A model generated the notes under the pieces. That model made no database searches. It was not told where the DNA came from and was given only the letters and a program-made list of their open reading frames with translations. From positions 1-64,000 of the forward strand of contig CALGMJ010000011.1 in NCBI GenBank assembly GCA_937958875.1: a stretch of 64,000 bases of DNA, read 5' to 3'. This document shows, in pieces, positions 1 through 64,000 of this stretch; within the stretch, counting starts at the first letter, position 1, and each line of letters opens with the position of its first letter. The position numbers and the translations under genes were made by a program. Source of the DNA: an uncultured Verrucomicrobiales bacterium (GTDB taxonomy: Bacteria > Verrucomicrobiota > Verrucomicrobiia > Verrucomicrobiales > Akkermansiaceae).

Positions 1-10
1 GGGCATTTTA

Positions 11-1159
11 GTGCTCAAGGAAGGTACTCACGAGCGACATTGGGTAATTCCCCCCATGGTTAAAAACCTCGATTTCACCTTAGGGTTTAGCTCGTCAATG
101 AAACCGCTCCCTCAGGACGGTTTAGTTAAACAAAGAACCCCCTCCTCAGTCATGAATCCACGCCCCCGTCTGATTATTCCTGAAAAAAATTTACCGGCCG
201 TGTCCCAATTCCCAGGGCACCAGCGCCAACTGCTGACCCCGGCTGCAGACGTTCCAAAAATCAGAAGACAGACTCAGCCCACACCAACATCCTCTTTTCC
301 TACCAGCCCGACTCCAGTAGCCACCGCCCCACGCTACGCCTGCCACCAGAAAATCGGCAGTGGAAATACCGCGACAGTTTATCTCGCTTCCGACTACCAC
401 GAGCAGCGCCCTGTCGCAATCAAGCGATTTTCACCAGATCTTCACCCGGACATTCTCCCCGATCATCTCTCAGAGTTAACGGCTATTTCTCGCCTAGATA
501 ACAATCATGTTGTGCGCACCTTTGATCATGGGGCGGACTGTAACGGTCACTTCCTTATCATGGAACTGATCGAGGGGTTAGACCTCAAGACTTCTGTTCG
601 TCATCAAGCTCCACACATGCCGAATTTCTTCGATTTCGCCCTCCAGAGCCTCGAAGGACTGCGCGCGATCCATGAAGTGGGCCTTCTCCACCTCGATCTC
701 AAGCCATCGAATATCATGCTTTCACGGAAGCTCTCGACGGAAGATGCCACGGTGAAAATCATCGATCTCGGTCAGGCAAAACTCATCCAAGACGCGCAAA
801 ATACAGAAACATCCAGCGGTACTCATAGCTCGATTCACTTCTCAGCACCTGAGCAACTGCGCTGCGAAGAAATAAGCCAGAGTACCGACCTCTACTCCCT
901 CGGCTGTATTTTCTACTGGAGCCTTACTGGGCGGCATCCATTTGAGGGTGATAATGTGATGCATATCATGGCGGCTCATCTTCAGCACTTTGTCGAACCT
1001 CTTAGTTCGCTTAACCCTGAGATCCCTCAGTGGCTTTCAGACTGGGTCATGAAACTCATCGACCTAAATCCCGCTGACCGCCCCCAAAGCCCTGAGGAAG
1101 CGACAGCAACCTTAAGAGCAGGCCTCACCCAAGAGGCTCTCACTCAGCAGAGCGCATAG
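11..1159 (+). CDS. Serine/threonine protein kinase (start may be 56)
   Basis: Gly-rich loop IGSGNTATVYLA, VAIKRF lysine, catalytic loop HLDLKPSNIML, DLG in place of DFG, APEQ motif. Confidence 0.9.
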   Translation: MLKEGTHERHWVIPPMVKNLDFTLGFSSSMKPLPQDGLVKQRTPSSVMNPRPRLIIPEKNLPAVSQFPGHQRQLLTPAADVPKIRRQTQPTPTSSFPTSPTPVATAPRYACHQKIGSGNTATVYLASDYHEQRPVAIKRFSPDLHPDILPDHLSELTAISRLDNNHVVRTFDHGADCNGHFLIMELIEGLDLKTSVRHQAPHMPNFFDFALQSLEGLRAIHEVGLLHLDLKPSNIMLSRKLSTEDATVKIIDLGQAKLIQDAQNTETSSGTHSSIHFSAPEQLRCEEISQSTDLYSLGCIFYWSLTGRHPFEGDNVMHIMAAHLQHFVEPLSSLNPEIPQWLSDWVMKLIDLNPADRPQSPEEATATLRAGLTQEALTQQSA

Positions 1160-1166
1160 AAAAAGA

Positions 1167-2687
1167 TCACCCCAGATCAAGCGCACGAGCTAAAGCTCCA
1201 AGAATCACTTCCCCCTCTTCTATTCCTACAGAGAGACGAAGAAGATTCGGGGAAACACCACAGGCCTCTGCCCAGTCCAGCTCAAAGTAATGTGCTAGCA
1301 TCGTATACGGGCTCGCGAGTGAAAATTCAGTCCCCAAGCTCGGCCCTTTACAAAGCTGAAGAGCATCATAAACCCGCGGCATCTTGCGCGGCTGCTTTAA
1401 AGTAAAAGAAATAAGCCCACCGTAGCCGCCATCCTCACGGCGAATCGCCTGATATTCGTGAGGAGTGACAAATTTTGGATACCAGACGCGCCCCACTGCT
1501 GGATGCTCCGCCAGATAATCAGCGATCAGCTCGCCATTTTCATTCGATCGGCGGACTCGCTCCGGGTAGTCACGCATATTTTCGATGAGCTTCTTAACAT
1601 CCCCTTTATAAAGCCGGCACCCCTCCTGGCAGGCATCTGCCAGAAAACTACGGAAATCCTGAGCCCAGGGAGAATCCTCATTCACCGTCACCATTCCTGC
1701 ACAGACATCTCCTTTTCCTGAGATCCACTTTGTCAGCGAAGTCGTGACTAGATCTGCATACTGCATGACATCGACATTGATGGAACTCGCTACGGTATCA
1801 TCGACAACCAAGGGAACTCCACCACTCTTACAAGCCTCTGCCACACGGGGAAGATTCGCACAGCGCAGGAGCGGATTACTCGGAACCTCGCAGAACACCG
1901 CCGCAAATTCCCCCTCCTGAATACGACGCACTGCCGCATCAAAATCCTCCCCCTCCGTTTCATAAAGAAAGACTACTCCACTGCCAAATTTCTCCTGCAC
2001 CTTCAGTCCATCCACGTAGGGGAATTCTAGCTGGAGCGTCTTCTTTCCTGGTGACTGGTTCATCACCGCTCGATAAGCAGTGTAAATAGCAGCCATGCCG
2101 GACTCAAAAACGAAGTGATCATCGAGAGCCGCACCTGTACTTTCTGCAAGATGCTGGCGTAAAATCACACTCGAAACGCCCTCACACTCCCGCTCATTTA
2201 AAAGATCCTCCGCCTGGCGACTACTCACAATCTCCCCCGTGTGACGCCAATACTCCATCGCAATTCCATAGGCCTCCTCAGGCACGATGAGCGCCTGAAG
2301 TCCATCATCATAACTCGTGATCCGGGTAGCGACATTATGGTGACGTTCAACGTAGCGCTGAGCACGCTGAGCAGGTCCCTTTCCTGGAAAAATAACCGCT
2401 CTTTTCCCAGTCTCGGCCACCTCCTGGCTCGCCTTTGCGAATAGCCGTTTCACTAAAGGATGGAGAAAAAAACGAGGATACCCAGTTTCTAACTTCTTCA
2501 TCACTCGATCACGCCCTTCCTCATAGCCAATCACCGAATCCCAAGTCGGCAGTGACACCGCGCAGGCGTGAGAGCTATCCGGCAGCGGACGACCTAATGT
2601 CTCTTCCTGCCAAAAGGGCGCTTTTAGGAGATCTTGCACGGCCAAGTTCCTGCACTCTTGAGACACTTTTCGCAAGCCTGAGACCAA
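1167..2687 (-). CDS. PLP-dependent Cys/Met metabolism enzyme, cystathionine gamma-synthase-like, with long N-terminal region
   Basis: C-terminal half has VVDDTVASS and SLTKWISGKGDVCAG (PLP Lys region); N-terminal SLPTWDSVIGYEEG...TGYPRFFLHP. Confidence 0.85.
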   Translation of the reverse strand: MVSGLRKVSQECRNLAVQDLLKAPFWQEETLGRPLPDSSHACAVSLPTWDSVIGYEEGRDRVMKKLETGYPRFFLHPLVKRLFAKASQEVAETGKRAVIFPGKGPAQRAQRYVERHHNVATRITSYDDGLQALIVPEEAYGIAMEYWRHTGEIVSSRQAEDLLNERECEGVSSVILRQHLAESTGAALDDHFVFESGMAAIYTAYRAVMNQSPGKKTLQLEFPYVDGLKVQEKFGSGVVFLYETEGEDFDAAVRRIQEGEFAAVFCEVPSNPLLRCANLPRVAEACKSGGVPLVVDDTVASSINVDVMQYADLVTTSLTKWISGKGDVCAGMVTVNEDSPWAQDFRSFLADACQEGCRLYKGDVKKLIENMRDYPERVRRSNENGELIADYLAEHPAVGRVWYPKFVTPHEYQAIRREDGGYGGLISFTLKQPRKMPRVYDALQLCKGPSLGTEFSLASPYTMLAHYFELDWAEACGVSPNLLRLSVGIEEGEVILGALARALDLG

Positions 2688-2742
2688 GCAATAATTGCAT
2701 TGACAGCCTCAACTCCGAATCCTAGCGTCCGCCTCCCTTCAA

Positions 2743-2766
2743 GTTCTAGGTATTTCCGCCTAGAAC
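2743..2766 (+). promoter_or_regulatory. Perfect 8-bp stem hairpin in the rplM leader
   Basis: gttctagg-tatttccg-cctagaac, ending 18 nt before the rplM ATG, no T-run. Confidence 0.4.
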
Positions 2767-2784
2767 CAACGGAACCCAACTAAC

Positions 2785-3219
2785 ATGAACCAAAAAACGT
2801 TCTCAGCAAAACCAGCTGACGTCGAGCGCAAGTGGCACATCATTGATGCCAAGGGCCAGATCGTCGGGAAAGTCGCTGTCGAGGCCGCTCGCCTCCTCCG
2901 TGGTAAGCATAAGCCTACCTTCACTCCACACATTGATACCGGTGACTTCGTCGTCATCATCAATGCTGATCAGGCTGTTTTCTCCGGCCGTAAGGAAGAG
3001 CACAAGATCTACGCTCGTCACTCCGGCTACGTCGGTGGTCAGACCATCGAGACTCCTAAGAAAGTCCGTGAGCGTCGCCCTGAGTATATCCTTGAGTGGG
3101 CTGTCAAAGGCATGGTCCCCAAGAACAAGCTTGGCGCTGCCCAGATGAAGAAGCTCAATGTCTATGCTGGCACCGAGCACCCACACGAAGCCCAGAAGCC
3201 TGAGCCCTACGCTCTCTAA
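2785..3219 (+). CDS. rplM: 50S ribosomal protein L13
   Basis: L13 motifs [45 protein letters not shown]; followed by rpsI. Confidence 0.98.
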
Positions 3220-3240
3220 TCCTTTTCCATCTTTTCTAAA

Positions 3241-3630
3241 ATGAGCGAAACTTACACCGCTACCGGACGCCGCAAAACTGCTGTGGCACGCGCATGGCTC
3301 ACCGCCGGAACTGGCGTGATCACCATCAATAACGAGCCTTTCGAAGAGGTTCTCACTACCCTGACTCTCCAAGGACAGCTCCTCGAGCCCCTTCAGGAAA
3401 CAAACCTGAAGAACAAGTTCGACGTCCGCGTCATCACTAAAGGTGGTGGACTTCACGGCCAGGCTGACGCCGCTAAGCTCGCAATCGCTCGTGCACTTCT
3501 GCTGCACGACGCTGAGCTTCGCCCCGTCCTGAAGGCTGCCGGTCACCTCACTCGTGACTCCCGCGCGAAGGAGCGCAAGAAGCCTGGTCAGCCAGGTGCA
3601 CGTAAGCGCTTCCAGTTCTCTAAGCGTTAA
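3241..3630 (+). CDS. rpsI: 30S ribosomal protein S9
   Basis: ATGRRKTAVARAWL start and C-terminal GARKRFQFSKR. Confidence 0.98.
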   Translation: MSETYTATGRRKTAVARAWLTAGTGVITINNEPFEEVLTTLTLQGQLLEPLQETNLKNKFDVRVITKGGGLHGQADAAKLAIARALLLHDAELRPVLKAAGHLTRDSRAKERKKPGQPGARKRFQFSKR

Positions 3631-3660
3631 TCTGCTGGAGTTACGGAACTCTTTTTTACA

Positions 3661-3702
3661 CAGCCGCGATTCCCACTTTTTACAGTGGGTCGCGGCTGTT
3701 TT
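3661..3702 (+). terminator. Rho-independent terminator after rpsI
   Basis: cagccgcgattcccac/agtgggtcgcggctg stem followed by tttt. Confidence 0.85.
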
Positions 3703-3720
3703 CTTGCCTAAAGTTCCGCC

Positions 3721-4485
3721 ATGAAATTGATCTCTTGGAACGTGAATGGCCTGCGAGCCGTCTTGAAGAAAAACTTCACCGAATTTGTCCTCGAACACGA
3801 TCCCGACATCCTCTGCTTACAGGAAACTAAAGCGCGTCCAGAGCAGGTCGAACTCCCGCTGGAATTAGGCCACTACAAGACATTCTGGAATTCTGCGGAA
3901 AAAGCAGGCTACTCAGGGACCGCCATCTTTTCAAAAGAAGCTCCCCTCAGTGAGCGCTATGGCATCGGCGCAGAAGAACACGACAAGGAAGGCCGCGTTA
4001 TCACGCTCGAATTTGATTCCTTCTTCATTGTCACCGTCTACACCCCCAACTCTCAAAATGAGCTCAAACGTCTCCCGTATCGCATGAGTTGGGACGAAGC
4101 ATTTTTAAGCTTCGTAAAATCACTCGAGAGCGAAGGTAAACCTGTCTTTTTCAGTGGCGACCTGAATGTCGCACATACCGAGATCGATCTCGCCCGCCCA
4201 AAAGCGAATCGTAAAAGCGCCGGATTCAGCGATGAAGAACGAGCCGGGTTCGACAACATCGTAAGCGCTGGATTTACCGACACTTTCCGGCATTTCCATC
4301 CTGAAACGACCGAAGCCTATTCATGGTGGAGTTACCGCGGCGGAGCCCGGGCAAAGAACGTAGGCTGGAGAATCGACTACTGGTGTTGCTCTCCTGAACT
4401 TACGGAGAGCTTAACTTCAGCGAGTATCCTCGCCGACGTGATGGGCTCAGATCATTGCCCCGTGGAGATTGAAATCTCCACCTAA
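3721..4485 (+). CDS. xth: Exodeoxyribonuclease III
   Basis: [52 protein letters not shown]. Confidence 0.96.
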
Positions 4486-4491
4486 AGATTA

Positions 4492-5034
4492 TTAACTCTC
4501 GCCTTTTGCTCTTGGCTCACCGTTCTCACGAGTGGAGCCAGGGCTGGTCACAAAAGGACCACCCTCCAAAGGAGCGATTCCAGAAAACGCGACATCAGGC
4601 ATCTCACTTTCTTTACCAGCAAGGGGAAAATCTTTGCGCAGTGGGAAGTAAGGAAATCCTTCCCACATTAGAATGCGCTCCATCTGCGGATGACCCGCAA
4701 ACTTGATGCCCATCATGTCATAAACTTCACGTTCGTGCCAGTTGGCCGTTTTCCAAATACCACATGCGGTAGGCACTTCTTCATCTTCAGCTACCTTGGA
4801 CTTGATCCGCAAATGCTTAGAGTCATCTAAAGTCGCGAGTTCATAAACCATCTCAAACCGAGGCTCTTCACCCATATGATCAAGACTGGAAACATCATGA
4901 AGAAGCTCGTAACCAAGCTCAGATTGACATTTTTTCAACACCGACTCCAATTCCGCGAGAGGCACAGAAATCGTCGTTTCACCGCGAAATTCAACAGATT
5001 GCTCGATTCCGAGAGCTTTTAAATCTTCAGTCAT
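4492..5034 (-). CDS. nuoC: NADH-quinone oxidoreductase subunit C
   Basis: WHEREVYDMMGIKFAGHPQMERILMWEGFPYFPLRKDFPL signature; adjacent nuoB. Confidence 0.95.
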   Translation of the reverse strand: MTEDLKALGIEQSVEFRGETTISVPLAELESVLKKCQSELGYELLHDVSSLDHMGEEPRFEMVYELATLDDSKHLRIKSKVAEDEEVPTACGIWKTANWHEREVYDMMGIKFAGHPQMERILMWEGFPYFPLRKDFPLAGKESEMPDVAFSGIAPLEGGPFVTSPGSTRENGEPRAKGES

Positions 5035-5040
5035 GGGTCC

Positions 5041-5571
5041 TTATGCTTCTACAGGTTCTGCTTTCTGAGCCTTGAATGATTCCTCTTGATCGATTTTCTC
5101 CTGCAACTTCATGAGCCCTTCGATGAGAGCCTCAGGACGTGGAGGACATCCAGAAATGTAAACATCGACTGGAATGAGACGATCAATCCCCTGAAGCACC
5201 GCGTAGCTGCGATACATGCCACCACTTGAGGCACAGGCACCCATAGCGATACACCACTTCGGCTCCGGCATCTGATCCCAAATTCGCTTCACCGCGAGCG
5301 CCATTTTATAAGTCACCGTGCCTGCTACAATCATGACATCAGCCTGACGTGGAGAGAAACGCATCACCTCAGCACCAAAGCGGGAGATATCGAAACGAGA
5401 AGAGGCGGTAGCCATCAGCTCGATCGCACAACACGCCAAGCCCATTGGCATTGGCCAGAGCGAGTTCTTTCGCATCCAGTTAATCGCGGCGTCCAAACGC
5501 GTAAAAATGACATTGCCTTCGATCTTAGAATCGTAAGCGGTGTGTGAGACAACAGAGTTGGTAGCTTCCAT
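5041..5571 (-). CDS. nuoB: NADH-quinone oxidoreductase subunit B
   Basis: [50 protein letters not shown]. Confidence 0.97.
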
Positions 5572-5659
5572 GGCGACAGGCGGAGAATACCTCGACGAGC
5601 GCGGGTCTCAACCACTTTGTGAAACTTTTCACAAACTTTGACTTTAGGCCAGAAGCTAA

Positions 5660-5684
5660 AAAAGCCCCGATAGAATCGGGGCTT
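5660..5684 (-). terminator. Terminator downstream of tRNA-Gln (minus strand)
   Basis: aagccccga-tagaa-tcggggctt stem with T-run on the minus strand. Confidence 0.8.
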
Positions 5685-5703
5685 CCTCAGAGAAAGGAGT
5701 GGT

Positions 5704-5774
5704 AGTCCTACTAGGACTCGAACCTAGAAATACTGAACCAAAATCAGGTGTGTTACCAATTACACTATAGGACT
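5704..5774 (-). tRNA. tRNA-Gln (anticodon TTG)
   Basis: 7-bp acceptor agtccta/taggact, T-arm ctaggttcgagtcctag, anticodon loop ttTTGgt on minus strand. Confidence 0.95.
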
Positions 5775-5870
5775 GTAACTCCGTCTCCGGTGACAAACTT
5801 TCGTTCGCGCGGCGGAGAACTAAAGTAGCTCCAGATTTGATGCAATACCAAATTTTCATTTTTCTAATTT

Positions 5871-8441
5871 TTAGTCCCCCGTTCGATAGACGATCCCCCC
5901 ATCCTTCAGCTCGGCAATAATGATGTCTCCTTCACTAAATTTCCCTTCCAAGATTTCCAAGCTGAGGGCATCGAGAAGGTGGTTCTGGATGGCTCGCTTT
6001 AAAGGACGAGCTCCAAAAATAGGATCGTAGCCTTGGTTTCCGATATATTCGACAACTTCGGGTGCTAACTTGAGGGTGAGCCCCTGCTTCGCTAAGCGCG
6101 CTTTGACACGCTCGAGTTGAAGTGAGACGATCCCCGCTAGCTCGGCACGATCGAGCCGGTCAAAGATGATTGTTTCATCAATACGATTGAGAAACTCGGG
6201 ACGAAAATGCGCTCTCAATGCTTCCGTCACTTTTACCTCTCGCTGTTCAGGATTCGATTCATCAATAATGAATTGGCTCCCGATATTTGAAGTCATGATG
6301 AGGACGGTATTTCGGAAATCTACCGTACGTCCCTGACCATCAGTGATACGTCCATCGTCAAGAACTTGGAGTAAGACATTGAAGACGTCAGGATGGGCTT
6401 TTTCGACTTCGTCGAAAAGCACGACTGAGTACGGTTTTCTTCTGACATGCTCACTCAGCTGCCCCCCTTGATCGTAGCCAACGTATCCGGGAGGCGCTCC
6501 GATGAGGCGTGAAACAGCATGTTTTTCCATATATTCCGACATATCGATTCGGATCATGGCGTCTTCAGAATCAAAGAGAAATTCCGCCAGTGCTTTTGAA
6601 AGCTCAGTCTTCCCCACCCCGGTAGGCCCGAGAAAGAGGAAGGAGCCGATGGGGCGATTTTCATCCTGAAGGCCAGCGCGAGCACGGCGGACGGCATTTG
6701 AAACAGCTTCGATGGCAGGGGTTTGACCAACGACTCGATCTTGAAGTCGCTCTTCCATACGCACGAGTTTCTCACGCTCACCTTCCTGCAGTCGGCTCAC
6801 AGGGATACCAGTCCAAGCCGCCACTACTTTTGCGATATCTTCCTCAGTGACCTCCTCTTTAAGCAGGCCGTCATCCTGCGATTTATGCGCAAGAGCTGCG
6901 TCGAGATTTCTCTCCGCCTCTGGGAGCGCTCCGTAGGTAATTTCAGAAGCACGCGTCAGATCTCCGAGACGCTTAGCCTGCTCAACCTCGGTGCGGAGAG
7001 AGTCGATCTCTTCCTGAAGAGACCGAAGTGAATCGATTGCTTCCTTTTCATTCCGCCAGCGAGCAACGAGAGAGGCGGACTCCTCTTTCACATTCGCCAT
7101 TTCCTCCAAGACCTTCGCAAGCCGTTTTGCTGAGGCTTCATCTGATTCTTTCTCAAGAGCCTGGCGTTCCATTTCGAGCTGAAGAATCTGGCGTTCAAGT
7201 TGGTCGATCTCGGTGGGCATGGAGTCCAGTTCGATCTTGAGACGTGAAGCAGCTTCATCGACAAGATCAACAGCCTTATCGGGAAGGAAACGATCTGAGA
7301 TGTAACGATCACTGAGAGTCGCTGCCGCGATAACGGCGCGATCCTGAATCCTTACTCCATGATGCAGCTCGTAGCGCTCTTTAAGGCCACGAAGAATGGC
7401 TACCGTGTCTTCTACCGAAGGCTCATCGACTTTAACTGGCTGAAAACGACGCTCCAAGGCGGCGTCCTTTTCGATGTATTGCCGGTATTCGTCGAGAGTG
7501 GTAGCTCCAATGGTGCGAAGCTCTCCACGCGCAAGCTGGGGCTTAAGAAGATTTGAGGCATCGACAGCCCCTTCACTCGCTCCAGCCCCCACAATAGTGT
7601 GAAGCTCATCAATGAAGAGGATAATCTCTCCCTGAGATTCAGTGACCTCTTTTAGAAAGGCCTTGAGGCGATCTTCGAATTCACCACGATACTTCGCTCC
7701 CGCAATCATCGCCCCTAAATCGACAGTGATCAGACGTTTATTTTTCATCGAGTCTGGCACGTCTCCGCTAACGATGCGACGAGCGAGCCCTTCCACGATG
7801 GCGGTCTTACCAGTGCCAGGTTCCCCTATGAGAACGGGATTATTCTTTGTCCGACGTGAGAGAACTTGAAGGATCCGACGAATTTCTTCATCTCGACCGA
7901 TGACCGGGTCGATTTTTCCCTCCCGAGCTTTCGCAGTCAGGTCTTGCCCATACTTTTCAAGCGTTTGGTATTTCTCTTCTGGATGATCATCGGTGACACG
8001 CTGAGAACCCCGAATCTCAGTCAGAGCACTTTCGAGAGACTTCAGACTCAGGCCATTTTCGACGAGAATCTTTCCCGCGGGGGAATCTGACCTCACAATT
8101 CCGATGAGGACGTGCTCGACGCTGAGAAAATCGTCCTGCATCTGCTCTCGGGCTTGCTCCGCCTCATCGAGAGCCTGTCTCAAGCCATAACTCATCTGCG
8201 GTTGAGAAACAGCTCCCTGAACTCGTGGCTCATTTTCTAAGGCTGAGGCAAGACTTGCCTTCAACTGAGTCAGCGGAACCTCTGCCCTCTCTAAAATCGG
8301 AACAACTATTCCCCCATCTTGCTGCAAAAGAGCGAGCAAAAGATGTGTTGTCCGTAATTCTGGATGAGCAGAACGTGTTGCGAGCTGTTGAGCTCTTTGG
8401 AGCCCTTCTTGTAACTTTGCGGTAAATTGATTTGATCCCAT
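5871..8441 (-). CDS. clpB: ATP-dependent chaperone ClpB
   Basis: Two AAA+ Walker A motifs ([20 protein letters not shown]), Clp N domain, middle coiled coil. Confidence 0.98.
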
Positions 8442-8669
8442 ATTGAGTCGATTTTGTTACCTAATAAACGGATCATAGAGATTTTTTGTTCACTAAACAA
8501 TTTATTTCCTGATCTTAATTTCACTCCAATCGATTTCGCCCTATCCTATGGACCACAGAAACGAACTTGGACCAAAGTTATGAAGTCCGCTATCCTATCG
8601 ACCTACGCGGCAACTCACCGCACTTTCACAACACACACAATCTCTCATTTTTTGAAGCTGACCGATCTA

Positions 8670-10022
8670 ATGAAATCTCTCTTCACCCCCGCAAATCTTC
8701 GTTACCTCTCGCTTAGGCTAAGCCTAGTTTTCGCACTTATTCTTCAACAAACCACCCTAGCAGACGAAGAATGGGAGCCGCTTTTTGATAAAAAAGGATC
8801 GAAGTGGACCTCTTGGACAGGAATCCCGCCAGAAGCATCTAAGAGAGACTGGAAACATAAAGGCGGACAGTCTCCTCACTCCGAGCCGGATGGCCTGCGC
8901 AAGGGCAAGCCGATTGGCAATAAGGATCCTTACGGAATTTTCACATTTAGTGAACTTAATTCTAAATCTACACAGCTCAATGTTTCTGGGGAAATCCACT
9001 CCTCCCTCACCACAAAAAAAGCATACAAAAATTACCACCTAAAAACCTCATTTAAGTGGGGCAAGCAACAATGGACTCCACGCTGGAGCGCACCAAAGCG
9101 AAGTGAAATCATATATCACAGCTACGGGGCACCGGGATCGGTCCAGGCAGCTCGCTCCAATGGCGTAGGCTACATCCTAGAGGAAGACCGTTTGGGAGGA
9201 TTTATCCGATATGGAAACTTCAAATTTAGCAGCTGCCCGAGTGAACAAAAATTCAAAGAGCAACCTCTGTTCGATGAAGATGGTGACTTTATCCAAATCA
9301 CGCAGCGTCCGTGGTCTATTATCGCACATCCAACCCCTTCCACCCAGACAGGATGGCATGAAATCGAACTAATCACCTTCGAAAATCATGCTCTCCACCT
9401 ATGCGACGGCAAAATCACGGGAGCCATCTACGATATGCGTATGACGAGTGACCAGCTACAGCACGACCAAGGCCCCATTCAGATTATCTCATTTTTTGCC
9501 GAATTCTTCATGAAGGATATGAGGATAAAAAAATTGAATGAAATGCCATCTGTCATGAGGCATTATTTCAAGGAAAAGAATGCAGAACAGTCACACGCTG
9601 CCGCTCATTCTTCTAAAAACGAACCTCAGCTCAGTCTGCAAAATGGGATCTATCTAAAAACACGTCCTTCAAAATCGACGCTATCAGTCCCATCCATCAA
9701 TAAAGATGGGCAAATCACGAAGATACCTCTTTCTGATGAGCCGTTATACAACTGCCGTAGCATTTCAATCATCTACCCAGATCGAAAGGAAGAAGGCTGC
9801 CTAAATATCTACCTCCAATCTAACGCTCGCCGTGGCTTAATGGAATTCGCAGATAACGAGGGACTTACGGTACAAGACCTTAATTTGATCTTCGTTATGG
9901 ATCAAAAAGGCTATCCTATTTCATTCATGTCTGGGACTCAGCGGAGCAAGTTAATGATCCGAAATCTTACTGCCCCCGATGAGCTAAGCCAGCTGATCAA
10001 ACGAATCAAAGAAGAGAAATAA
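8670..10022 (+). CDS. Secreted protein with DUF1080 (3-keto-disaccharide hydrolase)-like domain
   Basis: Signal-like N-terminus, EEWEPLFDKKGSKWTSWTG, YKNYHLKTSFKWG, EIIYHSYGAPG; start trimmed from 8454 to the internal ATG. Confidence 0.7.
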   Translation: MKSLFTPANLRYLSLRLSLVFALILQQTTLADEEWEPLFDKKGSKWTSWTGIPPEASKRDWKHKGGQSPHSEPDGLRKGKPIGNKDPYGIFTFSELNSKSTQLNVSGEIHSSLTTKKAYKNYHLKTSFKWGKQQWTPRWSAPKRSEIIYHSYGAPGSVQAARSNGVGYILEEDRLGGFIRYGNFKFSSCPSEQKFKEQPLFDEDGDFIQITQRPWSIIAHPTPSTQTGWHEIELITFENHALHLCDGKITGAIYDMRMTSDQLQHDQGPIQIISFFAEFFMKDMRIKKLNEMPSVMRHYFKEKNAEQSHAAAHSSKNEPQLSLQNGIYLKTRPSKSTLSVPSINKDGQITKIPLSDEPLYNCRSISIIYPDRKEEGCLNIYLQSNARRGLMEFADNEGLTVQDLNLIFVMDQKGYPISFMSGTQRSKLMIRNLTAPDELSQLIKRIKEEK

Positions 10023-10037
10023 ATAACTCGTTACTTC

Positions 10038-10200
10038 TAGTGCTTTGTCAGGACTAAGATTTCAGGTAAGTGCGAAGGATATCGGAAATCTGGCAAGGCG
10101 GAGATGATCAGTGAATCGAGCATTCTCTTAGCATCGACAACGCAGCCAGATTTTCGAGAGACCAGCAGGAACCCGAAATCTTAGGTTTGACGGAGCACTA
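10038..10200. repeat. 163-bp imperfect palindromic (MITE/REP-like) element, complete copy
   Basis: Arms 10038-10094 and 10145-10200 are imperfect reverse complements; CTAG at both ends; right half recurs at 58123-58202. Confidence 0.8.
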
Positions 10201-10306
10201 GGTATTTTCGCGGATCCCGAAAGCGATTAAAATCTCTTTTCAATCCCCCTTCTGAATCCGCCAAAACATCCCTGTCAATCTGTCAACATTCCTCTAAGAA
10301 AGCTCC

Positions 10307-10957
10307 GTGATTCGCGCTCTAATTTTCGACCTTGATGGCACTCTGGTAAACTCACTCCCTGGAATTGCGAACGCTCTCAATCTGGCTCTGGCAGACTTTG
10401 ATCTTTCTCCTCTGCAGGAAGCTGAAGTTGAAGCCTTAATCGGGAAAGGCGCTCTCTCCCTAGCAGAGCGAGCCCTACCAGCCAGCCATCGAGAACATGG
10501 CCCTGCTCTTTTAGAAAAATTTCTCTCCCATTATCGTGAGACCTGGAGATCGGGAACACATCTTTTCCCGGGAATTCTTCAAGCTTTACTCGATTTACAG
10601 CAACAAGGCTACCACATGGCCGTGCTATCTAACAAGATGCACCACGGCACTGTGGAGATCGTAAACGAGCTATTCCCGAAAGATCTTTTTCACCCCGTTT
10701 ATGGCCAACGCGAAGGAATCCCCCAAAAACCTGACCCCGGAGTCGCGCTAGAAATCATCGCCTCCTGGAATCTTACGCCCGCAGAGGTAGCCTATGTGGG
10801 AGATTCCTCCGTCGATCTAGCTACCGCTCAAAATGCAGGCATGATCCCCCTAATCTTTGACTGGGGCTACGGCACCCCGAATACCATCCCCCTACTTAGT
10901 TCTGCTGCAGACCTCACTCAGGCGGTCTCGGAAGGCTCCAGAGCGAGCTCTCATTAA
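10307..10957 (+). CDS. gph: HAD-family phosphoglycolate phosphatase
   Basis: GTG start; IFDLDGTLVNS, AVLSNK, YVGDSSVDLATAQNAGM. Confidence 0.9.
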   Translation: MIRALIFDLDGTLVNSLPGIANALNLALADFDLSPLQEAEVEALIGKGALSLAERALPASHREHGPALLEKFLSHYRETWRSGTHLFPGILQALLDLQQQGYHMAVLSNKMHHGTVEIVNELFPKDLFHPVYGQREGIPQKPDPGVALEIIASWNLTPAEVAYVGDSSVDLATAQNAGMIPLIFDWGYGTPNTIPLLSSAADLTQAVSEGSRASSH

Positions 10958-10962
10958 AAAAA

Positions 10963-11568
10963 TCACACGCTCCTATCTCCCACCGCCAGCGCCTTATCCA
11001 GCATCTTCTGATAATCCTCTTTGGACACCTCATAGCCACCAAAGGTGCGGAGATGATCTGTCATCCACTGAGTATCCAGTAAAATAACACCCTCTTCTCG
11101 TAACCACTCCACGAGCTTCACTAGAGCGACCTTACTCGCATCAGTCTTCCGGCTAAACATACTTTCGCCGAAAAACGCCCCCTGAAGCCGGATCCCATAA
11201 AGCCCCCCCTGAAGGCCCTCCTCATCCCAGCATTCCACAGAATGAGCAAAGCCCATCTCATGAAGCTGGCAATAACTCTCCATAATCACAGGATCAATCC
11301 ACGTCTCTTCACGTGAAGAACATCCCTCCATCACTTGCCGAAAAGCAGTATCCCAACGCACCTCAAAGGGTCTCTTTTTTAGCGTCCGTCTCAGGCCTTT
11401 CGAAATATGGAATCGATTATCCAGTGGAATGATTCCGCGTAGAGTCGGTGAGAACCAATAAATCTCACCCTCCTCAGCCATCGGAAACACACCTTCGGTA
11501 TAGGCTCCGAGCAATACTTGGGGGTCTATTACTCTCATTGCGCTATTTTTCAATGGAAGCTCGCTCAT
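10963..11568 (-). CDS. aat: Leucyl/phenylalanyl-tRNA-protein transferase
   Basis: GVFPMAEEGEIYWFSPTLRGIIPL, GLQGGLYGIRLQGAFFGESMFSRKTDASKVAL, LLDTQWMTDHLRTFGG. Confidence 0.95.
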   Translation of the reverse strand: MSELPLKNSAMRVIDPQVLLGAYTEGVFPMAEEGEIYWFSPTLRGIIPLDNRFHISKGLRRTLKKRPFEVRWDTAFRQVMEGCSSREETWIDPVIMESYCQLHEMGFAHSVECWDEEGLQGGLYGIRLQGAFFGESMFSRKTDASKVALVKLVEWLREEGVILLDTQWMTDHLRTFGGYEVSKEDYQKMLDKALAVGDRSV

Positions 11569-11588
11569 GACAATCTACTAATGAGCTT

Positions 11589-12074
11589 ATGAAAGTTGAT
11601 CTCGCAAATTTGCCTGAAGAAGGCCAGCAGCAAGCAGGAGAAATTTCGGCCGATTTTTTCGAACTCGGTTCAAATGACGCCAAGGCCGTCACCCCTCTCC
11701 GCTATGATGTCTATGTGCAACGCTTTGATAATGAGCTCCTCCTCACCGGCTCTCTCGAAACGACCTTCGAGCTGACCTGTATGCGTAGCCTCCATTCTTT
11801 TGAACAGACTATTCATTTACCAAAAGCTGCCGTCTCTCACGAAATCACTGAAGGAGGCGTAATCGACCTCAGCGAAGCCCTTCGAGAAGAAATTCTCATC
11901 GAGCTGCCTACCAATCCTCGCTGCGAAGATGGCGATCTAGAAATGAAGTGCGAACTCGATGCTCGATATTTAGCAGTGGACAAAGACCCAGAAACAGATA
12001 TAGACACCGCCCCCGCGCGGGATGAGAAAGACCCATGGGCTGCTCTCGACGCGCTGGACTCTAAAGACAACTAA
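11589..12074 (+). CDS. YceD/DUF177 family protein
   Basis: Length and acidic C-terminus typical of DUF177; immediately upstream of rpmF and plsX. Confidence 0.8.
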   Translation: MKVDLANLPEEGQQQAGEISADFFELGSNDAKAVTPLRYDVYVQRFDNELLLTGSLETTFELTCMRSLHSFEQTIHLPKAAVSHEITEGGVIDLSEALREEILIELPTNPRCEDGDLEMKCELDARYLAVDKDPETDIDTAPARDEKDPWAALDALDSKDN

Positions 12075-12102
12075 GTCAAAAGCCTTTTAACAACCTAGAA
12101 TC

Positions 12103-12285
12103 ATGGCCGCTCCAAAACGTCGCACATCCAAGCATAAGCAGAAACTCCGCCGCGGTGCTAACCGCTGGAAGAAGCCCCAGCTTCAGACTTGCCCAGAATG
12201 CGCTAGTCGCGTTCCAGGCCACATTGCCTGCCCATCTTGCGGAACCTACCGTGAGCGCCAGGTCCTCGACGTCGACCTCGTCTAA
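12103..12285 (+). CDS. rpmF: 50S ribosomal protein L32
   Basis: AAPKRRTSKHKQKLRRG, zinc motif CPECASRVPGHIACPSCGTYRER. Confidence 0.97.
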   Translation: MAAPKRRTSKHKQKLRRGANRWKKPQLQTCPECASRVPGHIACPSCGTYRERQVLDVDLV

Positions 12286-12311
12286 TTCCCCCTTGTTTCT
12301 CACAAGGATTG

Positions 12312-12343
12312 AGCGCGGAGAAATCTTTCTACCGCGCTTTTTT
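12312..12343 (+). terminator. Terminator between rpmF and plsX
   Basis: agcgcgg...ccgcgct stem followed by tttttt. Confidence 0.7.
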
Positions 12344-12369
12344 CGTATCCTGATTGCTGCGCTCTTTTT

Positions 12370-13407
12370 ATGAAAATTGCACTCGACGCCATGGGCGGAG
12401 ACCATGCCCCAGACGTCAATATCATTGGCGCTCGCGAAGCTCTCAAGCTACGCCCAGAAATCGAAGAAATTCTCCTCACCGGCCCAGTTGAGGAACTGAA
12501 AAAGTGCGCCGCCACCCACGGCCTCACAGATCCTCGCGCCACCTTCGTTGAAGCCCCAGAGATCGTCGGCATGGAAGAATCAGGAGCGAAAGCCCTGCGC
12601 CGCAAAAAGCATTCTTCCATCGCAGTCGCCGCAGACCTCGTCAAAAAAGGAGAAGCTGATGCCCTCGTCTCCGCTGGAAACACCGGAGCTGCCGTCGCCG
12701 CCGCCACGGTAAAACTCCGCCTTCTCAAAGGTGTAGCCCGTGCCGGTATCGCTTCCCCCATGCCGAATGAACACGGTCAGTGTAATCTCCTCGATGCCGG
12801 AGCGAATCCTGAGGCCAAGCCTCTTCACCTCGTTCACTACGCCATCATGGGCAGTGTCTATGCTAAGGAAGTCCTCAAAGTCGCCGATCCTCACGTTGGC
12901 ATCATGTCAAATGGTGAAGAAGACGAGAAAGGGACAACCTTTACGAAGGAAACCATGATGCTACTCCGCCGTCTCGTTGATCAAGGGAAAGCCCCCTTCA
13001 CCTTCCGAGGAAATGTCGAAGGTCATGACCTTTTTCAAACACGACTCGACGTCTGCCTCTGCGATGGTTTCACCGGAAACATCGTCCTAAAAAGCTGCGA
13101 AGCTACTGCCAAGGCCATGTCAAAGTGGATGAAGGAAGAGTTTAAAAAGAACCCCGTCCGTATCGCTGGAGCCCTTATGGGAAAGGGCGCATTTCAGGCA
13201 GTAAAAGACCGGACAAATTATGAATCATATGGCGGCAGCCCCCTCCTCGGAGTCAATGGGGTCGTCATCATTGCCCACGGTGGTTCTTCAGCTATCGCCA
13301 TTCAGAATGCCATTCTCATGGGAGCTGAAGCGGTGAAGCACCAGATCAACCCCAAGATCGAAGAGGCGCTACACGACCTCATTTTACCCGCCACTCCCAG
13401 CGAGTAA
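12370..13407 (+). CDS. plsX: Phosphate acyltransferase PlsX
   Basis: MKIALDAMGGDHAPDVNIIGA, ALVSAGNTGA, GFTGNIVLKSCEA. Confidence 0.97.
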   Translation: MKIALDAMGGDHAPDVNIIGAREALKLRPEIEEILLTGPVEELKKCAATHGLTDPRATFVEAPEIVGMEESGAKALRRKKHSSIAVAADLVKKGEADALVSAGNTGAAVAAATVKLRLLKGVARAGIASPMPNEHGQCNLLDAGANPEAKPLHLVHYAIMGSVYAKEVLKVADPHVGIMSNGEEDEKGTTFTKETMMLLRRLVDQGKAPFTFRGNVEGHDLFQTRLDVCLCDGFTGNIVLKSCEATAKAMSKWMKEEFKKNPVRIAGALMGKGAFQAVKDRTNYESYGGSPLLGVNGVVIIAHGGSSAIAIQNAILMGAEAVKHQINPKIEEALHDLILPATPSE

Positions 13408-13565
13408 AATCACGCGAATCTTCGCTTTTTCTCTCAATCTTCATCAAGGGCGCATCATCCCTTCACATAGGTGCGGCATCGTCTTCTCCAGATGCCAGCC
13501 ACCACTCATTCAAATGAGTATATAGAGACAAATCGTCTTGCGCTGAGCATTCCTAAACCGAACTC

Positions 13566-14348
13566 ATGCTCGCTCAGCTAAAAACTCTTTTGCGTGGATC
13601 ACCAGATGATCTTAAAGGCTGGATCAGCGATCCTAGCTCACGGAATCTTCTCATCTGCGCCCTCACCATCGCCGCTGGATTCAGCACCTACGGCTTCACC
13701 ATGGGACTCTGGCGAGCTCCTCTGATGGGACTTTATGTCGGGATCAAAATGCCCTTCCTCATCGTCCTCACCCTCGCTTGTAATGGCCTCATCAATGGCA
13801 TGCTCGCGCTGCTCATCGGAAGTGGACTCAGCTTTCGCCAATCGATCCTTGCTCAGCTGCTCAGCTTTTCAGTCGCTGCCCTCATTCTCGGATCGCTTGC
13901 CCCTATCACTCTTTTCATGGCCTTAAATGCGCCTTCATCAGATCTTCCCGGAGCCGCCTCAGCTCACGCCAGCTTTCTCGTCGCACACACTCTTCTCATC
14001 GCCTTTGCTGGCATCATGGCCACCCTCCACCTGGCACGCCTACTCCTTGCCAGCACTCCTAACCCAAAAATCGCAGGACTTACCCTGATGTCCTGGCTCA
14101 GTGGAAACGCCATCGTCGGAGCCCAATTTTCATACATCCTCCGCCCATTTTTTGGCCAGCCCAGCATCGCCGTCGAATTTTTCAGAGAAGACCCCATGAA
14201 TGGAACCTTCTTCGAAAGCTTCTGGTTCTCGCTGCAAAAAATCACCGCCGGCCAGCCTCTCCCTGCCGCCATCATCGGCATAGCCGTTCTCCTAATCTTC
14301 CTCAGTCCCATCTTCAAACTTTTCTCTAACAAATCAAAACCATCATGA
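13566..14348 (+). CDS. Multi-pass membrane protein, unknown function
   Basis: Several hydrophobic segments; resembles the next ORF in layout. Confidence 0.6.
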   Translation: MLAQLKTLLRGSPDDLKGWISDPSSRNLLICALTIAAGFSTYGFTMGLWRAPLMGLYVGIKMPFLIVLTLACNGLINGMLALLIGSGLSFRQSILAQLLSFSVAALILGSLAPITLFMALNAPSSDLPGAASAHASFLVAHTLLIAFAGIMATLHLARLLLASTPNPKIAGLTLMSWLSGNAIVGAQFSYILRPFFGQPSIAVEFFREDPMNGTFFESFWFSLQKITAGQPLPAAIIGIAVLLIFLSPIFKLFSNKSKPS

Positions 14349-15109
14349 ATCAATCGACCGAAAACCCTCAGCAGCCAAACCTGCCACAACCAAAACTCGA
14401 CCCCGCTATTCACTCAAAAGAACTGGCCGAAATCTCGCTCGCCACTGCTTTCGAAGGACTACTTAAGCGTCCCTACGATCTCATCAAGACGATGCAGAAC
14501 CAGACCCATACAAAAAAACTCGTCCTCACCCTCTCCCTCATCAGCGCCGTCGGAATTCTCATCTTCGGCATCACTCTCGGTAGCTTCTCTCTTCAAGAAC
14601 AAATCTGGGCCGCCCCACTTAAATCAATCTTCGGACTCGGCTTCAGCGCCTTCATCTGCCTCCCAAGTCTTTACATCTTCACCGCTCTAACCGGCACCTC
14701 TCTTCGCCTAAATGAAATCATCACTGGCTTAACCGCCACCCTCGCCCTCATTGCAGCACTACTCCTAGGCTTCACTCCTGTCCTCTGGGTCTTCTCTCAA
14801 TCCTCTGACTCTGAGGTCTTTTTCGGCACCCTCACCCTCATCGTCTGGATCATTTCCTTCTTTTTCGGCACCGGCATTCTTACGAAAATGCTCGATCACT
14901 CCGGCACCACCAAACGCGGCCCCTTAAAAATATGGGTCGGAATTTTCCTCCTCGTCACCCTACAGATGTCCACCAGCCTGCGCCCCATCATCGGAACCTC
15001 AGACAAACTCTTCACTTCAGAAAAACGCTTCTTCCTTACCCACTGGGTCATGCAGCTCGATAGTCCGCGTAAGCCCGATTCCCCAAGAAACGACAGCCAA
15101 TCACGCTAA
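14345..15109 (+). CDS. Multi-pass membrane protein, unknown function, possible paralog of the upstream ORF
   Basis: Overlaps the upstream ORF by 4 bp; similar G(L/F)..A..P..L...F......G segments. Confidence 0.6.
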   Translation: MNQSTENPQQPNLPQPKLDPAIHSKELAEISLATAFEGLLKRPYDLIKTMQNQTHTKKLVLTLSLISAVGILIFGITLGSFSLQEQIWAAPLKSIFGLGFSAFICLPSLYIFTALTGTSLRLNEIITGLTATLALIAALLLGFTPVLWVFSQSSDSEVFFGTLTLIVWIISFFFGTGILTKMLDHSGTTKRGPLKIWVGIFLLVTLQMSTSLRPIIGTSDKLFTSEKRFFLTHWVMQLDSPRKPDSPRNDSQSR

Positions 15110-16132
15110 GGTCAAATCAACTAAAGCACGCCGCTTCGTACTTGGAAAAAGATTAGCCTCAAATCGATTCATCACAAACCCATACGCTCTTCCTCTCACC
15201 GGATCAGCCAGACCATAGCTTCCACCAGCCCCCGGATGACCGAAAAGCCCATCCCCCTCTAACTTCATCCCAAATCCGTAGCTCGCCGGAATGCGTTGAA
15301 TTTCATCAATCCCAGCCACCTGCAATTCCGTTAACTCTGCCAGAAAGTCCTGCTGTAAAACCCAATCGTAAAACCGCGCAATCCCTACTGCCGAAGCCAC
15401 CCCACCCATCGCAGGCAAGCCCGCCTGCCAGGCTCTCGCCTGATTCATCTCACTCACCCCAGAGAGCCCCGCTGGCGACCCAAAAGCCTGCCGAGTCAGT
15501 GAATCTTTCTGAAGCAGTGCTTCATAAAATGCCTTCGGCTCCCCCGCTTTCCCAATCCTCGCGGGCACTAGCTCCGCCACTCGGTGATGCTCACTCTCCG
15601 GTAGTCCAATCCAAAAATCGAGGTCCTGTGGTCCCGCCACTTCCTCTCGCCAAAAGACTCCCAGTGGCCGTCCATCAACTCGCCTCACCACCTCATCTGC
15701 TAGAAAACCAATTGTCCTCGGGTGATATCCTGCCGTTCCTACCGGCCACTTCGGCACCTGTGCCTCTAGGGCAGCGACCACCTCCTCATGACTCCAGATA
15801 TTCGCTCGCTCATCAAGTGCCGCCAGCCCACCCTGATGAGAAAATAACTCCCCGAAAGTTAACTCACCCACCTGAAGCTCCGGCCAGACGCGACGCACTA
15901 GCGACTCAGAATTCATCCCTGCCCGGCGCAGCGCCATCAGCACACAAACTGCCATCGGTCCCTTCGTCGCCGACCACACCGGTGCTAAAGTTTCACTCGT
16001 CCATGCCCGCGACTCATGCCGATCCGCCCATCCCCCATGAAGGGACACCAGCGCTTCTCCCTTTTCGTAAACAACAAAAGACATCCCCAACTCCTCCCCC
16101 GCCAACAACTCCGCGAAATGCTCTTCAATCAC
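15101..16132 (-). CDS. Serine hydrolase, beta-lactamase (class C) family
   Basis: WSATKGPMA (SxxK), FGHPGAGGSYGLADP. Confidence 0.88.
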   Translation of the reverse strand: MIEEHFAELLAGEELGMSFVVYEKGEALVSLHGGWADRHESRAWTSETLAPVWSATKGPMAVCVLMALRRAGMNSESLVRRVWPELQVGELTFGELFSHQGGLAALDERANIWSHEEVVAALEAQVPKWPVGTAGYHPRTIGFLADEVVRRVDGRPLGVFWREEVAGPQDLDFWIGLPESEHHRVAELVPARIGKAGEPKAFYEALLQKDSLTRQAFGSPAGLSGVSEMNQARAWQAGLPAMGGVASAVGIARFYDWVLQQDFLAELTELQVAGIDEIQRIPASYGFGMKLEGDGLFGHPGAGGSYGLADPVRGRAYGFVMNRFEANLFPSTKRRALVDLTLA

Positions 16133-16235
16133 AAAGACAGCGATAAAAGCGACTCAGCAGCGGAGCAACTCATTTTACAACCCTGCTACCCAACTGGCAG
16201 CATAATCAACCACTTCAAACTTCGTGGGAATGAGT

Positions 16236-17012
16236 TTACTTTTTCCCACCGCCGCTAGGAGTAACCGCACGACAATGTATGGTGATCACATAAACCAAGT
16301 CATCTTCCCCTTCTTCAAGAGGAGTTCCGAAATTTTGGATCTCTTTTTCGATCTGCCACCCGCTACGACTAAGCATGCGCTCTAGCGCCCCATCCGCAAA
16401 CCAACGTATGGTCTGGCGAGTCATCTCTTCGCGCTTCACCTCTCCAGAAGCATCAAGCAATTGATAGCGGTGTTCTCGCTTGAGAGTGGCTTTACGTTCA
16501 TCGACTTTATGGCGCGTCCACATTTTTCCAATCTTCCCTTCTGGCAGAGTAAGTTCCTGATCTGGATACCATTTTCCCTGTGGAAGTTCTCCTGAGAGCT
16601 CGATCCATGGAAAAAAAAGACTCAGATAAAGGTGACCATCTTCCCCAACGGCAGTCCGCATTTTTTCTAGTGCCGCCTGAGGTTTATCCAAGAGCTGGAA
16701 AGTGAAGGCCGGGACGACAATTGCAGCGTAACTTTGCTCTAACTCGAAGTCTTCCCAGTGGCTAGCGACCACCTGAGTTTCAGGCCATTTTTTTTGCGAT
16801 AGAGAAACCATCTCTTCCGAAGCTTCCACTCCCAGAAGTGAGTAGCCTTTTTCACTGAGAGGGCCGAGAAGACGGCCAGAGCCGCTTCCCAGATAAAGTG
16901 ACGGCCCTTCGATCTCACTAAGAAATGAGTCAAGGAGAGAGAGCTCGTTCACCTCCTCCTCTGCCCAAAATAAGTCATGCCATTCTCCTTCTAGCCCTCG
17001 ATACTCATTCAT
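16236..17012 (-). CDS. Class I SAM-dependent methyltransferase
   Basis: LYLGSGSGRLLGPLSEKGYSLLGVEASEEMV motif I. Confidence 0.85.
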   Translation of the reverse strand: MNEYRGLEGEWHDLFWAEEEVNELSLLDSFLSEIEGPSLYLGSGSGRLLGPLSEKGYSLLGVEASEEMVSLSQKKWPETQVVASHWEDFELEQSYAAIVVPAFTFQLLDKPQAALEKMRTAVGEDGHLYLSLFFPWIELSGELPQGKWYPDQELTLPEGKIGKMWTRHKVDERKATLKREHRYQLLDASGEVKREEMTRQTIRWFADGALERMLSRSGWQIEKEIQNFGTPLEEGEDDLVYVITIHCRAVTPSGGGKK

Positions 17013-18850
17013 TTTGTTTCAGCCGCTGGAGCTTCTTTAACCAAAGCGTAAATGGTCGTAGGCGCGGTAATTTCACTCTTTTCTGCGGAAACCGGACGCA
17101 GCCCTTTTTCCTCATCATGCTGGAAGAGAATAATGGCGTCTTCCCCATGAGTAGTGTGAAAATCTTCCAGAGTGAAGACATCCGTAAGCTGAGTTTTTTT
17201 CACCACCGCACCACGACGTACGAAAGTTTCTAGATCTGCAAACCGAGGCCCATTGTGAAAACAGAGACGCCCTCTCATATGATGTGCGACAGCCTTCGAG
17301 TGATGAAAATCATTATCTCCAGGAGTGATTTGCCAAACCTTCGCCTTCCCGAAACGATGACCAAATTCCTGGCTAGCAAGCGAGTTCACCTCATCATTCG
17401 GGGTCGCGGCGACAAGGTGTCCTAACCCACCAAAATCGATTTCCTCCTCCGCATACTCCGAAAGAATATTTGCCCTCTCTGCAGGGAGCCCTTCCATCTT
17501 AGCGGCAGCAATTTTCTGATAACGAGTATCTAAGAGGAGAACGAGATGCCCATCATCATGAAGAGCCTTTGCCACACTCACCGTCCATGGGTCAGCTCCA
17601 GCGAAGAGAATCCCATCTGGATTCTTGTGAGAAAGCCCTAACCTCCTCGCTAAGGGCGCTGCCAACAGACCGTAGAATGCGACTGTCCCTAGAATAACGA
17701 TGAAAACCAAAGGCACCATCTGCTCAGCCTGGGACGCGAGCGCTTCTAAATGTGGAATACCTGGACGGCTGTGAGCCAGATGCTGGAGCTCGAGCGCGAA
17801 GACAGAAGTCACCGCTGCGGCAACAATTCCGCGCGGTGCGAGTAAGGAGAGAAAGAGCTGTTCTTTAAAACTCGTCTTCTTCGATCCCAAATTCGAGAGA
17901 AAGACCGAAAGAGGCCTTACCACGACGATGAGCGCGATAAGAAAATAGATCCCCTTCAGCCAAACTGCCTGCAACGCGGGCAGCCCAACCCGTCCCGAAA
18001 GGATTAGAAACAGAAGGGAAATAATCAGAACCCTCAGGTGCTCCTTAAACTCTAGGATATGTCGGATTGAAACCGATTTCTGGTTTGCTAATGCCACTCC
18101 TAACACCGTTACCGTTAATAGCCCTGACTCATGCTGAAGCGCATTAGAACCAGCAAAAGCAAGCGCCACGAGAGCTAGGAAAAATACACTCTCCATGAAA
18201 TCTGGAATGAAGTGTTTCTTCAGCGCCAGCTCAACGAGCTTGGCCAAGCCAAAGCCAAACCCTACTCCGATGACGATTGTTTTGATGAGAGAAATTAAGA
18301 CCTGATCCCAGGCATCATTGAAGCCCCCACCTTGGATGACTTGGAAAACCAGAACAGCAAGCACTGCTCCGATGGGATCGACGACAATCCCTTCCCATTT
18401 CACGATGGAGGCAACTTTTTTCCGAGGCTGAATCAGGCGTAAAATCGGAGCCACCACCGTAGGGCCTGTCACCACTAAGATCGCACCTACAAGGGCGCAC
18501 ACTTCCCAGTGATACCCCAGCGTATACCGCGCAGCCACGGTAGTAGCAATAAAGGCGACCACAACTGCAGTTGTACAAAGCCGCATCACCGGAGCTCCCG
18601 CCTCTTTTAGTTCAGCAAATTTTAAGGTGAGTCCTCCCTCAAATAAAATAATGGCGACAAAGTAGCCTACAAGACTCAGTAAGACGCTTTCATCTTTCAG
18701 ATAAGCGTCAATCTGAGCTCCCGTGAAATAAGAAAGGGCAAAACCAAAGCCCAAAAGAAGTAAGATGGACGGTAATTTCAACCGCCAAGCAATCCATTGA
18801 GCCAAGACACCAAGGCCAAGAAGAAAAGATAAATAAACTAAAAAACTCAC
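17009..18850 (-). CDS. CPA1-type Na+/H+ antiporter with C-terminal TrkA-N-like domain
   Basis: Many TM segments; VVTGPTVVAPILR; GILFAGADPWTVSVAKALHDDGHLVLLLD nucleotide-binding region. Confidence 0.88.
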   Translation of the reverse strand: MSFLVYLSFLLGLGVLAQWIAWRLKLPSILLLLGFGFALSYFTGAQIDAYLKDESVLLSLVGYFVAIILFEGGLTLKFAELKEAGAPVMRLCTTAVVVAFIATTVAARYTLGYHWEVCALVGAILVVTGPTVVAPILRLIQPRKKVASIVKWEGIVVDPIGAVLAVLVFQVIQGGGFNDAWDQVLISLIKTIVIGVGFGFGLAKLVELALKKHFIPDFMESVFFLALVALAFAGSNALQHESGLLTVTVLGVALANQKSVSIRHILEFKEHLRVLIISLLFLILSGRVGLPALQAVWLKGIYFLIALIVVVRPLSVFLSNLGSKKTSFKEQLFLSLLAPRGIVAAAVTSVFALELQHLAHSRPGIPHLEALASQAEQMVPLVFIVILGTVAFYGLLAAPLARRLGLSHKNPDGILFAGADPWTVSVAKALHDDGHLVLLLDTRYQKIAAAKMEGLPAERANILSEYAEEEIDFGGLGHLVAATPNDEVNSLASQEFGHRFGKAKVWQITPGDNDFHHSKAVAHHMRGRLCFHNGPRFADLETFVRRGAVVKKTQLTDVFTLEDFHTTHGEDAIILFQHDEEKGLRPVSAEKSEITAPTTIYALVKEAPAAETK

Positions 18851-19094
18851 CGCAGTCAGCCTAGCCTCAATCGAATTTTCGCCAAGCTATTGTGACAAAC
18901 ACAGAGAAATTTGTATTTTTTCCGAAGTTTCTTACTAAACTCCCCCTATTCTGATGCGCCCTAAAGGTCTGGCTTACTTACAATCAGTCACCACTCAGCC
19001 CTTTTACTCCTAGGACTCAGTGTTGTCATCATGCACAAGCAAGCGCCACTGATTCGGCTTCTATCCCTCTTACAAATCGCCCCTCCTATCTCCT

Positions 19095-19130
19095 CCCCTG
19101 CTCGACTCCAAGCCGGGCGGGGCTTTTTTT
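19095..19130 (+). terminator. Rho-independent terminator with no assigned upstream + strand gene
   Basis: CCCC(T)GCTCG-actccaagc-CGGGCGGGG stem with one bulge, then T7. Confidence 0.75.
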
Positions 19131-19175
19131 CGTAAATCCTTTCACGACCTACACAATTAAGATATCACATTAATA

Positions 19176-20645
19176 ATGCATATCCTGCTTACAGGAGCGA
19201 ATGGGTATATCGGGCTTCGATTACTACCGACGTTTCTCGCCGCTGGCTACTACGTCACGGCTGTCGTCCGCTCTAAAAAGCGATTTCCCACCTACCAATT
19301 CGAGACCTTCATCCTAGATGGCCAGCTTTCACTACTAGAAGTCGACTTTTTAGGAGATTTACCCGAAGTCCCTCTCGAAATCGATGCTGCCTACTATCTG
19401 CTCCACTCCATGGGCTCTGGTGAAGATTTCTATGAAAAGGAAAAACGCTGCGCAGAGAATTTCATTTCCTGGATTCGCTGTCGCTCCATCATTTACCTGA
19501 GCGGCCTAATCCCTGACGGAGAGCTTTCACTCCACTTAGAATCGCGAGAAACAGTCAATGGCATCCTGCGGTCAGGCGCCATCCCAGTCACAACCTTGAG
19601 AGCCTCTATCATCGTCGGCTCCGGCTCTGCTTCATTTGAAATCATTCGTGATTTGGTGGAAAAACTCCCATTTATGCTTCTGCCCATTTGGACCGCAAAT
19701 CGCTGCCAACCGATCGCGATTCGTAATGTCATCACCTACCTCACCGGCATCCTCGATAAGCCGTCACTCTGGGGTCGGGAGTTTGATATCGGCGGCCCTG
19801 AAATCATGACCTACCGGAATCTGCTTCAGCGTTTTGCTCAGAAGCGCTCCCTATCTCGCCTCATGATTCCTGTCCCATTTCTAAGTCCAGCCCTTTCTGC
19901 ACGCTGGCTCTACCTCGTTACCTCGACAAGTTACCCGCTAGCTCAGTCTCTCATTTCCTCACTGATTAATGAAACCGTCTGCCAAGAAAACACGTTACAA
20001 GAAGTCATTCCACAAGATCTCCTCAACTATGATGAAGCGATTGAGCGAGCCTTTGCCCGTATCGCTCAAAATCGGGTCCCTTCTTCATGGTATGACTCCC
20101 TCGCCTCGGGACGTCTTGATCCAGCTTTCCTCAGCTCCGTCATGGTTCCAGATCATGGTATTCTCTCGGATGAGCAATTTCTCATTCTCAATGCGCCACG
20201 TGAAAAAGTGATCGATGCCGTCTGGTCTCTTGGTGGGAAATCTGGTTGGCCATCAATGAACTGGGCTTGGATCCTGCGAGGCTGGCTTGATCGCCTCTGG
20301 GGCGGGATTGGCCTGCGCCGAGGTCGCCGTCACCCCACAGAACTTAGAAATGGTGATGCCTTAGATTTTTGGCGTGTCGTCCTGGCAGATCGCGATAGTA
20401 AACCACACTCCGCGCGCCTGATTCTCATCGCAGAAATGAAAATGCCCGGTGAGGCGTGGCTGCAATATGAAATCACCGAGACTACCCTTCGGCAGACCGC
20501 TACCTTCAGGCCGAAGGGACTTCTGGGGAGACTTTATTGGTATGCGGTGCTCCCGCTCCACCTGCTCCTTTTCCCACAAATGGCAAAACGTCTCGCGCAC
20601 GGAGATTGCGACTCTAGGGACGAGCCTGAAACGAAGATCGAGTGA
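19176..20645 (+). CDS. NAD(P)-binding SDR-family protein with DUF2867 C-terminus
   Basis: LLTGANGYIGLRLLPTFL, AAYYLLHSMGS, C-terminal GKSGWPSMNWAWILRGWLDRLWGGIGLRRGRR. Confidence 0.85.
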   Translation: MHILLTGANGYIGLRLLPTFLAAGYYVTAVVRSKKRFPTYQFETFILDGQLSLLEVDFLGDLPEVPLEIDAAYYLLHSMGSGEDFYEKEKRCAENFISWIRCRSIIYLSGLIPDGELSLHLESRETVNGILRSGAIPVTTLRASIIVGSGSASFEIIRDLVEKLPFMLLPIWTANRCQPIAIRNVITYLTGILDKPSLWGREFDIGGPEIMTYRNLLQRFAQKRSLSRLMIPVPFLSPALSARWLYLVTSTSYPLAQSLISSLINETVCQENTLQEVIPQDLLNYDEAIERAFARIAQNRVPSSWYDSLASGRLDPAFLSSVMVPDHGILSDEQFLILNAPREKVIDAVWSLGGKSGWPSMNWAWILRGWLDRLWGGIGLRRGRRHPTELRNGDALDFWRVVLADRDSKPHSARLILIAEMKMPGEAWLQYEITETTLRQTATFRPKGLLGRLYWYAVLPLHLLLFPQMAKRLAHGDCDSRDEPETKIE

Positions 20646-20706
20646 GATCTAAGAATCTCCCTTTTCCTTTTTCACACTTCGACTACCGTCCGTCTCCAGA
20701 CGCCCC

Positions 20707-21495
20707 ATGAATAAGCTCGACGAAATCGTTGCCTACAAGAAACAAGAGATCGAATCTCTCATCCCCTTGACCAAAAAACTTAGAGCATCAGCTCTCATGC
20801 GTAATGATTTTGCTGGTTTCCGCTCCGCTCTTGACCGGGGGGGCGATCAGCTCGGAGTCATTGCTGAAGTCAAAAAAGCATCTCCTTCAGCCGGAATCAT
20901 CGATCCTAATTTCGATCCCATCAGACAGGCTCAGCGCTACATCGATGGAGGTGCTTCCTGCATGTCTATTCTCACAGACGAAAAATATTTCCAAGGTCAC
21001 CTCTCCTATCTCACCCAAATTTCGCGCACCTCCCCCATCCCGCTCCTGCGAAAAGACTTCACCGTTCACGAATGCCAAATCTATGAAGCCATTGTCTCTG
21101 GAGCAGATGCCATCCTCCTCATCGTCGCCTGCCTGGACGATGACCTGCTGAAACATCTCTACGAAACGGCTAAGGACTTTCAGCTCGATGTCCTCGTAGA
21201 AGTTCATGACCTCCCGGAAATGGAACGGGCTCTTAATCTCGAGGCCGACCTCATCGGCATTAACAATAGAAATCTCAAAACCTTCACGACCGACCTCGCT
21301 ACAACCGAGGCCCTAGCGGAAGAAGTTCCAGATGAAGTCCTGCTCGTCTCCGAATCTGGGATCAAGTCTCCCCTCGACGGCCAGCAAGTCCTCAATGCAG
21401 GAGCAAATGCAGTCCTTATCGGTGAAACCTTAATGCGGGCCGAGAATCCTTCCGAAGAAATCCAGCGCTACCTTGAACTTTCAGCCTCGAGCTAA
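20707..21495 (+). CDS. trpC: Indole-3-glycerol phosphate synthase
   Basis: VIAEVKKASPSAGII, LLRKDFTVHECQIYEA, LIGINNRNLKTF, LVSESGI. Confidence 0.97.
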   Translation: MNKLDEIVAYKKQEIESLIPLTKKLRASALMRNDFAGFRSALDRGGDQLGVIAEVKKASPSAGIIDPNFDPIRQAQRYIDGGASCMSILTDEKYFQGHLSYLTQISRTSPIPLLRKDFTVHECQIYEAIVSGADAILLIVACLDDDLLKHLYETAKDFQLDVLVEVHDLPEMERALNLEADLIGINNRNLKTFTTDLATTEALAEEVPDEVLLVSESGIKSPLDGQQVLNAGANAVLIGETLMRAENPSEEIQRYLELSASS

Positions 21496-21687
21496 CTCCT
21501 CAATTTTTCACCCCCGTGCAGAGTTCATAAAGTTCAGCTTGCACCTTATCAGACCTCGCACATCGTCATAGATGCTTTGACTCCTTTTTAAAATCACAGA
21601 ACGGAAGTCCGGTCGGATCTTGTTCTCCCTTCTCATCGTCATTCTTCTGGGTCTTTATCTTTGGTCTCGATCTCATTCCTGATCCTT

Positions 21688-22098
21688 ATGAAAGCCCTTC
21701 TCCTTCTCCTGCTTACCCTACCTTGCTGGGCGGACTTTCGCGTCACGGTAACCGGCCTTAAGAACAAACAAGGGCATGTCCGCCTCATCATCTTCGATGA
21801 TACCGGAAAAAAAGGCTTTCCTTCAGACCATACAAAAGCACGCCACCGCCTCAGTGTTCCTGCGTCCTCAGCAAAGAACGGCTCTGTTACCTTTTTGATC
21901 AAAGAAAAGAAACTCCCTGCTTGTGCCTTTGTCGCTCTTCACGACGAAAATTCGAATCGTAAGGCAGACAAAAACTTCATCGGAATACCGAAAGAAGGAG
22001 TCGCCATTTCAAATGGAGTCAGCGTTCCTCCACGCTTCAAGAAAGCGAGAGTGGCCTCTCCTAGCTCACCTCTAGTAATTAAGCTGAAATATTGGTAG
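21688..22098 (+). CDS. DUF2141 family secreted protein
   Basis: Signal peptide, FRVTVTGLKNKQGHVRLIIFDD, ACAFVALHDENSNRKADKNFIGIPKEG. Confidence 0.8.
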   Translation: MKALLLLLLTLPCWADFRVTVTGLKNKQGHVRLIIFDDTGKKGFPSDHTKARHRLSVPASSAKNGSVTFLIKEKKLPACAFVALHDENSNRKADKNFIGIPKEGVAISNGVSVPPRFKKARVASPSSPLVIKLKYW

Positions 22099-22127
22099 TT
22101 GGCACGATTCCCGCTCAATCATGTGAT

Positions 22128-22706
22128 ATGATTTCTGCAGTTGGTTCTATTTTTAGAAAAAAAATCCTCATCGTCCACGCGGACCCCAATATCAGAAGTC
22201 TTTATGCTCTCGGCCTTAATTCTGAACGGGTCGATACCTTCACAGCAGGCAACGCCACAGAGGCCTTATCTTATTTAGATCAAAAGATCTTTGATCTCAT
22301 CATCCTCGATGTCCGCCTCAGAGACTACCATGGACTCGAAATTGTGAAACAGATGAGAAAACGGAGAGACTTTGCTCGGATCATTATCTCGAGTTCTAAC
22401 TTATCCGCAAAAACAGTGCTTAATGCCGTCTCACTTGGCGTAACCAATTTCATTGAGAAACCCACGAACATGACTCAGCTCAGACAAATTGCTAAAGAAG
22501 CTCTTACCGAGAAGAATGCCCTTAAAGATCGCGCCTTCCAACTTGCTCAAGGCCTAAAATTTAAAGATGCCTCTCGTCTTCTTGCTGAAAATAGCGTCTC
22601 AAACCAAGAACTTGTAACATGGCAAAAGGTATTTCAAGCACTGGCTGAAGGGGCAGAAATCACGCCTTATTCTGGAGACCTCATGGAGGTGACCCTAGGC
22701 TACTAA
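22128..22706 (+). CDS. Response regulator receiver-domain protein
   Basis: KKILIVHADPNIRSLY, DLIILDVRLRDYHG, NFIEKP. Confidence 0.85.
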   Translation: MISAVGSIFRKKILIVHADPNIRSLYALGLNSERVDTFTAGNATEALSYLDQKIFDLIILDVRLRDYHGLEIVKQMRKRRDFARIIISSSNLSAKTVLNAVSLGVTNFIEKPTNMTQLRQIAKEALTEKNALKDRAFQLAQGLKFKDASRLLAENSVSNQELVTWQKVFQALAEGAEITPYSGDLMEVTLGY

Positions 22707-22858
22707 CGCCTAAAGAACACAAAAACCCGCGACCAAAAAAGACCATAACTCCCTATGAATTAGATGATAATATAGACCAACGGTTAAAATAACAGAGATG
22801 TTTTGAGCTTTTCTCGAACATTTTCAGAGATCAGTCTTCGCAGTAATTCATTTAGGAA

Positions 22859-23128
22859 TTGCGCCAGCCCCCCATAGCGATGAATAAGATAGACCACTTT
22901 AAAAATATTTCTGACCAACCGTTTCCTAACTCGAGCACCCATCACGGTACAACAGGCCTTGGCCCGATCAGACGAGTCCCCGCTTATCCTAATAGAGAGC
23001 CATCAGAAAAGGCCAAAAAACCAATTTTAAATTCAGATACTTTCGTCACGGTATCAATCCAAATCATTCTTGGGTTATCCGTGGTATCATGCCTGATTTT
23101 CTTTGGCTTTCACATGATTACGAAATAG
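22859..23128 (+). CDS. Small protein with one C-terminal TM helix, unknown function
   Basis: ORF only; hydrophobic VTVSIQIILGLSVVSCLIFFGFHMI tail; 22880 also possible as start. Confidence 0.4.
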   Translation: MRQPPIAMNKIDHFKNISDQPFPNSSTHHGTTGLGPIRRVPAYPNREPSEKAKKPILNSDTFVTVSIQIILGLSVVSCLIFFGFHMITK

Positions 23129-23167
23129 GAGAGCTTTTAAAGTCAAGGTGCTCATTGAGCTAAGCCA

Positions 23168-24844
23168 TCACTGAGCATGCAGAAGGTTCCAGGCGCTCAC
23201 GAGAGCTTTCACTCCAGCCATTTCAATCGAAGGATCTATGCCCACGCCCCAGAGAATGGGGCCATCATCATGGCGAAGCTGCACATATGCAGCGGCATCA
23301 GAACTTGATCCGCCACGCACTGCATGAGAGCGATAATCTGTCAGGGTAAAGTCTTTCAAGCCTGCTTTTTCTAACCCTTGGACAAAGGCATTGATCGGTC
23401 CATTTCCTATCCCTTCAACCATCTGTGGCTGTCCCTTTAGTTCGATAGCCGCCTTACAGGCCACTTCCCCGATCCCATCTGTATGATGATCCAGTTCATA
23501 ATCCACTAAAACAAGATCTGTAGAAACATTAGTAAACTCTTCTCTAAAGACCTCGCCCACCTCATCAGCACCGAGCTCCTGCCCCCGCTGATCAGCCAAG
23601 TCATAAACTCGCTTTCCTACTTGAGGATGCATCGTTTTAGGAAGATCAAAGCCGTGCTCTTGATCCAAAATGTAGGCCACCCCTCCCTTACCGCTCTGCG
23701 AATTAATCCTCACAATGGCCTCGTAGCTACGACCGATATCGTGCGGATCGATTGTTAAATAGGGTACTCCCCACTTTGCATCTTCTTCCGTTTTCCTTCG
23801 ATCTAAGCCTTTCTTAATCGCATCTTGGTGACTCCCTGAGAAAGCTGTGAAGACAAGCTCACCAGCGTATGGTTGACGCTCAGGCACCGTCATCCGCGTC
23901 GTGCGTTCATAAACTTCCCGCAGCTGAGACAGATTTGAAAAATCCAAGCCCGTATCGATTCCGTGGCTATTCATATTGAGCGCAACGATCACGATATCCA
24001 GATTTCCAGTCCGCTCGCCATTTCCGAAAAGAGTCCCCTCCACTCGGTCCCCTCCTGCCATCAACCCAAGCTCCGTCGCAGCAACCCCCGTGCCTCGATC
24101 ATTATGCGTATGGAGAGAAATAATCACGGAATCTCGCTGAGATAAATGACGACACATCCACTCGATCTGATCTGCGTGAACGTTCGGAGTCGTCCACTCC
24201 ACCGTCGCAGGTAAGTTCAAAATCATCTTCTTCTCTGGCGTAGGCTCCCACACCGCCATCACCGCCTCGCAACATTCCAGCGCAAAATCCAGCTCAGTAT
24301 CCGAAAAGGATTCTGGAGAATACTGCAACACGATCTCGGTCTGTGGGATGGTCGGAACCAACTCCTTAACCACCTTCGCACCATCCACCGCGATATCGCG
24401 AATTTTCTCACGAGACGCATCTCCGAAAGTGACCCGCCGCTGCAGCGCACTCGTCGAGTTATAAATATGCACGATGACTCGTGGAGCTCCTGCAATAGCC
24501 TCAATCGTACGCTCGATCAAGTGACGCCGTGTCTGCACCAGGACCTGCACCGTGACGTCTTCTGGAATGCGATTTTCATCAATCAGGCGACGCATAAATG
24601 CAAACTCGGTATCACTGGCTGAGGGGAAACCAATTTCGATCTCCTTAAAGCCAACCTGAACCAACATCTCAAACATCTCCAACTTCTCCTCCACGCTCAT
24701 CGGAACTGGGAGAGCCTGATTTCCGTCCCGGAGATCAACCGAGCACCAGTAAGGAGCGGAATCAATAACACGGTCCGGCCATGTCCGGTCGGGCAAATCG
24801 ACCACCGGAAAGGCTCGGTATTTTGAGATGGAATCAGTTTTCAT
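23168..24844 (-). CDS. leuA: 2-isopropylmalate synthase (LeuA type 2)
   Basis: WCSVDLRDGNQALPVPMS, HTHNDRGTGVAATELGLMAG, VEGTLFGNGERTGN. Confidence 0.96.
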   Translation of the reverse strand: MKTDSISKYRAFPVVDLPDRTWPDRVIDSAPYWCSVDLRDGNQALPVPMSVEEKLEMFEMLVQVGFKEIEIGFPSASDTEFAFMRRLIDENRIPEDVTVQVLVQTRRHLIERTIEAIAGAPRVIVHIYNSTSALQRRVTFGDASREKIRDIAVDGAKVVKELVPTIPQTEIVLQYSPESFSDTELDFALECCEAVMAVWEPTPEKKMILNLPATVEWTTPNVHADQIEWMCRHLSQRDSVIISLHTHNDRGTGVAATELGLMAGGDRVEGTLFGNGERTGNLDIVIVALNMNSHGIDTGLDFSNLSQLREVYERTTRMTVPERQPYAGELVFTAFSGSHQDAIKKGLDRRKTEEDAKWGVPYLTIDPHDIGRSYEAIVRINSQSGKGGVAYILDQEHGFDLPKTMHPQVGKRVYDLADQRGQELGADEVGEVFREEFTNVSTDLVLVDYELDHHTDGIGEVACKAAIELKGQPQMVEGIGNGPINAFVQGLEKAGLKDFTLTDYRSHAVRGGSSSDAAAYVQLRHDDGPILWGVGIDPSIEMAGVKALVSAWNLLHAQ

Positions 24845-24917
24845 CGTATTTGGAGTTGTGTGACAGCGGACCTATTGCTCCTGAGACACATCTCCCCCTC
24901 TAATCTGGGATACGGGA

Positions 24918-24984
24918 AGTTGGCCAAAGAAACAAAGAGACGCGGACTAGAGTCCGAGTCGAAAATCAAGAAGATAGGCCAACT
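24918..24984 (-). promoter_or_regulatory. Nested inverted-repeat structure upstream of leuA
   Basis: Outer AGTTGGCC/GGCCAACT perfect 8-bp stem enclosing CGGACT-AG-AGTCCG. Confidence 0.45.
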
Positions 24985-25050
24985 GAAAGTTCACGAGTGA
25001 GATCCTCTTTATCCATGGAGTATTGTCACGCTCCAAATCCTCTCCTACAT

Positions 25051-25090
25051 AAAAAAATAGAGGGGAATCAATTTTAACTCCCCTCTATTT
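25051..25090 (-). terminator. Terminator after TSP3-repeat protein gene
   Basis: aaatagagggg...cccctctattt stem with T7 on minus strand. Confidence 0.85.
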
Positions 25091-25116
25091 AAAAACGCTA
25101 AAACTTTTACTGAAGT

Positions 25117-27561
25117 TTACGGAGCCTCCTGAATACGGAAATAATCATTACCATCAGTATCCAGCGCACTTGCTGGCACGGTAAATTGATTGGTTCCATC
25201 GTAGGTGGCATTAGTCTCTTCGGTAAAGCTACCTACGAGATCATCAGCAGAGGTCAGGATAAATCCGCTACCTCCTGGAGAAAATGTAATCTCAAGATCT
25301 CCCGTATCATTAAAGGTAATTGAAGTAATTTCGATACCAGTTGCTGGAGAGGCTGATCCCTCTTCGACAACGAGATAATTCACAAAGACATTGTGACTCG
25401 TGCTCGGTGTATCTGCGCTTACTACTCCATTAAGAATGACTTCACCTGCATCATCTGAAATCACATTTAAAACGATGCTATTATCTGTGATCATTTCTGG
25501 ATCACCATTATTTGCACTAAAGGATAATCTTTCAGTCGAAGTGCCTCCAACCTGACTCCAATCAGAACTCCGATCACCAAAAGAACTACTATCATAACCA
25601 GCAATAGTAATGTCGTAGGAAGTTGACGGATCTAATCCAGATAGGGTTAATTCTAGTCCAGTATCTGGGGCTGTTGAGAAACTTCCATTCGAAAAAATGA
25701 AGTCTCTCCAGATATCAGTATTTCCAATATCAGCTCCAGCTCCGTCAGTATTTGCGTCAGCCCGATCTCGGCTATCGACTGTAGGGCTTCCGATGGCTGT
25801 AGTAGCAATTGATATGGTTCCATTGGTTCCGTTTCCAAGTGGCGCTCCGGTCCAATTTACCTGCACGTCGCTAGTATCGGTGCCGAAATCAAATCTCACT
25901 AAGGCTTCATCAAACGGCGCGCTAAAACTATCCGAATCTGTAGGATCAGTCCCTTCCTCGATTTCCTGTCCATCTACGACCGTGTCCGAATCCGAGTCTG
26001 GGTTATTTGGATCAGTGCCCGGTTGCATAGTTGGATTATCAGGATCGTACTCTAAATCTGGATTCTCGACACCATCGCTCAATCCATCATCGTCCGTATC
26101 AGCGATGAGTGGATTCGTCCCAGTCTCATCCTCGCTAAACCACTCACCAGCGTTATCTTCAATATCGTCATTTAAACCATCCCCATCGGTATCTGCGAGA
26201 TCAGCCCGTGTTTGCAGTGAACTTGGGGTATCACCGTTAAATTCAGCAAAGTTTGAGATCCCGTCCAGATCAATATCGCGCTCTGGCGCCTGAATCGGAT
26301 CGGTGGTGCCATCGTCGTTAGGGTTAAGCGCTGTTGTGGGTGAATTATTTCTGAGTTCATATCCATCAGTCATTCCATCATCATCAGTATCGACGAAATT
26401 GGGATTGGTCGGAGCCATACTGAACTGAATATTTAAACTGCCATTCTCCTCAAAATCATTCGCTCCATCAGCATCGGAATCAGCACTTAAAGGGTCGGTC
26501 GGAGTTCCCGGTGCAAACGTATTCGAGGATCCACTCAGCTCATCACCATCGAGTAGGGTATCTCCATCCGAATCAGCTTCGACTGGGTTCGTCCCCGCTG
26601 TTTGTTCGTTAAGGTTACTAGCGGAGCCCGCAACAACCCCGCTATCGGCGTCAAAATCACCCTCAGGTAAAACATCCTCCAGATTTTCGATCGCATCGTT
26701 TGGATCTGCATCAATGATGAGCTGCTCAAATGAATCTGCTAGCCCATCATTATCTGTATCGGCACCTAGCTTTACAACCAAGGTTCCACCATTATCAGCA
26801 AAATTTTCCAGGTCATTGAGGGCAGTATCCGCATATACCCCTACTGGGATGATACTATCATTACTTCCCAATAACTGACCTCGAGTAAAGGTCAGAGTCT
26901 GACCATCATTAATGGTCAGCACCGACCCTTCCCCCAGCGACACCTGATTCGTAAATTCATAGCTCGCTTGGCCAAAATCGAGGTCCATTCCATCAGCCAC
27001 GGTAAGCGGTCCAGTAAAGTCATCAATCCGAGTGAATTCAACGGTGCTATTGCTGGTGTCACCATCCAGTTCCTTATCAATCGTCAAGTCGCCGGAACCA
27101 GTCAAAGTGCCATCGATAATAAAACGGGAAGCAACATTATTGACATTAATCGTGCTCCCAGTCGATGAGACAACAAAGTCTTCGACCTGAAGAGTAGCAG
27201 TGGGTGCTCCGCTCCCTGGCCCATAAGACAAAACCCCTCCTTCCAGAATAAAATCACCATCAATGATAGCCGTCCCTCCATCAGTAAGTTTCACCAAAGC
27301 TCGCGTCCCCTGAATGGTCGTGATCGAGTCTCCTAGAAATGTAGAATCAGAACCATCTGCAGAGATTCGAAATAGATTCGCCCCAACTACGGCCGTGAAA
27401 TAATCATTCCCCGTCGTGGGAGCAGCTGCAGGAGTATCCCACATCGCAGCATTCCAGTCGATATTACTCACTGTCATGGTAATATCGGCAGCATTTAGGA
27501 AGCAACTACTTGCTCCAGAGAGCACAACAAGCGGCAAAGATTTGGTCTGCATTTTTTTCAT
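25117..27561 (-). CDS. Secreted protein with thrombospondin type 3 (calcium-binding) repeats
   Basis: Signal peptide, repeated DTDxDGLxDxxE motifs, C-terminal beta-rich domain. Confidence 0.8.
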   Translation of the reverse strand: MKKMQTKSLPLVVLSGASSCFLNAADITMTVSNIDWNAAMWDTPAAAPTTGNDYFTAVVGANLFRISADGSDSTFLGDSITTIQGTRALVKLTDGGTAIIDGDFILEGGVLSYGPGSGAPTATLQVEDFVVSSTGSTINVNNVASRFIIDGTLTGSGDLTIDKELDGDTSNSTVEFTRIDDFTGPLTVADGMDLDFGQASYEFTNQVSLGEGSVLTINDGQTLTFTRGQLLGSNDSIIPVGVYADTALNDLENFADNGGTLVVKLGADTDNDGLADSFEQLIIDADPNDAIENLEDVLPEGDFDADSGVVAGSASNLNEQTAGTNPVEADSDGDTLLDGDELSGSSNTFAPGTPTDPLSADSDADGANDFEENGSLNIQFSMAPTNPNFVDTDDDGMTDGYELRNNSPTTALNPNDDGTTDPIQAPERDIDLDGISNFAEFNGDTPSSLQTRADLADTDGDGLNDDIEDNAGEWFSEDETGTNPLIADTDDDGLSDGVENPDLEYDPDNPTMQPGTDPNNPDSDSDTVVDGQEIEEGTDPTDSDSFSAPFDEALVRFDFGTDTSDVQVNWTGAPLGNGTNGTISIATTAIGSPTVDSRDRADANTDGAGADIGNTDIWRDFIFSNGSFSTAPDTGLELTLSGLDPSTSYDITIAGYDSSSFGDRSSDWSQVGGTSTERLSFSANNGDPEMITDNSIVLNVISDDAGEVILNGVVSADTPSTSHNVFVNYLVVEEGSASPATGIEITSITFNDTGDLEITFSPGGSGFILTSADDLVGSFTEETNATYDGTNQFTVPASALDTDGNDYFRIQEAP

Positions 27562-27773
27562 TCGTCTTACTAGCTAATATTGATACCAGCTAATTTAGAC
27601 CGAAAAAATCATCCTCACTAGACTAAAGTCGACATTTTAGCATGGAACATCATTTAGAATCTTCATGACAAAAAATGATTATTTCCTCAGCCTCTCATGA
27701 TACAGTTTCAGCTGAAACTCATCTCCTCGCTGATTGGCCACCCCCTCACAGACATCAGTAGACATACTGTGCT

Positions 27774-28436
27774 CTAACGACAAAAACGCTTTCGTCGAAA
27801 AAAAACGATCCCACTGAGACTCAACAATGTCAGATGACTAGGCTCTGGCACTGCAATCGTGGTGGTAGCAGGGTCGAAGGTAAGCTCAGAGACGTATTCC
27901 TCACCGAAGTTGACATTTACAAGCTGATTCGTGCTCGGGTTTGGGGTATTGTTACCAAAGTTATTCGAATTCTGCACCTGGCCAGTGCCATCACTATTGA
28001 GCTCAAACAAGCTGGGATGATAGCGACCGGTATCAACCTCACGTGCATTCAGTATAAAAATCGGGACCGTGCCAGTGAGCTCGCTCAGCTGGAGGCCATC
28101 ACTGAGATCTGCCCCAGCTTCAATGGTAAAATTTAAAGAGCTGCCCTGAGCGTAAAAATCTGTCCCCGTAATATCACGAACAAGAGAGAAAGCCGGGAAG
28201 CCAGATGGTGTGCCCATCGCTAGAGGTCCTCCAATATTGTACTCCACCCCATTGAGCATTGGATTATTATAAGTCGTTCCCGCCTGCAGAGGCTCGGCTA
28301 TATCAATGGAAAAATTGAATCCCGTGACGGAACTAAAGGTAGGATTGACGGTAAAATTATTCGAATTGAGCTCAATGACGAAGGCACTCGCATTTGAAGA
28401 AAGCGCGACAAAAATACCGCAAATCACAATTTTCAT
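27774..28436 (-). CDS. PEP-CTERM sorting-domain protein
   Basis: Signal peptide; C-terminus VPEPSHLTLLSLSGIVFFRRKRFCR. Confidence 0.85.
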   Translation of the reverse strand: MKIVICGIFVALSSNASAFVIELNSNNFTVNPTFSSVTGFNFSIDIAEPLQAGTTYNNPMLNGVEYNIGGPLAMGTPSGFPAFSLVRDITGTDFYAQGSSLNFTIEAGADLSDGLQLSELTGTVPIFILNAREVDTGRYHPSLFELNSDGTGQVQNSNNFGNNTPNPSTNQLVNVNFGEEYVSELTFDPATTTIAVPEPSHLTLLSLSGIVFFRRKRFCR

Positions 28437-28502
28437 GCCTGAAGTGCTAACACCATCAAATCAGCAGCTCAAGATGATAACTCCTTAAAAAAGAATGACT
28501 CG

Positions 28503-29330
28503 CTAGTTGGAGCGTCGAATATTTTTACGACGATACGCATCATCCCTCAGTTTACGCAGGTGGTCGAAATATTTGATGCGTGCCATACGGTCGGGGTCGA
28601 CCTCGGGGTTCTTGAAGGGATTATTGGTCCCGACTTGAGCCCAAGGCCCATTTTTTGGAACCTGCCCAAACTCGATAAACCTCCAGTGCACCGTCGCCAT
28701 ATTCCCAAGCCCCAGATAGTCGCGCACTGCGGGTGAGATATCGATGCCAGCCCCCTTATTTTTATGATTCTTCGGACGCGCTTTTCCAAAAACGTAGTTG
28801 TAGTCATCCGTCACAAAAGGCCCGCAGTCTTCCCACTGAGCGTAACAGACTTTTTTATTCGCAACGATTTGAACCCATCTCCCCTTGAGCACCGTCTTCC
28901 CTGGCTTTGGGTTCATCCGTTTAAACCACGGAATCACTCGGGAGGCTTCCGGCTTATGGGTCTTATAATTCAGGCAATCATTATACGGCAGCGCGATGTA
29001 AAAAGGATTTAGTTTTGGCGTAAAGGCCTTAGGAATCCAGCCCCGTCGAGCACTCTTAGCAGGGTTATCGTAACCTCCAAAATTCTGCATCCAGCGTTGG
29101 TCCCAGGATGATTTATGGTTGGGAGTCGGGTTATTCTGCGTCGGCTGTTCCCCAACCCAAAAGACCGTGGCAGTGATGTTCTTTTTCCACGGGTAATTAA
29201 TGCGAGAATACTTTGCCGGATTCGGTGGAGCATTCGCGATTGTGACACGAGGACCATTCCCCAGCAGGGAAGCAGTCAGAAAACTAAGAAGAATCAGTAG
29301 GCGAATCACGAATCCGAGCATTGAACTCAA
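28503..29330 (-). CDS. Secreted protein, possible RlpA-like double-psi beta-barrel domain
   Basis: Signal peptide; WEDCGPF ... GIDISPAVRDYLGL resembles the RlpA DRGPF...DLS pattern. Confidence 0.5.
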   Translation of the reverse strand: MSSMLGFVIRLLILLSFLTASLLGNGPRVTIANAPPNPAKYSRINYPWKKNITATVFWVGEQPTQNNPTPNHKSSWDQRWMQNFGGYDNPAKSARRGWIPKAFTPKLNPFYIALPYNDCLNYKTHKPEASRVIPWFKRMNPKPGKTVLKGRWVQIVANKKVCYAQWEDCGPFVTDDYNYVFGKARPKNHKNKGAGIDISPAVRDYLGLGNMATVHWRFIEFGQVPKNGPWAQVGTNNPFKNPEVDPDRMARIKYFDHLRKLRDDAYRRKNIRRSN

Positions 29331-29434
29331 TGGTAAAAATTTGAAAAGCGGAAAATTTGCCTTCTACCCAGCGACTTCCAGCCTTTGGAGTTGCGGGTCA
29401 GCAGGACTGTGTAGAGACTAACGCACCAAGCGGC

Positions 29435-30346
29435 ATGCGTTGTTTCTATTCTTCAGACTTTTTATTGGATCTACCGAAAAACCATCCCTTCCAGATGGAG
29501 AAATTTGAGGTCTCTAAAAATATGCTCATCGATAGCGGAGTGCTGCGCGGTGAGGACATTCTGGAGGTGAAAGAGGCTAATACTCATGTCCTTCAGCGGG
29601 TGCATGATGAGACCTATCTTTCTAAAATTTACCGCGGTGAACTTGATCTGAAGGAACAGATTCAGCTCGGCCTCCCCGTCACCCCACAGCTTTACACCCG
29701 TAGTGCTACCGAAGCAGAAGCGACCCGACAGGCCTGCTATGCGGCACTTTCTGATGGAGTCGCTGCCGTGTTAGCTGGCGGAACGCACCACGCCTTTCGA
29801 AGCCGAGGTGAGGGGTATTGTGTTTTTAACGACATCGCCATCGCGATCCGCGATATCCAGACTCAGCGGCCTGGGATTAAAATCATGGTCGTCGATACCG
29901 ATGCCCACCAAGGGGATGGCACTAATGGCATTCTAGCTGACGATCCAAATGTGTTCACCTATTCCATCCACGTCGGCCGTGGCTACCTTCAACCCTCGGT
30001 CAAGGGATCGATGGATGTGGAGACTGTTCGCTATGTTGAAGGCGATATGTATCTCAAGCAACTCTTCACCACTCTGGCCGGAGCACTCGACGCATTTTCA
30101 CCTGATCTCGTGATCTGGATTGCAGGGGCGGATAACCACCGTAATGACCGCTTTGGGGCAATGCATCTGGAGCTGAAAGATTTCGCCAAGCGAGATGAGG
30201 TCCTGCTACGTGCTTTTATGCGTAATCGTATTCCCGTGACCATTCTCTACGGAAGTGGATCGAACCGAGATCAGGAAACGACGGCAGAAATCCATCGCAA
30301 TACCATTGCCACCGCAGTGAAAGTGGCCAAGGAAACTCGTTCATGA
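29435..30346 (+). CDS. Histone deacetylase/acetoin utilization-like hydrolase
   Basis: GGTHHAFRSRGEGYCVFNDIAIA, VVDTDAHQGDGTNGI, WIAGADNHRND. Confidence 0.9.
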   Translation: MRCFYSSDFLLDLPKNHPFQMEKFEVSKNMLIDSGVLRGEDILEVKEANTHVLQRVHDETYLSKIYRGELDLKEQIQLGLPVTPQLYTRSATEAEATRQACYAALSDGVAAVLAGGTHHAFRSRGEGYCVFNDIAIAIRDIQTQRPGIKIMVVDTDAHQGDGTNGILADDPNVFTYSIHVGRGYLQPSVKGSMDVETVRYVEGDMYLKQLFTTLAGALDAFSPDLVIWIAGADNHRNDRFGAMHLELKDFAKRDEVLLRAFMRNRIPVTILYGSGSNRDQETTAEIHRNTIATAVKVAKETRS

Positions 30347-31242
30347 AACCGACCATCGCGATCGTAGGAGCCGGTGCCGTGGGCAGCTATTATGGGGGGC
30401 GCCTTGCGGAAGCTGGACACGAGGTTCACTTTCTCCTCCGCGCAGATTACGAGGCCGTGCGAGAGAACGGTCTTAAAGTAGAGAGCTGCGATGGTAATTT
30501 TTTTCTTCCCGCGGTGAAAGCCTCACGCAGCCCAGAAGACATCGGCCCAGTCGATCTTGTCATCGTGGCATGGAAAGCGACAGCAAATGAGCACTATCGC
30601 TCCGTCATCACTCCGATTCTTCACGAAACGACCACAATTCTCACTCTACAGAATGGCCTCGGTCATGTGGAACAGCTCGGTGAACTTTTCGGGCCGGAGC
30701 GCATTCTCGGAGCCCTTTGTTTTGTCTGTATCAATCGGCTCGCTCCGGGCCTCATCAGCCATACCGGTGGAGGGCTAATCGCGATGGGTGGAGACGCACC
30801 GCAGCTAGCAGAATTTGCCACCCTTTTTAATGAGAGCAAGATCCCCTGCCAAGTCGCAGATAACCTCGGCGAGGCCCAATGGCGAAAGCTCGTCTGGAAT
30901 ATCCCCTTCAATGGACTCTGTATCACCGAAGGCGGCATTGATACCGAAGAACTACTCCAGCGCCCCGGCTGCGAAGATGAGGTCAGGACTTTGATGGCAG
31001 AGGTCATCCTTTCCGCAAAGACTCTGGGCTACGAGATCGAGGAAAAATTTATCAACGATCAGATCGAACGCACTCGACCGATGGGAAAATACCGTCCTTC
31101 CAGCATGATCGACTACGTCAATGGATCTCCTGTCGAAGTCGAAGCTATCTGGGGTGAACCCTTACGGCGCGCTCAAGCTGCCGGAGCCTCAGTCCCCAAA
31201 ATGACCGCTCTATATCAGACGATCAAGAAACTCTGTTTATGA
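30343..31242 (+). CDS. panE: 2-dehydropantoate 2-reductase
   Basis: IAIVGAGAVGSYYGGRLAEAGHEVHFLLR, KLVWNIPFNGL, RPSSMIDYVNGSPVEVEAIWGEPL. Confidence 0.9.
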   Translation: MKPTIAIVGAGAVGSYYGGRLAEAGHEVHFLLRADYEAVRENGLKVESCDGNFFLPAVKASRSPEDIGPVDLVIVAWKATANEHYRSVITPILHETTTILTLQNGLGHVEQLGELFGPERILGALCFVCINRLAPGLISHTGGGLIAMGGDAPQLAEFATLFNESKIPCQVADNLGEAQWRKLVWNIPFNGLCITEGGIDTEELLQRPGCEDEVRTLMAEVILSAKTLGYEIEEKFINDQIERTRPMGKYRPSSMIDYVNGSPVEVEAIWGEPLRRAQAAGASVPKMTALYQTIKKLCL

Positions 31243-32411
31243 AATGGGCTTCGGCGATGCTCCTGGCCCTGACACTGCTAGTGAGTTCCTGCGCATATCG
31301 TGAGATCACTCCTTCACCCTCTGGCACCTCATGGACCGAGGGTAATCGCATCGACACCTTGGTAAATGGGAAAACCTTTTACCCAGCGATGCTCACCGCT
31401 ATTCGGAATGCCAAGCGCTCGATCACTTTTGAAACCTTCGCCTACGTCAACGCGCCAATTACCACACAGTTTACCGAAGCTCTCGCTCAAAAAGCTCACG
31501 AAGGAGTCGAAGTGCGCATCATCCTCGATGCGGTAGGATCAAAAAAACTCAAGCCAGCACACCTCTCGACACTTAAAAAGGCGGGGGCTCAGGTCTATCT
31601 CTATCGCCCATTCAAAGCTTGGCGCCTCCTTCACTCAAACAATCGCACCCACCGTAAAATTCTCATCATTGATGGAAAGACAGCCTTTACTGGAGGTGCG
31701 GGATTTGCCCACTCCTGGCTGACCGACTGGCGCGATACACAATACCGAATTCAAGGCCCAGCCGTCGCTCAGCTCCAAGAATCATTTAGCGAAAACTGGC
31801 TCGAACTGAGTGGTGAAACGCTGAAAGATTCATTATATTTCCCGCCCCTCTCGCCAGTTGGCTCACACCGAGCAGCCTTCGTTTCAGACACGATATCGAA
31901 CCGAGAAAACCCACTCGCGCATGGGGTCCTAGAAGCGATCCGTTCTTCCCGAAAATCTCTTCTACTAGAACAATCGTACTTTGTCCCAAATGCAACCTTC
32001 CGCAAAGCATTACTCGATGCGGCACAACGGGGAGTAAAGATCGAAATCATCGTTCCGGGGGCTGACATTGATTCACGCGCTACGCGTTACGCTTCTCAGA
32101 ATCACTGGCGTCAATACTTAGAATCAGGGATCCAGCTTTATCAATACGAAGCGGGGATGCTCCACGGTAAGTTACTCATTTCTGACGGCCTTCTAAGTAT
32201 TGTGGGCTCGGGGAACCTCGATGACCGCTCATTTTTCCTCAACGATGAGGTAAATTTACACGTCCACTCGCGCGCTTTTGCGAGCGATCAGGAACGAATG
32301 TTTCGCCAAGATCTTCGGAAGAGTCGAAGGATTACGACAGCTAACCTCTCTCAGTTACTTGCTCCCTGGCTGTCACGCACCCTCGCTGGATTCATCAGCG
32401 CTCAGCTTTAG
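31239..32411 (+). CDS. Cardiolipin synthase-like phospholipase D family lipoprotein
   Basis: Lipobox-like VSSCAY; HRKILIIDGKTAFTGG and MLHGKLLISDGLLSIVGSGNLDDRSF HKD motifs. Confidence 0.9.
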   Translation: MKWASAMLLALTLLVSSCAYREITPSPSGTSWTEGNRIDTLVNGKTFYPAMLTAIRNAKRSITFETFAYVNAPITTQFTEALAQKAHEGVEVRIILDAVGSKKLKPAHLSTLKKAGAQVYLYRPFKAWRLLHSNNRTHRKILIIDGKTAFTGGAGFAHSWLTDWRDTQYRIQGPAVAQLQESFSENWLELSGETLKDSLYFPPLSPVGSHRAAFVSDTISNRENPLAHGVLEAIRSSRKSLLLEQSYFVPNATFRKALLDAAQRGVKIEIIVPGADIDSRATRYASQNHWRQYLESGIQLYQYEAGMLHGKLLISDGLLSIVGSGNLDDRSFFLNDEVNLHVHSRAFASDQERMFRQDLRKSRRITTANLSQLLAPWLSRTLAGFISAQL

Positions 32412-33394
32412 GCGGTCTTTTTCTTCCGCCGCGCCTTCTGCTCGGCCAACCAATCACGATCTTTCTGCGAAAGCTGAAGCTCATTGGTTTTCGACTTTCT
32501 TCCATTCGGTTCAACTAAAACAAGATTTCCCGCGGAATAACGCTTGAGCCGGGCGAAAAGTTTCTGACCATTCTTCCCAGTCCAGAGCCGATAGCCTTTT
32601 TGCGCCATTCTTTTCTGCCAGATCTTAGTATTATGCTTCTGGGTGAGGACTCGATCCTTAAGAAGCTGGAAATACTCTGGGCCTTGGCCTCTGCGAAATC
32701 CTCGATACTGGTCGATGACTTCTCCACTAGGATCTAGAACTACTACCGTCGGCAGACCGAGAACACGATATTGCTTCTTCAGCTTCTTCACATACTGCCG
32801 TTTTCTCGTGGTCTCATCCCCCTGCTCACCGATCCCCTGAGCACCAGCATTGAGATCGATACGGAGTGGAACAATGCGATCAGTCGACCAAGATTTAAAA
32901 TCGCTCTTCGAAAAGAGTTCACGGCTGAGCACCTTACACGCCGGGCTTTTTCCTGCCGCCTGATTTGTAAACCACATCACGATGGGCTTCCCACTAGTGA
33001 GTGATTCACGACGAGCTTCCTGAAAACTCACGCCCCATCCTCCTTTATTTTTCAGCGGCTTTAAAAATGGCTTATCGAAAGCGATATCAGCCGTAGGATT
33101 CGTATCATCTGACCATACAATCTGATTATCAGAAGGAAGAGTATACCCCTGAATCTTCACATTCTCCCCCACCTTCGTCGGAAGGTATCCTCCTAGATCA
33201 GCTGCTTTCCCGACCTGGATACCATCGCCTTCTTTTTTCTGAAATCCATTCTGGCTCATGATACGAGCCTTCTCTTCCGCAGAAAGAGGAGCATTTTTCT
33301 GCTTCTTATTCTTAGGATAAATAGTTCGAACTCCACAGGATGAGAGAGCCAGCAGGCTGCCAAGGCTCAGAATGATCAAGCGGTCAAATCTCAT
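32408..33394 (-). CDS. Lipoprotein with thioredoxin-like domain and SHD1-like C-terminus
   Basis: LSSCGV lipobox; GKPIVMWFTN..SPACKVL, VLGLPTVVVLDPSGEVI; C-terminal RLWTGKNGQKLFARLKRYSAGNLVLVEPNGRKSKTNELQLSQKDRDWL. Confidence 0.7.
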   Translation of the reverse strand: MRFDRLIILSLGSLLALSSCGVRTIYPKNKKQKNAPLSAEEKARIMSQNGFQKKEGDGIQVGKAADLGGYLPTKVGENVKIQGYTLPSDNQIVWSDDTNPTADIAFDKPFLKPLKNKGGWGVSFQEARRESLTSGKPIVMWFTNQAAGKSPACKVLSRELFSKSDFKSWSTDRIVPLRIDLNAGAQGIGEQGDETTRKRQYVKKLKKQYRVLGLPTVVVLDPSGEVIDQYRGFRRGQGPEYFQLLKDRVLTQKHNTKIWQKRMAQKGYRLWTGKNGQKLFARLKRYSAGNLVLVEPNGRKSKTNELQLSQKDRDWLAEQKARRKKKTA

Positions 33395-33430
33395 GCCAGC
33401 AATTTAGTCATGGAGAACTCTCACTGCCAA

Positions 33431-34192
33431 CTATTCAGATACTTCAAATTTTTCCAGACTCGCGATCGCAGCACGAGCAAGCGCACTCACACCAGCCTGA
33501 GTAGGATGAAGGAGATCTCCCTGCAATAAGGCACGAGTAGATCCTGCCTCCATGACCACTTGCCCCACTTTGAGCTCCTGATCCCCGCTGGCCTGCGCCA
33601 GAAAATAATTCAGCGGCAAAACTTTGACCTGTGATTTTTCCTGAGCCCATTCTCTGAGTCGCTGATTCGCCTGCTTCAGCTCCCCGTCAGTCGGCATTTG
33701 CGCCCTTGAAAGAATGCGTCCCACCGCAGCTTTCGCATTAGGTAAGTCACCCACGACTAGAGGACAGTTTAATCGATCCAGCTGGGCGAGTCATTTCTCT
33801 AAAAGCCTCATTCGCGCGCCGTCGGTTTTATCCGGTAGATCGCCGTAAAAATGCCAAAACAGGTAATCAACCGCAAATACGGTATCCGCTTTGTGAGCTA
33901 AAGCCTTATCAATCTGTGTCTTCCCTACCGAATCTACCGCCATAAAAAAGAAACGACTCCCCTGAAGTGGAATCTCATCATGATCAGGCAAAAGCTTAGC
34001 CAAGGCCTTATCAAAAGAGAGAGCATCTGACTTAGGGTGCCCTTTCCAATTTTTATATTCTGTAGTGTGAAATCCCGCGGCAAGACTCGCCCCGATCACA
34101 AAAGGCCTCTTCCCTTGCGCAAGTGCACATATAGAAAAAACACAATAAGATAACAAAAACACCAACCATACCCTCATCCTTACTAAGTCCAC
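33431..34192 (-). pseudogene. SGNH/GDSL-hydrolase-like gene interrupted by in-frame TGA at 33791-33793
   Basis: ORFs 33791-34192 and 33431-33754 are in the same frame; N half has signal peptide and VIGASLAAG, C half has DLLHPTQAG. Confidence 0.75.
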
Positions 34193-34308
34193 TTTTGGAC
34201 CTACATTTATTCAACGCAAAAACCAATGCCCCCATGAATTTAAAATTGGTGACCATGATCTGACCCGTTTTCCTTGCCGCATTTATCTAGGGCGCTACAT
34301 TCCGCGCC

Positions 34309-36000
34309 GTGAAGCAAAGCACTCTTTTTGGGATCTTCTTAGCCATTTTCTTTTCCGTTCTTACTCTTGGGATTGCCCAGGGCGCGTCAGACCTTGACCC
34401 AGCCTATCACTCCGGGGAACTTGGATTAACCAAGGATCAATACGCAAAATTCCCTCTCCCTCTCGCGACATACGATACTGTGGAACAAGAGGATTGGGGG
34501 ATTTGGCAAAAACTAAAATACCGTGCAGGTCAACAAGGTGGTTTTAATATCGTTGCCACCATTATTTTTGTCTGCGCCATCATCCATACCTTCCTAAGTG
34601 GATTTTTTCTCGAAATGGCTCACCACCACGAGGAAAAGCACAAAGAGCGCATCAAGGAACTTGGCCTCACTGGCGAGGCAAAACCTCACGACGACGCGAA
34701 GGATGACGTCTCCTTCCGCGCAAACCTATTCCACTTCCTCGGCGAAGTAGAAGCAGTCTTTGGGATCTGGGTCATCGCTCTTGCGGGAGCGATTCTCTGG
34801 TTCTTCGGCATTCAGGGCGAAGGCCTCGGAGCTGGATTTCAAGAAATCAAAAGCTACATCGGCCATGATGTAAACTTCACCGAGCCACTCTTCGTTGTCA
34901 TTATTATGGCCATCGCGGCAACTCGCCCGGTCGTTCGTTTTGCTGAATTCCTCGTAGACAAAGTTGCCCAAATCTTCGGTGGTTCTCCTGCAGCCTGGTG
35001 GCTCTCGGCTCTCACCATCACCCCACTCCTAGGCTCCTTCATCACTGAGCCTGCAGCTATGACCATCGCTGCCTTCTTACTTTCGAAGAAATTTTTCGAT
35101 CTCAATCCTTCCCCCAAATTCGCCTACGCCACTCTCGGGCTACTCTTTGTGAACATCTCCGTGGGCGGTACTCTCACCCACTTTGCCGCTCCTCCAGTGC
35201 TCATGATTGCGAGTAAATGGAACTTTGACATGGGCTTCATGTTCATGAACTTCGGCTGGAAAGCAGCGATCGGCATCGGCATATCAAACGCTGCTTACTT
35301 CTACTACTTCCGGTCTGAATTCGAGAAATTGAAGCCTACGGAAGATCGCGATATGCACATTCCATCGAAGTGGATCGACCGTGAAGACCCGATCCCAACT
35401 TGGATCACCGTCGCTCACCTCCTCTTCCTCGGGTGGACCGTTCTCAACGCCCATACTCCATCGATGTTCATTGGAGGTTTCCTCTTCTTCCTCGGCTTCA
35501 CCCAAGCAACTGGCCATCACCAGAATGACGTGAACATGAAGAGCCCTGTGCTCGTTGGCTTCTTCCTCGCCGGTCTCGTCATCCACGGCGGCTGCCAAGG
35601 CTGGTGGATCTCCGTCCTTCTTACCTCCATTGAAAACGGATGGGTCCTCATGATTGGATCGACCCTACTCACCGCCTTTAACGATAACGCCGCCATTACC
35701 TACCTCGCCTCACAGGCACCAGGACTAAGCATTGGAGCGAAATACGCCATCGTGGCAGGTGCGGTAACCGGGGGCGGCCTTACCGTCATCGCGAACGCAC
35801 CAAACCCAGCAGGGCAGTCCATCTTAGGGCGCTATTTCAAAGGTGGAGTTGCTCCCATGAATCTGGTCAAAGCGGCCGCAGTCCCAACAGTTATTGTGGG
35901 CCTTTGCTTCATGATTTTCCCCTCTTCAGGACAGAAAATCGATCCAAAGCCAAAGGTCGAGAAGGCACCAGCAAAGGAACTTGTGTTGCCAAAACATTAA
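34309..36000 (+). CDS. Putative Na+/H+ antiporter (Na_H_antiport_3-like), GTG start
   Basis: Many TM helices; SALTITPLLGSFITEPAAMTIAAFLLSKKF, GGTLTHFAAPPVLMIASKW. Confidence 0.8.
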   Translation: MKQSTLFGIFLAIFFSVLTLGIAQGASDLDPAYHSGELGLTKDQYAKFPLPLATYDTVEQEDWGIWQKLKYRAGQQGGFNIVATIIFVCAIIHTFLSGFFLEMAHHHEEKHKERIKELGLTGEAKPHDDAKDDVSFRANLFHFLGEVEAVFGIWVIALAGAILWFFGIQGEGLGAGFQEIKSYIGHDVNFTEPLFVVIIMAIAATRPVVRFAEFLVDKVAQIFGGSPAAWWLSALTITPLLGSFITEPAAMTIAAFLLSKKFFDLNPSPKFAYATLGLLFVNISVGGTLTHFAAPPVLMIASKWNFDMGFMFMNFGWKAAIGIGISNAAYFYYFRSEFEKLKPTEDRDMHIPSKWIDREDPIPTWITVAHLLFLGWTVLNAHTPSMFIGGFLFFLGFTQATGHHQNDVNMKSPVLVGFFLAGLVIHGGCQGWWISVLLTSIENGWVLMIGSTLLTAFNDNAAITYLASQAPGLSIGAKYAIVAGAVTGGGLTVIANAPNPAGQSILGRYFKGGVAPMNLVKAAAVPTVIVGLCFMIFPSSGQKIDPKPKVEKAPAKELVLPKH

Positions 36001-36006
36001 CGACCT

Positions 36007-36591
36007 ATGTTTACCGGACTCGTCGAAGCCACGGGCACCGTTTCCTCCCTGAAAGATCTCGGGGAGCAAGCACGTCTGGAACTGAAAATCCCATTTGCCA
36101 GTGAACTTGCTCTCGGCGACTCCGTTGCAGTCAATGGTTGCTGTCTTACCGTCGCAAGGCTTGGTGAGACCACGGCCTTTGACCTACTTGCTCAAACCCT
36201 TAAGGTCACCTCACTCGGCCAGCTGACTGCTGGTCGGGCGGTCAATCTCGAGCGAGCCCTCGCTGTCGGAGACAGACTCGGTGGCCACTTCGTCCAAGGA
36301 CATGTCGACGAAACTGGGAAGATCCTCGACCTCTCTCCGCTAGGTCAGGACCATCGCCTCGAAGTCAGCCTTCCCCCTTCCATCCATGCCCTCTGCCTGG
36401 ACAAAGGCTCCCTCACCATTGAGGGCATTTCTCTTACGATCGCGGAACTCAAAGAAGAAAGTGCCATCTTCTGGATCACCCCGCATACCTTTGAGGCCAC
36501 TCATCTTCATCAGGCCAAGACTGACCAGATCGTCAATCTCGAGGGAGACCTACTCGCGAAATACGTGCAGAAGCTACTCCCCCGAGCATGA
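36007..36591 (+). CDS. ribE: Riboflavin synthase alpha subunit
   Basis: MFTGLVEATGTV, VNGCCLTV, GGHFVQGHVDETGKI. Confidence 0.96.
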   Translation: MFTGLVEATGTVSSLKDLGEQARLELKIPFASELALGDSVAVNGCCLTVARLGETTAFDLLAQTLKVTSLGQLTAGRAVNLERALAVGDRLGGHFVQGHVDETGKILDLSPLGQDHRLEVSLPPSIHALCLDKGSLTIEGISLTIAELKEESAIFWITPHTFEATHLHQAKTDQIVNLEGDLLAKYVQKLLPRA

Positions 36592-37926
36592 GCGCGCTCT
36601 AATCCAACCGAACACACTCTCGGCTGAGTCTACCGACGCCGCACCTTCGCCTATCACGATTGGCTGCTCGTCTTCAGAGACATTATCACGTCCATGAGAA
36701 CCTTTAACGAGCTCTGCCTTCAGCGGGATCACGTCCATCAGACCACGTAGGCCGAGCTTCTTCTTCGCTAAGAACCCAGCGATTTTTAACAGGGGGAAAC
36801 GAATCTCCGGATCTAAGAAAAGCTCTACTGGATCATAACCCGGCTTACGATGGATATCGATACAGCGGGCAAAGTCTGGAGCCTTAGCATCATCCTCCCA
36901 GTAGTAGTAGGTAAACCAGGAATCCTCTTCTGACACGGCCACCAGATCACCTCCTCGCTCACGTCCGACACCATCGCCCCAGAGTTCATCCCCTTCACGG
37001 ACTTCTTCTACTCCGTCCACCTCTTCTAACATTCTTCTTACTTCCTCTTTGAGAGATTGATCATTGAGATAAATGTGGGCCACCTGATGATCTGCCACCG
37101 CAAAAACTTTACATCCCCCACAATCGAGCGTCTCCAGACCCAGTTCATCTTTGACCTGAATCCAACCTTTTTTACGGAAAACGCGGTTTAGGTGAATGGC
37201 TCGATTCACTTTAGAAATTCCATATTCAGAAAGAACAAGAACCTCTACAGATCGACTCTCTAAAAAAGAAATCAAATCACAAGTAACCTGATCGATGGCA
37301 GCATACTCAACCTCCATCTCAGGAGCTCCAGGACCGTACTTTTGAAGCCCATAATCAAGATGCGGGAGGTAGACGAGATTCATCTCCGGTGATTCCTTTT
37401 CTTCGATCCAGCGCGCCGAATCAGCAATCCACTGTGAGGAGGCAATCCCAGCCTTAGGCCCCCAAAAAGATGGGAATGGAAAGTCACCTAAGTCATCCTT
37501 AATCTCCTCTCGCATGCCCATCGGCTCCGTGTGAATGTCAAAAAACTTCCTCCCATCAGCCGGGTAAAGTGGTCGTGGCGTCGCTGAAAATTCAGCGGAA
37601 GAATACATGTTATACCACCAGAACATCTTCGCACATTTTCCAGAAATCCCCTCCCAAACCTTCTCACCTTTCACGAGGTGATTACTCTGTTTCCAGAATT
37701 TCACCTCAGCAGCCTCACGGTCGTACCAACCGTTGCCCACAATTCCATGTTCAGCTACTGGGCGTCCAGTGAGATAAGAGCTCTGCGCGGTACAAGTGAC
37801 AGCCGGAAAAGCGGGTCGAAAACTTCGCTGTTCCCGTTTTTCAGCCCAAGCTTTGAGCCGAGGCATTTCATGTAGGACTGATTTTGTCAGCCCCACCACA
37901 TTTAGCACCGCTACTCTGTTCGCCAT
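36574..37926 (-). CDS. Alkaline phosphatase-family phosphodiesterase/nucleotide pyrophosphatase
   Basis: FPAVTCTAQSSYLTGRPVAEHGIVGNGWYDR, VYLPHLDYGLQKYGP, VLVLSEYGI. Confidence 0.85.
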   Translation of the reverse strand: MANRVAVLNVVGLTKSVLHEMPRLKAWAEKREQRSFRPAFPAVTCTAQSSYLTGRPVAEHGIVGNGWYDREAAEVKFWKQSNHLVKGEKVWEGISGKCAKMFWWYNMYSSAEFSATPRPLYPADGRKFFDIHTEPMGMREEIKDDLGDFPFPSFWGPKAGIASSQWIADSARWIEEKESPEMNLVYLPHLDYGLQKYGPGAPEMEVEYAAIDQVTCDLISFLESRSVEVLVLSEYGISKVNRAIHLNRVFRKKGWIQVKDELGLETLDCGGCKVFAVADHQVAHIYLNDQSLKEEVRRMLEEVDGVEEVREGDELWGDGVGRERGGDLVAVSEEDSWFTYYYWEDDAKAPDFARCIDIHRKPGYDPVELFLDPEIRFPLLKIAGFLAKKKLGLRGLMDVIPLKAELVKGSHGRDNVSEDEQPIVIGEGAASVDSAESVFGWIRARSCSGE

Positions 37927-38047
37927 TGCGAATGGACCATGAATGAGCCTGTGCGCTAGTGTAAAGATTTTGTCTTATCTTTACCCAGGCTAAATCAAAG
38001 GGCACTCAGAGACTGACTATCTCCTGATCCTGACGAGATTCAAAAAA

Positions 38048-39448
38048 TCACATTTCCAGCATCATCCGAGTGGGATTCTCGAGGCAGTCTTTGATACGGA
38101 TCAGGAAGGTAACCGCTTCTTTACCATCGACGAGGCGGTGATCATAGCTGAGAGCAAGATACATCATGGGACGAATCTCAACCTTACCATTCACGGCTAC
38201 CGGACGCTGTTGGATAGTGTGCATTCCGAGGATGCCTGACTGAGGAGGATTCAGGATGGGAGTGCTGAGAAGGGAGCCGTAGACCCCGCCATTGGAAATG
38301 GTGAAGACCCCACCCTGAAGGTCTGAAAATTCGATTTTCCCCTCTTTACCTTTGACGGCATAGTCGATGATGTCTTTTTCGATTTGGGCGAAGCCTTTCT
38401 GGTCAGCATCTCGGAGGACGGGAACGATGAGTCCTTTTTCAGTGCCGATGGCGATACCGATGTCATAAAAATGATTTTCGATAATGTCAGTCCCATCGAT
38501 ACGCCCATTGACTGCAGGAACGTCTTTAAGAGCTTGGACGACGGCTTTGGTAAAGAGTGACATGAAGCCAAGTTTAACTCCGTGTTTTTTAACGAAGTCA
38601 TCCTGGACGGATTTACGCAACTTCATGATTTCGGTCATATCGACCTCATTGAAAGTAGTAAGGATGGCTGCAGTCTGCTGAGCATTGACGAGATGCTGAG
38701 CGATTTTACGGCGCAGAGGGCTCATCTTTTTCCGAGTGACACGAGAGTCATCGTCTTTAGCCGGAGCTGAAGCGGCTGCAGGCTTCGGCGGAGCGGAAGT
38801 CACAGGAGCTGGGGCAGCAGCTTGAGATTGAGCCTGAGGAGTAGCGACAGCTGCGGAAGTTTGGACTGGAGTTGGACTTTCGCCTGCACCTTCAGCGATG
38901 GAGCCAAGCACGGAGCCAATTTCAACTTCTGTTCCTTCGGGGATATCAATGGTGATGATGCCGGAGACCTCAGCCTCAACCTCTGAGGAGACTTTATCGG
39001 TATCTAGACTGACAATGATCTGACCTTTCTGAACCTGATCCCCAGAGCTAACTGTCCAGGCAGCAACGGTGGCAGAAGTGATAGACTCCCCCGCTGCTGG
39101 CACAACGATTTTAACAATCCGGGCGGGAGTAGAGGAGGCGGAACTGGGCGCAGCCGCAGCCTGAGCGGGTGGGGCAGCGGCTTCTACTGGAGCTGGAGTG
39201 GCGGCAGCTGGAGCACCTTCGGCAATGCTTCCGATGCTTGCTCCAATTTCTACTTCTTCCCCTTCGGCAATCGCGATACTCAAAGTTCCTGAAAATTCAG
39301 CTTCGAGGTCATTGGAGACCTTGTCTGTTTCGAGTGATACGAGGGTCTCCCCTTTTGTCACCTGATCGCCGTCTTTCTTATGCCACTGGGCGATGAGGGC
39401 TGAGGTGATGGATTCTCCGAATGGTGGGATGATGATGGACTGAGACAT
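38048..39448 (-). CDS. sucB: 2-oxoglutarate dehydrogenase E2 with two lipoyl domains
   Basis: [12 protein letters not shown] and [12 protein letters not shown] lipoyl sites; [13 protein letters not shown] catalytic motif. Confidence 0.95.
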
Positions 39449-39504
39449 TGCTGAAGAGAGGAAAGAAGGAGGTGATGGTGAAAAATGTTACCGTAAGGTG
39501 GTTT

Positions 39505-42282
39505 TTAGACGGAGAAAGCCTGCTCACAGAGCATCTTTTGTTCCCGTTTATGAACTGCTTTTGAACCGGTGGAAGGACTGGAGGCACGCTCACGCCCAGC
39601 ATAGCGGACATGTGAGCGAGTCATCTTTTCAAGACGTGGCTGCATGAAGAACCACGCTCCCATATTGAGAGGTTCCTCCTGACACCAGACGTATTTTTTC
39701 GCAGAGAGATAAGGACTCATGGCCTGCTTAATGGACTCAACGTGGAGTGGATAGATTTGCTCGACCCGGATGATGGCGGCGTCCTTGATTTGATGCTCTT
39801 CCCGGTAGGCGAGGAGATCATAATAGACCTTTCCTGAACAGAAGATGACGCGTGAAACACGCTCTGGGCGCTCAAACTCATAGCTATCAGCGATGATTTC
39901 CTGGAAGGTGGTGTCATCGAGAAATTCTTCCACATCAGAAACGGCCCGAGGATTGGTAAGAAGGCTCTTAGGCGTCATTAGGATCAGTGGCTTCCGGACG
40001 GTATTGAGCTTCTGGCGGCGCAGGGCGTGGAAATACTGCGCAGGTGTAGTGAGATTTGCTACGATCATATTTTTCTCTGCACAGAGCTGAAGAAAACGCT
40101 CGAGGCGGGCGCTGGAGTGCTCAGGCCCCATCCCTTCATAACCATGCGGAAGAAGCATGACGAGAGAGCTAGGAGTCTGCCACTTAGATTCCGCAGAGGA
40201 GATAAACTGATCGATGATGACTTGGGCACCGTTAGCGAAGTCTCCGAACTGAGCTTCCCACAGAAGAAGCATGTTAGGACAGCCGAGGGAATAACCATAG
40301 TCAAAACCAAGAACTGCTGCTTCAGATAATAAGCTATTGTAAACGCAGAAACGCTCTTGATCTGAGGCTAGATTCCGCAGAGGCATGTAACGCTCACGTG
40401 TCTCATAATCGTAAAAGACAGCGTGACGATGACTGAAGGTGCCACGGCGGCAGTCCTGACCGGAAAGGCGGACCGGATAACCATCAAGCAAGAGTGAACC
40501 AAAGGCGAGAGCTTCGCCAAAAGCCCAGTCATAAGGTCCCCCATTCTGAAGGGCCTCAGAACGACGTGGAATAAAGCGCTTAGCAAGAGTCGGATGAACT
40601 TGGAACCCGTCCGGGATCGTGGTGAGCGTTTTACCGACGTGCTGGAGCTGATCGAGTGGGATCCCAGTCTGGACAGGATCAAAGTTGAACGCATCCTGCT
40701 CCTCGGCGGTAGAGCCGGTGAAAACGGATAGATCTTCAGTCCCCTGTTCACGCTTTCGCATTTTTTCCAGCTCACCTTCGAGACGCTGCCAGATTTCATC
40801 GTGAATGCTCTGCACTTCAGCAGCAGTGATGACATTGGAGTCGATGAGTTCCGTTTGATAGAGCTGCCAGGCAACTTTACGGCCCGAAATTTTGCGATAG
40901 ATATGAGGCTGGGTAAAAGCAGCTTGATCAGTTTCATTATGCCCCTGGCGGCGGTAGCAATACATGTCGATCACGACATCACGGCCCCAGCGCTGGCGGA
41001 ACTCGAGGGCAAACTCAGCAGCCCAGAGTAATTCCTCAGGGCGCTCTCCGTTAACGTGGAGAATGGGAGCATCGATCATCTTAGCAACATCAGTGGCATA
41101 GGCTGAGGAACGAGCGTCCTCAGGCATAGTAGTGAAGCCGATCTGATTATTAACGATGAGATGAATGGTTCCACCGGTGCGGTAGCCTTCGAGTTGAGAA
41201 AGATTGAGCACTTCGGCAACGGGCCCTTGCCCGGCAAAGGCTGCGTCGCCGTGAATAAGGAGAGGCAGGACGACTTTTCGATCTGTCTGAGCTCCATCAT
41301 CACCGATAAGGCGCTGGCGAGCACGTGCTTTCCCTTCAACGACGGGATTCACAGCTTCGAGATGACTCGGGTTTGCAGCTAAGGAAACCCGGACTTCTCC
41401 ATCGGGGAGCTTAAGATGATTTTCGTAGCCGAGGTGGTATTTGACGTCCCCATCGCCCGCTACGAGATCGGGAACGTAGTTCGGGGTAAATTCGTAAAGA
41501 AGGGTGGAGATTTTCTTCTTCACGAAGTGCGCGAGCACATTGAGGCGACCTCGGTGTGCCATCCCCATTTCGATTTCCTTCACTCCACTCTGCGGGCAGC
41601 TCTCTAGGATACGATTCAACAAAACCATGAGGCCCTCACCGCCCTCGAGAGAGAATCTCTTTTCTCCGAGGAATTTCTTACCGAGGAAAGATTCAAAGAG
41701 CTCAGATTCCATAAGCCAACGGAGAGATTTAATCTGATCCTCATTAGAAAGCTTAGCCCGGCTTGGTCTGTTCTCGATGCGTTGACGAATCCAGTTTCGC
41801 ACTTCCGTCTCATGGATGTGCATGAACTCGAAGCCAGTTTTTCCAGAATAGGTTTCCTCCAATGCGGAGACGAGATCGCGGAGCTTGATGGATTCGCCCT
41901 GACGGAAAAATTTGTTAGAAGCCTCACGATCAAGATCAGCATCGCTCATTCCAAATTGGCTCAATTCTAAGCGTGGATTTCTCACCCCCTGCTCCTCAAG
42001 AGGATTAATATGAGCCTGAGTGTGACCGAGTGTGCGGTAATTGTAGACAAGGGAAACAACCTTACCACGAAAGGTGAGCTGATCTTCGGAAGCAGGCGCC
42101 TCGCCTTGAACTCCCGCTGGTGTTCCTGCAGGCCCGCCTTTCTTAGGAAGAGTGGAACCAAGCTCAAAGCCCTCAAAATAAGCGGCCCAGATATCATCTA
42201 CGGACGAGGGATCGTCGCTCCATTTGGCGTAGTTTTCGTCGAGGAGGGCAGCGTTCAGCCGGGGTGAAATATGCGAGGCCAT
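39505..42282 (-). CDS. sucA: 2-oxoglutarate dehydrogenase E1
   Basis: LMVLLNRILE, EMGMAHRGRLNVLAH, HGDAAFAGQGPVAEVL, NNQIGFTT, ANGAQVIIDQFI. Confidence 0.97.
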   Translation of the reverse strand: MASHISPRLNAALLDENYAKWSDDPSSVDDIWAAYFEGFELGSTLPKKGGPAGTPAGVQGEAPASEDQLTFRGKVVSLVYNYRTLGHTQAHINPLEEQGVRNPRLELSQFGMSDADLDREASNKFFRQGESIKLRDLVSALEETYSGKTGFEFMHIHETEVRNWIRQRIENRPSRAKLSNEDQIKSLRWLMESELFESFLGKKFLGEKRFSLEGGEGLMVLLNRILESCPQSGVKEIEMGMAHRGRLNVLAHFVKKKISTLLYEFTPNYVPDLVAGDGDVKYHLGYENHLKLPDGEVRVSLAANPSHLEAVNPVVEGKARARQRLIGDDGAQTDRKVVLPLLIHGDAAFAGQGPVAEVLNLSQLEGYRTGGTIHLIVNNQIGFTTMPEDARSSAYATDVAKMIDAPILHVNGERPEELLWAAEFALEFRQRWGRDVVIDMYCYRRQGHNETDQAAFTQPHIYRKISGRKVAWQLYQTELIDSNVITAAEVQSIHDEIWQRLEGELEKMRKREQGTEDLSVFTGSTAEEQDAFNFDPVQTGIPLDQLQHVGKTLTTIPDGFQVHPTLAKRFIPRRSEALQNGGPYDWAFGEALAFGSLLLDGYPVRLSGQDCRRGTFSHRHAVFYDYETRERYMPLRNLASDQERFCVYNSLLSEAAVLGFDYGYSLGCPNMLLLWEAQFGDFANGAQVIIDQFISSAESKWQTPSSLVMLLPHGYEGMGPEHSSARLERFLQLCAEKNMIVANLTTPAQYFHALRRQKLNTVRKPLILMTPKSLLTNPRAVSDVEEFLDDTTFQEIIADSYEFERPERVSRVIFCSGKVYYDLLAYREEHQIKDAAIIRVEQIYPLHVESIKQAMSPYLSAKKYVWCQEEPLNMGAWFFMQPRLEKMTRSHVRYAGRERASSPSTGSKAVHKREQKMLCEQAFSV

Positions 42283-42390
42283 GAGGATAAGTCTGAGATT
42301 GAGGCTTGGTAAGCACTCGGTATGCCGTTAGTTAATTGCCACGCCCGCGTGAGTCAATCGCGCAACACCTGATCCCATAAAGAAAAACGC

Positions 42391-43323
42391 ATGATCGAGA
42401 TCGCCAGTCTCAGCAAGCGCTACGGTAGACACCTTGCCGTGGACGAAATTTCCTTCGAAGTCGCCAAAGGCGAAGTCGTTGGTTTCCTAGGGCCCAATGG
42501 GGCCGGGAAAAGCACAACCCTGAAAATGTTAACCGGATTTCTCCCTCCTACGGCGGGAGCCGCACGCATTGGCGGATACGATATCTTCCGGGAGTCACTC
42601 GAAGTGCGAAAGCATATCGGCTACATGCCTGAAAACGTGCCTCTCTATACCGAAATGCGAGTAAAAGAATATCTCCGCTTTCGTGGAGCACTACGTGGGA
42701 TGAAAGGGAGCCACCTCCGCACTCGACTCGGTGAAGTGATGGAAACGGCGGGACTCACTCACGTTCGGCGAAAGATGATCAAAACGCTGTCAAAAGGTTA
42801 CCGACAGAGAGTTGGACTCGCTGACGCCCTCATCCACGAACCGGATCTTCTTATTCTTGATGAACCGACGAATGGTCTCGACCCGAACCAAATTCGCTCA
42901 ATCCGCAGCCTCATCCAGCGCCTCGGCGAAAAGCACACTATCCTCCTCTCAACACATATCCTGAGCGAAGTTGAAATGACATGTAATAAGGTCGTCATCA
43001 TTGATGAAGGAAAGGTGAAAGCGGCTGATACGCCGAGTAACCTAGTGAAAAACATGCGTCGTGCGGGGCGCATCTCAGTGGAAATGAAAGTGGCGGCTGA
43101 CGAGGGAGAAACGTATCTCAACGCACTGGAAAACGTGAAAAAAGTCACCAGTGAGCCACTCCGTGACGGCTGGACTCGCTTCGCAGTTTTCTGTGAACCC
43201 CGCACTGATACACGATTAAAAATTTCTGAGCTTTCACATGAAAAAAGATGGCCGCTGAGATCGCTAGCCCGAAAGAATGCTACTCTTGAAGAAGTGTTTG
43301 TAGAATTGACCCGAAAAGACTGA
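42391..43323 (+). CDS. ABC transporter ATP-binding protein (GldA-like)
   Basis: GPNGAGKSTTLKML, LSKGYRQRVGLADALIH, LLILDEPTNGLDP. Confidence 0.93.
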   Translation: MIEIASLSKRYGRHLAVDEISFEVAKGEVVGFLGPNGAGKSTTLKMLTGFLPPTAGAARIGGYDIFRESLEVRKHIGYMPENVPLYTEMRVKEYLRFRGALRGMKGSHLRTRLGEVMETAGLTHVRRKMIKTLSKGYRQRVGLADALIHEPDLLILDEPTNGLDPNQIRSIRSLIQRLGEKHTILLSTHILSEVEMTCNKVVIIDEGKVKAADTPSNLVKNMRRAGRISVEMKVAADEGETYLNALENVKKVTSEPLRDGWTRFAVFCEPRTDTRLKISELSHEKRWPLRSLARKNATLEEVFVELTRKD

Positions 43324-43331
43324 CCACTGCT

Positions 43332-44084
43332 ATGCGTGTTTTCCGAATTCTCTTCATGAAGGAACTGAAGAGCTACTTCTTCAGCCCCTTCGGCTGGCTC
43401 ATCATGGCCTTCGCCGCTTTAATGCAGGGCCTCTCTCTCTCAACGACGATGAAAGGCTTCATGGACGTCGCCCAGTCCGAGAGCCTCGTCTACGTTGTCT
43501 TTCAGGCACCGACCTTTTGGTTTTACTTCCTTTTCTTATTTCCCGTTCTGACGATGCGGCTTTTTTCTGAGGAAAATCGCTCAGGCACACTGGAAGGCCT
43601 CCTCACCGCTCCAGTCCAGACCTGGCAGGTGGTGCTTTCTAAATATAGTGCTGCTTACCTGACCTTTGCGATCTTGTGGATTCCTGTTCTCTTTCATTTC
43701 AAGCTCTTCACCATGATCACAAACGTGCCTCCGCCATTTACTAATGGCGAAATCTACGGCTCCCTGCTGATCATTCTACTCATGGGGGCCCTCTTCACCG
43801 CGATGGGCTGTCTCGCCTCATGCCTGACCTCGAGCCAAATCATCGCTGGAATCGTCTGCATCGGCTTCCTCTTTATCCACTTCCTCCTAGGTCTAGTGAC
43901 CCTCTGGTGGGGTGACCAAATTCCGGCTGCTCCATTTTTCCACTTCATCTCATCACGGGAACATCTTGACCTCTTCTCACGAGGCTTACTCGATTCCCGC
44001 CCTATTATTTACTACCTTACTATGACTGGCTTTGTCCTGATCCTGACCCATCACGTGCTGGACTTCCGGCGTTGGAAACCATGA
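43332..44084 (+). CDS. ABC transporter permease (GldF-like)
   Basis: Six-TM ABC-2 type; SEENRSGTLEGLLTAPV. Confidence 0.9.
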   Translation: MRVFRILFMKELKSYFFSPFGWLIMAFAALMQGLSLSTTMKGFMDVAQSESLVYVVFQAPTFWFYFLFLFPVLTMRLFSEENRSGTLEGLLTAPVQTWQVVLSKYSAAYLTFAILWIPVLFHFKLFTMITNVPPPFTNGEIYGSLLIILLMGALFTAMGCLASCLTSSQIIAGIVCIGFLFIHFLLGLVTLWWGDQIPAAPFFHFISSREHLDLFSRGLLDSRPIIYYLTMTGFVLILTHHVLDFRRWKP

Positions 44085-45622
44085 GCAAAGAATCTTCTTC
44101 CTCTAAAGAAATGGCTCCCCCGCCAAGCCCGGTGAAACGCCTAGGAATCGGAGTGCGCGCGCTGACTCAACTCGCTCTCGCCTTTCTGGTCCTCATCTGT
44201 GCCTTTTATCTCGGCATGACTCAGATCTGGCGAAAAGATCTCACTCAAGGCGCAGATTTCACCCTCTCGGACACGACTGTTAAGTTACTCGAGTCTGACC
44301 AGCTACAAAAACGGGAACAGCCAGTAAAAATCATCGCTGCGCTCCGAAAAACCTCCCCGCACTACGCGCGACTGCGCACTCTTGCGGAAGAGTATGATCG
44401 GCTTGGCGGCGACCAACTCGAAATCGATTACTTAGACCCTATCCGTGATCAGGATCGAGCACTCGAAGTCGCGAACATATACGGGAGTCTGCTCAAGGAC
44501 CGGCTCTTTAGTGATGACCTCTTCATCATTGATGCCCGCACCGATACCAAACCTGAATCTGCGAGTGCAGGACTGCGTTATCTCCCGGTCGATCAATTAC
44601 TGGTCAAGCGCACGGATACGAAAAAACAGCGCCGTATTGTGGGATATCGGGATGAAGACTATCTCAGCTCATCCCTGCTCTCGGCCCTCGAGGGAAAGCC
44701 TCGTCGCATGTATCTCCTCTCAGATAAAAGTGATCTTGATGTCGGGGATACTAATTCCCCCTGGCTCGTCCTCACCGAAGCTCTCGCTCGTCAGAACGTG
44801 CTCTTAATTCCACTACGAATCTCAGAAACAGAGAAAATCCCAGAGGATGCCGAGGGAGTCGTGCTCGTTGCACCTCAGTATGATCTGGAGCCAAAGGAAA
44901 TGGCTACTCTGGTAGAATATTGGGAACGCCCGAATTCAGCCATCTTTGCCACCCTGGATCCCAGTGCTCGCCCGGAAAACCTACGCGCCTTCTTCCGCCA
45001 GCATGGAATCACCCCACGTAACGACCGTATTTTAGCTGTTAAAAATGGACGCACTGAAACTCAGGTTAATGCCCTTTTCATGCCCTACAGCGAAAGCATC
45101 AATGAAGGGCTCACGGATAAAGCGACGACCTTTGAAGGAAAAATCTCCAGCCTCGAAGTACGAGAAAATGCCGAAGACCTCGCGACCCAGCGTATCCAAT
45201 GCATTCCACTTATTGAAGCTGCCACTGGATACTGGGGAGAGACAGACTATACCCAGCCAAATCCGAGCTTTGATGATAACTCTGACGTCCCCGCCCCGCT
45301 CTACCTCGCAGCCTACGTCATTAAAGGAAATGCCAATGCGGACGAAACGGCAGATCTCGTTTCAAAGATGATCATCATCTCCACCAGTGACTTCCTCCAC
45401 CCGGAACGCCTCCGGGAAGAGCAGCTCGACTTCACTAAAAATTGTATGAACTGGCTCTTAGGACGTGAAGAACTCATGGGCATCGGCCCGCGAGCACTTG
45501 AACGAAGAAAGCTTAATCTCATCCCGAGTGAAGTTGGCTTTCTCCAAAAAATTGTCGTCTTCTTTATCCCTGCAGGGCTCCTAGCCTTCGGCCTCTTCAT
45601 CTGGAACACCCGGCGCGCTTAA
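44081..45622 (+). CDS. GldG-like ABC-type transport auxiliary protein
   Basis: N-terminal TM, DLTQGADFTLSDTTVKLL, C-terminal TM; ATGA overlap with the permease. Confidence 0.8.
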   Translation: MSKESSSSKEMAPPPSPVKRLGIGVRALTQLALAFLVLICAFYLGMTQIWRKDLTQGADFTLSDTTVKLLESDQLQKREQPVKIIAALRKTSPHYARLRTLAEEYDRLGGDQLEIDYLDPIRDQDRALEVANIYGSLLKDRLFSDDLFIIDARTDTKPESASAGLRYLPVDQLLVKRTDTKKQRRIVGYRDEDYLSSSLLSALEGKPRRMYLLSDKSDLDVGDTNSPWLVLTEALARQNVLLIPLRISETEKIPEDAEGVVLVAPQYDLEPKEMATLVEYWERPNSAIFATLDPSARPENLRAFFRQHGITPRNDRILAVKNGRTETQVNALFMPYSESINEGLTDKATTFEGKISSLEVRENAEDLATQRIQCIPLIEAATGYWGETDYTQPNPSFDDNSDVPAPLYLAAYVIKGNANADETADLVSKMIIISTSDFLHPERLREEQLDFTKNCMNWLLGREELMGIGPRALERRKLNLIPSEVGFLQKIVVFFIPAGLLAFGLFIWNTRRA

Positions 45623-45646
45623 AAAGCACTCCTGGACCTCAGAATC

Positions 45647-47812
45647 ATGCGCATCACCTTCACCATCTTTCTCCTCGTCCTCACTCTCGTGCTGGGTGGG
45701 CTGACGGCTATCCAGAAAGTCAGCGGGAATCTCGACTCCATCTTCGGAGCTCCCCCACTGGCAGAAGGAGACACCCTTTATCGATTCGATAAAAAGGATG
45801 TCTATCGCATCGAAATCCTCAATCACGATGGGACCAAAGCCGTCATTAAGAAAAAAAATGGAGCTTGGATGCTAGAAGAACCATGGGACGACCTCGCCGA
45901 CTCTCGGCTCATCCAATCCGTCATTAATTTTTCTAACAATCTCATCATCGAAGATGTCATCGAGCGTGATGAAGTAGATGACTTAGCGAAATACGGCCTT
46001 CGTTCAGCGCGCATCGAAGTCCAGCTTTTCAGCACCGATGGTGAGTCCATCTGCCACTACCGACTCGGCCATAAGACCGCTTGGCGAACGAGCGAAGAAG
46101 TAGAAACGGTCATCATCCGCCCTGCTGAGCGAGACCAGAAAGACAACATCTATGTCTGCGCCGATGTCATCGATGCCAACATCCGCCAAGTAAGAATTCG
46201 GGAAATTTTTGGCACAGGCCTCAAGCTCTTTCGCGACCACCGGGCCTTTTATAATCATCCCGCCCTCGCAACAGGTCTCACCCTAAAAGACCAAAGCTCC
46301 ACCATCTCACTCAAGCGGGCAAATCTCGCTAAAAACACGCCTTGGCGGATCACTCAGCCCTTTGATCTCGCGGCCGATAAACCCTCTGTCGAAAAATTAA
46401 TTAAAAACTTAGGAGACCTTCAGGGAACTGAAGTGCTGGACCCCTCTGCCATCACCCTCCCCGCACCGACACCGGAAAATATCGAGCGCACGCTAAGAGC
46501 TGATTATACCCTCCCAAACGGAAAAACTGACTCTGTCTCTCTCTTTATTTACCCACCTGAACAAGAAGACTCCCCCACCGTTTTCGCCCGCGTCGGGCAG
46601 AGCCTAGAAAAGCTACGTCCTGCCGTTCTTCGGCTCATCCGGCAGGATGAAAGTGCGAAGCTCAATCAGCTCCCCCAAGGCGTCAATGAACTTCGAAGCC
46701 GGACCCTCACCTCCCTTTCCATCGCCCAACTCGAATCTCTGCACGTCCGTGATGCACAGGGAAAAACTCTTAATCTTAACCTAGAATGGAACCCGCATGA
46801 ACGGGCGAAACGCTGGCATGCCCGCACCAATGAGTATCAAGGCCCAGCTAACGAAGAGCAGGTTAAGAACGTCTTCGAAATTCTTTTTAAAAATCCCATC
46901 ATCCGCTTTGCTGATGATGCCGCTACGGATCTGAAAGACTACGGCCTAGCCAAGCCTGAACGAACCGTCACCCTAACCTTAAAAGATGGGAAAAAGCTCA
47001 CCTATCTTTTGGGCCAACGCTATGAAGATCATTTCTTCGCACGCCTAGCCGGAGGGGACCGCGCCCTTCCACTCACGCAGGACCTTTATCAAGGTCTCAC
47101 ACAGGGAAAAAATTCCGAGTATCTCACCGCCCTCTTCTCCCCAGAGACCACTGGACTCTATCCGGTAGAAAATCCGCAGCTTTTCGGATTTCACCGCCCT
47201 AAAATCATTCAAGTCCAGACAAATCAAGGGGCGAAAAAAATCGAACTTGGCACCGCCAAGCATCTCCACTTTTACGCCAGTGAAAAGGACTCAAAACGGG
47301 TCAGCGAAGTGCCCCGTGATTTCCTCTACGGCATTCAAACCGATAGTTTCCGGTGGCGTCAAACTCGTCTATGGAACCTCAATGCCTTTGAAGTTCGTGG
47401 AATGATCATCGAACGAAAAGGACGCCCGGCCTTAACCTTGAAATACAATTTCTTCCGCCAGGAATGGCGAGCGGAGCAAAATGGCACCGATGTCACAGCC
47501 AAGCTCAATACCAACAAAGCAGAACGTCTCTTGGAAAAACTGGCTGATATGAACGTCCTCCGCTGGCTCGGCCCCGCAGATGGAATCGCCCGTGAACGTC
47601 TACGTGATCCGAATCTCACCGTCTCCGTGCTTACCGAAGAAGTGAACAGTGATGGTGAGACCACGGGTATTCGCTCTAAGGTCCTGAAAATTGCGCGTGT
47701 GAATCCAACCCGTTCTAATACCCGTTTCTACGGTCAGGCATCAAACGAGCAAGACCTCTTCCTTCTCGATCTCGGGACAGTCAAACGCCTCGCCGTCCAG
47801 CTCCTAGAGTGA
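45647..47812 (+). CDS. DUF4340 domain protein
   Basis: Position after GldG-like gene; repeated YGL..P blocks as in DUF4340. Confidence 0.75.
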   Translation: MRITFTIFLLVLTLVLGGLTAIQKVSGNLDSIFGAPPLAEGDTLYRFDKKDVYRIEILNHDGTKAVIKKKNGAWMLEEPWDDLADSRLIQSVINFSNNLIIEDVIERDEVDDLAKYGLRSARIEVQLFSTDGESICHYRLGHKTAWRTSEEVETVIIRPAERDQKDNIYVCADVIDANIRQVRIREIFGTGLKLFRDHRAFYNHPALATGLTLKDQSSTISLKRANLAKNTPWRITQPFDLAADKPSVEKLIKNLGDLQGTEVLDPSAITLPAPTPENIERTLRADYTLPNGKTDSVSLFIYPPEQEDSPTVFARVGQSLEKLRPAVLRLIRQDESAKLNQLPQGVNELRSRTLTSLSIAQLESLHVRDAQGKTLNLNLEWNPHERAKRWHARTNEYQGPANEEQVKNVFEILFKNPIIRFADDAATDLKDYGLAKPERTVTLTLKDGKKLTYLLGQRYEDHFFARLAGGDRALPLTQDLYQGLTQGKNSEYLTALFSPETTGLYPVENPQLFGFHRPKIIQVQTNQGAKKIELGTAKHLHFYASEKDSKRVSEVPRDFLYGIQTDSFRWRQTRLWNLNAFEVRGMIIERKGRPALTLKYNFFRQEWRAEQNGTDVTAKLNTNKAERLLEKLADMNVLRWLGPADGIARERLRDPNLTVSVLTEEVNSDGETTGIRSKVLKIARVNPTRSNTRFYGQASNEQDLFLLDLGTVKRLAVQLLE

Positions 47813-47915
47813 TTTCGAGAGAATTCTGGCATTAGACCAGATTTTATGTTTTCCATACTCGCGAGTGATACAGTTTGCATGCTGTTCACGAAAAACCGCG
47901 AATATCTTATCTATC

Positions 47916-48455
47916 ATGACGAACAAGAAACGCCTGCTAGTCATCATCCAGTTGTGGATGATCCTTTCATCAGTTTGTATGGCGAATTTTTCTGGAATCA
48001 AAATCAATCCAGATGGTTCAAATGTCTGCGGAGGAGCTTACCCCGGCTCTAGGAAAAATCCTGATGGAACCTTTGTTTGTGGGGGAGCTTTTGCCGGATT
48101 CAAGAAAAACCCTGATGGGACCTTTGTCTGTGGCGGCGCTTATACTGGATTTAAAAAAAATCCGGATGGAACCTTCGTCTGTGGCGGCGCTTATGCCGGG
48201 TTTAAGAAGAACCCAGATGGAACTTTTGTCTGCGGGGGAGCCTATACCGGATTTAAGAAAAACCCGGACGGCACTTTCGTCTGCGGCGGGGCTTTTTCAG
48301 GGGCGAAACAGAATCCAGACGGCACTTTCGTCTGCGGGGGAGCCTATACCGGCTTTAAGAAAAACCCTGATGGAACCTTTGTTTGCGGAGGAGCATATCA
48401 AGGAGTTCGAAAAAATCCTGATGGCAGCTTTGTCGTCGGATGGAAGAAGCAGTAA
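47916..48455 (+). CDS. Secreted tandem-repeat protein, eight 17-aa single-Cys repeats
   Basis: Signal peptide MTNKKRLLVIIQLWMILSSVCMA followed by NPDGTFVCGGAYTGFKK x8 plus a partial unit. Confidence 0.75.
   Translation: MTNKKRLLVIIQLWMILSSVCMANFSGIKINPDGSNVCGGAYPGSRKNPDGTFVCGGAFAGFKKNPDGTFVCGGAYTGFKKNPDGTFVCGGAYAGFKKNPDGTFVCGGAYTGFKKNPDGTFVCGGAFSGAKQNPDGTFVCGGAYTGFKKNPDGTFVCGGAYQGVRKNPDGSFVVGWKKQ
48006..48452 (+). repeat. 51-bp in-frame tandem repeat (8 units plus a 39-bp partial)
   Basis: Direct reading of aa(c/t)ccnga(t/c)gg... units. Confidence 0.95.
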
Positions 48456-48619
48456 GCTCAGATCACGCCACATAGATGCGGTGATCTTTCGGCGGCGCGA
48501 TCTCGCTAGGGCTCTCTTATTTTGGGGCACTGAAATATCGAAATCACGAAGTCATCCATCGCCGCTATCGATACGAATTCTAAGCTTTCATCAAAGACAT
48601 CTTCGAGCATACTTCTGAT

Positions 48620-49120
48620 ATGTCCTTAGTTAAAAAGTCGAAGGATTCATTTCGATCCCCCATTCTCCCCGCATTTGGTATCGTAGCAGCCATGGATCAG
48701 GATGATCGACGGTTATTGAGCGATTATGGAGAGTTTTTCCCGGTCCAAGAAGGACAGCACGTCATCGTAGAAGGTGAAGAGCAGAATGCGCTCTATTACG
48801 TTATTTCCGGTCTTCTCGAAATTACGATCCGCCGTGAGGGAGCAGATCACAAGCTCGGCCGAGTGGGTGCCGGGGAAAGTTTAGGCGAGGTCAATCTCTT
48901 CGACCCTGATCTCGCCAGTGCGAGTGTAGTCGCGGGCGAGTTCACCCAAGTCTGGCGCTGCACCAGACAGGATCTTGAGTCTTTTCTTTCATCTTATCAT
49001 GAAGCGGGCTCTCGCCTCCTCATCGGCATCGTGACGAACATGTCTCAACGCCTACGCCAGATGAATGAGCGCTGTATCGAGAATGACCTTCTAGGTGCTG
49101 CCGCTAAAATGTGGAGCTAA
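48620..49120 (+). CDS. Cyclic nucleotide-binding-like domain protein without obvious HTH
   Basis: EGQHVIVEGEEQNALYYVISGLLEI, GRVGAGESLGEVNLFD. Confidence 0.85.
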   Translation: MSLVKKSKDSFRSPILPAFGIVAAMDQDDRRLLSDYGEFFPVQEGQHVIVEGEEQNALYYVISGLLEITIRREGADHKLGRVGAGESLGEVNLFDPDLASASVVAGEFTQVWRCTRQDLESFLSSYHEAGSRLLIGIVTNMSQRLRQMNERCIENDLLGAAAKMWS

Positions 49121-49154
49121 GCTCCTCCGCTTCTTCATCCTCCTACGCACACAC

Positions 49155-49541
49155 ATGCTAGCTTCCACATCGCTTACGCCGGAGCTCCTTCAGCTCGGAG
49201 CACTCGGCCTTTTTTTTGCTCTCAGTATCGGTCATGCCATCGGAGACTTCGCCTTGCAGGGAAGCTTTATTTCGCAGGCAAAAAGCCGTCGCTCAAATCT
49301 AGAAAACTACTTTGATGGAAAGCCCCCGATTGGGGTTTGGTTTCACGTTCTCACCGCACATTGCCTGATCCATGCCGGCATCGTCTGGTTTATCACTGGA
49401 TCCGTTTTCTTTGCCACGCTCGAATTCGCCCTTCATTGGATCATCGATCTCATCAAGGGCGAAGGATGGATCGGCTTCAATACCGATCAAATTCTCCACT
49501 ACCTTTGTAAAGGGCTCATTGTTTACTTAGCCTTCTCGTAA
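49155..49541 (+). CDS. DUF3307 family membrane protein
   Basis: HAIGDFALQGSFISQAKS, HVLTAHCLIHAG, ALHWIIDLIKGE, TDQILHYLCKG. Confidence 0.8.
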   Translation: MLASTSLTPELLQLGALGLFFALSIGHAIGDFALQGSFISQAKSRRSNLENYFDGKPPIGVWFHVLTAHCLIHAGIVWFITGSVFFATLEFALHWIIDLIKGEGWIGFNTDQILHYLCKGLIVYLAFS

Positions 49542-50576
49542 TATGTCCTTACGGATGACGAGTGAATGACGCCCGCTTTCTAATAAACGGAGACGTCGTA
49601 CTTCAGGCAATACCTCGACTTCCGCAGGCTCGTATCCGAGGCGGGCCGTAAAATAATCGAAGGCCCGATTGGTCAGCGCAAAGACCCAGGGAATACCCAA
49701 TTTCTTCGCTTTTTCCTCAGCGGCTTCGACCAGCAAGCGCCCGTAGCCACCGCTCTCGTGCGTCTGCTTCACGTAAAGGCAAGCAACTTCACCGCAACCT
49801 TCTGGATAACGATGCAAGGCAACACAGCCAACCACATTCTCATCTACGGTGAGCACTAAAAAGTCATCTAACGCCTGCTCGACCTGCTCATAAGTCCGCG
49901 GAATGAGATGCGCATCCCGCATCGAGCGCCCGATCATTGCTAAAAGCTCCGGGATATCCGCAAGAGTGAGATCTCTCACGGTGAGATAATCATCAGTGTA
50001 AATCATCACCCCCACCCCTTCGTTCGAGAAGAGTTCATCGAGAAGCACTCCCTGCCGGCATTCCTTTAAAAGATGAACGCGTGGAACGCCCTGACTACAC
50101 GCAGCAGCTGCGCGTGCTAAAAAATCAGCTGCAGGCCCCTGCCATTGTTCCGCTTTTTCATGAGAAATAGCATGAAAATCAACATCTTCTCCCATTTCAG
50201 AATCGGCTAGAAAGACGATGAGTTTTGCCGCCTGCACCTCAGATGACAGAGTCACAACTTCCTCCCCGAGCACTTCTAACCCACGCCTCTCCACAAAAGC
50301 GAGCTGTCCACGATCGAGCACTTCAGTAAGCCGATCCGTCTCTTCTACCCGCTCCCACCTTAGCTCTCCATCGACCAGCCGATTCGCCACCTCAGCTTCC
50401 CCCGTGCCCACGGAGATTAGAACAAGCCTCACCCCAATCTGCTGAAGCCCTACCAAATCTAACAAAGCCTCTGCCAGAGCCTGCTCAGACATACGGGCAG
50501 CATTCAAAACCACGACAAAGACCTTACCCCGAAATGATGGGACGTATTGAAGCGCTGCTCTTAAATCACCCTGCAC
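49527..50576 (-). CDS. ArgA-like N-acetylglutamate synthase (degenerate amino-acid kinase domain plus GNAT domain)
   Basis: VRDLTLADIPELLAMI, GCGEVACLYVKQTHESGGYGRLLVEAAEEKAKKLG, FALTNRAFDYFTARLGYEP. Confidence 0.8.
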   Translation of the reverse strand: MQGDLRAALQYVPSFRGKVFVVVLNAARMSEQALAEALLDLVGLQQIGVRLVLISVGTGEAEVANRLVDGELRWERVEETDRLTEVLDRGQLAFVERRGLEVLGEEVVTLSSEVQAAKLIVFLADSEMGEDVDFHAISHEKAEQWQGPAADFLARAAAACSQGVPRVHLLKECRQGVLLDELFSNEGVGVMIYTDDYLTVRDLTLADIPELLAMIGRSMRDAHLIPRTYEQVEQALDDFLVLTVDENVVGCVALHRYPEGCGEVACLYVKQTHESGGYGRLLVEAAEEKAKKLGIPWVFALTNRAFDYFTARLGYEPAEVEVLPEVRRLRLLESGRHSLVIRKDILREG

Positions 50577-50664
50577 GACAGGAATCTGACAAAAGCTTCC
50601 TCCCTAGGCAAACCTCCTGTGTAATCACCTTTTCCTTCAGAGAAATTCCTCCTAAGTTTACCTC

Positions 50665-51189
50665 ATGCCAACTGCTGCTGATCTAGATGCCGCCATCCGT
50701 GATGTGCCTGATTTTCCAAAACCAGGAATCCTCTTTAAAGATATCACTCCAGTTCTCGGTGACGCGGAATTATTCAAAGCTTCACTAGAGCTGTTGGCAG
50801 AAACTGCGGGAGGAGCAAAGATTGATAAAGTGGTCGGAATCGATGCTCGTGGCTTTATTTTCGCCGCAGGAGTCGCACAGATTCTCGGAGCAGGCTTTGT
50901 CCCGGTCCGTAAGAAAGGAAAGCTTCCCTGGACGACTCGGGAGATGGCTTACACCTTAGAATACGGTGAATCCATCGTCGAAATCCATGAAGATGCGGTC
51001 AAACCTGGCGAAAAGATCCTTCTCGTAGACGATCTGCTAGCCACTGGTGGCACAGCCGCTGCTAGCATCAAGCTCCTCAAGGCGCTAGACGCTGATATTG
51101 TCGCCGTTTCATTCCTCATCGAACTCGCTGGACTCGAAGGCCGTAAGGCACTCGGGCATTCTGACGTTAACGCGCTCCTTACTTACTAG
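50665..51189 (+). CDS. apt: Adenine phosphoribosyltransferase
   Basis: DFPKPGILFKDITPVL, GIDARGFIFA, KILLVDDLLATGGTAAAS. Confidence 0.97.
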   Translation: MPTAADLDAAIRDVPDFPKPGILFKDITPVLGDAELFKASLELLAETAGGAKIDKVVGIDARGFIFAAGVAQILGAGFVPVRKKGKLPWTTREMAYTLEYGESIVEIHEDAVKPGEKILLVDDLLATGGTAAASIKLLKALDADIVAVSFLIELAGLEGRKALGHSDVNALLTY

Positions 51190-51211
51190 ATTTCTTACTA
51201 TTACCAAAATC

Positions 51212-52768
51212 ATGGCCTTCGATACCTACGCCAAAAATCTTGTTCGCTACTCCGACCTCGGATTCTCTCTCGACCTCTCTCGCATGGATATCCCCTCCTC
51301 ATTCTATGAGGAAATGTCTCCGAAAGTGGAAAAAGCCTTTGCTGATCTCTCCTCTCTCGAAGCAGGCGAAATTGCTAACCCCGATGAAGGCCGTATGGTT
51401 GGCCACTACTGGCTGCGCGACGCCGAGCTTGCTCCAAATGCGGAAATTAAAGCTCAAATCACCGAGCCCCTCGCCCAGTTGGAGACCTTTTCTAACGATC
51501 TTCAATCAGGAATAATTGCGCCTCCTGGAGGCGGCCTTTTCGAAAATCTTCTCATCATCGGCATCGGTGGCTCCGCTCTCGGGCCTCAGCTCGTCTATCA
51601 AGCTCTCGGCACTACGGAGACAACGAAAACGTGGTTCTTTGATAATACCGACCCTGCGGGCATGGATCGCGATCTCGCCGACATCCAGGCAAATGGCGGA
51701 CTCGGAAAAACCCTTGCCGTCGTTATTTCTAAATCTGGCGGAACGCCGGAGACCCGCAACGGTATGATCGAGGCAAAAACAGCATACGAGCAAGCTGGCC
51801 TTGATTTCTCAAAGCACGCGGTCGCAGTCACCGGTGAAGGCTCCAAGCTTTATAATTTCGCAAAAGAAGAAGGCTTCGTCACCATCTTCCCGATGGAAGA
51901 CTGGGTAGGCGGCCGCACCTCTGTTCTTTCGACCGTAGGGCTCGTCCCAATGGCCGTGCAGGGAGTCGACTACCAATCCATGCTCGATGGCGCACGCCTC
52001 ATGGACATCAAAACTCGCTCCACCGACTCCACTCAAAACGCGGCCATGCAAATGGCTCTCGCGTGGTATCACGAAGGAAATGGTAAGGGTGAAAAGGACA
52101 TGGTCACTCTTCCTTATAAGGATTCCCTCGTTCTCTTCTCCAAGTATCTTCAGCAGCTGATCATGGAATCTCTCGGAAAAGCAGAAGATCTTGATGGCAA
52201 GCTCGTGAACCAAGGCCTCGCCGTATACGGAAATAAGGGCTCCACCGACCAGCACGCATACGTGCAGCAGCTCCGTGATGGCCTTCACAATTTCTTCGCC
52301 TGCTTCATCGAAGTAAGAAAAGGCCGCGACACGACTTCCATTCTCGTCGATGACACCAATAGTTCTACCGATTACCTCCAAGGCTTCCTCCGTGGGACTC
52401 GCGAGGCACTCTACGACAATGGACGTCACTCGATCACGATCTCAATCGAAAAAGTCACCGCCCACTCCCTCGGGCAACTCATCGCTCTCTTCGAGCGGGC
52501 CGTAACTTTCTACGCTTCTCTGGTAAATGTGAATGCCTACCACCAGCCAGGAGTTGAAGCAGGAAAAGCGGCAGCTGTGACTTTCTTAGACCTCCTGAAC
52601 CAGGTCCGTGGACACCTCACTGCTGACAAGAAAACAGCGCCTCAACTTGCTACCGAAATCACTGCAGACGCAGAGGCAGTTTATCATGCCCTCGTTCATC
52701 TCGCGAACAATGGCGAAGCAGCTCTCTCCGAAGGAGCTGATCCTAGCGAAGACACCTTCAGTCTTTAA
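51212..52768 (+). CDS. pgi: Glucose-6-phosphate isomerase
   Basis: LLIIGIGGSALGPQLVYQAL, VVISKSGGTPETRNG, NAYHQPGVEAGK; start trimmed to MAFDTY. Confidence 0.93.
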   Translation: MAFDTYAKNLVRYSDLGFSLDLSRMDIPSSFYEEMSPKVEKAFADLSSLEAGEIANPDEGRMVGHYWLRDAELAPNAEIKAQITEPLAQLETFSNDLQSGIIAPPGGGLFENLLIIGIGGSALGPQLVYQALGTTETTKTWFFDNTDPAGMDRDLADIQANGGLGKTLAVVISKSGGTPETRNGMIEAKTAYEQAGLDFSKHAVAVTGEGSKLYNFAKEEGFVTIFPMEDWVGGRTSVLSTVGLVPMAVQGVDYQSMLDGARLMDIKTRSTDSTQNAAMQMALAWYHEGNGKGEKDMVTLPYKDSLVLFSKYLQQLIMESLGKAEDLDGKLVNQGLAVYGNKGSTDQHAYVQQLRDGLHNFFACFIEVRKGRDTTSILVDDTNSSTDYLQGFLRGTREALYDNGRHSITISIEKVTAHSLGQLIALFERAVTFYASLVNVNAYHQPGVEAGKAAAVTFLDLLNQVRGHLTADKKTAPQLATEITADAEAVYHALVHLANNGEAALSEGADPSEDTFSL

Positions 52769-52787
52769 AATCAGAATCATCCCACAA

Positions 52788-52823
52788 AAAACCTCCGAGC
52801 CATTCAGGCCCGGAGGTTTTTTT
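52788..52823 (+). terminator. Terminator after pgi
   Basis: aacctccg...cggaggtt then T-run. Confidence 0.85.
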
Positions 52824-52855
52824 ATGAGAGAAATCTCAGCGTTCTTAAAAATTGC

Positions 52856-53281
52856 TTAGCTGGACTTTTTCAACACTCCGCCAAGCTTCTTAGCAAAACG
52901 CTTTGGAGTGGTGCCACCGACAGCTTTATCAATCTTCTTACCACTAGGACTAACGAACTGGATGTGCGGGATTCCGCTGACTCCAAAATTCTGCGCTACC
53001 GCCGCATTCTTTTTCACGTCGGTATCGAGGTAAACCCATACAAAATCATCGTGATAAGGCTGAACCGCTTTACTTGGGTAAACCTTACTCTTATTTGCCT
53101 GACAAGGTGGGCACCAAGTCGCGGAGAAGACAACGAGGAGTGGCTTTTTCTTCGCCTTAGCCATCTTCATCGCAGCATTATAGTCAGTCTGAAACTTTGG
53201 GCTTCCCTCAGGAAAACTACCACCGAAAGCAACGGCAGTAAGAGCTGTGAGGGCCATGAGAATTGAGCTTAATTTTTTCAT
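52856..53281 (-). CDS. Secreted thioredoxin-family protein
   Basis: Signal peptide MKKLSSILMALTALTAVAFG; FSATWCPPCQANK; GVSGIPHIQFVSPSGK. Confidence 0.88.
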   Translation of the reverse strand: MKKLSSILMALTALTAVAFGGSFPEGSPKFQTDYNAAMKMAKAKKKPLLVVFSATWCPPCQANKSKVYPSKAVQPYHDDFVWVYLDTDVKKNAAVAQNFGVSGIPHIQFVSPSGKKIDKAVGGTTPKRFAKKLGGVLKKSS

Positions 53282-53414
53282 AATTGGGAACGTTTGTTCG
53301 AAGATAGGAACCACATCCCCCCATTCCTATTCCTAATTTTGACAAACTAAAATATTCACACAAATTTTGGAATATTTTCTAATGCCTTCCGGTTAACTCA
53401 TGACAATCAGTCAA

Positions 53415-54275
53415 CTAGAGCCCGAGCCGTTGCTGCTTCAAGAGTTTTTCTGGATCGCGGAAGCGCACAGCAGGTGCATGGAACTCGTCCTCACGCAGTT
53501 TCTGAAGGAGTTCCTCACCATAATTTTCTTCCGCCTCACCGTGGGCTAGGAGCTCATAAAATGCGGTCAGTCCTCCACAATCATCCGGTGGGCAAAGTCC
53601 TTCTCCCGCATGAACTTTCGGCGTAAATTCCAGAGAAGTTTCCCTTTCACCTGCAGGAACGACATCTTCTACCGCGATGTGATGGAGCCAATTCGCCTCA
53701 AAGTTGTAGAGGTAATGAAAGGAATGGTAGCCGTTATGAATGAGATCCATGAGACGATTCCCAATTTCGCAGTAATCCTCTTCCCCATCAGCTTCCACAG
53801 GCGCGCTACTGAAGGTAGCCTCGACTTCACGCCCCTGATCATTACGAATTTCGAAACGATGTTGATGATTTGTGAGCCAACCAAATGAATCCTGTATAGC
53901 CGCGTGAAGGTGAAAGAAAGTCGAGTCTGCCGGAAAACTAAGTCGCCGCCAGATAGCAGGTTTCGTCCCGACTAAATCGATGCGAGCAATAATTCGAGCC
54001 GTCCCCGTGAGTGGATTGAGTGGGGATTTTTCTTCGGAGAGATCCAGAGTAGAAAGCCCAGAATTTTTGAGTTGATCGATCACACTCTTGAGCATTTCCG
54101 CCCCCGCCGGAGTAGCGAGCAGCTCAGACATGAACGCCTCGATCTCCTCTTCGCTCGCATCCTCCCCAGGCCCCACCTCCATGAGCGAGTTCAGAAGACG
54201 GAGATCCTCATCAGAGATCTCCCCAGAACCATCAAATGGTAAGTTAATCATCGCAGTAAATACTGAATCCCCCAC
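53415..54275 (-). CDS. PRiA4b ORF-3-like family protein
   Basis: IARIDLVGTKPAIWRRLSFPADSTFFHLHAAIQDSFGWLTNHQHRFEI; W..HIAVEDV. Confidence 0.85.
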   Translation of the reverse strand: MGDSVFTAMINLPFDGSGEISDEDLRLLNSLMEVGPGEDASEEEIEAFMSELLATPAGAEMLKSVIDQLKNSGLSTLDLSEEKSPLNPLTGTARIIARIDLVGTKPAIWRRLSFPADSTFFHLHAAIQDSFGWLTNHQHRFEIRNDQGREVEATFSSAPVEADGEEDYCEIGNRLMDLIHNGYHSFHYLYNFEANWLHHIAVEDVVPAGERETSLEFTPKVHAGEGLCPPDDCGGLTAFYELLAHGEAEENYGEELLQKLREDEFHAPAVRFRDPEKLLKQQRLGL

Positions 54276-54286
54276 TCCCTAGTGGC

Positions 54287-54853
54287 CTAGCGAGGCCACG
54301 CTGCGTGGATGTGAGTCGAATGACCTTTATCTCCCGGCCCGAGAGTCTCCGTCGCACCAAGTTGGCGACAACGGCGTAAAAACTGACGCCAGTATGGGTT
54401 TCCATAACCAACTTTACGCCCATTGATCATATCGACATCAAAAGCGATGCCTGCATAGTGGCGTGATGTCCGACTATGTGACCCACCTGCGACGGAAGTG
54501 ACACGAAAAGAGTACCCCTCACGGGCCAATATCTTCATTGCCGTGAGCATGCGGGCATCGAGAGTGACACTGCCGCCCGGCGCATTTCCGTAGTAACTAC
54601 GCTTAGCCCGGATTCCAGCTGAAGTGGCCTGAATATTATCCCAAGCGGAAGCTCCATCATAGCGCCCTGATACCTGACGGCGAAGCCAAGTAATCTTAGC
54701 TGAAGTCTTGAGCCACTGTGCTGTCGATTGACGTGGGGAAACTTTAGGAATCGAGACTGTAGGTCGGTCAGACTTTTTACTGCTACAGCTAATCGCTCCG
54801 ATACCAGAAACCAGTGCGATAAGAGGAAGAACAATGAGTGTGCGATGCTTCAT
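54287..54853 (-). CDS. Lipoprotein with peptidase M15-like domain
   Basis: ISCSS lipobox; SHSRTSRHYAGIAFDVD, GHSTHIHAAWPR zinc-ligand pattern. Confidence 0.65.
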   Translation of the reverse strand: MKHRTLIVLPLIALVSGIGAISCSSKKSDRPTVSIPKVSPRQSTAQWLKTSAKITWLRRQVSGRYDGASAWDNIQATSAGIRAKRSYYGNAPGGSVTLDARMLTAMKILAREGYSFRVTSVAGGSHSRTSRHYAGIAFDVDMINGRKVGYGNPYWRQFLRRCRQLGATETLGPGDKGHSTHIHAAWPR

Positions 54854-54865
54854 AAAATAATAAAA

Positions 54866-55759
54866 TTAGGAACGGGTCAGCCACGCGATGATGACGCCAA
54901 TAACGGCAAGACCCAAGAGCAGATTGATGAGCAGAGTCTTCTTTTGTAGCGCCGCCATCTCTTCGGCCTGCCTCTGAGCTGTTTCTTCGGATTTCTTGAC
55001 CAGCTCATCATAGGCTTTCGTCGACTTTGCCACCTCACCCTGCATGCCTTTGACCCCGGACTCCACTGTCTTCATCAAAGAAGACATTTGATCCATCGAA
55101 TCCAGAGACTTCTCATTGACCGACCGTAAGCCATCGATCGAGCTATCGACCTTTGTGAGAGAGTTTTTCAATTCCTGAGCATTCTCTTTTGCTGATTTTT
55201 CAAGCTTTTCAGCCACTTGGTTCACCGTCTTATCTAGATTTGCATTTCCTCCAGAGATAGCGTCCAAAACCCCTTTTTGGTTGGCATCAATCTCCTTAAG
55301 AAGCCCATCCTGCCCATTCTCGATGGCCTTCAGGACCATTTCCTGGCTTTCCTGCACCATCGTCTCAAGAGGAATGGGAGGAAGGATATCGAGATCATCG
55401 CGATACTGGATCGGCCCGGATGGCTTCGCCACCGGTGGAGGAATAATTTTTTTCTCTGGAGTCTTCACCTCAGGCTCTTTTGGAACAGCTTCCTTCATGA
55501 TAGGAGATGGCACCTTTGCATCTGCAGAAGATTTCGCAGATAGCTTCAGTGGATCCGCTGAGCGGGTATTCGACTTACCTGGAAGGGTCGTTTTCCGAGG
55601 TGAGAGCCCTTGCAATTCAGCCTCTTCCTGAGGGACAGCCTTCTTACCCCAAAATTTCCACCAGGGCCGAGATACGGGAGTAAAGGATTCATCTCCTCCA
55701 GATTGAATCTTATTATTCATCAGTAGCATGCTATAAGATCTTTCCATTTTATCAACCAT
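54866..55759 (-). CDS. Coiled-coil protein with C-terminal TM anchor, unknown function
   Basis: Long heptad-like helix then LINLLLGLAVIGVIIAWLTRS; start trimmed from 55954 because of argH overlap. Confidence 0.55.
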   Translation of the reverse strand: MVDKMERSYSMLLMNNKIQSGGDESFTPVSRPWWKFWGKKAVPQEEAELQGLSPRKTTLPGKSNTRSADPLKLSAKSSADAKVPSPIMKEAVPKEPEVKTPEKKIIPPPVAKPSGPIQYRDDLDILPPIPLETMVQESQEMVLKAIENGQDGLLKEIDANQKGVLDAISGGNANLDKTVNQVAEKLEKSAKENAQELKNSLTKVDSSIDGLRSVNEKSLDSMDQMSSLMKTVESGVKGMQGEVAKSTKAYDELVKKSEETAQRQAEEMAALQKKTLLINLLLGLAVIGVIIAWLTRS

Positions 55760-55830
55760 TAGATGGATTCCGTAAAATTCCTTATCGCTCAGGGCTTGAA
55801 TCTTTCTTCCACAGGTCCAAAGCTGCCGCC

Positions 55831-57183
55831 ATGTGGAAGGGCCGTTTTTCTCAAGCAACAGCAGATCTCGTTCAACAATATGGAGAATCCATCTCCTACG
55901 ATTGGCGTCTTTACCCGCACGACGTCGCCGGCTCCATCGCTCACGCGCGTGCACAGGTGAAGGCTGGTATTCTAAGTGAGGATGAATTTAGCCAAATCGA
56001 AAGCGGTTTGAAGGAGATCGAAAAAGACATCTCCGAGGGAAATTTCGAATTTTCCATCGAACTAGAAGATATTCATATGAATATCGAGGCCGAGCTGACC
56101 AAGCGGATCGGCGCTGCAGGAGCGAAACTCCACACCGCACGTTCAAGAAATGATCAAGTCGCCACTGATACGCGACTCTATTGCCGTACCGCCATCGATC
56201 AACTTACGACTCTCATCTCTGGCCTTCAATCCGCTCTTTTAGATCGAGCCGAGAAATTCGCAGACACCGTCTTACCTGGCTACACGCATTTGCAACGAGG
56301 CCAACCCGTGACCGTGGGTCACCATCTTCTCGCTTACGTTGAAATGCTGTCTCGTGATAAAGATCGGCTTATCGATGCGCGTAAACGAGTCAATATTTCA
56401 CCTCTGGGTTCGGGAGCCCTCGCAGGATCTACCATCAACCTCGATCGCGAAATGATCGCGGCGGAACTTGGTTTTGATGGCGTCACTACCAACTCGATGG
56501 ATGCCATCTCAGATCGTGACTACATTGCTGAAATCCTTTTTTCTTTCGCGCTAGTAGGCGGTCACCTGTCTCGCCTCTCTGAAGATCTCATCCTCTGGTG
56601 TTCCAGCGAATTCGGCTTTGCCACCCTCTCGGATGCTCACACCACAGGATCTTCATTGATGCCGCAGAAAAAAAATCCCGATGTCTGTGAACTCACTCGG
56701 GGGAAAACGGGAAGACTTTATGGAAATCTGGTTTCCATTCTCACCGCCATCAAAGGCCTCCCCCTCACCTACAACCGGGATCTTCAGGAAGATAAAGAAC
56801 CGCTCTTTGATTCTATCGACACCATCACCATGGCGCTTGAGGTAAATACGGAAATGATCGCGGCCATGGAAATCAATGTCGAAGCCTGCCAAGAAGCAGC
56901 CTCCGATCCCCTGCTGCTAGCAACAGATCTCGCCGACTGGCTTGTCAAAGAAGGCATCCCCTTCCGCTCCGCTCACGAACTGGTAGGTAAAGCAGTCGCC
57001 GCCTCTTACACCGAAAACACCCCTCTCGATCAGCTCGATCTCACCAAGGTCGATCCTGCCTTTAAAGCAGAAGCCAATAAGGTCTTTAATCTTCAAAAAG
57101 CCCTCGCTGCAAGGACCAATCCCGGTGCTCCATCCATCGAAAACGTCACCGCACAGATCAAACGTTGGCGCAATAATTCATAA
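55831..57183 (+). CDS. argH: Argininosuccinate lyase
   Basis: HTARSRNDQVATDTRLYCR, GYTHLQRGQPVT, SSLMPQKKNPD. Confidence 0.97.
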   Translation: MWKGRFSQATADLVQQYGESISYDWRLYPHDVAGSIAHARAQVKAGILSEDEFSQIESGLKEIEKDISEGNFEFSIELEDIHMNIEAELTKRIGAAGAKLHTARSRNDQVATDTRLYCRTAIDQLTTLISGLQSALLDRAEKFADTVLPGYTHLQRGQPVTVGHHLLAYVEMLSRDKDRLIDARKRVNISPLGSGALAGSTINLDREMIAAELGFDGVTTNSMDAISDRDYIAEILFSFALVGGHLSRLSEDLILWCSSEFGFATLSDAHTTGSSLMPQKKNPDVCELTRGKTGRLYGNLVSILTAIKGLPLTYNRDLQEDKEPLFDSIDTITMALEVNTEMIAAMEINVEACQEAASDPLLLATDLADWLVKEGIPFRSAHELVGKAVAASYTENTPLDQLDLTKVDPAFKAEANKVFNLQKALAARTNPGAPSIENVTAQIKRWRNNS

Positions 57184-57197
57184 TCATAATCATTAAC

Positions 57198-58091
57198 ATG
57201 AAAACTCTTTCTATCTTAGCCGCTCTTGGAATTGGATTTGCTGCCGGATGGTTCGCGAAGCCATCACCTGAGCACATAGAAACGCAGGAAATTGTTAGCG
57301 TGGAAAAACGGCATTCGGGATCGTCACGCGAGTCTTTCGTTAAATCTCAGATTTCCATGCACGATCGTGAGTCTTCACGATCAGGCGAAGCTCAGGCACA
57401 GGACAGATCGATTGCTCAAAGTTCGCAAGACACGATGTCAGACCACTATGGTCCTCAACTTCAGGAATATGGTGACCAGCGTATCCAAGAACTTGTTGAA
57501 ACGCTAAATCTAAGTGCAGAACAGATACTAGCCCTCGAGGAGGCTCTCAAATCCGGTGTTGAAGACTTAGCAAATCATGAAAGCTCCCACCAGTTTCTCA
57601 TGGAAGATCCGCTAGAATCACCTCTTGCGGAAATTCTCAGTGATGAACAACAAGCCGAGTATGGGAAACACAAAAAAGATAAGCTGCTTAGCAAGGCGAG
57701 AAAACAAGCGTTGCAACAAATTGCCGATCTTAGCTTGCTCAATTTAGATCCTGAAAAAGAGGAAGAGATTTATCAACATCTCTTCGAGACTTCCGAATCA
57801 GCCTTAAAAAATCTAAGCCCAGAAAAAAAGTCTGTAAGCTTCATGTTAGCATTAATGGGGATCGATGAGGAACAGTTGGGATTTAATACCGTGGATTCTT
57901 TCGCGGATGAGCAGGATCCTGAAACCGAGATCGACCTGAGAGGACAGATCATGAAAGATATCGATCAAAGAATCGAACTCTTGGCACCTGTGCTTAACGA
58001 GGATCAGCTTGATCGATATCGAAAAGAGCTGCTCAGGAAAAACTCTTTTATGTTGCAAGCCTTCGGCAACATCGACACGGCTTCAGAGTAA
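57198..58091 (+). CDS. Membrane-anchored helical protein, unknown function
   Basis: N-terminal TM MKTLSILAALGIGFAAGWFA, acidic helical remainder. Confidence 0.55.
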   Translation: MKTLSILAALGIGFAAGWFAKPSPEHIETQEIVSVEKRHSGSSRESFVKSQISMHDRESSRSGEAQAQDRSIAQSSQDTMSDHYGPQLQEYGDQRIQELVETLNLSAEQILALEEALKSGVEDLANHESSHQFLMEDPLESPLAEILSDEQQAEYGKHKKDKLLSKARKQALQQIADLSLLNLDPEKEEEIYQHLFETSESALKNLSPEKKSVSFMLALMGIDEEQLGFNTVDSFADEQDPETEIDLRGQIMKDIDQRIELLAPVLNEDQLDRYRKELLRKNSFMLQAFGNIDTASE

Positions 58092-58122
58092 AGATCCTCG
58101 GAGCGCAAGCCCCAGAGACCTA

Positions 58123-58202
58123 ATTCTCTTAGCATTGACAACACGGCCAGATTTTCGAGAGACCAGCAGGAACCCGAAATCTTAGGTTTGACGGAGCACT
58201 AG
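58123..58202. repeat. Truncated copy (right half) of the palindromic element
   Basis: 80 bp, about 3 mismatches versus 10122/10123-10202; ends in CTAG. Confidence 0.85.
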
Positions 58203-58244
58203 GACATCTCCTTCCTTCTCGACGCTCTTGGAGCCAGCATAAAA

Positions 58245-58284
58245 GAAAAAACCTCACAGTCACCTTCGTGATAACCGTGAGGTT
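58245..58284 (-). terminator. Terminator after sucD
   Basis: aacctcac...gtgaggtt stem, T-run on minus strand. Confidence 0.8.
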
Positions 58285-58306
58285 GGAAAAGATTAGGGAG
58301 CTAAAT

Positions 58307-59212
58307 CTACTTCCCCCAAGCCTTAAGCAGGGCCTGACCCATCTCAGAAGGAGTCTCGGCGACAACGATACCAGCATCATTCATGGCAGCCTTTTTCGCT
58401 TCAGCCGTGCCTTGACCACCGGAAACAATCGCTCCGGCGTGCCCCATGCGACGTCCAGGAGGCGCAGTAGCACCTGCAATGAAACCAGCAATCGGCTTCT
58501 TACAGTGCTCCTTAGCCCAAGCAGCAGCTTCCTCTTCAGCCGAACCACCGATTTCACCAATCATGATGATGGCTTCAGTCTCAGGGTCGTCATTGAAAAG
58601 CTTCAAGACATCAAGGTGTGAAGTTCCATTGATCGGATCTCCTCCGATGCCGACACAGGTGCTCTGGCCATATCCCAGCTGAGTGACCTGCCAGACAGCC
58701 TCATAAGTAAGCGTGCCCGAGCGAGAAACGATGCCGACATTTCCTTTTTTATGAATGTAGCCAGGAGCAATGCCGATACGGCAACCACCCGTAGAATCAG
58801 GCCCAGTTCCAGGTGTGACCACGCCAGGGCAGTTTGGCCCGATGAGACGAGTCTTGGAACCCTTCATGATTTCCTTCACCCGCATCATATCCATGACGGG
58901 AATCCCCTCCGTGATGGCAACCACGAGATCAACGCCGGCGTCAACAGCTTCAAGGATGGCATCAGCCGCAAATGGTGGAGGCACAAAAATCGCAGAAGCG
59001 GTAGCGCCAGTCTCTGCGACAGCTTGGCCAACGGTATCAAAAACAGGAACCTTATGGTCTCCGTGCTCAAAACTTTGTCCGCCTTTTCCAGGGGTAACAC
59101 CAGCGACGAGCGCGGTGCCATAGTCAAGGCTGAGTCCAGCATGACGACCACCGAATCCACCGGTGATGCCCTGGACGAGAACTTTCGTATCTTCGTTTAC
59201 GAGAATAGACAT
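58307..59212 (-). CDS. sucD: Succinyl-CoA synthetase alpha subunit
   Basis: [51 protein letters not shown]. Confidence 0.97.
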
Positions 59213-59233
59213 TTCTTTAAATTCGGTAGGAGT

Positions 59234-60412
59234 TTAGACAGAGGCGACAGCTTTTTTAGCAGCATCTGCGAGATCATCAGCGCCTGTAATGGCAAGACCT
59301 GACGCGTTCAGAGTTTCACGGCCAGCAGCCACATTATTTCCTTCAAGGCGAACGACGAGAGGAAGCTTGAGGCCCGTTTCCTGAACGGCGGCGACCACCC
59401 CTTCAGCGATCACGTTGCAGTCCATGATGCCACCAAAGATATTAATGAGAATGGCTTCCACCTTGGGATCACTCTGAATGATATTGAAGGCTCCTTTGAC
59501 CTGCTCCTTGGTCGCTCCACCACCAACGTCGAGGAAGTTTGCGGGGTCACCACCTGCGAACTTGATGGCATCCATGGTCGCCATGGCAAGACCAGCACCG
59601 TTCACGAGACAGGCGATGTTTCCATCGAGCCCGATGTAATTGAGATCGAACTCAGCGGCGGCCACTTCACGAGGGTCTTCTTCTTCGGTATCGCGATAAG
59701 CTTCCACTTCTGGATGGCGATAAAGTGCGTTATCATCGAAGCCGAACTTGGCATCAAGAGCGAGCACCTGACCGTCCTTGGTTTCAACCAGCGGATTAAT
59801 CTCGACCATGTCGCAGTCGAGGGTAATGAAAAGTTTATAGAGATTTTTAAGCAACTTTCCGAATTGCTTTGCGGCTGCGCCTTTAAATCCGAGACCCGCA
59901 GTAAGAGTGCGGATTTCATATCCCTGCAGCCCAGCAAGAGGATGAATGAGCTGGCGGAGAATTTTCTCCGGGGAATTCTCGGCAACTTCCTCGATGTCCA
60001 TGCCTCCTTCAGTGGAAGCGACGATGACAGGGCGAGAGGTCTCTCGATCCATGAGGAGCGCGAGATAGTATTCGTGCTCAATCTCGACCGCATCAGCGAC
60101 CATGACTTTACGAACGAGACGGCCTTCTTCCCCAGTCTGCTTCGTGACTAGGGTTTGTCCGATCATCTTCCCAGCGATCTCACCGATCTCATCAGCACTC
60201 TTGACGAGATGAACTCCCCCTTCGAAGCCATTTTTAAACGTGCCCTTCCCTCGTCCACCCGCGTGGACCTGGGCTTTCACGACCAAAAGGTCGGCAGCGA
60301 TTTCTTCTGCGGCGGCTTTCGCCTCTTCAGCTGTTTCGGCCATCTTTCCCCTCGGGCTGGGAACGTCAAAACGGTCGAAAAGCTCCTTCGCTTGATACTC
60401 GTGAATATTCAT
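59234..60412 (-). CDS. sucC: Succinyl-CoA synthetase beta subunit
   Basis: [48 protein letters not shown]. Confidence 0.97.
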
Positions 60413-60486
60413 GGAGAAGTTTCGAGCCAGAAGCTACGCACTCGCGATGGCGGCGCAATGCTTAATTCTACAAGATAGCCTGAGGA

Positions 60487-61704
60487 CTACAGTGCCTCTG
60501 GATTCTGTAAAAGCTGCGCAATTTTCTGCAATAGCATGCCTGCGCCACCACCATCGACCACACGGTGATCAAAAGTGAGACAGAGTTCGGTCTCCGTCAC
60601 GGGCACGAAAGCTCCTACTTCATCGCTCCACTTGGGGGTCTTGATCCCTGCGGCGAGTCCCAGAATGAGAGTCTCATTCGGGAGCGGAATAGGTGTCCCC
60701 CATTTTAATCCAAAGGTTCCAAAATTGGTCACCGTGGCGATTCCTCCCTGAGCTTCCTCAGGAGGCAAACGTCGCTCGCGAGCTTTCTGCACCAGTTCGG
60801 CATAACTCTGAGTCAGCTCTGAGACGGACTTTTTATCAACCTCACGAAGGACTGGAACCATCACACCATCCTCAACCTGCACCGCGACTCCAATATCGAG
60901 AGCACGAGGATGAAAGACTTTCTCTCCGATAAGAAAACCAGCGGTCGCAGGCTCCTCAGAAAGCGCAAGCGCGAAGGCTCGTAGGACATATAAGGTCAGC
61001 CCCGGCTTCGGATTCTGACGAGAGCGAAAATCCAGAAGCTTATCGAGAGGTACCGGCAGCCCGACACTCGCAAGTGGCCGAGTCCAACTCCGGCGCATGG
61101 CATCCGCAACAGCCAGGCGCATGGGCGAGGCCTTACTACTGGGCCAAGTCTCGACGTATTCTAAAAAACTCTCGAGATCATTGACCGTCACGCGCCCACC
61201 CGCTCCGCTACCTGCGATGGCTGAAATGTCAGCCCCTCGGAGTCCGAGATCATCCATCCGCGCTCTCATCCGAGGTGAAATATAGTTGGCCCCTTTCGTT
61301 CCAGCCGGCACGGGAAGCCCTTTCACACTCGGTTCAATTTCCTTCGGCTCCTCGTAAGATTGATCACTCAGTTGGAAATGAAGATTTTCTTCATCGTTCT
61401 TCTCAGGAGTCGGCTTCGGCGCATCACCATGGACTGGCGCTCCGGTCCGAGCGACCTCTTCTTCAGAGGCTTCGAGAAATCCTAATAAAGTGCCTACGGG
61501 ATACTCGATTCCCTCCTTCGCTCTCAGTTCCGTCACTACTCCACCGCATAAGGTGGTCACTCCCATAGTCGCCTTATTGGTTTCCACCTCGATCACTTCC
61601 TGATCCACCGTGACCGTATCTCCCACGGCAACATTGAGGCGAATGATACGGGCCTCGGCGATAGACTCGCCCAGCTGAGGCATAATGATGGGAACCTGCG
61701 GCAT
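60487..61704 (-). CDS. 2-oxo acid dehydrogenase E2 (lipoamide acyltransferase)
   Basis: Lipoyl site ETNKATMGV, E3-binding SPRMRARMDDLGL, TFDHRVVDGGGAG. Confidence 0.93.
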   Translation of the reverse strand: MPQVPIIMPQLGESIAEARIIRLNVAVGDTVTVDQEVIEVETNKATMGVTTLCGGVVTELRAKEGIEYPVGTLLGFLEASEEEVARTGAPVHGDAPKPTPEKNDEENLHFQLSDQSYEEPKEIEPSVKGLPVPAGTKGANYISPRMRARMDDLGLRGADISAIAGSGAGGRVTVNDLESFLEYVETWPSSKASPMRLAVADAMRRSWTRPLASVGLPVPLDKLLDFRSRQNPKPGLTLYVLRAFALALSEEPATAGFLIGEKVFHPRALDIGVAVQVEDGVMVPVLREVDKKSVSELTQSYAELVQKARERRLPPEEAQGGIATVTNFGTFGLKWGTPIPLPNETLILGLAAGIKTPKWSDEVGAFVPVTETELCLTFDHRVVDGGGAGMLLQKIAQLLQNPEAL

Positions 61705-61710
61705 GATGAT

Positions 61711-62676
61711 TTAAAGGCTTAAAAGTTCGCGAAGTTTCTGCGTGATCGACTCAGGAGTGGGGCGATGCGCAGCCCACAAATCAGGGTGATATGGAATGGG
61801 TGAATCCTTAGCATTGAGACGGAGCGGCGGAGCGTCAAGAAGATGAAATCCTTCCGCAACCACCCGTGACACGACCTCTGCCGTGACACCTCCCCAAGGG
61901 AAAGATTCACCTAGCGCCAATAAGCGTCCGGTGCGAGCCACAGAGCCAATAATACAATCCGTATCCATCGGCTTGATCGTCCTTAAATCCACGACTTCAA
62001 TTTCCCAACCTTCTTTAGAAAGCTCATCCGCAGCCCGGACAGCCTCATGAACCATGGCACTGTAAGTCACCACGGTCGCGTGCTTCCCCGAACGTACGAT
62101 CCTCGCCTTACCAAGAGGCAGAGCCTCCTCATCGATCGCCGCCGACTTCAGCCAGCGGTATAGAAACTTATGTTCACAAAAAATGACAGGATCTGCCAGC
62201 ATCACCGACTGCTTCAGCAGATGATAAGCATCTGAAACTGTCGCCGGAGTGGCCACCACGAGACCTGGATAATGTCCGTAAAGACTCTCCACCATCTGAC
62301 TATGAAATGGGCCAGAACCGGGCGTCCCACCACAAGGCATCCGCACCGTAATCGGTACGGGGATCCCCGTACGATAAAAATGAGTCCCCGCCTGATTAAC
62401 GAGCTGATTAAAGGCAACCGAAGAGAAGTCCGCAAACTGCATCTCAATGATCGGCTTCATCCCCTCAATCGCGGCTCCGACGGCAAGCCCTACCATGGCA
62501 TCTTCACTGATGGGAGCATCTAGCACACGTTCAGGATGTTCTACTTTTAGTCCCTTCGTAGCTTTAAAAGCCCCGCCAAAAGCACCAATATCCTGCCCGT
62601 AAAGAAAGACCGTCTCATCCTCACGCAGGAGATCCTGCTGAGCTCGATGAATGGCATCAATATAAGTCACACTCAT
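61711..62676 (-). CDS. 2-oxo acid dehydrogenase E1 beta subunit
   Basis: DAIHRAQQDLLREDETVFLYGQDIGAFGGAFKATKGL, LGESFPWGGVTAEV; ATGA overlap with E1 alpha. Confidence 0.92.
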   Translation of the reverse strand: MSVTYIDAIHRAQQDLLREDETVFLYGQDIGAFGGAFKATKGLKVEHPERVLDAPISEDAMVGLAVGAAIEGMKPIIEMQFADFSSVAFNQLVNQAGTHFYRTGIPVPITVRMPCGGTPGSGPFHSQMVESLYGHYPGLVVATPATVSDAYHLLKQSVMLADPVIFCEHKFLYRWLKSAAIDEEALPLGKARIVRSGKHATVVTYSAMVHEAVRAADELSKEGWEIEVVDLRTIKPMDTDCIIGSVARTGRLLALGESFPWGGVTAEVVSRVVAEGFHLLDAPPLRLNAKDSPIPYHPDLWAAHRPTPESITQKLRELLSL

Positions 62677-63692
62677 GCCTGCATTCCTGGAGTTGAAGTA
62701 GATCGCCAATCAGCCTGATAAGGATCTGGCCCACTTTCTTTTTGAGCGATCGCAACCGCGGTCTGAACTTTCTCAGCCGCTTCGAGCTGCCATTGCTCGA
62801 GTTCTGCAGTCGTGACCATACCGGCACTCAAAAGCTGCTCTTTTCCAACCTCGAGACAGTCACGCCCGAGACTGGACTCGCGAAGTTCAGCAGGCACATA
62901 GGAAGCGTCATCATGCTCGCCGTGACCACAGAGTCTCAGGAGTCGAGCGACAACCAATTGCGCGCCCCCGCCCTTACGAGCATTCCCAACAGCCTCCGCC
63001 ATTCCCTTCACACAGCCTACTAAATCTGTTCCATCGATCTCATGGCCAGTCACCCCGTATCCAATCGCTCGATCAACCAAGCTTTTACAGGCAAACTGTC
63101 GTTCGCGTGGCGTCGAGTAAGCAAATTGATTGTCCGTGACCACCACCACAAGCGGGAGTTTTTCTACGGCAGCCATATTCAGACCTTCGTGAAAAGACCC
63201 TGTCGAGGTAGCTCCATCACCAATACTGATTCCCCCCACCACTCCAGCTAACTGACCACGAAGACGACGCGCAAGCAGCATCCCGGCAACAAAAGAAAGC
63301 CCAGTCCCAAGATGACTAATCATGGCAGGCATTCCTTCCCTAGGCCGGCCGCGATGCACATTCCCATCTCGTCCACGCATCGGTCCCTTGACCGATCCAA
63401 GATGCGTTCGGGTGGCATCGAGAAGATCTTCCTCAAAAGCAATCCGCCCTGCCTGATCACGGATCAGTGGGCTAAAAATATCATGCCCACGCTTTAAAAG
63501 CGTGCCGAGTGACGCACTCACCGCTTCTTGCCCTAGACCGAGATAGACTCCGCCAACGACTTTCCCTGCTTTGTAGAGACTTGAAAGCTTACTCTCGAGA
63601 GTCCGCGAAAGAATCATGGAGCGATAGACCTGCCGCAGCAGCTCACGATCGAGCTGAGTGTGGACAGATTCGGTGACGGTCCCTTCGGACAT
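62673..63692 (-). CDS. 2-oxo acid dehydrogenase E1 alpha subunit
   Basis: GGVYLGLGQEAVSASLG, GGISIGDGATSTGSFHEGLNMAAVEKLPLVVVVTDNQFAYSTP (ThDP motif). Confidence 0.92.
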   Translation of the reverse strand: MSEGTVTESVHTQLDRELLRQVYRSMILSRTLESKLSSLYKAGKVVGGVYLGLGQEAVSASLGTLLKRGHDIFSPLIRDQAGRIAFEEDLLDATRTHLGSVKGPMRGRDGNVHRGRPREGMPAMISHLGTGLSFVAGMLLARRLRGQLAGVVGGISIGDGATSTGSFHEGLNMAAVEKLPLVVVVTDNQFAYSTPRERQFACKSLVDRAIGYGVTGHEIDGTDLVGCVKGMAEAVGNARKGGGAQLVVARLLRLCGHGEHDDASYVPAELRESSLGRDCLEVGKEQLLSAGMVTTAELEQWQLEAAEKVQTAVAIAQKESGPDPYQADWRSTSTPGMQA

Positions 63693-63741
63693 GGTTTTAT
63701 TTAAGGTTTTCTTACCTTTGCTGGCAACCTTAGGTTTGGAA

Positions 63742-64000
63742 ATGGTGAAACTTCTTCTAACAGCGAGCCTCGCTTTCTTTTTGGGGATGCTGGTAAAACG
63801 CGCCCAGAATCACTGCAAGTGCGCTCCTCCGGTGAGGCTGTCTCCACTGTCATCTCTCTCAAAACAAACTGGCACGCAGTGGCGATTCGCCGAAGTCATC
63901 GAAGAAACAACTCACCATAAAGTCCTCACCTTCGACTCCCTCAATCCTGATCATCAAATCATTAGAGAAGAAATCAGTGCCGCTGCCGAACGTGTGCGAC
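63742..64000 (+). CDS. Partial CDS with signal-like N-terminus, runs off the window
   Basis: ATG-initiated open frame MVKLLLTASLAFFLGMLVKRAQNHCKCAPP... to the window end. Confidence 0.4.
   Translation, partial: MVKLLLTASLAFFLGMLVKRAQNHCKCAPPVRLSPLSSLSKQTGTQWRFAEVIEETTHHKVLTFDSLNPDHQIIREEISAAAERVR

Follow-up and report, generated by a model that had tools for sequence, protein, structure and literature searches.

A rare, unnamed family of 17-residue NPDG–Cys repeat proteins, predicted to stack as beta-solenoids

Short-unit solenoids and the repeat gene

In the RTX beta-roll and the beta-solenoids of insect antifreeze proteins, coils similar in length to the unit described here carry two or one short strands, and their side chains lie in in-register rows. 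MORN and MORN-like repeats are short beta-hairpins, rich in glycine and aromatic residues, and differ from a 17-residue unit in both length and motif. The choline-binding repeat consists of a hairpin of ∼14 residues and a linker of 6–7 residues, stacked as a solenoid (PMC4929436). A protein encoded within a 64-kb window (the whole stretch of DNA that was analysed) from an uncultured Verrucomicrobiales bacterium resembles the choline-binding repeats (Choline_bind_1, PF01473) in its tandem short units, predicted to be beta, and in its regularly spaced aromatic residues. Unlike them, its unit has 17 residues instead of ∼20, lacks the GW/WYY pattern and contains one Cys. A choline-repeat consensus scores 1e-28 on Choline_bind, whereas no Choline_bind Pfam model matched the window protein or the family consensus at E values up to 10; among solved choline-binding modules the best structural match was non-significant (E 0.07, TM-score 0.14). 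A search of the PDB by the choline-repeat consensus listed repeat-bearing bacterial toxins, and these were left out of the comparison. The window protein is also unlike the RTX and insect antifreeze solenoids in having one Cys per coil and neither a GGxGxD nor a TxT motif, and it gave no profile or fold match to either. No MORN model appeared in its Pfam scan at E values up to 10; two MORN-annotated viral proteins were among non-significant Foldseek matches.

Two groups of repeats from mobile elements provide a further comparison. Orf69 of phage 186 and proteins of small Klebsiella plasmids resemble the present family in consisting only of short units around PDG[ST]YVxGG, and the Klebsiella plasmid protein, like the window protein, runs from a signal-peptide-like start straight into its repeats. 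Their units (APDG[ST]YVGG) have 13–14 residues, however, and contain neither the Cys nor the GGAYTGFKK half. Both were found by tblastn with one family member, L063, at E values (4e-4 and 1e-6) that are inflated by repetition, and a unit-profile comparison made from a hand-made unit alignment gave a probability of 96 over 10 columns. The positions in common number only about nine, and PDG turns recur by convergence, such that kinship with these repeats is suggested at most. At the DNA level, Orf69 matched nothing in the E. coli genome collection, and a literature search for phage 186 orf69 returned no match. Two plasmid matches, from Paenibacillus and E. coli (H3 and H10), proved to be unrelated repeats.

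The features of the gene are collected in Table 1, together with the family members and the compared repeats. The consensus unit of the window protein is NPDGTFVCGGAYTGFKK. Tandem Repeats Finder reported the array with a period of 51, 8.1 copies, no indels and a score of 348, the sole tandem array in the window. Along with the translated reading frame, this confirmed the layout given by the first-pass annotation, of eight 17-residue units with one in-register Cys each and a cap that lacks it. Small corrections were needed: unit 1 has diverged (NPDGSNVCGGAYPGSRK), the stretch from position 13 to 17 differs from the consensus in units 6 and 8, and a half unit, NFSGIKI, would open the mature chain. 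The signal-peptide-like start reaches a 10-residue Kyte-Doolittle maximum of 2.66 and contains an extra Cys, C21. An alternative frame of 201 residues (48013–48618, + strand) is open across the whole array and was rejected on its codon-position pattern. A whole-genome search found the gene in single copy in the source genome, which is 77% complete.

Table 1. Coordinates of the repeat gene and its features, with the family members and the compared PDG repeats
Feature	Source or sequence	Position	Strand	Remarks
Terminator-like hairpin	Window	47825..47841	+	Between DUF4340 gene and repeat gene; weak
CDS, all-repeat protein	Window	47916..48455	+	179 aa, stop included; ATG 47916, TAA 48455; frame backed by codon-position pattern and pN/pS
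Signal-peptide-like start	MTNKKRLLVIIQLWMILSSVCMA	47916..47984	+	Presumed cut before NFSG; hydrophobic core and position relative to repeats
N-terminal half unit	NFSGIKI	47985..48005	+	From sequence; same place as NYTSYQK (L048) and QYDGYKR (L049)
Eight 17-aa units	Window	48006..48413	+	51-bp register; one Cys each at unit position 8
Unit starts	Window	48006, 48057, 48108, 48159, 48210, 48261, 48312, 48363	+	
C-terminal cap, 13 aa	NPDGSFVVGWKKQ	48414..48452	+	Val for Cys; counterparts NPNGTYVVGWKMQTKQ (L048) and NADGSYSVGWGICNE (L049)
L046	Fusibacter bizertensis			12 units, last one truncated
L047	Prolixibacteraceae MAG			10 units
L048	Verrucomicrobiales MAG	7527-7839		Short, very uniform array; one extra base breaks frame
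L049	Membranihabitans marinus			9 units and cap
L050	Bacteroidetes MAG			12 units
L063	Genome from the order of Membranihabitans			Trp at position 6, NPNGSWVCGGAFTGARQ; found by profile search
Phage 186 Orf69	U32222, AAC34174.1	L067 519-770		Beside int and attP
Klebsiella small-plasmid repeat proteins	e.g. WP_202963179.1	L064 1441-1761; L065 1453-1734		Plasmid cargo

The gene lies between an ABC-2/DUF4340 cluster and a gene for a cyclic-nucleotide-binding-domain protein, and its neighbours are ordinary housekeeping genes. In two congeners that were inspected, the Crp homologue has different neighbours. Terminator-like sites in the region numbered three, compared with 0.9 ± 1.0 in shuffles, which is weak; no sigma-70-like promoter match was found at the gene, and the hairpin directly 3′ of its stop codon is no more stable than in shuffles (z −0.41). 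A thioredoxin-like protein with a CPPC motif is encoded ∼4.4 kb downstream (52856–53314, − strand).

The first-pass annotation had recognized no named family, and database searches bear this out. Matches of the window protein to Pfam and NCBIfam were weak and below curated cut-offs, those to PHROGs arose only when summed over repeats, with single stretches all failing, and nothing significant was found in the PDB. Literature searches gave no match for the repeat peptide strings; a paper on the Knotted Solenoid concerns a different fold, found in Brevundimonas. In the relatives, Pfam scores above cut-off for NinF, GBP_PSP, Zn_ribbon_recom and zf-FPG_IleRS were dismissed as repetition artefacts, all single stretches being above E 0.01. 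For example, the model for insect GBP/PSP peptides (PF02425) reached 39.3 bits on L049 when summed over repeats, with every single stretch missing E 0.01, and 12.8 bits on the window protein against a curated cut-off of 25.

Distribution and selection

The window protein alone, used as a query, found no locus among 85,462 species genomes, probably because exact peptide patterns such as KNPDGTFV are specific to the window copy. A degenerate pattern, NPDGx[FY]VCGG, identified five loci in the same genomes (L046–L050), every one of them multi-copy in the 51-bp register; the pattern required Cys and Phe/Tyr, and its counts cover the searched genomes only. The extra base in L048 may reflect either an assembly error or a pseudogene. 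Wider profile searches of 388 genomes from the phylum of the window (the source genome among them) and of further sets of 295, 291, 75, 87 and 396 genomes (each count includes the carrier serving as centre) gave no further members. Three patterns run against viral contigs yielded no member, the one candidate, L051, being a single chance match, and tblastn with L047 found no match in plasmids and phages. Low-complexity matches in relatives (L009–L015) and weak profile matches (L053–L055) were set aside, the repeat unit being absent in those that were read.

Seven or more genomes, from no fewer than three phyla, thus carry the 17-residue unit with its 51-bp period. These NPDG–Cys repeats are a real, rare, unnamed family, and their sparse distribution across phyla suggests horizontal transfer or repeated loss. 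No recognized homologue was found in 57 other relatives of the source genome, 26 of them of the same genus. The first-pass annotation had held that the lack of a homologous gene in relatives, together with frame-breaking changes, would speak against its description; the first part was observed, but intact homologues exist in other phyla.

Comparison of the units within arrays shows selection on the protein. Between units of the window array, third codon positions vary at 17 of 17 sites, compared with six first and five second positions, and the proportions of differences (pS 0.80, pN 0.10) give a ratio of 0.13. The arrays of five relatives, which bring the number measured to six, gave pN/pS values of 0.14–0.24. 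In a control in which codons were exchanged among synonymous positions of the array, leaving the peptide unchanged, mean DNA identity between units was 0.725 ± 0.005; the observed value, 0.732, was reached by 177 of 2000 shuffles. The DNA-level memory of duplication is therefore almost gone, with the exception of units 5 and 7, which are identical at 46 of 51 positions. Since third positions are randomized and the peptide is kept, selection acts on the protein, and the window array is old. These results, among them the proposed comparison of dN/dS (run here as pN/pS and well below 1), support the earlier view that selection maintains the peptide, as opposed to the array being a product of recent slippage. 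Unlike the window array, that of L063 looks recently amplified, its units being nearly identical (mean 91.5%).

Predicted fold and the cysteine column

Structure prediction, one of the checks that the first-pass annotation recommended, agreed with the stacked solenoid that it had suggested. AlphaFold2, given an alignment of six family members, predicted a regular beta-solenoid for the window protein with a mean pLDDT of 83.6 (about 96 in the core, core blocks 92–97, pTM 0.72), and all five models fell within 82.0–83.6. Each unit is predicted to contain two three-residue strands, at positions 6–8 and 15–17; these may form stacked hairpins, as in choline-binding repeats, or flat coils with two sheets, as in the beta-roll. 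The same strand pattern was obtained with L050 as query, with a lower mean pLDDT of 71.4 and models ranging from 35.8 to 71.4. A regular beta-solenoid is thus moderately supported by the models; they come from one predictor and a six-sequence alignment, and predictors can over-regularize tandem repeats. Foldseek found no significant structural match in the PDB or BFVD, and its top, non-significant matches included choline-binding proteins (CbpF, LytC, C-LytA and Cpl-1) and glucan-binding enzymes.

Across the seven proteins, 60 units were compared. All of them have N1, G4, G9, an aromatic residue at position 12 and [GS] at position 14 (60/60), and nearly all have an aromatic residue at position 6 (59/60), P2 and [TS]5 (58/60 each); Val or Ile occupies position 7 in 55 units, and Cys occupies position 8 in 53. 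Positions 16–17 are QR, QK, KK, KR or RQ. The family can be defined by the tandem pattern N-P-[DN]-G-[TS]-[YFW]-[VI]-[C/V/L]-G-G-x-[YF]-x-[GS] in the 51-bp register, and the window protein has both, along with a pN/pS well below 1. The remaining seven units, of which L046 has two and L049 five, carry Val or Leu in register in place of Cys 8, so that the family does not require an unbroken ladder of Cys or metal; the window protein, taken by itself, does have a Cys in every coil. In the main, the column probably serves for packing, and Val or Leu can take the place of Cys there. An association with position 11, where Ala or Ser is found in 52 of 53 Cys units compared with two of seven Cys-less ones (Fisher p = 2e-5, for units that are not independent), comes mostly from one protein and gives a hint only that the Cys may do something specific.

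The family appears to exist in two forms. In the window protein, L048 and L049, the repeats follow a signal-peptide-like start without a gap ([NQ][FY]x[GS]), and a VGW cap closes the chain; if signal peptides are cut at that junction, the mature exported product consists of repeats only. L046, L047, L050 and L063 begin without such a start, and their proteins presumably stay in the reducing cytosol. The earlier description of the product as secreted is consistent with the signal-peptide-like start of the window protein and does not extend to these four of the seven members.

Possible roles of the repeat rod

The reading that we prefer, to which we give a probability of roughly 0.45, is that of a rare, unnamed, accessory family of all-repeat beta-solenoids that form a rigid structural or binding rod, with the Cys as a packing position. 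The family is probably new and horizontally spread. One and the same unit, seen in several phyla and subject to purifying selection in all six arrays for which this was measured, would stack as a beta-solenoid, its strands predicted to be joined by the NPDGT turn on one side and by GGAYTG on the opposite side. Export would use a signal peptide that is removed immediately ahead of the repeats, leaving a repeat rod with its VGW cap as the mature product. Such a rod may provide rigid structure or bind a ligand in the manner of a lectin or adhesin, displaying rows of aromatic and basic residues; its Cys column would serve mainly for packing, with Val or Leu tolerated, and the gene would spread as an accessory gene.

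The first-pass annotation had offered, among other possibilities, a Cys ladder or a metal-binding or crosslinked surface polymer. In a reading of this kind, the in-register Cys of exported members make disulfides between neighbouring units or between rods, or bind metal, as their function. The Cys kept in all eight window units and the preference for Ala or Ser at position 11, which would suit a need for a small adjacent residue, are in its favour, and so are the CPPC thioredoxin-like gene downstream and the metal-transport P-type ATPase genes that adjoin L063, both of which could be coincidences. Against it, five of the seven units with Val or Leu belong to L049, which has the exported form, the four members without a signal peptide presumably meet a reducing cytosol, and the position 8–11 association comes from tandem units, mostly of one protein. 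As an essential feature of the family, a Cys ladder or metal polymer is weakened by these observations and rather unlikely to be the function; it is possible in the window protein itself. A broader form, in which a self-stacking rod with a continuous row of thiols, disulfides or metal is made both as a cytosolic and as an extracellular protein and its gene moves on its own from one phylum to another, is distinctly unlikely. Related proposals concern the surface and the fate of the units. Flat rows of Thr/Ser at position 5 and Val/Ile at position 7, in register on one face of the predicted solenoid, might bind ice, polymer or mineral; solved ice-binding proteins gave no match by fold or sequence, however, and Thr/Ser after NPDG is equally explained by the turn itself, leaving this very improbable. 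Still less weight is given to the earlier suggestion of a precursor, in which each unit would be a core that is cleaved out or modified to yield a small peptide. It would suit near-identical units, a constant Cys and a signal-peptide-like start, but is not supported: a limited scan of the window neighbours and of ten proteins around three other members recognized neither a maturation enzyme or peptidase nor a dedicated exporter, the members do not all share a dibasic or other cleavage motif, and the units are predicted to form one continuous fold.

The genomic surroundings of some members allow another interpretation, that of a mobile factor in conflicts with phages or other bacteria, carried as island, plasmid or prophage cargo, that would work as a decoy, an inhibitor or an immunity-like binder. 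Upstream of L063 (L074 489–6909) are genes for an integrase, an MmeI-type type IIG restriction enzyme, an RmrA-like HTH/M78 protein and a DUF1508 protein; around L050 (L075 8646–13497) are those for an AbiTii-domain protein and a KAP NTPase; and L046 is near an ATPase that matches Mads and Septu models. The PDG[ST]YVxGG repeats, which in phage 186 adjoin int and attP and in Klebsiella are carried by small plasmids, point in the same direction. However, defence genes are common in accessory regions generally, the kinship with the phage and plasmid repeats is at most suggested, viral contigs yielded no member with three patterns and the window gene sits among housekeeping genes, making such a role improbable. 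The surroundings of L063, L050 and L046 also fit the accessory gene of our preferred reading. As separate observations, the region upstream of L063 resembles a mobile or defence island, and a 270-residue protein is encoded directly downstream of the L050 repeat gene.

The window gene belongs to an unannotated repeat family in which a nearly fixed 17-residue unit is built around the commonest type I turn sequence, with a variable number of units and two apparent cellular locations. Should the solenoid prediction prove correct, the protein would be a natural repeat rod of a very simple kind that might serve as a design scaffold, and would be useful for understanding how repeats fold and spread, and how a protein stays uniform despite the divergence of its DNA.
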